Part shown: one piece after another, positions 1 to 34,581 of the stretch
How the letters are laid out: each line of letters starts with the position of its first letter
Position numbering within the stretch: the stretch's first letter is position 1
NCBI GenBank assembly: GCA_024281055.1
Contig: JAMXLF010000096.1
Span: 1-34,581 of the forward strand
DNA: 34,581 nucleotides
Source: Geobacteraceae bacterium
GTDB lineage: Bacteria; Desulfobacterota; Desulfuromonadia; Geobacterales; Geobacteraceae
Direction of reading: 5' to 3'
Translations under genes and position numbers: made by a program
The notes under the pieces: generated by a model
The model's input: only the letters and a program-made list of their open reading frames with translations
Told to the model about the DNA's origin: nothing
The model's database searches: none

Positions 1-713
1 TACATGAGGGCGTCGTGCTCGTGGGCGATGTCGCAGATCTCCTTGATGTGCGGGTTGAAGAGGCCGAGGGTGTTCGGGCAGGTCATCATCACCGCCGCAA
101 CCTCGCCGTTCATGGCCTGGCGGAAGAGCTCGATATCCATGTCGCCGTAGGGAGCGGTCGGAATGGTGATGATCTCGTACCCCACCATGGCCGCGGACGC
201 CGGGTTGGTGCCATGGGATGAGTCGGGAACGATGACGTATTTCTTCTGATTCCCCCGGGCGCGGTGGTAGGCAGCGATCAGCATGATGCCGGTCATCTCG
301 CCGTGGGCACCTGCCAGGGGTTGGGTGGTCACCTCGTCCATGCCGGTGATCTCGGCGAGGTGCCCCGCCAGTTCGTGGAGGAGGGCAAGCGACCCTTGGG
401 CAAACTTCTCTCCCTCGGGAAGAAGGGCGGTCATGGGATGGAACGGGGTGAAGAGGGCCGCCGCACACTCGAGCGCCTTGGCGTTGTACTTCATGGTGCA
501 GGAACCGAGGGGGTAGAAGTTGGTGTCCACCGAGAAGTTGCGCCGCGACAGGTTGGTGAAGTGGCGCACCAGGTCGAGCTCGCTCACTTCGGGGAGTGCC
601 GCCGGCTCCCGGCGACGCACGTTCTCAGGGAGATCTCCGGCCCGCGGCACGTCCACCGCGGGGAGCCGCACGCCGGGCCGGCCCGCTGCCGATTTTTCGT
701 AGATCAGCTTCAT
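1..713 (-). CDS. gcvPB: Glycine dehydrogenase (decarboxylating) subunit 2, C-terminal half of split P-protein (partial)
   Basis: Carries the PLP-binding half of the P-protein, which decarboxylates glycine and passes the aminomethyl group to lipoyl-GcvH. Only the first about 237 residues are inside the window; the frame runs off the left edge with no stop. The protein begins [14 protein letters not shown] and contains the family stretches [27 protein letters not shown] and [12 protein letters not shown], all typical of the GcvPB half. The PLP lysine expected further downstream is outside the window. The ATG (711-713) overlaps the gcvPA TGA in an ATGA junction, so translation of the two halves is probably coupled, as suits a heterodimeric enzyme. 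Identification is firm from the read-through translation and its place after gcvPA. Confidence 0.95.
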
Positions 714-2041
714 AGCGCTCCCTCCAACTGTTGTGCCAGGAGATCAATCTCCTCCCTGGTCCGCTGTTCCGTCACCGTCACCACGAGGCAGTTGGCCATC
801 TCGGGATAGAAGTCCCCGAGCGGAACGCCGGCGGCGATGTGCGTCCGAAGGAGCTTCGCCGCCACCTCATCGGCCTTGCGCGGCAGACAGAGGGTGAACT
901 CGTTGAAGGTCGGGGTGCTGTTCACCACGGTCACGTCGCGGATATCCCCGAGCCGCGCCTTGGCGTATTCCGCCTTGTCGTAATTGAGGCGAGCGAGTTC
1001 GACGAAACCCTCTTTCCCCAGGCTCGCCAGGAAGATGAGGCCGCGCAGTGCACAGAGGCTCTGGTTGCTGCAGATGTTGGAGGTCGCCTTGTGCCGCTTG
1101 ATATGCTGCTCGCGTGCCTGGAGGGTGAGGACAAACCCGCGCTTGCCGGTCTTGTCCACCGTCTCGCCGACGATCCGGCCGGGGATATTGCGAACGTAAC
1201 TCTTTCGGGCGGCCATGAAGCCGAATGACGGGCCGCCGAAGGAGAGCGGGTTCCCCAGGCTCTGGCCATCGCCGGTGACGATGTCGGCTCCCATCTCCCC
1301 GGGACTCTTGACGAGACCGAGGGATACGGGATAGACCGAGACGGCCATGAGGGCACCGACGTTGTGGGCCGCCTCCGCCAGGCGGGAGAAGTCATTGATT
1401 CCGCCGAAGAAGTTCGGATTCTGGACGATCACCGCCGCCGTGGCGTCGTCGAGGGCGGCATCGAGCCGGACCTGGTCGGTCAGCCCTTCCTTGGGAACGA
1501 TCTCCACGACTTCGACGGCGAGGTTCGCCAGGTAGGTAGCGACCACCTGCCGGTAAAGGGGGTTCACCGCGCCGTCGATGACCAGTTTGTTCCGGCCGGT
1601 TATCCGTAGCGCCATGAGAGCGGCCTCAGCCAGGGCCGTCGCGCCGTCGTAGAGGGAGGCGTTGCTCACCTCCATTCCGGTCAGCTGGCAGATGGCGGTC
1701 TGGTACTCGTAGAGAGCCTGGAGGGTCCCTTGGGAGCACTCCGGCTGGTAGGGGGTGTAGGCCGTGTAGAACTCGGCACGGCCGCTGAGATGGTCCACCG
1801 CAGCAGGGATCAGGTGGTCGTAGAAGCCGCCACCGATGAAGTGGGTGAGATTCTGCGCGTTGCGCCCCGCCAGGGTCTGCAACTGCCGAAGCATTTCGAA
1901 CTCGGACATCCCAGCGGGAAGATCGAACGATTTTGTCCTCAGGCCATTGGGAATCGGACTGAAAAGCTCGTCGACGCTGGCCGCGCCGATGGCGGCGAGC
2001 ATCGCCCCGATCTCTTCCGGGGTACTCGGGCAATAACTCAT
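710..2041 (-). CDS. gcvPA: Glycine dehydrogenase (decarboxylating) subunit 1, N-terminal half of split P-protein
   Basis: A 443-residue N-terminal half of the glycine cleavage P-protein; it pairs with GcvPB to make the active decarboxylase in the cytoplasm. Length is normal for the family. The sequence starts [15 protein letters not shown] and has the family blocks [38 protein letters not shown] and [15 protein letters not shown]. The PLP lysine lies in the partner subunit, not here. Both ends are ATGA overlaps: its ATG overlaps the gcvH stop and its TGA overlaps the gcvPB start, giving a tightly coupled H-PA-PB unit. The split arrangement (two genes rather than one about 950-residue protein) is standard in many anaerobes and in Geobacter relatives. 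Confidence 0.97.
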
Positions 2042-2415
2042 TCCAGCCCCCGCACATAGTCGTCGTACTGTGCCCTGGTCATCAGGTTCTGCAGCTCCGC
2101 CAGGTCAGCCAGCTCGACCCACGCGATCCACCCCGCGTCCTCGGCGGCTTCATTGACGATCTCCGGTTGGTCGTTCAACGCGTCGTTCACCTTGATCACT
2201 TTCCCCGACAGTGGGGCATAGATGTCACTCGCCGCCTTGACCGACTCGATCGCGGCCAGGACCTCGAACTGCTTCACGACCTTCCCCACCTGGGGGAGTT
2301 CCACAAAGGTGACGTCACCCAGTTGGTGAGCGGCGTACTCGGTGATACCCACCGCTGCCACCCCTTCCTTGATCTTTGCCCACTCGTGCTCTTTGGTGTA
2401 ATAGGTTTCAGACAT
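2038..2415 (-). CDS. gcvH: Glycine cleavage system H protein (lipoyl carrier)
   Basis: A 125-residue lipoyl carrier that shuttles the aminomethyl intermediate between P, T and L proteins. The start [12 protein letters not shown] at 2413-2415 is chosen because GGAGG lies about six bases upstream and H-proteins conventionally begin here; the frame is open further upstream to 2556, but that stretch falls into the repeat in the gcvT-gcvH spacer and has no family similarity. The lipoylation lysine is K60 in [11 protein letters not shown]. The stop overlaps the gcvPA ATG (ATGA). No L-protein or lipoyl ligase gene is visible, so these are encoded elsewhere. Confidence 0.96.
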
Positions 2416-2483
2416 GGCGACCCTCCGGGGAAATTTATTGAGTAACAATGAATGATTGTAAGCATTTCTTCGAGAATATCCAC

Positions 2484-2667
2484 GGGAAACGCGATTTTTC
2501 CGCAAGGTCAAGGCGAGCAAGGGATGACGCGGAGGCGTACTGGAGGTACGCCGCACAAGGAATCCCGAAGCTCAACGAAGAGATTGCGGACAATTCGCCC
2601 TGCGAATTGGACAGCGTAGGCTGCCAGCAGGGCGAGGCCATAGGCCGAGTCAAAAGGCGCGTTTCCC
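2484..2667. repeat. 184-bp intergenic palindromic element with near-perfect 16-bp terminal inverted repeats
   Basis: Ends are GGGAAACGCGATTTTT (2484-2499) and AAAAGGCGCGTTTCCC (2652-2667), which match as inverted repeats at 14 of 16 positions. Inside is a second inverted pair (CCGCAA near 2499, TTGCGG near 2583) and an apex hairpin with perfect 7-bp arms GGCGTAC (2534-2540) and GTACGCC (2546-2552) around TGGAG. The element fills the gcvT-gcvH spacer and directly abuts the gcvT TAG stop (2669-2671). It has no transposase gene, so it resembles a MITE or REP-type sequence. The GAGGCGTAC...GTACG apex recurs in the element at 13738-13839. Confidence 0.75.
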
Positions 2668-2668
2668 C

Positions 2669-3760
2669 CTAAGAGCGGAGCGAGCCACCTTTATAGAACG
2701 GCAGCTCCACCACCGCCGCCTCCATGCTGATTGCCTCGTGCCGGATAGTGAGGGGCGAACCGATGGCAGCCACCGCCGGCTTTACGAAGCCGAGACCGAC
2801 GCCGCAGCCGAGCATCGGGGAGAAGACCCCGCTCGTCACGTGCCCCACGTTCTCCCCTTCGGAGCAGATCTCGTAATGATGACGGGGAGAGCGGCGGGAG
2901 GCGACCTGGAAAGCCACCTTCACCTTCCCAAGGCCTTCCTGCTGCTGCCGCAGGAGCGCAGCCTTGCCGACAAACTCCTTGTCGAAGTTGACGAAGGCCG
3001 CAAGCCCCGCCTCCAGCGGGGTCGTCTCCTCGTCGATATCGCTCCCGTAGAGACTGTACCCAACCTCCAGGCGCAGCACATCACGCGCCCCGAGGCCCGC
3101 CGGCTTTACCCGCTCGTCGTTGAGCAGAAGCTGCCACAGCTCCACCACCCTGTCCGCGGGGAGGAAGATCTCGTACCCCAGCTCCCCGGTGTAGCCGGTA
3201 CGGCTGACGATCGCTTCTGCACCCAGAATGGTGGTCCTGATGAACTTGAAGTAGGGAATGCTGCCAATCTCAGGGCCGAAGGCGTCCACCAGCACCTGGC
3301 GGGAGAGGGGCCCCTGCAGGTCGAGCTTGCCGGTCGCGTCGGAAATGTCGGACAAGAGGGCACCGTTTTTCAGCCGGGAGTGGATGACGGCAAAGTCGTT
3401 GGCGATGGTGGCGGCATTGACGACGATCATCGCCTCATCCTCGGCCAGGCGAAAGACGATCAGGTCATCGATGACACCGCCCGTCTCGTTGAGGAGAAAG
3501 CCGTAGCGGGAGCGCCCCACCGGAATGCTCTTGACGGAAAAGGTAAAGACGTCCTCAAGCCCCCCGGCAACGATGTCCCCCCGGTAGAGGAATTCTCCCA
3601 TGTGACAGATGTCGAAGAGGGCCGCCTTTTCCCGGCACCAGCGGTGCTCGGCGATGATTCCCTCGTACTGGATCGGCATCTGCCACCCCCCGAACGGGGC
3701 GATCAGGGCCTTGTGGCGTTCGTGCTCGGCAAGCAGCGGGGTTGTCTTGAGATTTTCCAT
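2669..3760 (-). CDS. gcvT: Aminomethyltransferase, glycine cleavage T protein
   Basis: A 363-residue tetrahydrofolate-dependent T protein that releases ammonia from aminomethyl-GcvH and forms 5,10-methylene-THF. The sequence has the usual N-terminal features FGGWQMPIQYEGI and ALFDICHMGEF, the folate-site region NETGGVIDDLIVFR, and the RTGYTGELGYEIF block, then a C-terminal beta-barrel ending near PFYKGGS. The chosen ATG (3758-3760) has GGAG seven bases upstream and gives the conventional N-terminus MENLKTTPL; the frame is open to 3832 but that extension covers the predicted promoter. First gene of the gcv transcription unit, separated from gcvH by a 184-bp repeat. Stop is TAG, immediately against that repeat. 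Confidence 0.96.
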   Translation of the reverse strand: MENLKTTPLLAEHERHKALIAPFGGWQMPIQYEGIIAEHRWCREKAALFDICHMGEFLYRGDIVAGGLEDVFTFSVKSIPVGRSRYGFLLNETGGVIDDLIVFRLAEDEAMIVVNAATIANDFAVIHSRLKNGALLSDISDATGKLDLQGPLSRQVLVDAFGPEIGSIPYFKFIRTTILGAEAIVSRTGYTGELGYEIFLPADRVVELWQLLLNDERVKPAGLGARDVLRLEVGYSLYGSDIDEETTPLEAGLAAFVNFDKEFVGKAALLRQQQEGLGKVKVAFQVASRRSPRHHYEICSEGENVGHVTSGVFSPMLGCGVGLGFVKPAVAAIGSPLTIRHEAISMEAAVVELPFYKGGSLRS

Positions 3761-3800
3761 GGGAGGTCTCCGTATGGTGAGGGCAAAGGAATAGAGGCTC

Positions 3801-3851
3801 AATGTAAAAAAAATATCGCCGTTTGTAAACACCTTTATGGGGAATTTCCCC
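3801..3851 (-). promoter_or_regulatory. Predicted sigma-70 promoter and upstream palindrome for the gcv operon
   Basis: Read on the minus strand: -35 TTTACA (3824-3829), 17-base spacer, -10 TACATT (3801-3806), which would start RNA about 30-35 bases before the gcvT ATG. Directly upstream of the -35 is the 13-base palindrome GGGGAATTTCCCC (3839-3851), a candidate operator. The short leader leaves no room for a glycine riboswitch, and none of its conserved purine-rich core is seen. The hexamers are 5/6 and 4/6 matches; the operator role is inference. Confidence 0.5.
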
Positions 3852-3938
3852 GCAAACCAGGGAGAATCACCCCAAATTCTCGCGGCAGCGGTATATTCGC
3901 CGTTCTCGTTGTGCCAACGGATCGACGTGAATCAGCCG

Positions 3939-3970
3939 AAAAAAAGGCCGCGACGGTTGCCCGGGCGGCC
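3939..3970 (-). terminator. Rho-independent terminator after rpoD
   Basis: On the minus strand the arms GGCCGC (3965-3970) and GCGGCC (3946-3951) enclose a 13-base loop and are followed directly by seven T residues (3939-3945). It begins about 20 bases after the rpoD stop and separates the macromolecular synthesis unit from the gcv promoter. Confidence 0.8.
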
Positions 3971-3990
3971 TCGATCTGGCACGTGAACTT

Positions 3991-5748
3991 CTATTCCACG
4001 AAACTCTTCAGTTTCTTGCTCCGGCTCGGGTGGCGAAGCTTCCGGAGCGCCTTGGCCTCGATCTGGCGAATGCGCTCCCGGGTCACCTCGAAGTCCTGAC
4101 CTACTTCCTCGAGGGTATGGTCGCTCTTTTCACCGATCCCGAAGCGCATCCGGAGCACCTTCTCCTCGCGGGGAGTGAGGGTGGCGAGAACTCGCGAGGT
4201 CTGCTCGGAGAGGTTTGACTTGATGACCGCCTCCAGGGGTGACACAACCCCCTTGTCCTCGATGAAGTCGCCAAGATGGGAATCCTCCTCCTCTCCGATG
4301 GGGGTCTCCAGCGAAATCGGTTCCTTGGCGATCTTCAGGACCTTGCGGACCTTGTCGAGGGGAAGGCTCATCCGCTCGGCGATCTCCTCTGGAGAGGGCT
4401 CGCGGCCAATCTCCTGGACGAGTTGCCGGCTCGTGCGAATCAGCTTGTTGATGGTCTCGATCATATGGACCGGAATGCGGATGGTGCGGGCCTGGTCGGC
4501 TATGGCGCGGGTGATGGCCTGACGGATCCACCAGGTGGCGTAGGTGGAGAACTTGTAGCCGCGCTGGTACTCGAACTTGTCCACCGCCTTCATGAGGCCG
4601 ATGTTCCCTTCCTGGATGAGGTCGAGGAACTGGAGCCCCCGATTGGTGTATTTCTTGGCGATGGAAACCACGAGGCGCAGGTTTGCCTCGACCAGTTCCG
4701 ACTTGGCCAGCTTGGCCTTCGTCTCCCCGTCCTCGATGGCCTGAAGGGCCGAAGCGAGCTCGCTCGCCCGAAAGCCGGACTCCTGCTCCACCTTCTGCAG
4801 TTTCCGCTCGGCATTCCGCAGCCTCTTCTCCAGTTTCTGTGCATCTTCGGCGCTGAGATTGAGCTTTTTGAGGGTTTTCTTTTCTTCAACGGCACTCTTG
4901 TGCATCTTGTCGAACAGAGCGAGCAGCTCGTCGGCGCCCGTCCCTGTCTCCTTCTCCACATCGGCAATCTCCTGCATCAACTTATCCACCTTGTGGGAAA
5001 GCTCCTTGAGACGCTGGGATATATTGGCGATATGGCGATCCTTGAGGCGCAGGGATTTCAGCCGTTCGGCCATGGCCCCCTTAAGCTCTTGCCGTTCCGC
5101 GGCAAGCTTTTCCCGTTTTGCTGCCGACGTCTCTTTTTCGATCTCGGCATTGAGCGCCTCCATCTTGCTGTCCAGTTCCCTGATCTCGTCGATGATGGCC
5201 AGCAGACGGGTCTTCTGCACATCCTCCTCATCTTCCTCGAGCTCTTCCTCCTCCACCTCCTTGCTGATCTCGGCGGCACTTATCTGGAATTTCCTGAGCC
5301 GCTCACCGAGGGAAACGACCTCCTTGACCGTGATGGGGGTGTTGAGGATGACGCTCGCCACGTCACGCTCCCCCTCCTCGATCCGCTTGGCGATCTCCAC
5401 TTCCCCTTCCCGGGTCAGGAGCGAAACGGAGCCCATCTCCCGCAGGTACATGCGTACCGGGTCGCTCGTGCGCCCGAGAGCCCCCGGCTCGAACTCCATC
5501 TCCTCTTCGCCCCCCTCGAGTTCCTCTTCCTCTTCGAGTTCGAGCTTGACCTTGGGAATCTTCACCTTCTGGGCGGACTCAACGATCTCTATGTCCATCT
5601 CTCCGAACATGCTCATGACGTCGTCGATCTGTTCGGAGGAAACCATGTCCGGAGGAAGCAGGTCATTCACCTCGTCATAGGTGAGAAACCCTTTCTCCTT
5701 CCCGAGATCGATGAGTTGTTTCATATCTTCAATGTTCTTCTTTGCCAT
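3991..5748 (-). CDS. rpoD: RNA polymerase primary sigma factor RpoD (sigma-70)
   Basis: A 585-residue primary sigma factor. Region 1.1 is at the N-terminus ([20 protein letters not shown]), followed by an acidic linker ([18 protein letters not shown]), region 1.2 ([21 protein letters not shown]), a Glu/Lys-rich non-conserved region, region 2 with the -10 recognition block [19 protein letters not shown], and region 4.2 ([20 protein letters not shown]). The start MAKKNIEDM at 5746-5748 has AGAGGTGG five bases upstream; a GTG three codons earlier lies inside that Shine-Dalgarno sequence and is less likely. It follows dnaG by 38 bases in the classic macromolecular synthesis order and is closed by a strong terminator. 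Confidence 0.98.
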
Positions 5749-5786
5749 GCGTGCCACCTCTGGTTAACGGTCTGTCTCTTCTAGAG

Positions 5787-7562
5787 CTATGATAATTGCG
5801 ATTTCCTGTTTCGCAAGGTGTCCAAAATCTTCAGTATCTCCCAGTAGCGCTCCGAATCCGAATCCAGCCGGGCCAGTTCCCTTTTCAGGGCCTTGACATC
5901 GTGCTCCTGCATGGTCGCCGCCCGCTCCAGCGCCTGACAGCATTGCTCGAACGCCTTGTGGGCATCGATCTCCTCCAGGTGCCGGTCATCGACGAAGAGC
6001 GCGGCCAGCCGGCTCCGCTCCTCGACCGAAGTTACCTGATCGAGGATGAACGCCCAGTCGACCCCCTGTTCCGAATCGCTCCGGGCGACGATCTGTTCCG
6101 CCACCGGAAGGAGAGCCGGCGGGAACAGACGAACAAGGCCGTACGCCTTCACCCTCCGGGCGACCTCCGGATACTTGCCCATGAGTGCGAGGAGGAGCTC
6201 TTCAGCATTGGTGGCCCTTTTAACGCTCGCCGCCGCAGGAAGCCGCACAACCTTCTCCCGCCGGTCAAGGCCCACCTTGCGCCGCAGCTCGTTTTCCTCG
6301 TTTTCGTCGATCGCCAGCAGTCGCGCAATCTCGCTAACATAGAGCTGACGCTGCAAGCGATCCTCGATCAGCATGAGGCGGGGAATCAGGTCGGCAAGGA
6401 CGTTGCCCTTCCCCTCGACGCTCCCCGTGTCCTGCGTCCGGATCAGGTCGCGGACAAAGTACTCCAGGATCGGCAACGCCTTGGTCACCCGCCCGGCAAA
6501 AGCATCGGCACCGAACCCCTTGAGGAAACTGTCGGGATCGTCACCGACGGGCAGTTCAACCACGTGGGCCGGCATCTTGGCGGCAAGAACCAAGTCCATG
6601 GCGCGCAGGGTCGCTTTCTTGCCGGCGCTGTCCGAATCGAACAGGGTGTACAGCTTCCCCGCGTAGCGCTGTAGGAGCTTCAGATGTGCTTCGGTCAAGG
6701 CGGTGCCGCAGGTGGCAACAACGTTCCGCACCCCGGCCTGGTAGAGCGCCAGGTGGTCGAAATACCCCTCCACAATGATCGCGCTACCCTGTTCCCGCAT
6801 TGCCGGTTTGGCCAGGTCGACGCCGAAGAGGACTTCCCCCTTGCGATAGATGGGGGATTCCGGCGAATTTATGTACTTGGGCAGGGCATCGTCGAGTACC
6901 CTCCCCCCAAAGCCGATGGGGTGGCCGTGAACGTCGGCGATAGTGAAGAGGAGACGGTTGCGGAACGTATCGTAATAGCCGCCTCCCTCTTTTCGGCGAA
7001 CGAGCCCAAGCTTTTCCGCCACCTCCAGTGGGACTTTCTTCTGCTCCAGGTACCGGGAGAGGGCATCCCACCGGTCGGGCGCAAACCCGAGCCGGTAGGC
7101 AGCAGACGTCGCTTCGTCGACGCCGCGCCGCTCCAGGTAGCTTCGCCCCGGCCTCCCCGCCGCATCCTCCAGCAGAACCCGCCGGTAAAACCCGACCGCC
7201 AGTTCCTGTATCCGATAAAGCGAGTCGCGCTCGTCCTGGCGTCGCTTTTCCTGAAGGGTTGGGGGACGATCCTCGATGGTCACCCCTACTTTCCTGGCAA
7301 GGAGCTTCACCGCCTCGGGAAAGGATATCCCCTCCATCCGCATGACAAAAGAGAAAACATTCCCCCCGGCACCGCAGCCGAAGCAGTGAAAGATCCCCCG
7401 GGCCGGGTTGACGTTGAATGAGGGGGTCTTCTCCCCATGAAACGGGCAAAGCCCCTGGAAATTGGCCCCCGACTTCCTGAGACTGACGTAATCGGAGACG
7501 ATATCTAGAATTGCAGCCCGTTCCCGAACCTCTTGAACCTTATCGTCCGGTATGATCGACAT
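5787..7562 (-). CDS. dnaG: DNA primase
   Basis: A 591-residue bacterial primase that makes RNA primers at the replication fork. The N-terminal zinc ribbon shows C39, H42, C60 and C63 (LCPFHGEKTP...FHCFGCGAGG). The TOPRIM catalytic domain contains the EGYFDHLALYQAG block and the acidic metal-binding motif FDSDSAGKKA. A C-terminal helicase-interaction domain follows. The ATG at 7560-7562 lies inside the 3' end of cvpA (23-base overlap), which suggests coupled translation. Upstream of rpoD in the macromolecular synthesis cluster. Confidence 0.98.
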   Translation of the reverse strand: MSIIPDDKVQEVRERAAILDIVSDYVSLRKSGANFQGLCPFHGEKTPSFNVNPARGIFHCFGCGAGGNVFSFVMRMEGISFPEAVKLLARKVGVTIEDRPPTLQEKRRQDERDSLYRIQELAVGFYRRVLLEDAAGRPGRSYLERRGVDEATSAAYRLGFAPDRWDALSRYLEQKKVPLEVAEKLGLVRRKEGGGYYDTFRNRLLFTIADVHGHPIGFGGRVLDDALPKYINSPESPIYRKGEVLFGVDLAKPAMREQGSAIIVEGYFDHLALYQAGVRNVVATCGTALTEAHLKLLQRYAGKLYTLFDSDSAGKKATLRAMDLVLAAKMPAHVVELPVGDDPDSFLKGFGADAFAGRVTKALPILEYFVRDLIRTQDTGSVEGKGNVLADLIPRLMLIEDRLQRQLYVSEIARLLAIDENEENELRRKVGLDRREKVVRLPAAASVKRATNAEELLLALMGKYPEVARRVKAYGLVRLFPPALLPVAEQIVARSDSEQGVDWAFILDQVTSVEERSRLAALFVDDRHLEEIDAHKAFEQCCQALERAATMQEHDVKALKRELARLDSDSERYWEILKILDTLRNRKSQLS

Positions 7563-8103
7563 GCAAACTCTTCACAACGTCTTTTTTCCCCGGATGCTTT
7601 TCCTCCGGCTGTTGTCCCTTCTCGCCCCGTTTTGCGTCCCAACCGGCAATGATCCCATGCCCCGAGGCGATGAAGACCTGGGCGGTCTTCGAATGCTCGA
7701 GGGTAGCACGCACCTTCTCCGGCACCTGCCTGGCGGTACCGAAATAGAGTACCATGCACAGGATGAAGGCCCCTTCCAGCAGGCCAAACAGTACGCCACC
7801 GACGCGGTTGATTCCCCCGAGAAGCATGATCTTGAAAACGACGGTAAGGAGGTGTCCGAGGAGGAAAAACAGAAGCCCCATGACAAGGAAGATGAGGATG
7901 AATGCCAGGGTAAGCGCCAGGTGGTGGGGTATACTGATGAATGACCTGATGGCATCGGCAAGAAAGGGGTAGTACTTGAACGCTGCCCACCCCCCAGCCA
8001 CGAGGCCGAAGAGGGAGCAGACCTCCCGCACGAGGCCCCTCATGAAACCTTTTATGACAAAAACCAGCAAGACAGCCCAGATAAGGATGTCAACTAGGTT
8101 CAT
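7540..8103 (-). CDS. cvpA: CvpA family membrane protein
   Basis: A 187-residue protein of the CvpA (colicin V production) family, predicted inner-membrane protein with about four hydrophobic segments: near residues 3-20, 30-50, 60-90 and 100-125. The N-terminus MNLVDILIWAVLLVFVIKGFMRGLVREV is the typical CvpA start; the C-terminal about 60 residues are hydrophilic and Lys-rich. The frame is open 23 codons further upstream but that part runs into a GTAGGGGC-type palindrome, so the ATG at 8101-8103 is preferred. Its 3' end overlaps dnaG by 23 bases. Its role here is unknown; the family is linked to envelope homeostasis in other bacteria. Confidence 0.85.
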   Translation of the reverse strand: MNLVDILIWAVLLVFVIKGFMRGLVREVCSLFGLVAGGWAAFKYYPFLADAIRSFISIPHHLALTLAFILIFLVMGLLFFLLGHLLTVVFKIMLLGGINRVGGVLFGLLEGAFILCMVLYFGTARQVPEKVRATLEHSKTAQVFIASGHGIIAGWDAKRGEKGQQPEEKHPGKKDVVKSLHVDHTGR

Positions 8104-8133
8104 CCCGTGCACCCGGTATACCCCGAAAGAGAA

Positions 8134-8162
8134 GTAGGGGCAATCATGCGAATCGCCCCCAC
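8134..8162. repeat. GTAGGGGC-ended palindrome in the yqeY-cvpA spacer
   Basis: GTAGGGGCAAT at the left is mirrored by ATCGCCCCCAC at the right across a short loop, 29 bases in total. It belongs to the same family as the elements at 10103, 10907 and 19016. The rest of the 114-base yqeY-cvpA spacer has only a weak GC-rich inverted sequence with five T residues just after yqeY. Confidence 0.65.
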
Positions 8163-8217
8163 TTATCTTCACTATCTGCTGAACAAATGCAGGAAAAACG
8201 CCCGTCGGACCGACCGC

Positions 8218-8661
8218 CTAGACAAGTTTCTCCCTGACCACGTCGTTGACCATCTTGCCGTCGGCCCGCCCGGCTATGCGAGGCATGAGAACCTTCATCA
8301 CTTTCCCCATGTCCCTGGCTCCCTGGGCACCGCTTTCGGCAATGGCCTCAAGGACGAACGTGACAATTTCTTCCCGGCTCAACTGCTGCGGGAGGAAGTC
8401 GAGCAGCACCGCCAGTTCCTTCTCTTCCTTCTCCACCAGGTCACTTCTGCCGGCTTCGAGGAACAGCCTGATGGACTCGCGGCGCTGCTTAGCCAATGAA
8501 GCGATCACCTCGGCGATACCCTGATCGTCAAGTTCACGCTTCTGGTCGATTTCCCTGTTCTTGACCGCGGAACGGACCAACCGGATGGTGGAAAGCCTCA
8601 GGTCGTCCCTCTGCTTCATGGCGACCTTCATTTCCTCGGTCAGTCTTTCCCGCAGCGACAT
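8218..8661 (-). CDS. yqeY: GatB/YqeY domain protein
   Basis: A 147-residue soluble YqeY-family protein. The family domain is related to the C-terminal tail domain of the GatB amidotransferase subunit and may contact tRNA, but the function of the free-standing protein is not established. Sequence landmarks are MSLRERLTEEMKVAMKQRD, LRLIRSA-like STIRLVRSAVKNREID, and the C-terminal GARDMGKVMKVLMPRIAGRADG block, which is diagnostic. The ATG at 8659-8661 is only five bases after the rpsU stop. The longer open frame upstream covers rpsU and is a shadow. yqeY next to rpsU is a common bacterial pairing. Confidence 0.92.
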   Translation of the reverse strand: MSLRERLTEEMKVAMKQRDDLRLSTIRLVRSAVKNREIDQKRELDDQGIAEVIASLAKQRRESIRLFLEAGRSDLVEKEEKELAVLLDFLPQQLSREEIVTFVLEAIAESGAQGARDMGKVMKVLMPRIAGRADGKMVNDVVREKLV

Positions 8662-8666
8662 ACCAA

Positions 8667-8864
8667 TTACTCCATCATCTTGCGCTGTTTCTTCAGTGCC
8701 CGCTTGCGGGCCGCAATTGCCTTCTTCTTCCGCTTGATGCTTGGCTTTTCGTAGTGCTCTCTCTTGCGGACTTCGGAAAGAATCCCCGCCTTTTCGCACT
8801 GTTTCTTGAACTTCTTCAGCGCCAGTTCAAACGGCTCATTTTCTTTTACCTTTACTCCCGGCAT
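8667..8864 (-). CDS. rpsU: 30S ribosomal protein S21
   Basis: A 65-residue basic protein of the small ribosomal subunit, involved in initiation at Shine-Dalgarno sites. The sequence [29 protein letters not shown] then a Lys/Arg-rich tail ([19 protein letters not shown]) is a full S21. The start at 8862-8864 matches the conserved N-terminus; GGAGG lies about ten bases upstream. The frame is open 16 codons further but with no family similarity. First gene of the rpsU-yqeY-cvpA-dnaG-rpoD run, with its own strong promoter just upstream. Confidence 0.97.
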
Positions 8865-8946
8865 CCATATTCCCCTCCCCCCTGTATGTAAATTTTTGCA
8901 TCTATCGAGCAAACGAGGTAAGGCCGGTATATTTATTAAAGGAAAG

Positions 8947-8977
8947 AGTATATTATCATCAGATTGTCCTTTGTCAA
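8947..8977 (-). promoter_or_regulatory. Predicted sigma-70 promoter for rpsU and the macromolecular synthesis genes
   Basis: On the minus strand a perfect -35 TTGACA (8972-8977) is followed by either TAATAT (8950-8955, 16-base spacer) or TATACT (8947-8952, 19-base spacer). It lies in the 134-base gap between the hisE stop and rpsU, which otherwise is AT-rich and holds no gene. Start of RNA would be about 80 bases before rpsU. Confidence 0.6.
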
Positions 8978-8998
8978 GGGAAATTTGCGTTTTTTCAG

Positions 8999-9331
8999 CT
9001 AGTTTCCCGTCCCGCGCGACTCCTTCTCGGTTATCCCTGAAATGCCGAAGCGGCGGCGCAATTCTTGATACACCTCTTCCGGCGCAATGTCATAGTAACC
9101 GAGAAGGACGAGGGCATGGAAGAACAGGTCGGCCGCTTCGTAAACGATTTCTTCCCGTTCACCCCCCTTGCCGGCGATGACAAGCTCAGTGGCTTCTTCA
9201 CCCACCTTCTTGAGGACGGCGTCAATCCCCTTCGCCATGAGGGAAGCGGTATAGGACTTCTCCGGCGGGTTGGCCTTGCGCTCCTGGATGATCCGGTAGA
9301 TCGCCAGGAGGATGTCGTCGTATTCGCTCAT
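8999..9331 (-). CDS. hisE: Phosphoribosyl-ATP pyrophosphohydrolase
   Basis: A 110-residue stand-alone HisE, which converts phosphoribosyl-ATP to phosphoribosyl-AMP (second step of His synthesis). All-alpha MazG-like fold; the acidic metal-binding motifs are visible as [13 protein letters not shown] and [17 protein letters not shown]. In many bacteria HisE is fused to HisI; here it is alone and hisI is not in the window. Its ATG overlaps the hisF stop (ATGA). It is the last gene of the his operon, ending in TAG before the rpsU promoter. Confidence 0.96.
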
Positions 9332-10089
9332 AGTCGCACCGCAACTCCCTTGTTGTGCAAATACTCCTTGGCCTCGGCAATGGTGTACTCCCGGTAGTGG
9401 AAGATGGAGGCGGCCAGACAGGCGCTAGCGCCAGCCGCAACGAAGCCGTCATACAAATGCTCCAGGGTGCCGACCCCGCCGGATGCGATGACCGGGATAG
9501 AGACCGCGTCAACCACGGCGCGGGTCAGGGGGACATCGTAGCCGTCCTTGGTCCCGTCCTTGTCCATGCTCGTGAGGAGGATCTCTCCGGCACCGTACGC
9601 TTCCATGCGTCGGGCCCATTCCACCGCATCGATGCCGGTGGCGTTGCGCCCCCCGTGGGTATAGACCTCCCACCGTTTCTCGCCGGGCACCTGCCGGGCA
9701 TCGATGGCCACGACGGTACACTGGGAGCCGAACCGCTCCGCCGCTTCTCGAACAAACTCCGGCCGGTTCACCGCGGCGGTATTGATGGAAACCTTGTCGG
9801 CCCCGGCGTTCAGGAGCCGCCGGATGTCATCCACTGTCCGCACGCCGCCCCCCACGGTGAGAGGCATGAAGACCCGTTCTGCGGTGCGGCGCACCACGTC
9901 GATGATGATGTCCCGCTCGTCCGACGAGGCTGTGATGTCGAGGAAGGTGAGTTCGTCCGCCCCTTGTCGGTCGTAGATCTCGGCTATCTCCACCGGATCC
10001 CCGGCATCGCGCAGCTCGAGGAACTGCACCCCTTTCACCACTCGCCCCCCCTTGACGTCGAGGCAGGGAATAATACGCTTGGTCAGCAT
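9328..10089 (-). CDS. hisF: Imidazole glycerol phosphate synthase, cyclase subunit
   Basis: A 253-residue (beta/alpha)8 barrel that cyclises PRFAR with ammonia from HisH to give IGP and AICAR. Catalytic aspartates are visible: D11 in [15 protein letters not shown] and the second in [11 protein letters not shown]. Phosphate-binding glycine motifs LTVGGGVRT and [13 protein letters not shown] are present. The ATG at 10087-10089 gives the normal HisF N-terminus [11 protein letters not shown]. hisF is separated from hisA by a 64-base repeat-filled spacer, and overlaps hisE by ATGA. Confidence 0.98.
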
Positions 10090-10102
10090 GACACGTATTC
10101 CT

Positions 10103-10157
10103 GTAGGGGCGACCCGTTGGTCGCCCGAATTAGGGCGAGGCAGCGCCTCGCCCCTAC
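10103..10157. repeat. Double-hairpin GTAGGGGC-family element between hisA and hisF
   Basis: Outer arms GTAGGGGCGA (10103-10112) and TCGCCCCTAC (10148-10157) are exact inverted copies. Each half also folds on itself: GGGCGACC/GGTCGCCC at 10107-10126 and GGGCGAGGC/GCCTCGCCC at 10133-10153. The right terminal CTAC supplies, on the minus strand, the TAG stop of hisA (10154-10156). This could act as an mRNA-stabilising or attenuating structure within the his transcript. Confidence 0.8.
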
Positions 10158-10891
10158 CCTTGTTTCATCCGTTTCGTCAGGGAGATCGCCTCGGCGAGTC
10201 TGATCGCCCCGGTGTAGATCGCCTTGCCGGTGATCACCCCGGTCACCCCGGCTGATTCGATGGCCATGAGGTTCTCGATGTCCCGGAGCGACGAAACTCC
10301 GCCGGAGGCGATGACCGGGATGGAGATCGCGGCAGCCAGGTCCCGTGTCGCTGCGATGTTCGGCCCCTGCATCATTCCGTCCCGGGAAATGTCGGTGTAG
10401 ATAATCGCGGCAACACCGTACCCCTCGAATTTCTGCGCCAGTTCGACAGCCGTAATATCGGTCAGCTCGGCCCACCCCTGGACCGCTACCAGGCCGTTTT
10501 TCGCATCGATGCCGACGACGATCCGGCCGGGGAAGAGGCGACACGCCTCCATGACCAGCTCGGGGTTTCTCTGGGCGGCCGTGCCGAGGATGACCCGGCC
10601 GATACCGAGTGCGAGGTAGGCCTCGATGGTCGGAATGTCACGGATGCCGCCGCCGAGTTGGGTCGGAATGCCGATGGCCCGGACGATCGCCGCGATGGCG
10701 TCACGGTTTGCGGGTTTGCCGGCAAAGGCGCCATCGAGGTCAACAATGTGGAGAAGCTGCGCCCCCTGCCGCTCCCATTCCTTGGCCTGGTCGGCCGGGT
10801 GGCCGCAGAACACCGTGTCTCGTTCCATGAGCCCCTGTTCCAGGCGGACGCATTTTCCTTCCTTCAAGTCGATTGCCGGTATGACGATCAT
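10154..10891 (-). CDS. hisA: ProFAR isomerase (1-(5-phosphoribosyl)-5-[(5-phosphoribosylamino)methylideneamino]imidazole-4-carboxamide isomerase)
   Basis: A 245-residue half-barrel-derived TIM barrel that opens the ribose ring of ProFAR to PRFAR (Amadori rearrangement). Active-site aspartates are D8 in [16 protein letters not shown] and the one in [17 protein letters not shown]; phosphate motifs are QLGGGIRD and [10 protein letters not shown]. The start MIVIPAIDL at 10889-10891 has AGGAAAG just upstream; the frame is open 18 codons further, but that extension translates the 30-bp palindrome between hisH and hisA. Its TAG stop falls inside the terminal sequence of the 10103-10157 repeat. Confidence 0.97.
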
Positions 10892-10906
10892 TTCTTTCCT
10901 TCCATT

Positions 10907-10936
10907 TGTAGGGGCGACCGGCCGGTCGCCCCTACA
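10907..10936. repeat. Perfect 30-bp palindrome at the hisH-hisA junction
   Basis: The half-site TGTAGGGGCGACCGG is followed directly by its exact reverse complement, giving a 30-base palindrome without spacer. On the minus strand the hisH TAG stop (10932-10934) lies inside the right arm, so the last hisH bases and the element overlap. It is the most perfect member of the GTAGGGGC family in the window. Confidence 0.9.
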
Positions 10937-11552
10937 TTTCACCAAAGTTCTTCAAAATCAGCAGCCCTTTTTCCTGGGATTTCTCCGGATGGAACTGGGT
11001 GGCGACGATGTTGTCCTTCCAGATGGATGAACAGAACTCGATACCATAGTTGGTGCTGGTCGCCACGACACCTGCGTCCTCCGGCTGGACATAGTATGAA
11101 TGGACGAAGTAGACGTTGTCGCCGTCGGAGAGCCCGTCAAAGACCGGGGCGCGCCGTTTGAAGGTAAGCTGGTTCCATCCCATGTGGGGGACCTTAAGCT
11201 CTTCTTCCCCCTCCTGCATCCCTTCCGGGAACCGGACCACCCGCCCGGGGATAACGTCGAGCCCCCGGTGCACACCGAACTCTTCACTCTCGGTGAAGAG
11301 GAGCTGGAGACCGAGGCAGATGCCGAGGAAAGGACGCCCCTCCCGGATCACCCTGAGGACAGGCTCGATGAACCCCCCCTCTTCCAGGTTGCGCATGCAG
11401 TCAGGGAACGCCCCGACACCCGGGAGCACCACCTTGTCCGCCTCGAGCACCACCCGCGGGTCAGCGGTAACGACGGCGTCGAAGCCGACTTTCTCGAACC
11501 CCTTCTGCACCGAGCGGAGGTTCCCCATGCCGTAGTCGATAATCGCGATCAT
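10932..11552 (-). CDS. hisH: Imidazole glycerol phosphate synthase, glutaminase subunit
   Basis: A 206-residue class I glutamine amidotransferase that feeds ammonia to HisF. The nucleophile is C79 in the elbow motif [12 protein letters not shown]; the His-Glu pair of the triad is in [12 protein letters not shown]-terminal [15 protein letters not shown] is the normal start, at 11550-11552. The gene ends with TAG inside a 30-bp perfect palindrome shared with the hisA leader. Upstream, two repeats separate it from hisB. Confidence 0.98.
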
Positions 11553-11567
11553 TTTTGTTTTGCCCTT

Positions 11568-11615
11568 GCAGGGACGTGATTCATCACGCCCATGGCGCTA
11601 TGAATTGCGCCCCTC
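11568..11615. repeat. Two adjacent hairpins (diverged GTAGGGGC-type element) upstream of hisH
   Basis: CGTGATTCATCACG (11575-11588) and GGCGCTATGAATTGCGCC (11594-11611) are two consecutive inverted repeats flanked by GCAGGGA on the left and CCCCTCG on the right. The layout copies the double hairpin at 10103-10157 though the terminal bases differ. It lies directly before the hisH start on the minus-strand mRNA and could affect hisH translation. Confidence 0.6.
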
Positions 11616-11650
11616 GTATAATCGACGCCGATCAAGGCTAAAAGATTTTA

Positions 11651-11774
11651 GCCAACCGGGCGTGAGATTTCGGCCAGATCGTCGCCGGCCCGCAGAAGCT
11701 CCGCTGAGGCGTAGCAGCGCTACGTCGAAGCGGGGCTTCGAGGACACGGCGGCGAGATGGTCGGAAGACCACGC
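11651..11774. repeat. About 124-bp imperfect palindromic element between hisB and hisH
   Basis: The block runs from GCCAACCGGGCGTGAGATTT to GGTCGGAAGACCACGC. The left part TTCGGCCAGATCGTCGCCGG pairs imperfectly with the right part CGGCGGCGAGATGGTCGGAA, and the apex GAGGCGTAGCAGCGCTACG is a hairpin. A second copy in the opposite orientation occupies the murA-prmC spacer (15838-15979). No protein-coding potential is seen. Together with the double hairpin it fills nearly all of the 226-base spacer. Confidence 0.75.
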
Positions 11775-11778
11775 ACGC

Positions 11779-12366
11779 CTACAGTTTCCCCTTGGTCGAC
11801 ATGACCCCCTCGATCCGTGGGTCCACCTGCGTCGCCTGATCGAAGGCCCGGGCGAGGGCCTTGAAGCATGCCTCAAGGATATGGTGGACGTTCGCGCCAT
11901 AAGGGACGTTGAAGTGGATGTTGGCGCCGAGGTTATTGGTCAGGGCCTGGAAGAACTCCCGTGCCAGTTCCACGTCGAATTCGCCGATCTTCACCTTGGG
12001 AAGCTCCACGTTGTAGACCAGGTAAGGACGGCCGGACAGGTCAACGGTCACGTTCGCCAGCGCCTCGTCCATCGGAACGCTCGCCTGGCCGTAGCGACGG
12101 ATCCCCTTTTTGTCGCCGAGGGCCTGCCGGAAAGCCTCGCCGAGGACGATGCCGATATCCTCCACGGTGTGGTGGAAGTCGATGTCGATATCCCCCTTCG
12201 CCTCCACCTCCAGGTCGAAAAGCCCGTGCCGGGCAAAGAGGTCGAGCATGTGGTCAAGGAACGGGACCGAGGTGCAAATCTTCGCATCCCCCTTTCCGTC
12301 GAGCGCAAGGGAAAGCCTGATCTGGGTCTCTTTGGTGACCCTTTCCAAGGTCGCCTTTCTCGCCAT
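11779..12366 (-). CDS. hisB: Imidazoleglycerol-phosphate dehydratase
   Basis: A 195-residue monofunctional HisB (no phosphatase domain) that dehydrates IGP to imidazole-acetol phosphate. The manganese-binding histidine motifs are visible: [25 protein letters not shown] and [15 protein letters not shown]. The start [14 protein letters not shown] at 12364-12366 has GGAGGAG upstream at good spacing. The frame is open 15 codons further but with no similarity. hisD lies 49 bases upstream. The stop is TAG, a few bases before the 11651-11774 repeat. Confidence 0.97.
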
Positions 12367-12415
12367 GGGTTCTCCTCCTCTTCCCTGAACTAGCGCTATT
12401 AAGCGCTGCACAACT

Positions 12416-13705
12416 TTATTTCAAACGAATACTCACCGATTTCCCGTGCGCTTCCAGCCCTTCCACCCCGGCGATGCGCACGATGTCCGGCCCGAGCCGC
12501 TGTAACCCTGCAGCGGAAAAATAGACGATGGACGATTTCTTGACAAAATCATCCACCGACAAGGGCGAAAAGAAGCGGGCGGTCCCGCCGGTGGGAAGGG
12601 TATGGTTGGGACCGGCCAGGTAATCGCCGGCCGCCTCGGGGGTGAAGTGACCGAGGAAAATCGCCCCGGCGTTCCTGATCTGCGGCAGGATCTCAAAGGG
12701 GTTCGCCACCGCCAGCTCCAGATGCTCGGGGGCGATCCGGTTGGAGAAGGCGATCGCCTCGTCGAGGCTTCCCGCTACGATGACCGCGCCGTACTTCTCC
12801 CACGATGCGCGGGCGATGGCCTGCCGCTTCAGTTGCTGCAGCTGCCGCTCCACCTCGGCGGCCACCCTTTCCCCGAACACCCGGTCGGTCGTAATGAGAA
12901 TCGATGAAGCGAGTTCGTCGTGCTCCGCCTGGGAGAGGAGGTCGGCGGCCACATGGACGGGGTTGCCGCTCCCGTCGCTGATCACGAGAATCTCCGAGGG
13001 ACCGGCGATCATGTCGATCCCGACGGCACCGAAAACGAGCTTCTTGGCCGTGGCCACGTAGATATTGCCCGGTCCGGTAATCTTGTCGACCCGGGGGACG
13101 GTCGCCGTGCCGTAGGCAAGGGCCGCCACCGCCTGGGACCCACCGATGCGGAAGATTTTGTCCACACCGGAGAGGCGGGCCGCCACGAGGACATGGGGGT
13201 TGATCTCACCACCGGGGGTGGGGGCAACCATGATCACCTCACCGACCCCGGCGACTCGCGCTGGCACGGCGTTCATGATCACGCTCGATGGATAGCTCGC
13301 CTTACCTCCGGGGACGTAGATCCCGACCCGCTCCAGAGGGGTCACCATCTGGCCGAGGAGGATGTCGGACTCCTCCGTGGAGAGCCAGGTCTCCTCCTTC
13401 TGCTTCTCGTGAAAGCGCGCCACCCGTTCCACCGCAAGCTTGAGGGCGGCGATCTCCTCGTCCGCAACCCGGGCAAAAGCATCATTGAACTCTTCCTCGG
13501 TCACCTGCAGGGCAGAAATCGAATCCGCCTCCAGGCGGTCGAAGCGCCGGGTATAGTCGAGGAGCGCAGCATCGCCGCGCTCCCGCACGTCGGCGATGAT
13601 CCCCTTGACGACCTCTTCCACCTCACGGCCGGTCTCCTCGCCGCGGCCGAGGACGGCGGAGAACCGCGCATCAAAATCCTTGTCGTTTATGTCGAGGAAT
13701 TGCAT
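12416..13705 (-). CDS. hisD: Histidinol dehydrogenase
   Basis: A 429-residue zinc enzyme that oxidises L-histidinol to L-histidine in two NAD-dependent steps. Family blocks seen: [69 protein letters not shown] (metal-binding Gln/His) and APEHLELAV, and [14 protein letters not shown] near the C-terminus. The start [11 protein letters not shown] at 13703-13705 has GAGAGAG upstream; the open frame above it runs through the 13738-13839 repeat and is not coding. Between hisG and hisB in the operon. Confidence 0.98.
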
Positions 13706-13737
13706 GGAGTCTCTCTCATTTCCCTTTACGGCTTTGG

Positions 13738-13839
13738 AAAAAGCTCCAGCTGCCAGGCGCGCTAGGAGCGGGGCGCGAGGCGTACTGGAGGTACGTTGAG
13801 CGTCACGCGACAATGTGCAACAATGCAGATGGACTTTTT
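13738..13839. repeat. 102-bp palindromic element in the hisG-hisD spacer
   Basis: Ends AAAAAGCTCCAGCTGC (13738-13753) and GCAGATGGACTTTTT (13825-13839) are inverted copies with one insertion and one mismatch, and the apex GGCGTACTGGAGGTACG (13779-13795) folds on itself. Read on the minus strand, this gives a long stem ending in T residues, so it might also act as a partial terminator or processing site between hisG and hisD. A small inverted sequence GTGAC/GTCAC follows at 13841-13852. It fills most of the 177-base spacer. Confidence 0.75.
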
Positions 13840-13882
13840 AGTGACACGTCACCAATAATTCTTGAATTATAGCCGAAGCCAT

Positions 13883-14521
13883 TTATACGTGCTTTTCCAG
13901 CCCCTCGATGATCTCCGTAATCCGCTTGTGCTTGGTCTTCAGGCTTGCCCGGTTAACGATGAGCCGGGTCGTTATCTCGGCGATGGTCTCCACCTCCACG
14001 AGTCCGTTCTGGCGCAGGGTTTCGCCGGTGGAGACGAGATCGACGATCCTCTCCGAGAGCCCCACGAGCGGCGCCAGCTCGATGGAGCCGTAGAGCTTGA
14101 TGATCTCCACCTGCACCCCCTTGCCGCTGAAATATTTCTCCGTCACATGGGGATACTTGGTGGCGATCCGGATGTTGGTCCAGCCAGACGGGTCGTCGGT
14201 GCGGGAGAGCTCCGCCGGTTCCGCCACCATCATGCGGCAGTAGCCGAACTTGAGATCGAGGGGTTCGTAGAGGTCCTTGTCCTGCTCGAGGAGCGTGTCC
14301 TTGCCGACGATCCCCAGGTCGGCGCATCCGTATTCCACGTAGGTCGGTACATCGGTGGCGCGCACGATCATGTAGCGCATCTTCTGCGCCGGATTCTCGA
14401 AGATGAGCTTCCGCGTATCGCCAAGGAGTTCCGTGCAGTCGATGCCGATCTTGCCGAAGAGGGCGACGGATGCTTCGAGGATGCGGCCCTTAGGGATGGC
14501 TATGGTGATGAAATCAGTCAT
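13883..14521 (-). CDS. hisG: ATP phosphoribosyltransferase, short-form catalytic subunit
   Basis: A 212-residue HisG that condenses ATP and PRPP in the first, feedback-controlled step of His synthesis. At this length it lacks the C-terminal regulatory ACT-like domain of the long form, so it should need a HisZ partner encoded elsewhere; no hisZ is in the window. Landmarks: TIAIPKGRILEASVALF at the start, YGCADLGIVGKDTL and the PRPP-loop region DLVSTGETLRQNGL. ATG at 14519-14521. It sits 42 bases after murA and is the first his gene of the run. Confidence 0.97.
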   Translation of the reverse strand: MTDFITIAIPKGRILEASVALFGKIGIDCTELLGDTRKLIFENPAQKMRYMIVRATDVPTYVEYGCADLGIVGKDTLLEQDKDLYEPLDLKFGYCRMMVAEPAELSRTDDPSGWTNIRIATKYPHVTEKYFSGKGVQVEIIKLYGSIELAPLVGLSERIVDLVSTGETLRQNGLVEVETIAEITTRLIVNRASLKTKHKRITEIIEGLEKHV

Positions 14522-14563
14522 ATAAAGCCTTCCAAAACTCTACAACTCCTTAACTCAACAAAC

Positions 14564-15817
14564 TTATTCCTTGACCCTTTGAATGTCCGCTCCCAGCCCT
14601 GCCAGTTTCTTCTCCAGCGCCTCATACCCCCGGTCCAGGTGGTAGATGCGGGACACCTCGGTGGTGTTGTCGGCAGCCAGCCCGGCCAGCACTAGGGAAG
14701 CCGAGGCACGCAGGTCGGTGGCCATGACCGGGGCTCCGGAAAACTTCTTCACCCCCTTGACCGTGGCGGTGTTCCCCTCGATAACGATATCGGCACCAAA
14801 GCGGAGGAGCTCGGAGACGTGCATGAAGCGGTTCTCGAAGATGTTCTCGCTGACCACGCTAGCGCCGTCGGCCAGACACATGAGGGTCATGAACTGGGCC
14901 TGCATGTCGGTGGGAAAACCGGGATACGGGCGAGTCTTGATGTTGACACTCCGGATCTTGCGCGACCCCTTGACCCGCACCACGTTGTCCTTGTTGACGA
15001 TCTCCACGCCGGCATCCTGGAGTTTGAACACCAGGGCATCCAGGTGCTCCAGACGCATATCGTGGATCCTCACATCTCCACCGGTGATGGCCGCGGCGAT
15101 CATGAAGGTTCCCGCCTCGATCCGGTCAGGGATCACCCGGTGCGCCACAGGGGAAAGCCCCTCCACCCCTGTGATGCGAATGGTATCGGTCCCGGCCCCC
15201 TCGATCTTCGCCCCCATCTTGACGAGGACGTCGGCCAGGTCGACGATCTCCGGCTCCCGGGCAGCGTTCTCCAGGATCGTTTCCCCCTTGGCGGTGGCGG
15301 CGGCCATCATCAGGTGCTCGGTACCGCCGACCGTAGCGATATCGAAGTTGATGCGGGCACCCTTGAGTCTCCTGGCCTTCGCCTCCACGTAGCCGTGGGT
15401 CAGGTTGATCTCCGCCCCCATGGCGGCGAGCCCTTTCAGATGGAGATTGATGGGGCGTGCGCCGATGGCGCAACCGCCGGGCAGCGACACCCGAGCCTTG
15501 CCGAACCGCGCCAGCAGCGGACCCAGCACCAGCACCGATGCACGCATGGTCTTCACCAGCTCGTACGTCGCCTCATGGTTGGCAACTGGGCCCGTATCGA
15601 TCCTGACGACGTTGCCGTTCCCCTCTACGCGTGCGCCAAGCTGCTCCAGCACCTTGATGGTGGTGTTGATGTCGCGAAGGAACGGGACATTGCTGATTTC
15701 GTTCGCCCCGGGGGCGAGGATGGTGGAAATGAAGATGGGGAGCGACGCGTTCTTCGAGCCGCTCACCGTGACGTCGCCAGAGAGTTTCTTTCCACCCTTG
15801 ATGATGAGTTTGTCCAA
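14564..15817 (-). CDS. murA: UDP-N-acetylglucosamine 1-carboxyvinyltransferase
   Basis: A 417-residue MurA, which transfers enolpyruvate from PEP to UDP-GlcNAc as the first committed step of peptidoglycan synthesis. The K22-N23 pair is in [10 protein letters not shown] and the fosfomycin-sensitive active-site cysteine is C116 in [12 protein letters not shown]. The C-terminal block [15 protein letters not shown] is normal. Start [14 protein letters not shown] at 15815-15817. It stands between prmC (175 bases upstream, repeat-filled) and hisG (42 bases downstream), so it may be co-transcribed with the his genes. Confidence 0.98.
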
Positions 15818-15837
15818 TGCAAAGCCTCTTTATGCGG

Positions 15838-15979
15838 GCGCGGTCTTCCGCCCATCTCGCCGCCGTGTCCTCGAACCCCTTCCTCAACGTAGCATTGTTT
15901 ACGCCCTGTGGGTGCTACGCCTCGGCACGGTTTCTGCGGGCCGGCATCGATCTGGCCGAAATCTCGCGCCCGGTTGGCA
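15838..15979. repeat. About 142-bp copy of the hisB-hisH palindromic element in the murA-prmC spacer
   Basis: Read on the minus strand it runs from GCCAACCGGGCGCGAGATTT to GGGCGGAAGACCGCGC, with long shared stretches such as TTCGAGGACACGGCGGCGAG. The orientation is opposite to the copy at 11651-11774. The apex is expanded here (GAGGCGTAGCACCC...AATGCTACGTTGA), which makes this copy about 18 bases longer. It occupies nearly the whole spacer. Confidence 0.8.
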
Positions 15980-15992
15980 AAATGTTTTTTAA

Positions 15993-16841
15993 CTACGAAA
16001 CCCGTCCGCCGACCACCCGGTCGATACCGGCCGGGTCTCTTGCAGTAAATATCTCGGTGAATCCTGCCATCGCGAAGAGCGGCCGGACCTCGTCCGCCTG
16101 GCCGATCCCCACCTCGACAAGGAGCCAACCGTCGCCGGTCAGATGGTCGACAGCGGCGGGAATGATGGCCCGGTAGAAGTCGAGTCCGTCCGCTCCGCCG
16201 TCGAGCGCCCCCCGTGGTTCGAAATCCCGCACCTCCGGCTGGAGGCCGGCAAGATCGGCAGTCGGGATATACGGCGGGTTCGATACGATCAAGTCGAACC
16301 GCTCACCGAGAAACGGCGCAAGAAGGGAACCCTGCCGGAGCCTGACGGTTACCCCGTGCCGAACGGCGTTTTTCTCCGCCACGGCCAGCGCCTCCGCCGA
16401 CTCGTCTCCGCCGGAAACTTCGGCATCGGGAAGCTGTTTCGCCAGGGCCACGGCAATACAGCCGCTCCCCACCCCGATATCGAGAATCCGGCTCCCGCCC
16501 TTTGCGCGCTTTAGCCCTTCCTCCACGAGCACTTCCGTATCGTGCCGGGGGATGAGCACCGCCGGGGACACCGCGAACTCAAGCCCCATGAACTCCTGGG
16601 TACCGAGAATATACTGGAGCGGTTCACGCCGGGCCCGCCGAACCACCATGCCGCGCACTTCGGCCAGCTCAGCCTCGCTCAGCGGCTTCTCGAAATTGAC
16701 GTAGAGACCGACCCGGTCCAGACCCGTGGCAGCACAGAGAAGCCACTCCGCCTCGAGGCGGGCGTTCTCCACCCCCTTTTCCGCCAGGTACCCCTTGGTC
16801 CAGGTGAGGACCTTCATGATGGTCCAAACTTCATGTCCCAT
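15993..16841 (-). CDS. prmC: Peptide chain release factor N5-glutamine methyltransferase
   Basis: A 282-residue SAM-dependent methylase that methylates the Gln of the GGQ motif in release factors. SAM-binding motif I is ILDIGVGSGCIAVALA, and the catalytic NPPY motif is in LIVSNPPYIPTADL. An N-terminal helical release-factor-binding domain precedes. It lies directly after prfA, its substrate gene, separated by a 70-base AT-rich repeat. The ATG at 16839-16841 (MGHEVWTIMKVL) is chosen because the WTI-KVL stretch is typical of relatives; the internal ATG at 16815-16817 is possible. Neither has a strong Shine-Dalgarno. Confidence 0.95.
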   Translation of the reverse strand: MGHEVWTIMKVLTWTKGYLAEKGVENARLEAEWLLCAATGLDRVGLYVNFEKPLSEAELAEVRGMVVRRARREPLQYILGTQEFMGLEFAVSPAVLIPRHDTEVLVEEGLKRAKGGSRILDIGVGSGCIAVALAKQLPDAEVSGGDESAEALAVAEKNAVRHGVTVRLRQGSLLAPFLGERFDLIVSNPPYIPTADLAGLQPEVRDFEPRGALDGGADGLDFYRAIIPAAVDHLTGDGWLLVEVGIGQADEVRPLFAMAGFTEIFTARDPAGIDRVVGGRVS

Positions 16842-16847
16842 AAATAC

Positions 16848-16905
16848 TCAAATTCCAAATCGCAAATCCCAAACAATTTTTGGAATTTGGTGCTTGAGAT
16901 TTGGA
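16848..16905. repeat. AT-rich word-repeat inverted element between prfA and prmC
   Basis: Left arm reiterates CAAATTCCAAATCGCAAATC and the right arm its inverse (TTGGAATTTGG, GATTTGGAG) around a short centre. The whole 70-base spacer is made of it. A longer relative lies on the other side of prfA (17984-18090). Confidence 0.7.
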
Positions 16906-16911
16906 GTTTTC

Positions 16912-17979
16912 TCAGGCTGCTTGTTGCTTGAGAGCTTCCATCTGATAGTGCGCCCTGAGCGCATCCACGACCTCGCCGATATCCCCCGCCATGATGGCTT
17001 CGAGGCGGTAGAGCGTGAGGCCGATGCGGTGGTCGGTCAGCCGCCCTTGGGGGAAGTTGTAGGTACGGATTCGCTCGCTCCGGTCGCCGCTTCCCACCTG
17101 GCTCTTCCGGTCTGCGGCCATCCTGGCGTTCTGCTCCGTCTGGAGGATGTCGAGCATCCTGGATTTCAGGACCTTCATGGCCTTGGAGCGGTTCTTGATC
17201 TGGCTCCGCTCTTCCTGGCAGGCCACAACGATGCCGGTCGGCAGGTGGGTGATGCGGACCGCCGAGTCGGTGGTGTTGACGTGCTGGCCGCCGGCCCCCG
17301 AAGAGCGGTAGACGTCGATCTTCAGGTCAGCCGGGTTGATGTCGATGTCGATATCCTCGGCCTCGGGGAGGATAGCGACGGTGCAGGCGCTGGTGTGGAT
17401 CCGCCCCTGGGCCTCGGTCTCCGGCACCCGCTGGACCCGGTGGGTACCGGACTCGTACTTGAGGCGGGAATAGACCCCCTCGCCTTCCACGGAGGCGACC
17501 ACCTCCTTGAAGCCACCCCGCTCCGACTCGGAGGCGGAGATGATCTCCACCCGCCAGCGGTTCGCCTCGGCAAAGCGGGAATACATGCGGAAGAGGTCGC
17601 CGGCGAAGAGGGCCGACTCGTCCCCACCGGTGCCGGCCCGGATTTCCAGGATGATGCTCTTGTTGTCGTTGGGGTCTTTGGGAAGGAGAAGGAGCTTGAT
17701 CTCTCCCTCCAGACGCTCTTTCTCCTCGGCGAGGCTTTTCAGCTCCTCCTCAGCCATCTCCTTCATGTCGGGATCGGCCAGGAGTTCACGGTTCTCCTCC
17801 ATCTCCGTTAGCACCTTCCGGTAGCGCCGGTAGGCCTCAACCAGGTCGCGCAGCTCCGCGTGCTCCCGGGAGAGTTTGCGGAACTCGACCTGATTGGCGA
17901 TGACCGCAGGATCGGCCAGGAGCGCCTCCAACTCCTGGAAGCGCCGTTCCAGTTCTTCAATCTTCTCGAACATCTCCAT
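16912..17979 (-). CDS. prfA: Peptide chain release factor 1
   Basis: A 355-residue RF1 that reads UAA and UAG stop codons. The tripeptide stop-codon recognition motif is P186-E-T188 (VPETEAQGR), which is the RF1 form rather than the RF2 SPF. The catalytic GGQ is at 230-232 ([12 protein letters not shown]), and its Gln is the target of the neighbouring PrmC. The N-terminal coiled-coil domain is rich in Glu and Arg. ATG at 17977-17979 with [14 protein letters not shown]. prfA is bracketed by two related AT-rich word-repeat elements. TAG is the commonest stop in this window, which RF1 must read. Confidence 0.98.
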
Positions 17980-17983
17980 GAAT

Positions 17984-18090
17984 CAAAACTCCAAATTTCA
18001 ATTTCCAAATCTCAATTAAACTCCAAAATTCCAAATCCTCTCTTTTTTTCGATATTATTTTGGAATCTGGGATTTGTGATTTGGAATTTT
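17984..18090. repeat. AT-rich word-repeat inverted element between the DUF1385 gene and prfA
   Basis: About 107 bases. The left arm repeats the words CCAAATTTC, CCAAATCTC, CCAAAATTCC and CCAAATCC; the right arm holds their inverse as TTGGAATCTGGGATTTG and GATTTGGAATTTT. The centre is a pyrimidine run. It fills the whole 112-base gap and is related in wording to the 16848-16905 element. No promoter-like or coding signal is clear. Confidence 0.75.
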
Positions 18091-18091
18091 G

Positions 18092-18997
18092 CTAAATAAC
18101 CAGTCGGTCGTCCTTATGCCCCGCATTCGTCTCCAACGCCACCTGGAGAGACCGGATCGCCACCTCAAGCTGTCCGGCGTCAGGCTCGCGGGTGGTAAGC
18201 CGCTGCAGGGCTAGCCCCGGCGCGATGATCAGCCGGACCAGCCGGGACTGGTCGTGCCTGGCGCTCCACTTGAGAAATTCATAGGAGATCCCAGCGATGA
18301 GGGGCAGCAGAACGATCCGCGCCCCCGCCTTGAAATAGAACGGCCAGAGCTTGGGAATCAGCGAAAAGACCACGATGCTCACGAGCATGACGATGAGAAG
18401 AAAGCTCGTACCGCACCGGGGGTGGAGACGGCTGTGCTTCTGCACGTTCTCCACGGTGAGCTCTTCCCCAGCCTCGAAGGCGAAGATCGACTTGTGCTCC
18501 GCTCCGTGGTACTGGAAGACCCGCTGGATATCTCCCATCCGGGAGATGGACCAGATGTAGAGGAGAAAGACCGCCACCCGGATCACCCCGTCCACCAGGT
18601 TGAAGACGATGTTGGAGCTGCCGATGATGGGAACGAGGAGCTTGGTCAAGTAGAGGGGGAGGATGAAAAAGAGAAGGATCCCGAAACCGAACGCAACCGC
18701 CATGGTTCCTCCCATGGCCAGCGGCGAGAGGTCCTTTTTCTCTTCTTCCTCCGCCAGCGCTTCGTTGGCAGAGAAATTGAGTGCCTTGATGCCCGTGACC
18801 AGCGAGGAGAAGAGGGCGACCGCGCCCCGGACGATGGGAAGCTTCACGGCTGGAAACCGCTCAGACAGGGGAACGACCACGTCCTTCTTGACCACGATCT
18901 CACCGGAAGGCCTGCGTACGGCAATGGCCAGGGAGCGCGGGGCGCGCATCATGACCCCTTCTATAACCGCCTGTCCACCAATGTTAATTTTTGCCAT
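18092..18997 (-). CDS. DUF1385 family membrane protein
   Basis: A 301-residue protein of the DUF1385 family, whose function is not known. The signature INIGGQAVIEGVMMRAPRSLAIAVR opens the protein, and the conserved QYHGAEHKSIFAFEAGEELT and HPRCGTSFLL blocks follow. About five hydrophobic segments are seen, near residues 95-120, 125-150, 200-215, 225-245, so it is probably an inner-membrane protein. Conserved His and Cys (GAEHK, HPRCG) hint at a metal or catalytic site, which is inference. It lies between thyX and prfA; association with rpmE and prfA is common in several phyla. The start is ATG at 18995-18997. Confidence 0.92.
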   Translation of the reverse strand: MAKINIGGQAVIEGVMMRAPRSLAIAVRRPSGEIVVKKDVVVPLSERFPAVKLPIVRGAVALFSSLVTGIKALNFSANEALAEEEEKKDLSPLAMGGTMAVAFGFGILLFFILPLYLTKLLVPIIGSSNIVFNLVDGVIRVAVFLLYIWSISRMGDIQRVFQYHGAEHKSIFAFEAGEELTVENVQKHSRLHPRCGTSFLLIVMLVSIVVFSLIPKLWPFYFKAGARIVLLPLIAGISYEFLKWSARHDQSRLVRLIIAPGLALQRLTTREPDAGQLEVAIRSLQVALETNAGHKDDRLVI

Positions 18998-19015
18998 CGA
19001 TACCTCTTCGTGTGC

Positions 19016-19070
19016 GTAGGGGCGACCGGCGAGCCGCCCTCAAATGAATGGGGAATTGCCACACCCCTAC
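19016..19070. repeat. GTAGGGGC-family element between thyX and the DUF1385 gene
   Basis: A 55-base element with end repeats GTAGGGG (19016-19022) and CCCCTAC (19064-19070). The interior is less symmetric than in the his copies. The right terminal CTAC gives, on the minus strand, the TAG stop codon of thyX (19067-19069). Confidence 0.65.
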
Positions 19071-19756
19071 ATGTTGCGAAAAAATTCCCGCACCTCTGCC
19101 GTCTTTCCACAGGTCATGGCTCCCTCCGGACAGGGAGCAGTCAGACAGCCAGGTCCCGCGTTTTGAAAGATGATCGGCGCTACCGCCTTGACGAGCCGGA
19201 GCATCTCCACCGCCATCGTCCGAATCTCCCACTGGGCCCGCTCGCAGCAGCGCAGGGCAAAGAAATGGAGCAACTCGCGGGCGTTCATGGTCATAACGAT
19301 GTTGGTCTGCGTGGCATTCGGCAGAATATAGCGGGCGTCTTCCGCCGGAATGCCGGCCTCGACCATGTCGGCATAGGTATTGTGGAGTTCCCGCAACTGG
19401 GCCTCGAAACGGGCCAGCATCTCCGGGCGTTCCCCAATAGTGGGCGGCGTAACGGCAGCGAAGCGCTCCTTGTGGGATACGTAGCGCTGCGACTGCTGGG
19501 AAAAGGAGGCGATGCGGTGGCGGACCAGCTGGTGGCTCGTCACCCGGGAAATCCCGTCGATCCCGAAGGTGAAAGAGGCATGCTCGAGGACCGACTGATG
19601 GCCGAGCGACATGATCTTCGCGAGGAAGGATTCGATATCGACTGAGGAGAGCTTTTCCTGCAATTCTCCGATCCCCACGGGAGAATAGCAGAGACGCGCG
19701 GCAAGGGCCACGGCACGTTCCGGGTCGGGCGTGTACTGGAGAAGGGCGACTTTCAT
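19067..19756 (-). CDS. thyX: Flavin-dependent thymidylate synthase
   Basis: A 229-residue ThyX that makes dTMP from dUMP with methylene-THF, FAD and NADPH. The diagnostic RHR-x7-S motif is R79-H80-R81...S89 (RHRIASFSQQSQRY). The ATG at 19754-19756 (MKVALLQYTPDPE) is preferred: it has AGGA eight bases upstream and lies about 14 bases after the predicted RNA start, while the GTG at 19774 would lie before it. A Cys-rich C-terminal stretch (GCLTAPCPEGAMTC) is present. The stop TAG is inside the 19016-19070 repeat. Methylene-THF for ThyX could come from the gcv genes in the same window, although that link is only metabolic. Confidence 0.97.
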   Translation of the reverse strand: MKVALLQYTPDPERAVALAARLCYSPVGIGELQEKLSSVDIESFLAKIMSLGHQSVLEHASFTFGIDGISRVTSHQLVRHRIASFSQQSQRYVSHKERFAAVTPPTIGERPEMLARFEAQLRELHNTYADMVEAGIPAEDARYILPNATQTNIVMTMNARELLHFFALRCCERAQWEIRTMAVEMLRLVKAVAPIIFQNAGPGCLTAPCPEGAMTCGKTAEVREFFRNM

Positions 19757-19776
19757 CGATACGTTCCTGGTCACCT

Positions 19777-19803
19777 ATTATGCCATAGTCGGCCGATTTT
19801 CAA
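19777..19803 (-). promoter_or_regulatory. Predicted extended -10 promoter for thyX
   Basis: Minus strand: TTGAAA (19798-19803), a 15-base spacer, then TGG-CATAAT with the hexamer at 19777-19782. The short spacer is compensated by the extended -10 TGn. It supports the downstream ATG start of thyX. Confidence 0.45.
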
Positions 19804-19852
19804 AACCACAATTTGAACTGCTTCGAGGTATTACGGTTCTGAACGGGCCACG

Positions 19853-19888
19853 AAAAACAAAGGGGATTTCGCCCAAGACAAAATCCCC
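19853..19888 (-). terminator. Rho-independent terminator after rpmE
   Basis: Minus strand: GGGGATTT (19881-19888), an 11-base loop, then AAATCCCC (19862-19869), followed by TTTGTTTTT. A small inverted sequence GAGGC/GCCTC (19907-19920) lies between it and the rpmE stop. It separates rpmE from the thyX promoter. Confidence 0.75.
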
Positions 19889-19923
19889 CTTCCTCGTCGT
19901 TCCAGAGAGGCCGCAGCCTCATA

Positions 19924-20121
19924 CTACATGCCGTATCTTTTCCTGAACCGCTCGACGCGGCCAGCGGTGTCGATCAGCTTCTGCTTGCCGGTGAAGAAAG
20001 GATGGCAGGCGGAACAGATTTCGGTGGAAATCTCCGCCTTGGTGGAACGGGTCTGGAAGGTGTTGCCACAGAGGCATTTCACCGTCACTTCCTGGTACTT
20101 GGGATGAATCCCTTCTTTCAT
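19924..20121 (-). CDS. rpmE: 50S ribosomal protein L31 (zinc-binding form)
   Basis: A 65-residue L31 of the zinc-containing C+ type: C16, C18, C36 and C39 (VKCLCGN...[14 protein letters not shown]). The sequence [16 protein letters not shown] and the tail [11 protein letters not shown] are characteristic. It has a strong ribosome site, GAGGAGGAAG, just upstream of the ATG (20119-20121), and its own promoter and terminator, so it can be expressed alone. rho lies upstream on the same strand. Confidence 0.97.
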
Positions 20122-20185
20122 ATCTTCCTCCTCGCAGGGGTCAGTGCCCCAGCTTAAACGGTATATAGTTTCACGGAAAGATTAA

Positions 20186-20214
20186 AAAATAGCACTTCCA
20201 ACCTATTTTTTCAA
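20186..20214 (-). promoter_or_regulatory. Predicted promoter for rpmE
   Basis: Minus strand: -35 TTGAAA (20209-20214), 17-base spacer, then -10 TATTTT (20186-20191) preceded by TGC (extended -10). The leader of about 60 bases before rpmE contains a small GGGG/CCCC inverted sequence next to the ribosome site. Confidence 0.5.
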
Positions 20215-20233
20215 GACTTTTTTAGTGGCTGCC

Positions 20234-21481
20234 CTACTTGCTCATGGAATCGAGGAACTCCTGATTGCTCTTGCTCTCCGAGAGCTTGTCGAGGAGGAAC
20301 TCCATGCTGTCCACCACGTTCATGGGATGTAGTACCTTGCGCAGGATCCAGATGCGGTTGAGGTAAGCCTTGTCGATAAGGAGTTCCTCTTTTCGCGTTC
20401 CCGACTTGTTGATGTCGATGGCCGGAAAGGTCCGCTTCTCCACGAGCTTGCGGTCAAGATGCAGCTCCATGTTGCCGGTTCCCTTGAATTCCTCGAAAAT
20501 GACCTCGTCCATCTTGCTGCCGGTATCGACGAGGGCCGTGGCGATGATGGTGAGGGAGCCCCCTTCCTCGATGTTGCGGGCTGCGCCGAAAAAGCGCTTC
20601 GGCTTGTGGAGGGCATTGGAGTCGACGCCGCCCGAGAGCACCTTGCCGGACGGAGGGATCACGGTATTGTAAGCACGGGCGAGCCGCGTGATGGAATCGA
20701 GGAGGATCACCACGTCCCGCTTGTGTTCCACGAGGCGCTTGGCCTTCTCGATGACCATCTCCGCCACCTGGATATGGCGCGAGGCTGGCTCGTCGAAGGT
20801 GGAGGAGACCACCTCGCCCCGCACGGAGCGTTGCATGTCGGTCACTTCCTCGGGCCGCTCGTCGATGAGAAGAACGATCAGGTAGACCTCTGGATGGTTC
20901 TCGGCGATGGAGTTGGCGATATTCTGGATGAGCATGGTCTTGCCGGTCCGGGGGGGGGCGACGATAAGGCCGCGCTGCCCCTTGCCGATGGGCGCCACCA
21001 GTTCGACCACCCGCATGGGCATATTGTCGTGGGTCGTTTCCAGCTTTAGTTTTTCATTGGGATAGAGTGGGGTCAGGTTGTCGAAGAGGATCTTGTCACG
21101 GGCCACGTCCGGCGACTCGAAGTTCACCGTCTCCACCTTGAGGAGGGCAAAGTAGCGCTCCCCCTCCTTGGGAGGACGGATCTGGCCGGAGACGGTGTCA
21201 CCGGTATGGAGGTTGAAGCGCCGTATCTGGGAAGGCGACACATAGATATCGTCGGGGCCCGGCAGGTAGTTGTAATCGGGTGCCCGCAGGAAACCGAACC
21301 CGTCGGGGAGCGTTTCCAGAACGCCCTCGCCGAAGATCATCCCATTCTTCTCCGTCTGGGCATTGAGGATGGCGAAGATCAGGTCCTGCTTGCGCAGGCT
21401 CGATGCCCCCTCGATATTGAGTCCCTTGGCGATGGCAGTCAATTCGTTGATTTTTTTGTTTTTCAGTTCCTGCAGGTTCAT
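20234..21481 (-). CDS. rho: Transcription termination factor Rho
   Basis: A 415-residue hexameric RNA-dependent ATPase. The N-terminal helical and cold-shock-like RNA-binding domains are seen ([46 protein letters not shown]). Walker A is A175-T182 (APPRTGKT), Walker B is [10 protein letters not shown], and the Q/R-loop region [20 protein letters not shown] follows. Length matches the compact proteobacterial form with no large insertion. ATG at 21479-21481 with AGGAGAA just upstream. A predicted promoter about 240 bases upstream gives a long leader. No clear hairpin terminator follows the gene. Confidence 0.99.
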
Positions 21482-21840
21482 GGATTCTCCTGGGTGGGTA
21501 TGCGGTGTACGGCCATTAGGAAAGTTAGCAACACGAGGATATCTCTCGGGGTTCTAAGAACGGGCATTAGAGCAAATCGGGGCATGCGTGCTGATGACGG
21601 ATGACAACTATATCTCTGGGTTAAGGCTTAAATTATCATTCTGGAATTATGCGCTGAAGGCCTGCTGGATCAGGGGTAACGAAGCTGTAGGCTTATGACG
21701 TTTTTCGGGGATATTTCAATCTAACCACAAACCCCCTGTTTGTCAACTGATTATTTTATCAGAGCGTGCAAGGGAATTTCATTCGTGAATGAATATTTCA
21801 GGAAGTGCCCGGTGCGGAATTGGCACCCCACATTCGTTAT
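21482..21840 (-). promoter_or_regulatory. rho leader and promoter region (359-base gap without a gene)
   Basis: On the minus strand a good sigma-70 promoter is seen: TTGACA (21741-21746), 17-base spacer, TAGATT (21718-21723). This gives an untranslated rho leader of about 230 bases. Just upstream of the -35 is the AT-rich palindrome CTGATTATTTTATCAG (21747-21762), and further out a second inverted repeat TTCATTCGTGAATGAA (21778-21793) close to the end of the neighbouring HyfB-like gene. Long leaders often carry Rho autoregulation in other bacteria; nothing in this sequence proves it here. No terminator with a T-run is seen for the HyfB-like gene. Confidence 0.5.
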
Positions 21841-23847
21841 TTATATCTGCGTAGCCGCCAGAAGGAGAATCAAAGTGATGAAGGTATAGAGCATATAGAG
21901 ATGCAGGTGCCCATTCTGCATCCGGCGTATAAGTGCGGTTTTGACATAGAGGCGTTGCAGCATCGGGATATAAACCAGATCCAGCATTGTCTCCGGGACA
22001 TGGCTGGCAAAATGCGCGGGCTTCGGAAACGGACCGCGGACCACGGGCACATGGCCGTGGGGGCGGAGAACGCCGCGAAAGAAATGGACCAGCATCTCGG
22101 CGAACGACGAGGCGGTGTACTGCATCCGCGGGGTGGGAGCGGTGTAGCCGCATCCCCAGGTTTCTGTCGCGCCGGTCGGGAGCTGGGCCAGACGGCGCTT
22201 GAGCATGAAAGAGGTAAGGACGATGATCAGGACAAGGAAAATGGCCGCGCCGGATATCCACCAGAGATGGCCGGTCGTGGCGAGCGGCTCGGAAGAGAGG
22301 CCAAGGGCCGGATGCCAGCCGATTGTGGCACGCTGCAGAAGGGGAGCCGCAAGCCAGGGGATGAGACCGATAACAAAACAGACCGTCGTCAGGATGGCCA
22401 TCCCCCCCAGCATGGTGCGGGGTGCCTCGTGGGCGCCGGCAGCAGATTCGCCGCGCGGGGTGCCAAGAAAGACGATGCCGACAACCTTGACGAAACAGGC
22501 GACCGCAAGGCCGCCGATGAGCGCCAGCGCCGGCGCCCCCATTGCCGGAAAGCCTGCGGCAACGCCTCCCTGGGTGGTCACGCCACGCAGAAAACCGAGA
22601 TAGATCAGGAGTTCGCTCACAAAGCCGTTCAGCGGGGGGAGTCCACAGATGGCGACCGCCCCCACCAGAAAGAATCCGGACGTCCAAGGCAGCCTCCGCA
22701 GCAATCCCCCCAGGACGTCGATTTCTCGGGTGCCGGTGGCATGAATGATGGAGCCGGCTCCCAGGAAGAGAAGCGCCTTGAAGGTGGCATGGTTGACCAC
22801 GTGCAGGAGCGCCCCTGCCATACCGAGAAGCATCATGGCACTGTTGCCGACGCTCTGTCCGATCAGCGCCACCCCCACCCCCATCAAAATGATGCCGATA
22901 TTCTCGATGCTGTGATAGGCCAGGAGGCGTTTCAAATCATGCTGGCCGATGGCGAAGGCCACTCCGATGATGCCGGAAACCGCCCCCAGCGATAGAATCA
23001 GCGCCCCCCACCAGAGCGGAACCTCGGCAAAGAATGAGAGAATTCGCAAGAGGCCATAGATCCCGGTCTTGAGAACCACCCCGGAAAGGAGGGCGGATAC
23101 GTGGCTCGGGGCATTGGCATGGGCCGAGGGAAGCCAGACGTGCAGGGGCATCATGCCCGCCTTGAGCCCGAAACCGAACAGGGCGGTCATGAAAATAGCC
23201 AGTGCGATCCCGGAATGGGGCGAGAGGGTTCCGACAGTGGGGAAGGCAAACGTCCCGGCCGTGCTCTTCAGAAGGGAAAAGAGGGCAAAAAGTGCCAGGG
23301 CGCTTATGTGTGAAACGATGAGGTAGAGGCTTCCCGCCTCCCGTACCTCCCGGGTGGTATCTTCGGTGATGAGACAGAAGTAGGCGGCAAAGGACATCAC
23401 CTCCCACCAGAAGAGGAAGAGGACGCCGTTTCGCGACATGACGACCATGCCCAGCGACGCGGTCAGAAGACCGAAGAAAAAGGATAGCCGGCGCACGGTT
23501 CCGGTATTCTGTTCCGCAGCCCAGTACCCTCGGGCGTAGATCGCACAGGCACCGGATATGAGAAAAATGATGAAGAGAAAAAGGGCAGCAAGAGGATCCA
23601 CAGCGATGTCCGCCTCGCCGAAGGGAAGCCCCCACGGCATTTCACGGATGGAGGATGTGTGTCCCAGAAGGGCGAACAGTGCCCCGCAGATACCGGTGAG
23701 GGAGGCGACGCACATGGAAAGTGTCGAGAGGGTCTGCCCGGCTGCCGCCGGCATTGACGGCATCAGGAGCGGCACGCCGGAAAGCCCGGACAGAAAGACG
23801 GCGACCAGCAGGAGAGAGACGGGCGTGATAATCTCTCCCGGCAGCAT
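21841..23847 (-). CDS. hyfB: HyfB/NuoL-type proton-conducting membrane subunit (Ehr-associated copy, minus strand)
   Basis: A 668-residue antiporter-like subunit of the hydrogenase-4 / complex I family; the symbol is family-level. Many hydrophobic segments run the length of the protein. The core has the ion-channel motifs WWEVMSFAAYFCLI (membrane glutamate), FGFGLKAGMMPLHVWLPSAHANAPSHVSALLSGVVLKTGIYGLLR and DLKRLLAYHSIENIG. The C-terminal part (WGCGYTAPTPRMQYTASSF; HLHLYMLYTFI) closely resembles that of the plus-strand EhrA, so the two are paralogues. Its ATG is three bases after the EIIA-like gene, which implies one transcript. What complex it joins is not shown by the sequence; an alternative pump subunit for Ehr is plausible. 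Confidence 0.88.
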   Translation of the reverse strand: MLPGEIITPVSLLLVAVFLSGLSGVPLLMPSMPAAAGQTLSTLSMCVASLTGICGALFALLGHTSSIREMPWGLPFGEADIAVDPLAALFLFIIFLISGACAIYARGYWAAEQNTGTVRRLSFFFGLLTASLGMVVMSRNGVLFLFWWEVMSFAAYFCLITEDTTREVREAGSLYLIVSHISALALFALFSLLKSTAGTFAFPTVGTLSPHSGIALAIFMTALFGFGLKAGMMPLHVWLPSAHANAPSHVSALLSGVVLKTGIYGLLRILSFFAEVPLWWGALILSLGAVSGIIGVAFAIGQHDLKRLLAYHSIENIGIILMGVGVALIGQSVGNSAMMLLGMAGALLHVVNHATFKALLFLGAGSIIHATGTREIDVLGGLLRRLPWTSGFFLVGAVAICGLPPLNGFVSELLIYLGFLRGVTTQGGVAAGFPAMGAPALALIGGLAVACFVKVVGIVFLGTPRGESAAGAHEAPRTMLGGMAILTTVCFVIGLIPWLAAPLLQRATIGWHPALGLSSEPLATTGHLWWISGAAIFLVLIIVLTSFMLKRRLAQLPTGATETWGCGYTAPTPRMQYTASSFAEMLVHFFRGVLRPHGHVPVVRGPFPKPAHFASHVPETMLDLVYIPMLQRLYVKTALIRRMQNGHLHLYMLYTFITLILLLAATQI

Positions 23848-23850
23848 CGT

Positions 23851-24525
23851 CTACCTCCCCAGTTCCGCTTCAACCCGGCGTGCGGCCTCCCGGATCAGGG
23901 CCGGATTGCAGGGGGTGGTCAGGACGGAGCGGAAGGAGTCGTTTCGCAGGGCGTAGGCAAGCTTGGACAGCAGATGGAGATGGATCTTCACCGTCGGGCT
24001 GATGAGCATGAAGACGATCTCCACCGGCTTTCCGTCCAGTGCGCCGAAATCGACCGGTTGCTTGAGGAAACTCAAGGTGATCGCGGGCGAGGGAAGATTG
24101 ACCAGGATCGGGTTACGGACGTGGGGAATGGCGATGCCGTCGCCGATCGCCGTGGTGCCGAGCGCCTCCCGCGCCAGGAGCACCTGCAGCAGGAATTCGG
24201 GATCAACCTGGGGCGGCAGACTCAGATTGGCAACCAGGTTCTGAAGCACCGACAGCTTGTCGTTCCCCGGAACGCCGCAGAAGATCCCCCCTGCCTCCAG
24301 CGCCTCGGCCAGCGTAGGGAAGTCGAGAGCCTTTTCGTCTATCACGAACAGCGAGGGGGGCACCTTGATTCCGTGCTCGGTGGCCCATTCCAGGAGATCA
24401 ACCCGGTTGATGTGGTAAACGCCATTCATCTCAACGGCGTCGAGCCCCTCCTTGCGAATCCAGCGCAGGACAGTTTTTTCGTCTATCTGCATCAGTTCTG
24501 CTACATCTGCGGCCTTTATCATCAT
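23851..24525 (-). CDS. DNA-binding PTS EIIA-like protein (HTH plus EIIA fructose/mannitol-type domain)
   Basis: About 224 residues. The N-terminal about 55 residues resemble an excisionase/MerR-type helix-turn-helix (IKAADVAELMQIDEKTVLRWIRKEGLDAVEMNGVYHINRVDLLEW). Residues 75-220 form a PTS EIIA type 2 domain, with the phosphoacceptor histidine H135 in the motif GDGIAIPHVRNP. No EIIB or EIIC transport domain or sugar gene is nearby, so a regulatory role seems likelier than sugar uptake. Starts at 24522, 24525 (used) or GTG 24534 are all possible; GGAG is 11 bases before 24525. It sits directly upstream of the HyfB-like gene and 32 bases after the toxin gene. Confidence 0.85.
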   Translation of the reverse strand: MMIKAADVAELMQIDEKTVLRWIRKEGLDAVEMNGVYHINRVDLLEWATEHGIKVPPSLFVIDEKALDFPTLAEALEAGGIFCGVPGNDKLSVLQNLVANLSLPPQVDPEFLLQVLLAREALGTTAIGDGIAIPHVRNPILVNLPSPAITLSFLKQPVDFGALDGKPVEIVFMLISPTVKIHLHLLSKLAYALRNDSFRSVLTTPCNPALIREAARRVEAELGR

Positions 24526-24557
24526 GGTCGACACGACTCCCTAAAAACTACACGTCC

Positions 24558-24896
24558 TTATAGCGCCAACTGAAAACGGAGCGCCCGGTCCACCTGTTTC
24601 ATCAGCCCCTTGCTCACGAAACCGAGCCGGTCACTTACCACCTTGTTCTTGTCGATGGTGAACAGGAGATGGGAACTGATCTTGGCATCCTGGGCCAAAC
24701 CGGTCTTCGTCCGCGGCAGAAGGGTCTCGAAATCGTAGATACGCTCCAGATTGGAAAATGAGAGCGGAATAACGGTCACCACCGGCGAAAATTCATTGCT
24801 GATGTTGTTGCTGACCACCAGGCAGGGGCACGCGTCGGTGGCCTCGCCCCGATCGCGCACCAACTCGACCTGATAGATCCCGCACCGTTTATACAT
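24558..24896 (-). CDS. PemK/MazF-family toxin (endoribonuclease)
   Basis: A 112-residue protein with the PemK/MazF fold signatures: N-terminal KRCGIYQVELV, the conserved RP-VVSNN-like stretch CPCLVVSNNISN, VVTVIPLS, and the C-terminal GLAQDAKISSHLLFTIDKNKV followed by GFVSKGLMKQVDRAL. Such toxins cut mRNA at short sites and block growth. Its ATG overlaps the antitoxin 3' end by eight bases, normal for these pairs. Catalytic residues cannot be assigned exactly by eye. It reads in the same direction as the EIIA-like gene 32 bases downstream. Confidence 0.85.
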   Translation of the reverse strand: MYKRCGIYQVELVRDRGEATDACPCLVVSNNISNEFSPVVTVIPLSFSNLERIYDFETLLPRTKTGLAQDAKISSHLLFTIDKNKVVSDRLGFVSKGLMKQVDRALRFQLAL

Positions 24897-25125
24897 CCCG
24901 GCGCTCCGTTACCGACGCTTCGAAGCGCTTCAGCACCTCGACGGTCTGTTCGGCGGTAGCCTGATACCCTTCGATGATTCCTTTAAAACGTTCCTTCTTG
25001 AGCGCCACAAGCTTCTCATGTGCGGCCTCTTCCAGAAACTTGCTGATCCCCCGCGGACCATAGAGCGCCTTGATGTCGTCGACGATCGTCGTTGGCAGGG
25101 ATACGTTAAGACGTGTATTCGGCAT
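24889..25125 (-). CDS. Ribbon-helix-helix antitoxin
   Basis: A 78-residue protein whose first about 45 residues fit a ribbon-helix-helix DNA-binding fold: the beta strand TRLNVSLPTTIVDDIKAL and then helices GISKFLEEAAHEKLVAL. The charged C-terminal tail (KKERFKGIIEGYQATAEQTVEVLKRFEAS) would wrap the toxin. It precedes and overlaps the PemK-like toxin, so it is the antitoxin and probable autorepressor of the pair. GGAG lies about 12 bases before the ATG (25123-25125), next to a TATAAC that could be a -10. Confidence 0.82.
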   Translation of the reverse strand: MPNTRLNVSLPTTIVDDIKALYGPRGISKFLEEAAHEKLVALKKERFKGIIEGYQATAEQTVEVLKRFEASVTERRDV

Positions 25126-25282
25126 GGTTTAGTTATACTCCACTGCGATGAATTGTCGGCAACAAATGGTTTGACTTCTAAAAAATAATGCCATATATTT
25201 TTTTATGTGTCATTATTTTTTTTATGTCATAAGCCATGAAACCTTGGTTGCGACGTAGTGATCCCTGAAAGGCAGTCTGTTC
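25126..25282. promoter_or_regulatory. Divergent AT-rich control region between the antitoxin gene and ehrA
   Basis: A 157-base gap far richer in A/T than its surroundings. It contains a perfect 11-base inverted repeat AAAAAATAATG (25180-25190) and CATTATTTTTT (25211-25221) with a 20-base spacer, and the short palindrome TTATGTCATAA (25222-25232). Such symmetry suits binding of a dimeric regulator, such as the RHH antitoxin or the HTH-EIIA protein, but no binding site is known. No convincing sigma-54 element upstream of ehrA was found. Confidence 0.5.
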
Positions 25283-27259
25283 GTGTCGTCATCCATTCTT
25301 AACCCCGCTTCGGCAATCATAGCCACCACTGCCCTCATAGCCTTCTCCGGCCTTGCAGGACTCCTCATCCGCCCCGCTACGTTTGGCCAGAAATTCGCCG
25401 CTGCAATCGGTATCCCCGCCTCGGCGGTCGGCTTCTGCTCTGCTGTCCTTATGCTCGTGCGGCAGCAGCATGCCGGCTATGTCATCGACTGGTCGCTTCC
25501 CTTCGGTGTATGCGAGATAGGGCTCGACCCGCTTTCCTCCTTTTTCCTGCTGCCGGTCTTTCTCGTCACTTTCTGCGGCACACTCTACGGCCTCGGCTAC
25601 TGGCCCGCCACCCACCACCGGACCACCGCACCGGGCATGACCTTTTTCTATGGACTCCTCCCTGCTGCCATGGCGATGGTGGTGATGGCCAGAAACGGAG
25701 CACTATTGCTCATCGCCTGGGAGATCATGGCTCTGTCCGCCTTTTTTCTGCTCATAATGGAGCATTCTGACCACGAAGTACGCAAGGCCGGCACCGTCTA
25801 TCTGCTGACCACCCATACCGGCACGGCGGCCCTGATCGTCCTCTTTTCCCTGCTGCACGCAACCACCGGATCATTTCTTTTCCCCGTCCAGGGCAGCCTC
25901 GTCGTCACCGGCCAGACCGCCACGCTCATCTTCCTCCTGGCGCTGTTCGGTTTCGGCGCCAAGGCGGGGATCATGCCGATGCACTTCTGGCTCCCGTCGG
26001 CGCACGCCAACGCGCCAAGCCACGCCTCGGCCATGATGTCAGGGGTGATGCTCAAAATGGGGATCTACGGAATCCTTCGCTTCCTCACTTTCTGCCCGCA
26101 CAAGCCGCTCTGGTGGGGAGGGCTTCTGATTGTTGCCGGAATACTGTCGGCACTGCTCGGCATCTGCTTTGCCGCCGTACAGACCGATATCAAGCGGCTG
26201 CTTGCTTACAGCAGCATCGAGAACATCGGCATCATCACCACCGGCATGGGTATGACCATGATCGGAGAAGCAACCGCCACCCCCTCGCTGATACTTCTGG
26301 GACTCTCGGGCGCCCTTCTCCACGTGCTGAACCATTCTCTCTTCAAGCCGCTCCTTTTCTTCGGTGCCGGGGGGATCATTCACAACACCGGCACGCGGAT
26401 CGTCAGCCGGATGGGGGGCCTGGCCAGGGAGATGCGCACAAGCGCACTCTTTTTCTTTGTCGGCGCGGTTGCGATCTGCGGCCTCCCCCCCCTGAACGGT
26501 TTTGCCGGTGAGTTCCTGCTCTATATAGGCTTTTTCAGGGAGGCACACGCCCCGATCCCCGTGATGGTGTTGGGTGTGCCGGCGCTGGCTCTGGTCGGAG
26601 GGATGGCCACGATTGCCTTCGTCAAGCTCTACGGCACGGTCTACCTGGGCACCCCCCGTTCCCGAGAGGCCGCGCACCCCCACGAGCTTTCTCTCGGCAT
26701 GCTCATCCCGATGGGGCTTCTGGCGTTCCTCTGCATCGTAGGCGGCCTTGTCCCAACACTCTTTCTGGCCCTGGTCCAGCCGGTGATCGCCATGCTTGTC
26801 CCATCCGCCCTCTCCGGCGCCAAGCTTCCGGCGTCGATCAACCTGTTCCCCCTCTTCGGGGCAGGACTCATGGCAGCCGCGGGAATCGTCTGGCTTCTGA
26901 TCAAAAAGAATCTAAACGTTCGCAAGGTTGCAGCGGACAGCACCTGGGGGTGCGGGTATCGTGCACCCACGCCGCGGATGCAGTATACCGGCGCCGCATT
27001 CAGCGAATTCTGGGCCGGCCTGACCCGCGGCCTGTCCCGATGCCTTACGCAAAAACCGACACCCGAAGGTATCGCGCCGAAGGCCGGGCCATTTATCTAT
27101 ACGCCGGAAGAGACGATTCTGGAGCGGATCATTAATCCGCTCCTGGAAGTGGCCGGCATCGGCTGTGCCTTCGTGCGCCGTTTGCAGCACGGCCAGCTCC
27201 ACATCTATATGCTGTACATTTTCATCACCCTCACACTGCTCATCACATGGGTGCGCTAA
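25283..27259 (+). CDS. ehrA: Ehr complex antiporter-like membrane subunit (HyfB/NuoL-type)
   Basis: A 658-residue integral membrane protein and likely ion-translocating subunit of the Ehr complex. Motifs: IAWEIMALSAFFLLIMEHSDHEVRKAG (membrane glutamate), FGFGAKAGIMPMHFWLPSAHANAPSHASAMMSGVMLKMGIYGILR, DIKRLLAYSSIENIGIITTGMG, and LLHVLNHSLFKPLLFFGAGG, the usual proton-transfer lysines and histidines of this family. C-terminal extension WGCGYRAPTPRMQYTGAAFSEFW is typical of the HyfB branch. GTG start at 25283; AAGG is about ten bases upstream. First gene of the plus-strand operon; paralogue of the minus-strand 21841-23847 gene. Symbols ehrA-S are recalled from Geobacter naming, not searched. Confidence 0.88.
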   Translation: MSSSILNPASAIIATTALIAFSGLAGLLIRPATFGQKFAAAIGIPASAVGFCSAVLMLVRQQHAGYVIDWSLPFGVCEIGLDPLSSFFLLPVFLVTFCGTLYGLGYWPATHHRTTAPGMTFFYGLLPAAMAMVVMARNGALLLIAWEIMALSAFFLLIMEHSDHEVRKAGTVYLLTTHTGTAALIVLFSLLHATTGSFLFPVQGSLVVTGQTATLIFLLALFGFGAKAGIMPMHFWLPSAHANAPSHASAMMSGVMLKMGIYGILRFLTFCPHKPLWWGGLLIVAGILSALLGICFAAVQTDIKRLLAYSSIENIGIITTGMGMTMIGEATATPSLILLGLSGALLHVLNHSLFKPLLFFGAGGIIHNTGTRIVSRMGGLAREMRTSALFFFVGAVAICGLPPLNGFAGEFLLYIGFFREAHAPIPVMVLGVPALALVGGMATIAFVKLYGTVYLGTPRSREAAHPHELSLGMLIPMGLLAFLCIVGGLVPTLFLALVQPVIAMLVPSALSGAKLPASINLFPLFGAGLMAAAGIVWLLIKKNLNVRKVAADSTWGCGYRAPTPRMQYTGAAFSEFWAGLTRGLSRCLTQKPTPEGIAPKAGPFIYTPEETILERIINPLLEVAGIGCAFVRRLQHGQLHIYMLYIFITLTLLITWVR

Positions 27260-27265
27260 ATGCAT

Positions 27266-27385
27266 GTTTTGAGTTCTGAGTTTTGAGTTGTTAGTTAGAA
27301 TCATAATCGGGTTCGCAGGGTCACAAAGTTGGCTTTGTTATTGTCTTTACAACTAATAACTTATAACTCAAAACTTATAACTGAG
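27266..27385. repeat. Word-repeat inverted element between ehrA and ehrB
   Basis: Left arm reiterates GTTTTGAGTTCTGAGTTTTG; right arm is its inverse (CTAATAACTTATAACTCAAA). An 11-base stretch AGTTTTGAGTT (27279-27289) recurs exactly inverted at 27365-27375. The centre of about 55 bases has no evident signal. It fills the 133-base spacer of an otherwise tightly packed operon. Confidence 0.75.
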
Positions 27386-27392
27386 GTTCGAA

Positions 27393-28301
27393 ATGACCGA
27401 CATTCTCATCCATCTGCTGCTCGTCTTTCTGATGCCGCCGCTGCTTCTCGGGATCATCGGCAAGACCAAGGCCTGGTTCGCCGGCAGGGTCGGGGCGCCG
27501 TTTCTGCAACCCTATTATGATATTGCCCGGCTGCTGCGCAAGGGAAGCGTCTTCAGCATCACCACCACCTGGGTCTTCCGGGCAGGGCCGGTCGTCACCC
27601 TGGTCTCGACGCTCTTTGCCTCACTCCTGATACCCTTTGGCCGCCACGGCGCCCCCATCTCTTTCGAGGGGGACCTGATCCTCTTCGCTTATCTCTTTGC
27701 CCTGGGACGCTTTTTCACGACAACCGCAGCACTGGATACCGGCTCCAGTTTCGAAGGGATGGGGGCAGCGCGGGAAGTAACCTTCTCCTGCCTGGCAGAG
27801 CCAGCGCTCTTTTTCGCCTTCATCACCCTGGCACGTTTGAGCGGCACCATGTCCCTCACCCCGATGATGAACCACCTCTCCAGTTCTGTCTGGCTGATGG
27901 CCGGCGCTGCCCTTCTGTTGATGATGGGCGGCCTGTTCGTTGTGCTCCTGGCCGAGAATTGCCGCATCCCATTCGACGATCCCACTACCCATCTGGAACT
28001 GACCATGATCCACGAAGTGATGGTGCTCGACCACAGCGGACCGCTCTTCGGGCTCATCCTCTACGGCGCCGCCATCAAACTCTTTGTTCTCGGCGCGCTC
28101 TTTGTCAACGTGGTCGCTCCGTTCAGCACCGGCTCGCCCCTTGCCGACTGGGGGCTCTTCATCCTCTGCATGACGCTCCTGGCCGTCGTGATCGGCATCG
28201 TGGAGTCGGTCATGGCACGGCTTCGCCTGGTGCGCATTCCGCAGCTTCTGGTGGCGGCCACCATCATGACCGCCTTTTCACTCGTCCTGGTTCTGAGGTG
28301 A
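27393..28301 (+). CDS. ehrB: Ehr complex NuoH/HycD-type membrane subunit
   Basis: A 302-residue NuoH/HyfC/HycD-type membrane anchor with about eight hydrophobic segments, which in complex I and group 4 hydrogenases docks the hydrophilic arm and holds the entry to the proton path. The key loop is LLAENCRIPFDDPTTHLELTM-IHEVMVLDHSGP, closer to the hydrogenase (HyfC) version than to the NuoH quinone-site version. The N-terminal GKTKAWFAGRVGAPFLQPYYDIARLLRKGS block is typical. Starts at 27393, directly after the repeat; six bases before ehrC. Confidence 0.92.
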   Translation: MTDILIHLLLVFLMPPLLLGIIGKTKAWFAGRVGAPFLQPYYDIARLLRKGSVFSITTTWVFRAGPVVTLVSTLFASLLIPFGRHGAPISFEGDLILFAYLFALGRFFTTTAALDTGSSFEGMGAAREVTFSCLAEPALFFAFITLARLSGTMSLTPMMNHLSSSVWLMAGAALLLMMGGLFVVLLAENCRIPFDDPTTHLELTMIHEVMVLDHSGPLFGLILYGAAIKLFVLGALFVNVVAPFSTGSPLADWGLFILCMTLLAVVIGIVESVMARLRLVRIPQLLVAATIMTAFSLVLVLR

Positions 28302-28307
28302 CACACT

Positions 28308-28949
28308 ATGGGCTCACTGGCTGACCAATTCCTCGTCCTCTCCCTCCTGATCAATTTTATCGTACTCGGCACCAGCCGCCTCGGCTTCGCGGTCAGGGCG
28401 GTCGCCATTCAGGGTGTCGTGCTCGGTTTCCTGCCGGCGCTGATTCACCCCTTCTCCTGGCACATCGTCCTCATAGTCATCCTGATGATCTGTGCCAAGG
28501 GGATCATCATTCCCTGGCTGATCACCAATGCCATCCGCAAGGCGGAGATCAAGCGGGAAGTCGAACCGTTCATCGGCTATATCCCGACATTGGTGCTGGG
28601 GGCGGTCTGCACGGTGCTCGCCTTCGTCTTCGCCAAAAAGCTGCCGATGGCCGCCGAGCACCAGGGTCTCCTCTTCGTGCCGGCATCCATCGCCACCCTG
28701 ATGACCGGGTTTCTCGTGCTGACCACCCGACGCAAGGCCATCTCCCAGGTCATCGGTTATCTCCTGATGGAGAACGGCATCTTCATCTTCGGCCTGCTCC
28801 TGGCCGAGGCGATGCCGGTGATGGTGGAAGCCGGGGCCGTCCTCGACCTCCTGGTCGCCATCTTCGTCATGGGTATCATCATGAATCACATCAGCCGCGA
28901 ATTTTCCTCGCTGGACACCTCGCGCCTCACCATGCTCAAGGAGGAGTAG
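28308..28949 (+). CDS. ehrC: Ehr complex HyfE-like membrane subunit
   Basis: A 213-residue hydrophobic protein of the HyfE family, related to the NuoK/MrpC type but longer. About six membrane segments; the block VIGYLLMENGIFIFGLLLAEAMPVMVEAGAVLDLLVAIFVMG carries the membrane glutamates expected of a NuoK-like helix pair. The ribosome site GAGGTGA overlaps the ehrB stop. Only three bases separate its TAG from the ehrD start, so translation is coupled. Role in ion passage is by family resemblance. Confidence 0.9.
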   Translation: MGSLADQFLVLSLLINFIVLGTSRLGFAVRAVAIQGVVLGFLPALIHPFSWHIVLIVILMICAKGIIIPWLITNAIRKAEIKREVEPFIGYIPTLVLGAVCTVLAFVFAKKLPMAAEHQGLLFVPASIATLMTGFLVLTTRRKAISQVIGYLLMENGIFIFGLLLAEAMPVMVEAGAVLDLLVAIFVMGIIMNHISREFSSLDTSRLTMLKEE

Positions 28950-28952
28950 CAG

Positions 28953-30395
28953 ATGCAGCTCTCCCTCATGCTGTTCATGCCGGCAGTCGGGGCCATCATC
29001 GCCTGGTTTACGCCGGACAACCGCCATCGGCCGTATATATTGCCCCTGTTCGCAGCAATCCACCTGGCAATCCTGGGGTGGGTGCTGATCGACACGCCGC
29101 CCGCGTCCCCAGGGGGCTGGTTCCTCCTCGACCCGATCGGCAAGCTGGTGATACTCAGCTTCAGCATCCTCTTTGCCGCCTGCGCCTGGTATGCCGTCAA
29201 TTACCTCCGCTACCGGAAGGAACGCTCGAACCGCATCCTCTGCTCGGCCCTCCTCCTTTGCCTGTCCGCCATGTGCCTGGTGAGCATCTCCCAGAACCTG
29301 GGGGTGCTCTGGGTCGCGCTGGAATCCACGTCAGTCCTGATGGCCCCCCTGATCTACTTCAATCGTAATGCCCGCTCCCTGGAGGCCACCTGGAAATACC
29401 TCCTCATCTGCTCGGTAGGGATCGCCGTTGCCCTCCTCGGGATTTTCTTTCTGGCCTATTCCACCATCGTCGCCCACCAGGACGCCACGCTCCTCCTGAG
29501 TTCCCTGATCGACGACGCACCGAGACTCAATCCGGGATGGCGCCACACCGCCTTCATCTTCCTCCTAGTCGGTTTCGGCTCAAAGATGGGGCTGGCCCCG
29601 ATGCATACCTGGAAGCCCGACGCCTACGGCGAGGCACCCGGTCTGGTCGGCGCGCTCTTGGCCGGGGGGCTCGTCAACTGCGCCTTTCTCTCCCTCATGA
29701 GGGTGTACCAGATCGCCGCGGCGACCCAGGAGGCCGCTTCCTTCCAGAGCGCCCTCATCGCCATGGGCCTCATCTCCATGGCCTTTGCCGCCGTGTTCAT
29801 GGCCAGGCAAAGCGACTTCAAGCGGATGCTCGCCTACTCCAGCGTCGAACATGTCGGCATCCTCACCCTGGCCCTCGGCCTCGGTAAGGGAGCGCTGTTC
29901 GGGGCGCTCTTCCACATGGTCAACAATTGCCTCACCAAAGGGGTGCTCTTTCTCTCCTCCGGCAACATCCACCGCGCCTTCGGCAGCAAGAACACCGCGG
30001 TGGTGCGTGGCGCGATCCGCTGGGTTCCCTGGTCGGGCGCGCTCTTTCTGACCGGCTTCCTCGCCATTACCGGCTCCCCGCCGTTCGCCCCCTTTGTCAG
30101 CGAATTCACCATCGTCAGCAACGCCTTCACCATGGGTAACTACTGGGCCGGCAGTCTCTTCCTGGTCTTTCTGGCCGTCATATTCATCGGCATGGCGCTC
30201 ACCGTCCTGCCGGTCGTGCTGGGAGAGCCGCCCGCGGGCGAGACCGGAACCTCCGAGCCATACCGCGACAGCTTTGTCTCGGTCATGCCCCTCATGGTCC
30301 TGATGGCGATTATGCTGGTTCTGGGCATCTGGGTACCATCGCCCCTGCAGACTCTCCTCACCGAGGCAGCCGGACTTCTGGGAGGTGGCCGATGA
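28953..30395 (+). CDS. ehrD: Ehr complex antiporter-like membrane subunit (HyfF/NuoN-type)
   Basis: A 480-residue second antiporter-like subunit with about 14 membrane segments. Motifs: WVALESTSVLMAPLIYFNRN (membrane glutamate), LVGFGSKMGLAPMHTWKPDAYGEAPGLVGALLAGGLVNCAFLSLMR, DFKRMLAYSSVEHVGILTLALG, and LFHMVNNCLTKGVLFLSSGNI. The HTWKPDA version of the helix-8 motif separates HyfF from the HyfB type (HxWLPxAH). Its stop overlaps the ehrL ATG (ATGA). With EhrA it gives the complex two putative ion channels. Confidence 0.92.
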   Translation: MQLSLMLFMPAVGAIIAWFTPDNRHRPYILPLFAAIHLAILGWVLIDTPPASPGGWFLLDPIGKLVILSFSILFAACAWYAVNYLRYRKERSNRILCSALLLCLSAMCLVSISQNLGVLWVALESTSVLMAPLIYFNRNARSLEATWKYLLICSVGIAVALLGIFFLAYSTIVAHQDATLLLSSLIDDAPRLNPGWRHTAFIFLLVGFGSKMGLAPMHTWKPDAYGEAPGLVGALLAGGLVNCAFLSLMRVYQIAAATQEAASFQSALIAMGLISMAFAAVFMARQSDFKRMLAYSSVEHVGILTLALGLGKGALFGALFHMVNNCLTKGVLFLSSGNIHRAFGSKNTAVVRGAIRWVPWSGALFLTGFLAITGSPPFAPFVSEFTIVSNAFTMGNYWAGSLFLVFLAVIFIGMALTVLPVVLGEPPAGETGTSEPYRDSFVSVMPLMVLMAIMLVLGIWVPSPLQTLLTEAAGLLGGGR

Positions 30396-31888
30396 AAACC
30401 CTGCACAACGGCATGGGAGTGGCACTCGATCAGATCCCGGACATGAATGATGCCACCTTCCTACAGACAATACTGGACCTGACCGACCACGGCTGGCGGG
30501 TATCCTCCTACTTCGGCGCTATGACCGACGGCGGGCTTCGGCTCTATGCCCTTCTATCCTCCAAGGCCGAGGGCATCCTAACGGTGCTGACCACCCGGGT
30601 CGGCGATCCCCATTTTCCCTCGCTCGCCAACCTCTGCCCCCAGGTTCACCTGTTCGAGCGGGAGATCGCGGAGCAGTTCGGCGTCGCCTTCGACGATCAC
30701 CCCTGGATGAAGCCGGTCCGCTTCCAGAACGAGCTGCCCAGCTGTTTCCCGCCACTGCGGGAGCGGGGAACGGTCGGGGTGATGGACTATTTCCGGATTG
30801 AGGGCGAAGAGGTCCACGAGGTGGCGGTCGGCCCGGTCCACGCCGGGATCATCGAACCGGGGCACTTCCGGTTCCAGTGCTACGGCGAACAGGTCTTCCA
30901 CCTGGAGATATCGCTCGGCTTCCAGCACCGCGGGATCGAGGCGGCGTTGCTGGGAGGGCCGCACAAAAACACCTTCGTGCGGATGGAAACGACAGCGGGC
31001 GACACCACCATCGGCCATGGCCAGGCCTACGCCATGGCCATCGAGGCGCTGACCGGCACGCGGGCCTCCGCGCGGGCCGAGGTAATCCGCGGGATCGCGC
31101 TGGAGCTCGAGCGCCTTGCAAACCACACCGGCGACCTGGGCGCCATCGCCGGCGATGTGGGCTATCTCCCCACCGCCTCGTTCTGTGGGCGGATCCGAGG
31201 CGATTTTCTCAATATGAGCGCCCTTCTCTGCGGCAGCCGTTTCGGTCGCGGTCTCATCACTCCCGGCGGGATCAGGTTCGACCTGAATGCCACCCTCATC
31301 GGGGCACTGCGGCAACGACTCGCGGCCGCCCGGGAAGATCTGTCCAACGCCGTGGAGCTGTTGTGGAACACCCCCTCCGTCATGGGACGCCTGGAGAACA
31401 CCGGGGCACTCTCCGAAAAGGACGCCCGCTCAATCGGGCTGGTCGGTCCGGCGGCCCGGGCCTGCGGCATCAACTACGACGTCCGTCGCGACCTCCCTTT
31501 CGGCATCTACCGCCTCGCCCAGATACCGGTCGTAACTGCGGGCACCGGCGATGTCCACGCCCGCACCATGGTCCGCTGGCTGGAAGCGGAAAAGTCCATG
31601 GATTTCATCGAAGAACAGATAGGACAGCTCCCCGGGGGCGCGATATGCACGGCAGGGGGAGAACTGGCGCCGAACCATCTGGCTGTCGCCCTGACCGAAG
31701 GATGGCGGGGCGAAATTTGTCACGTCGCCATCACCGACGGGACGGGGCGCTTTGCCCGTTACAAGATCACCGACCCCTCGTTCCACAACTGGACCGGGCT
31801 CGCTTTTGCCCTGCGGGGGCAGCAGATTTCGGATTTTCCGCTCTGCAACAAGAGCTTCAACCTCTCTTACTGCGGCTTTGATTTGTAG
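30392..31888 (+). CDS. ehrL: Ehr complex large subunit, NuoCD/HyfG-like without [NiFe] cysteines
   Basis: A 498-residue fusion: a NuoC-like 30-kDa domain (about 1-130, HLFEREIAEQFGVAFDDHPWMKPVRF) joined to a NuoD / hydrogenase large-subunit domain (about 145-498). Active hydrogenases have ExxCGxC...H and DPCxxC motifs. Here the first is E199-T-T-A202-G-D-T205-T-I-G-H209 and the second D461-P-S463-F-H-N466, so all four nickel ligands are gone, replaced by Ala, Thr, Ser and Asn. The flanking residues are kept, so this is not decay. The second motif (PSFHNW...RGQQISDF) is like NuoD. The C-terminus SFNLSYCGFDL is uncleaved. Its substrate is unknown. Confidence 0.93.
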   Translation: MKTLHNGMGVALDQIPDMNDATFLQTILDLTDHGWRVSSYFGAMTDGGLRLYALLSSKAEGILTVLTTRVGDPHFPSLANLCPQVHLFEREIAEQFGVAFDDHPWMKPVRFQNELPSCFPPLRERGTVGVMDYFRIEGEEVHEVAVGPVHAGIIEPGHFRFQCYGEQVFHLEISLGFQHRGIEAALLGGPHKNTFVRMETTAGDTTIGHGQAYAMAIEALTGTRASARAEVIRGIALELERLANHTGDLGAIAGDVGYLPTASFCGRIRGDFLNMSALLCGSRFGRGLITPGGIRFDLNATLIGALRQRLAAAREDLSNAVELLWNTPSVMGRLENTGALSEKDARSIGLVGPAARACGINYDVRRDLPFGIYRLAQIPVVTAGTGDVHARTMVRWLEAEKSMDFIEEQIGQLPGGAICTAGGELAPNHLAVALTEGWRGEICHVAITDGTGRFARYKITDPSFHNWTGLAFALRGQQISDFPLCNKSFNLSYCGFDL

Positions 31889-31956
31889 GCTGATAGGCTG
31901 AATGGAAAAACCAACGGCGAAGGACAGATTTTCCGAATAACCTCAGCCTTCAGCCT
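31886..31956. repeat. Word-repeat inverted element between ehrL and ehrS
   Basis: Left arm TAGGCTGATAGGCTGA (31886-31901), whose first three bases are the ehrL stop codon; right arm TCAGCCTTCAGCCT (31943-31956) is its inverse with one base missing. It occupies most of the 94-base gap. The ehrS ribosome site GGGAG follows at 31972-31976. Confidence 0.7.
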
Positions 31957-31982
31957 GAATACCTGGATTCTCGGGAGTTACT

Positions 31983-32795
31983 ATGTTTCGCGCCATAGCA
32001 GCCAGACTCAAACAGGGACATCGGACCACGCGGTATCCGGCGGAGCCGGTCCCGATGCCGGATCGTTTTCGCGGCTACCCCCGGCTCGATGCCTCAGCAT
32101 GTCCCGACGGCTGCCGGGTATGCGCCGATGTCTGCCCGGTGGGTGCCATAACACCCGGGACTCGGGACTCGGACCCAAACAACGGGCCTAAAGGACTAGG
32201 GACTAGGGAAAACCTTTCCATCGACCTGGGAAAATGCCTCTTCTGCCCCGACTGCAGCGAGGCCTGTCCCCGTGGGGCGATCACCTACACCAACGATCCC
32301 GCTCTCGCGGCGAACCGGCGCGAGGACCTCATCGTCAGACCGGGCGATGAACGCCGCCTTGCCCAGGCCCTGGAGCAGAAAATGCTGTCCCTTTTCGGCC
32401 GCTCCCTCAAATTCCGGGAGGTAAGCGCCGCCGGCTGCAACGCCTGCGAGGCGGACACCAACGTCCTTTCCACCATCGGCTGGGACCTGGGGCGGTTCGG
32501 TATCCAGTTCGTCGCCAGTCCGCGTCACGCCGACGGCCTCTGGGTCACCGGGCCGGTATCGGAAAACATGAAAGACGCCCTCCTCGCAACCTATGAGGCC
32601 ATTCCGGCACCGAAGATCGTCGTCGCCTGCGGTGCATGTGCCATCAACGGCGGCCCGTTCATCGATTCGCCGGAGGTCCACAACGGGGTTGACCGCCTGC
32701 TCCCGGTAGACCTCTTCATTCCCGGCTGCCCCCCCCATCCTGTCACCATCCTCGACGGGCTCCTGCGGCTGCTGGGAAAGCTCGAAGGGGCCTGA
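31983..32795 (+). CDS. ehrS: Ehr complex small subunit: ferredoxin domain fused to NuoB-like domain
   Basis: A 270-residue electron-transfer subunit. Residues 35-105 are a 2[4Fe-4S] ferredoxin domain: cluster 1 C40, C44, C47, C51 (first gap is three residues, not the usual two) and cluster 2 C85, C88, C91, C95 (regular). Residues 140-270 are a NuoB / hydrogenase small-subunit domain with proximal cluster ligands C152 and C155 (AAGCNACEADTN), C219 (CGACAINGGPF) and C249 (IPGCPPHP). Between the two ferredoxin motifs is an insertion of about 22 residues encoded by a reiterated GGGACT word repeat. So the electron path is intact while the large subunit has no Ni-Fe site. Last gene of the operon; no clear terminator follows. 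Confidence 0.93.
   Translation: MFRAIAARLKQGHRTTRYPAEPVPMPDRFRGYPRLDASACPDGCRVCADVCPVGAITPGTRDSDPNNGPKGLGTRENLSIDLGKCLFCPDCSEACPRGAITYTNDPALAANRREDLIVRPGDERRLAQALEQKMLSLFGRSLKFREVSAAGCNACEADTNVLSTIGWDLGRFGIQFVASPRHADGLWVTGPVSENMKDALLATYEAIPAPKIVVACGACAINGGPFIDSPEVHNGVDRLLPVDLFIPGCPPHPVTILDGLLRLLGKLEGA
32155..32208 (+). repeat. GGGACT word repeat inside ehrS, in frame
   Basis: Words GGGACTC, GGGACTC, GGAC at the left (32157-32174) and GGACTA, GGGACTA, GGG at the right (32193-32208). It encodes the linker PGTRDSDPNNGPKGLGTREN without a stop or frame change. Unlike the other word repeats here, both halves run in the same direction. Confidence 0.75.
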
Positions 32796-32870
32796 ACGTT
32801 CCCGGGCAACCTGAGGAGGCGGCGGAGTCTCCCCCACTTTCTCCCGGTTCACGGACAAGCCCGATTTTTC

Positions 32871-32899
32871 TTGAATCAGAACAATGTTTGTACTAGATT
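32871..32899 (+). promoter_or_regulatory. Predicted promoter before the third HyfB-like gene
   Basis: TTGAAT (32871-32876), 17-base spacer, TAGATT (32894-32899), in the 223-base gap after ehrS. The -10 and flank (TAGATTGAA) repeat those of the rho promoter. If real, RNA would start about 110 bases before the gene. The rest of the gap holds ACCGGTTC twice (near 32920 and 32960) and no evident terminator for ehrS. Confidence 0.4.
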
Positions 32900-33018
32900 G
32901 AAGCTGTCCACCCTGAGAACCGGTTCATGCAGGAAAGAACATCAAAGGGTTATTTTGCACCGGTTCGGGTTTCAAGGCATGGAAATGATCAGTTGACTAT
33001 GGGCGAAAGGTTGTTGTG

Positions 33019-34581
33019 ATGACCCCTTTTGATCTTGCCATGGTATCCCTGTTCCTCATGCTGTCCCCGGTAGTTCTCGCCCCCTGCTGTGCCAAATCCC
33101 GCGGTCTCACCATCTATGTCTCCTTTACCATCACTGCCGTGGCAGCGCTGGCTGCCGTCTGTGCCGGATTCCTGGCCGTTCGCAACGGCACCGTGACCTC
33201 CGCGGTCGTGGCGATGGGGCTGCCGGACCTCCCGTTCCACCTGCGCCTCGATCCCCTAGCGGGCTTCTTCCTCTGCGTCATCGGCCTCCTCGCCTTCTTC
33301 GTTTCCATTTACTCCATCGGGTATGTCCGGGGCTTTCCGGCCAACCGGTCGGTGGTCAGGTTCGTCGTCTTCTACGCGCTCTTCATCGCCGGCATGCTCC
33401 TCGTCGTCCTGGCGGACGACGCCTTCTTCTTCCTGATCGCCTGGGAACTCATGGCCGCCGCCTCGTACTTTCTCGTCATGTACGAGGACGAAAAGGCGGA
33501 AAACCGGCGTTCGGCCTTCCTTTACCTGGTCATCGCCCATGTGGGGGCCATCGCCATCCTCCTCTCCTTCGGGGTAATGGCGGGACTCGCCAACGGTTTC
33601 GAAAGCTTCCAGGGGTACACCTTTGCCTCCATGCGTGCCACCACCTATCCGCTCGGCTGGGCAACCGCGGCTTTCTTCCTCTCCTTTTTCGGCTTCGCCG
33701 CCAAGGCCGGTGTGATCCCGCTCCACGTCTGGCTGCCGGAGGCGCACCCGGTCGCCCCGTCCAATGTTTCGGCGCTCATGAGCGGGGTAATGCTCAAGAC
33801 CTCCATCTACGGCATCGTCCGCGTGACCTTCGATTTCCTCAAGGTCTTCCCCTGGTGGTGGGGGGGGATCGTATTGGTCCTCGGCCTTGTCTCGGCCGTG
33901 CTGGGGGTACTCTATGCCCTCATGCAGAACGACCTGAAGCGGCTCCTCGCCTACAGTTCGGTGGAAAACATCGGTATCATCCTGATCGGCCTTGGACTGG
34001 CCATGATCTTCACCTCGTTCCATCTCCCGGCTCTCGCCGCCCTGGCCCTTATCGCAGCCCTCTACCACACGCTGAACCATGCCATGTTCAAGGGGCTCCT
34101 CTTCATGGGGGCGGGGGCCGTGCTCCATGCAACGCACGAGAGGAACATGGAGGGGATGGGGGGGCTGATCCATCGGATGCCGTGGACCTCGGTCTTCTTT
34201 CTCATCGGCTGCGTCTCCATTGCGGCTCTCCCCCCGTTCAACGGCTTTGCCTCCGAATGGCTCACCTTCCAAGCCTTCCTTCTGTCACCTGCGCTCCATC
34301 GGCCGATCCTGAGCCTCCTCATCCCACTCGGGGCTGCGCTCCTGGCCCTTACCGGGGCACTGGCAGCCGCCTGCTTCGTCAAGGCATACGGGGCGACGTT
34401 TCTCGGGCAGTGGCGCGGCCGTTACCCCGTCCAGCGAGTGAACGAGGTCAATTGGCACATGCGGCTCGGGATGATGCTGGCCGCGGCGACATGCTTTCTT
34501 CTCGGCATTTTTCCGACTGTCGTCATCAACTGGATGGATATACTGGCGCAGCGGCTGGTGGGGGGCGCGATCTCAACCAGT
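33019..34581 (+). CDS. hyfB: HyfB/NuoL-type proton-conducting membrane subunit, third copy (partial)
   Basis: The frame is open from ATG 33019 to the right edge (521 codons) with no stop. It translates to an antiporter-like protein starting MTPFDLAMVSLFLMLSPVVLAP, with the motifs IAWELMAAASYFLVMYEDEKAENRRSA (membrane glutamate), FFGFAAKAGVIPLHVWLPEAHPVAPSNVSALMSGVMLKTSIYG, DLKRLLAYSSVENIGIILIGLG and ALYHTLNHAMFKGLLFMGAG. The motif HVWLPEAHPVAPSN is nearer to canonical HyfB/HycC than the two other copies (SAHANAPSH), so it probably belongs to a different complex whose other genes lie beyond the window. GAAAGG precedes the ATG. The symbol is family-level. Confidence 0.88.
   Translation, partial: MTPFDLAMVSLFLMLSPVVLAPCCAKSRGLTIYVSFTITAVAALAAVCAGFLAVRNGTVTSAVVAMGLPDLPFHLRLDPLAGFFLCVIGLLAFFVSIYSIGYVRGFPANRSVVRFVVFYALFIAGMLLVVLADDAFFFLIAWELMAAASYFLVMYEDEKAENRRSAFLYLVIAHVGAIAILLSFGVMAGLANGFESFQGYTFASMRATTYPLGWATAAFFLSFFGFAAKAGVIPLHVWLPEAHPVAPSNVSALMSGVMLKTSIYGIVRVTFDFLKVFPWWWGGIVLVLGLVSAVLGVLYALMQNDLKRLLAYSSVENIGIILIGLGLAMIFTSFHLPALAALALIAALYHTLNHAMFKGLLFMGAGAVLHATHERNMEGMGGLIHRMPWTSVFFLIGCVSIAALPPFNGFASEWLTFQAFLLSPALHRPILSLLIPLGAALLALTGALAAACFVKAYGATFLGQWRGRYPVQRVNEVNWHMRLGMMLAAATCFLLGIFPTVVINWMDILAQRLVGGAISTS

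Follow-up and report, generated by a model that had tools for sequence, protein, structure and literature searches.

What does a hydrogenase-like complex do when its large subunit lacks every ligand of the Ni-Fe site? The question is raised by EhrL, a HycE/NuoCD-type hydrogenase-like large subunit of 498 amino acids with an N-terminal 30-kDa-type domain, encoded at 30392-31888 on the forward strand of a Geobacteraceae contig (JAMXLF010000096.1); the whole stretch analysed, 34,581 nucleotides, is called the window. The loss of the ligands is not new in itself, since EhrL fits the published Ehr class: the available parts of PMC6349859 and PMC10284858 describe Ehr complexes as devoid of these residues. 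In the literature, as far as accessible, Ehr is reported from Geobacter, Margulisbacteria and their relatives, comammox Nitrospira, ammonia-oxidising archaea, Methanomassiliicoccales and CPR. To this we add a fixed replacement motif, dN/dS values, retained cluster and pump residues, a case against quinone, a link to an HTH-EIIA gene and a second, divergent Ehr large subunit carried by the same genome.

The vacated Ni-Fe sites of EhrL

EhrL matches the Pfam families Complex1_49kDa (1.6e-40) and Complex1_30kDa (9.6e-10). Its top PDB match is HycE, both in sequence (phmmer against PDB) and in fold (Foldseek TMq 0.88), and VIA-align gives Z 43.5 and rmsd 2.5 over 484 residues for the pair. The main alignment holds 81 rows, namely the window and the best 80 of 179 relatives (one row, L055, is partial), and its counts therefore apply to Ehr-I at 53-68% identity. 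Some of the relatives come from named Geobacter and Geomonas records. Two further alignments, one of them for the Nqo4 ligand columns, comprise 56 of the 80 relatives, the window and four or three Ehr-II rows. In a tree that took in 16 of the 81 Ehr-I rows, complex I proteins form a clade separate from Ehr. Homology to group 4 hydrogenases is seen in sequence match, fold match and tree, and we class EhrL as a group 4 hydrogenase-like large subunit. Frame and operon are intact, as the initial annotation held: the ORF is open, its start codon overlaps the stop codon of the preceding gene (ATGA), and the adjoining subunit genes are in place.

EhrL and its 80 relatives were aligned with E. coli HycE, HyfG and NuoCD. 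The two Ni-Fe-binding CxxC motifs of group 4 [NiFe] hydrogenases are replaced in EhrL by AGDT and NLSYCG, and all four Ni-Fe cysteines are missing in 81/81 Ehr-I rows (MAFFT), which confirms the four-cysteine loss first noticed in the window. At the proximal site, CGIC of HycE falls on A202-G203-D204-T205 (30995-31006, forward strand), just as annotated, and the nearby residues are indeed conserved: E199 in 74, G203 in 81 and H209 in 80 of the 81 rows. The distal site had been misplaced. It was read at D461-P-S463-F-H-N466 (31772-31789, forward strand), a stretch that aligns with A-A-T-Y-A-N of HycE and T-P-S-F-A-H of E. coli NuoCD; as HycE has AATYAN there with its Ni-Fe ligands present, these residues are no Ni-Fe site and are uninformative about one. 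The hydrogenase DPCxxC motif (DPCYSC) falls 29 residues further on, on N490-L-S492-Y-C494-G495 (31859-31876, forward strand; phmmer against PDB and MAFFT), and the true distal replacements are S492 and G495 instead of S463 and N466. Nor is the earlier impression supported that this site resembles NuoD: in two NuoD proteins, the residues opposite NLSYCG are DIVLGE and DFVMSD.

Between the two former distal ligand positions stands C494, which is Cys in 81/81 Ehr-I rows and Ser in all four Ehr-II rows. Leftover Ni-Fe binding through C494 was rejected: even with a shift by one residue, this cysteine could occupy no more than one of the former ligand positions, and Ehr-II has Ser in its place. With four Ni-Fe cysteines absent, group 4 homology and antiporter-like members in the operon, the complex is Ehr-like and not a hydrogenase, in line with the initial annotation.

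Group 4 [NiFe] hydrogenases such as HycE carry a C-terminal extension that is cut off by a maturation protease. Nothing extends beyond L498 in any of the 81 Ehr-I rows; unlike HycE, EhrL has neither the Ni-Fe cysteines nor a tail past the distal site. As a mark of lost maturation this C-terminal end was discarded, since the genome's own Ech hydrogenase, which retains all four Ni-Fe cysteines, likewise ends right after its distal motif. Of 49 genomes with Ehr relatives, whose completeness was not reported, 15 lack the maturation factor HypD.

A fixed replacement under purifying selection

The same replacement, G203-D204 together with N486-K-S-F-x-L-S-Y-C-G495, occurs in 81/81 rows. At the proximal columns, position 202 is A in 72 rows, S in 5 and C in 4, positions 203 and 204 are G and D in all 81, and position 205 is T in 74 and S in 7. 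Common to all 80 kept relatives (53-68% identity), the replacement is not due to chance. Invariant columns are enriched in three stretches around the site: they make up 28 of the 44 columns there and 79 of 454 in the rest of the protein. The former metal site probably forms a rebuilt polar pocket, lined by E155, D204, T205, H209, R439, K487, S492, Y493 and C494; in the AlphaFold model, the pocket loops 148-156 and 494-498 are the parts below pLDDT 50. E155, H158, H209 and R439 are also present in HycE and HyfG and may be structural in role. A redox-active C485/C494 disulfide was dropped, as C485 is present in only 79/81 rows and C494 is lost in Ehr-II; it survives solely within the sensor alternative discussed below.

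According to the available text of PMC13194489, from 2026, Geobacter Ehr is a non-functional relic that drifts under relaxed selection, and missense mutations arose in two ehr subunits in long-term electrode cultures. It also fits such a reading that, among 58 genomes from this family or order, 12 are without a close EhrL orthologue, while in one more it is split by an in-frame stop. The selection test contradicts this statement: dN/dS is 0.067-0.338 across 16 hand-chosen pairs, with 14 of the 16 at 0.067-0.152. EhrL is under strong purifying selection, as judged from these coding sequences, which upholds the earlier view that the protein was repurposed and not lost. In addition, orthologues occur in 46/58 of the related genomes, the new motif is fixed across phyla, and Ehr proteins have been detected in G. 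sulfurreducens, as far as the accessible literature goes. The relic reading is already contradicted in evolutionary terms, and we regard it as extremely improbable.

Cluster chain, membrane arm and acceptor

EhrS (31983-32795, forward strand; Pfam) fuses a two-cluster ferredoxin domain to a NuoB/HycG-like domain, whose proximal cluster is of the CxxC type. The eight ferredoxin cysteines are retained in 70-76 and the four proximal-cluster cysteines in 75-76 of 76 rows, and the annotated three [4Fe-4S] clusters keep all 12 of their cysteines in 70-76 of these rows. The proximal cysteines C152, C155, C219 and C249 stand at hydrogenase spacing, where the alignment with HycG is gapless, and include the hydrogenase CxxC, as opposed to Cys-Cys in NuoB.

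Upstream of EhrL, all on the forward strand, lie EhrA, a HyfB/NuoL-like antiporter-like subunit (25283-27259; domain matches and pump residues); EhrB, a NuoH/HycD-like membrane anchor (27393-28301; Pfam NADHdh, 1e-33); EhrC, a HyfE-like membrane subunit (28308-28949; NCBIfam PRK11492, 1.9e-23, under the cut-off); and EhrD, a HyfF-like antiporter-like subunit (28953-30395; Pfam Proton_antipo_M, 1.1e-44, and, under the cut-off, NCBIfam hydrogenase 4 subunit F). B, C and D precede EhrL in 70/70 loci having more than 4 kb upstream, and one or two HyfB-type antiporter-like genes do so in 55/57 loci with 10 kb upstream. The initial count of two antiporter-like subunits is right for the Ehr operon itself and wrong for the window, which holds four such genes. 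EhrB retains E136, D195 and E202. In the antiporter-like subunits, nearly all relatives have the TM5 Glu, TM7 Lys and TM12 Glu; in these counts, the A1 and Am rows are the best matches of two related queries and can represent one gene. A comparison of EhrC with NuoK Glu36/72 is uninformative, as HyfE also lacks both in that alignment. Sequence comparison thus establishes that Ehr has a fold and subunits of the formate-hydrogenlyase/complex-I type, cysteines for three [4Fe-4S] clusters, of which the proximal one is of hydrogenase type, and intact pump residues.

The Ehr (Ech-hydrogenase-related) complex of G. sulfurreducens, GSU0739-0745, also has a large subunit without Ni-Fe ligands, and its EhrA-1, C, L and S have counterparts here, likened by their description in the accessible part of PMC7894505. 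With formate hydrogenlyase-1 and -2 (Hyc/Hyf), Ehr shares the HycE fold, the N-terminal 30-kDa-type domain, the hydrogenase CxxC proximal cluster and HyfB-, HyfC-, HyfE-, HyfF-, HyfG- and HyfI-type subunits; unlike Hyc/Hyf, its ferredoxin domain is fused to the small subunit and its operon has no HycB- or FDH-type gene. A formate dehydrogenase could dock on EhrS and make Ehr a respiratory version of formate hydrogenlyase, a link proposed earlier for Margulisbacteria and Saganbacteria (PMC6349859, in part). HycE being the nearest structure agrees with this, as do the higher levels of G. sulfurreducens Ehr proteins on formate than under H2-containing conditions (PMC7894505, available part). However, the H2 formation suggested in that source requires the Ni-Fe ligands that EhrL lacks, no FDH or HycB-like gene formed a cluster of at least four loci beside Ehr (many loci being cut by contig ends), and formate would supply a donor yet no acceptor. 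We find this coupling rather improbable.

Complex I NuoCD/NuoB and Ehr are alike in fold, absent Ni-Fe cysteines and antiporter-like subunits; unlike complex I, Ehr lacks the quinone His/Tyr, has CxxC for Cys-Cys and stands apart in the tree. Quinone had been raised as the new pocket ligand, in which case Ehr would be a ferredoxin:menaquinone oxidoreductase with the vacated pocket as its quinone site, like complex I minus the NADH module. By homology, EhrB and EhrL are subunits of a complex-I-like chamber. The genome profiles covered the genomes of 49 of the 80 loci, leaving out L006-L031, L035, L037, L071 and L076 (Geobacter-like or related) and L055, and 36 of these 49 have a menaquinone-pathway marker. 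In the other 13, whose completeness was not reported, the two marker families used gave no strong MqnA/D match and no MenD match above the cut-off. PF03116 occurs in 12 and PF01512 in all of these 13 genomes, to which both profiles were confined; second PF03116 matches in several of them could be NqrB, a quinone reductase, which would favour quinone there. The Nqo4 ligands point the other way: the Tyr87 column is G203 (81/81) and the His38 column I154. So do the CxxC proximal cluster and the His that replaces NuoH E218 in EhrB (H200, 73/73 relatives). Quinone is thus disfavoured as pocket ligand, and, with both complex-I ligands absent and 13/49 genomes without the markers, it appears unlikely as the general acceptor; the oxidoreductase reading as a whole we also judge unlikely. 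UbiA (PF01040) is too general as a quinone test, being found in 48/49 Ehr genomes and 14/14 controls. Ehr as a simple replacement for Rnf was rejected on the presence of PF03116 in 12/13 marker-less genomes.

Pyrococcus MBS, as the accessible part of PMC7684303 describes it, is likewise derived from group 4, with no Ni-Fe site and no quinone ligands, and Ehr might similarly reduce sulfane sulfur at its proximal cluster. That cluster has three Cys ligands and a loop three residues shorter in MBS, whereas EhrS has four cysteines, on which ground we set MBS-type chemistry aside as disfavoured. Furthermore, the equivalent of MbhL E21, missing in MBS, is present in EhrL as E155 (81/81). Such a reductase is very unlikely.

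Alternatively, the arm could sense ferredoxin or the thiol state of C485/C494 and gate ions with no substrate turnover, making Ehr a redox-gated antiporter. The HyfB-type genes in 55/57 loci, the retention of C494 (81/81) and C485 (79/81), the absence of an acceptor gene from the neighbour scan and the HTH-EIIA linkage described below, which would suit ion homeostasis, are consistent with gating. The Ser in place of C494 in Ehr-II and the retention of a complete three-cluster chain, hardly needed by a sensor, argue against it, and we give it a small chance.

We tentatively favour the view that Ehr pumps ions at the expense of ferredoxin and has a remade, polar acceptor site, a plausible reading that falls somewhat short of probable and for which we infer donor, acceptor and pumping. 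Electrons from reduced ferredoxin would enter EhrS at its ferredoxin-like domain and run down the clusters to the proximal one next to the former Ni-Fe pocket. The rebuilt pocket would reduce a small polar acceptor, taking up protons, and the released energy would power H+ (or Na+) transport via EhrB and the antiporter-like subunits. That a different, tightly conserved pocket has replaced the metal site suggests that ions are probably pumped by another reaction, and since Ehr is present in genomes without detected menaquinone genes, a common metabolite is more likely than quinone as the acceptor. For ferredoxin as donor, co-occurrence is weak evidence, as POR_N, a 2-oxoacid:ferredoxin oxidoreductase domain, is widespread (48/49 Ehr and 10/14 control genomes).

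A wider and more doubtful proposal, taken jointly, is that Ehr has a further kind of complex I superfamily active site, in addition to those for Ni-Fe, quinone and sulfane sulfur. The Ni-Fe pocket would have been rebuilt in the common ancestor of the Ehr clade (E155, G203-D204, R439 and NKSFN-x-SY-[C/S]-G), a universal soluble metabolite would be reduced by ferredoxin electrons and ions pumped in respiring and fermenting bacteria, and a dedicated HTH-EIIA phosphotransfer regulator would exert control. The search for the Ehr reaction is narrowed by the fixed motif and by what speaks against quinone as the general acceptor.

The linked regulator and further antiporter-like genes

On the reverse strand, a second HyfB/NuoL-like antiporter-like gene (21841-23847) points away from the operon, and in other genomes its best relatives adjoin Ehr. 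Beside it, also on the reverse strand, a protein with HTH_17 and PTS_EIIA_2 domains (23851-24534) is, by domains and neighbour counts, a conserved, putative Ehr-linked regulator. In 49/80 loci, EhrL has an HTH-EIIA (PTS-type) gene upstream; the product of this gene probably couples ehr expression to the state of a phosphotransfer system, and the linkage is a first regulatory handle on Ehr.

A third HyfB/NuoL-like gene (33016-34581, forward strand) is cut by the contig end. At its place, L006, L064, L070 and L073 have an A2-B-C-D array, which in the last three includes L and S too, and the gene is probably the first of a second Ehr operon. Neither the HTH-EIIA gene nor this operon figured in the initial annotation; the available parts of the published G. 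sulfurreducens Ehr descriptions do not mention them either.

Neighbours were counted by tblastn, because a simple longest-ORF caller recovered EhrL in just 69/82 sources. Among clusters of at least four loci (ORFs of at least 100 amino acids), no recurring acceptor gene appeared next to Ehr, a point against the favoured ion-pump reading. The sole cluster spanning groups was that of an ABC-transporter ATPase, with two of its 4 loci lying beyond the Geobacter-like group.

EhrL and its vacated Ni-Fe sites

EhrL (30392-31888, + strand) is an open reading frame of 498 aa, with its start codon overlapping the upstream gene's stop (ATGA). It matches the Pfam families Complex1_49kDa and Complex1_30kDa, and no NCBIfam model scores above cut-off. 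Among PDB sequences, HycE of E. coli formate hydrogenlyase matches it best (7z0s_E, E 7.5e-47) and is also the top fold match of the AlphaFold2 model (mean pLDDT 88.5, pTM 0.91), with TMq 0.88 and Z 43.5 (484 residues, rmsd 2.5); complex I subunits rank after it.

We mapped the sites by aligning EhrL with the best 80 of 179 relatives and E. coli HycE, HyfG and NuoCD. The proximal CGIC of HycE falls on A202-G203-D204-T205, as the initial annotation had proposed, and the distal DPCYSC on N490-L-S492-Y-C494-G495. That annotation had placed the distal pair at S463/N466, which are the wrong residues: D461-P-S463-F-H-N466 aligns with AATYAN of HycE, a protein with its Ni-Fe ligands, and is discarded as the distal site. 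The broader claim that all four ligands are gone holds in the same alignment, and EhrL is almost certainly not a hydrogenase.

EhrL ends three residues past the distal site, and none of the 81 rows (EhrL and its relatives) has a residue after L498. This position aligns with the Arg that precedes the HycE tail, where HycI cleaves HycE. As a within-genome control, the same genome encodes a true Ech-type hydrogenase and two NuoD-type genes; the short C-terminus is not diagnostic, since this Ech (RICGLC, DPCISC) likewise stops just after its distal motif.

Loss of the Ni-Fe ligands in Ehr is already known. Earlier literature on it reportedly includes Coppi 2005 and Marreiros 2013, and the accessible parts of PMC6349859, PMC10284858, PMC10432482 and PMC7304191 report it. 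The contribution of Ehr to H2 production from formate, proposed in the accessible part of PMC7894505, is disfavoured because these ligands are missing. New here are the corrected site, the selection evidence, arguments that neither quinone nor sulfane sulfur serves as a general acceptor, the linkage to HTH-EIIA and the second Ehr complex.

Conservation and selection

Record titles among the 80 relatives name Geobacter and kin, Acidobacteria, Planctomycetota, Verrucomicrobia, Omnitrophota, a Spirochaetaceae genome and others. Across the 81 rows, E155, H158, G203, D204, R439, K487, S492, Y493, C494 and G495 are invariant, with H209 kept in 80 and C485 in 79; position 202 is Ala (72), Ser (5) or Cys (4), and position 205 Thr (74) or Ser (7). 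Part of this conservation (E155, H158, H209 and R439) is common to EhrL and true hydrogenases. Invariant columns number 28 of 44 in three segments round the vacated site, against 79 of 454 elsewhere (hypergeometric 2e-10); the enrichment comes from the 147-161 loop (13/15) and the C-terminus (13/18), with only 2/11 in the proximal stretch.

For 16 chosen pairs, EhrL dN/dS lies between 0.067 and 0.338, at or below 0.152 in 14. Of 58 genomes from the same family or order (the window's own counted), 46 have a close orthologue; one copy is interrupted by an in-frame stop, one is partial, and the other 12 genomes gave no close orthologue. The accessible part of PMC13194489 describes Geobacter Ehr as non-functional, with drift expected; this conservation, the dN/dS values and the 46 orthologues contradict that claim, and we hold with high confidence that Ehr is functional.

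Proposed electron path, pump and acceptor

EhrS (31983-32795, + strand) joins a ferredoxin domain with two clusters and a NuoB/HycG-like domain in one protein (Pfam). Of 76 rows, 70-76 retain each of the eight ferredoxin-domain cysteines, and 75-76 retain each of the proximal-cluster cysteines C152, C155, C219 and C249. The CxxC spacing of the latter is that of hydrogenases, unlike the Cys-Cys of complex I. In MBS, according to the accessible part of PMC7684303, a loop three residues shorter leaves one proximal cysteine out of reach, whereas EhrS has all four. POR_N occurs in 48 of 49 Ehr genomes (those of 49 of the 80 loci) and in 10 of 14 controls. Ferredoxin is the rather likely electron donor.

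In EhrA-type subunits and EhrD, the TM5 Glu, TM7 Lys, NuoL K342-type Lys and TM12 Glu, the pump residues of these helices, are found in nearly all relatives' rows; E. coli HycC is without the TM7 Lys in the same alignment. EhrB retains equivalents of NuoH E157, D213 and E220, with His for E218 in 73/73 and Asn, Thr or Ala for E216. Ehr is probably an ion pump.

Quinone is disfavoured as acceptor. The quinone head-group residues of Nqo4, His38 and Tyr87 (PMC7684303, accessible part), align with I154 and G203 of EhrL. Strong MqnA/D (PF02621, E < 1e-20) was found in 26 of the 49 genomes and MenD (over cut-off) in 12, two having both; at least one marker thus occurs in 36 and neither in 13, in genomes of unreported completeness, with two PF02621 matches near 1e-7 left uncounted. 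Controls over cut-off were 4/14 for PF02621 and 7/14 for MenD. HypD was detected in 4/14 controls and not in 15/49 Ehr genomes (completeness unreported), six of which also lack both quinone markers. As PF03116 is present in 12 and PF01512 in all of the 13 marker-less genomes, Rnf-type complexes probably coexist with Ehr there; second PF03116 copies could be NqrB, which would favour quinone. For a polar, non-quinone acceptor we put the chances at even.

Gene neighbourhood and a second complex

EhrB, EhrC and EhrD genes lie upstream of ehrL in all 70 loci with >4 kb upstream, and ehrS downstream in 75/80; L011 and L016 stop just past ehrL, and L032, L035 and L037 show no ehrS within 9-10 kb downstream. 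Inserts of 3.6 kb (L010) and 2.8 kb (L022) separate ehrL from ehrS.

An HTH_17 + PTS_EIIA_2 gene (23851-24534, - strand; Pfam) recurs across phyla upstream of EhrL, in 49/80 loci and, among the 57 whose upstream sequence spans the full 10 kb, in 43; it shares the EhrL strand in 43. Identity is at least 34% in 41/49 and 27-31% in the remaining eight. Among 60 scanned sequences, weaker second copies included, Pfam found EIIA in 58 and HTH_17 in 57. His138, the phospho-acceptor-type position, is present in 51/52 rows. Just two EIIA-like matches exist in the window's genome, so the linkage is unlikely by chance. Beyond this gene and the structural subunits, no gene was widely shared across phyla among clusters of at least four loci (ORFs of at least 100 aa); the single cluster to cross groups was an ABC-transporter ATPase (4 loci, two of these not Geobacter-like). 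Searches of an open-access literature collection turned up no mention of a link between Ehr and EIIA or PTS, or between antiporter/NuoL and EIIA. A MazF/PemK-like toxin gene (24558-24896, - strand) sits between the HTH-EIIA gene and ehrA, and at the same place or nearby in several Geobacter-like loci. The scanned genes in the rest of the window (710-21481, - strand) are ordinary housekeeping: glycine cleavage, a sigma-70-type factor, dnaG, his genes, aroA, prmC, a release factor, thyX and rho.

A further large subunit, 37-39% identical, is encoded on contig C36 (locus L089) of the same genome, with motifs GDTT and NKSFNQSYSG. In its small subunit the NuoB-like domain alone was detected; as no ferredoxin domain was found, this second Ehr may need a different electron donor. 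Three loci, L064, L070 and L073, have a complete second operon immediately after the first, and the gene cut by the window end (from 33016) most likely opens an operon of this kind, divergent and probably split over two contigs (33016-34581, + strand, and L089:1-10622). C36 starts within a gene similar, not identical, to the window-end gene, with an odd repeat. L089:1-300 is a repeat-like antiporter-gene fragment with one peptide stretch present twice, perhaps an assembly artefact.

A tree included 16 of the 81 window-type (Ehr-I) rows and four divergent second copies (Ehr-II). All 20 form a single clade (100/100), separate from HycE/HyfG, Ech and Nuo; the Ehr-II rows form no single clade, and the window genome's copy, flagged as a long branch, is closer to Ehr-I (98/89).

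Adjoining the second Ehr, L089:13480-15427 encodes a small multihaem cytochrome c, a 4Fe-4S protein and an NrfD-like membrane protein, a possible quinol-side partner; genes related to these are found in the vicinity of Ehr at 9-10 Geobacter-like loci.
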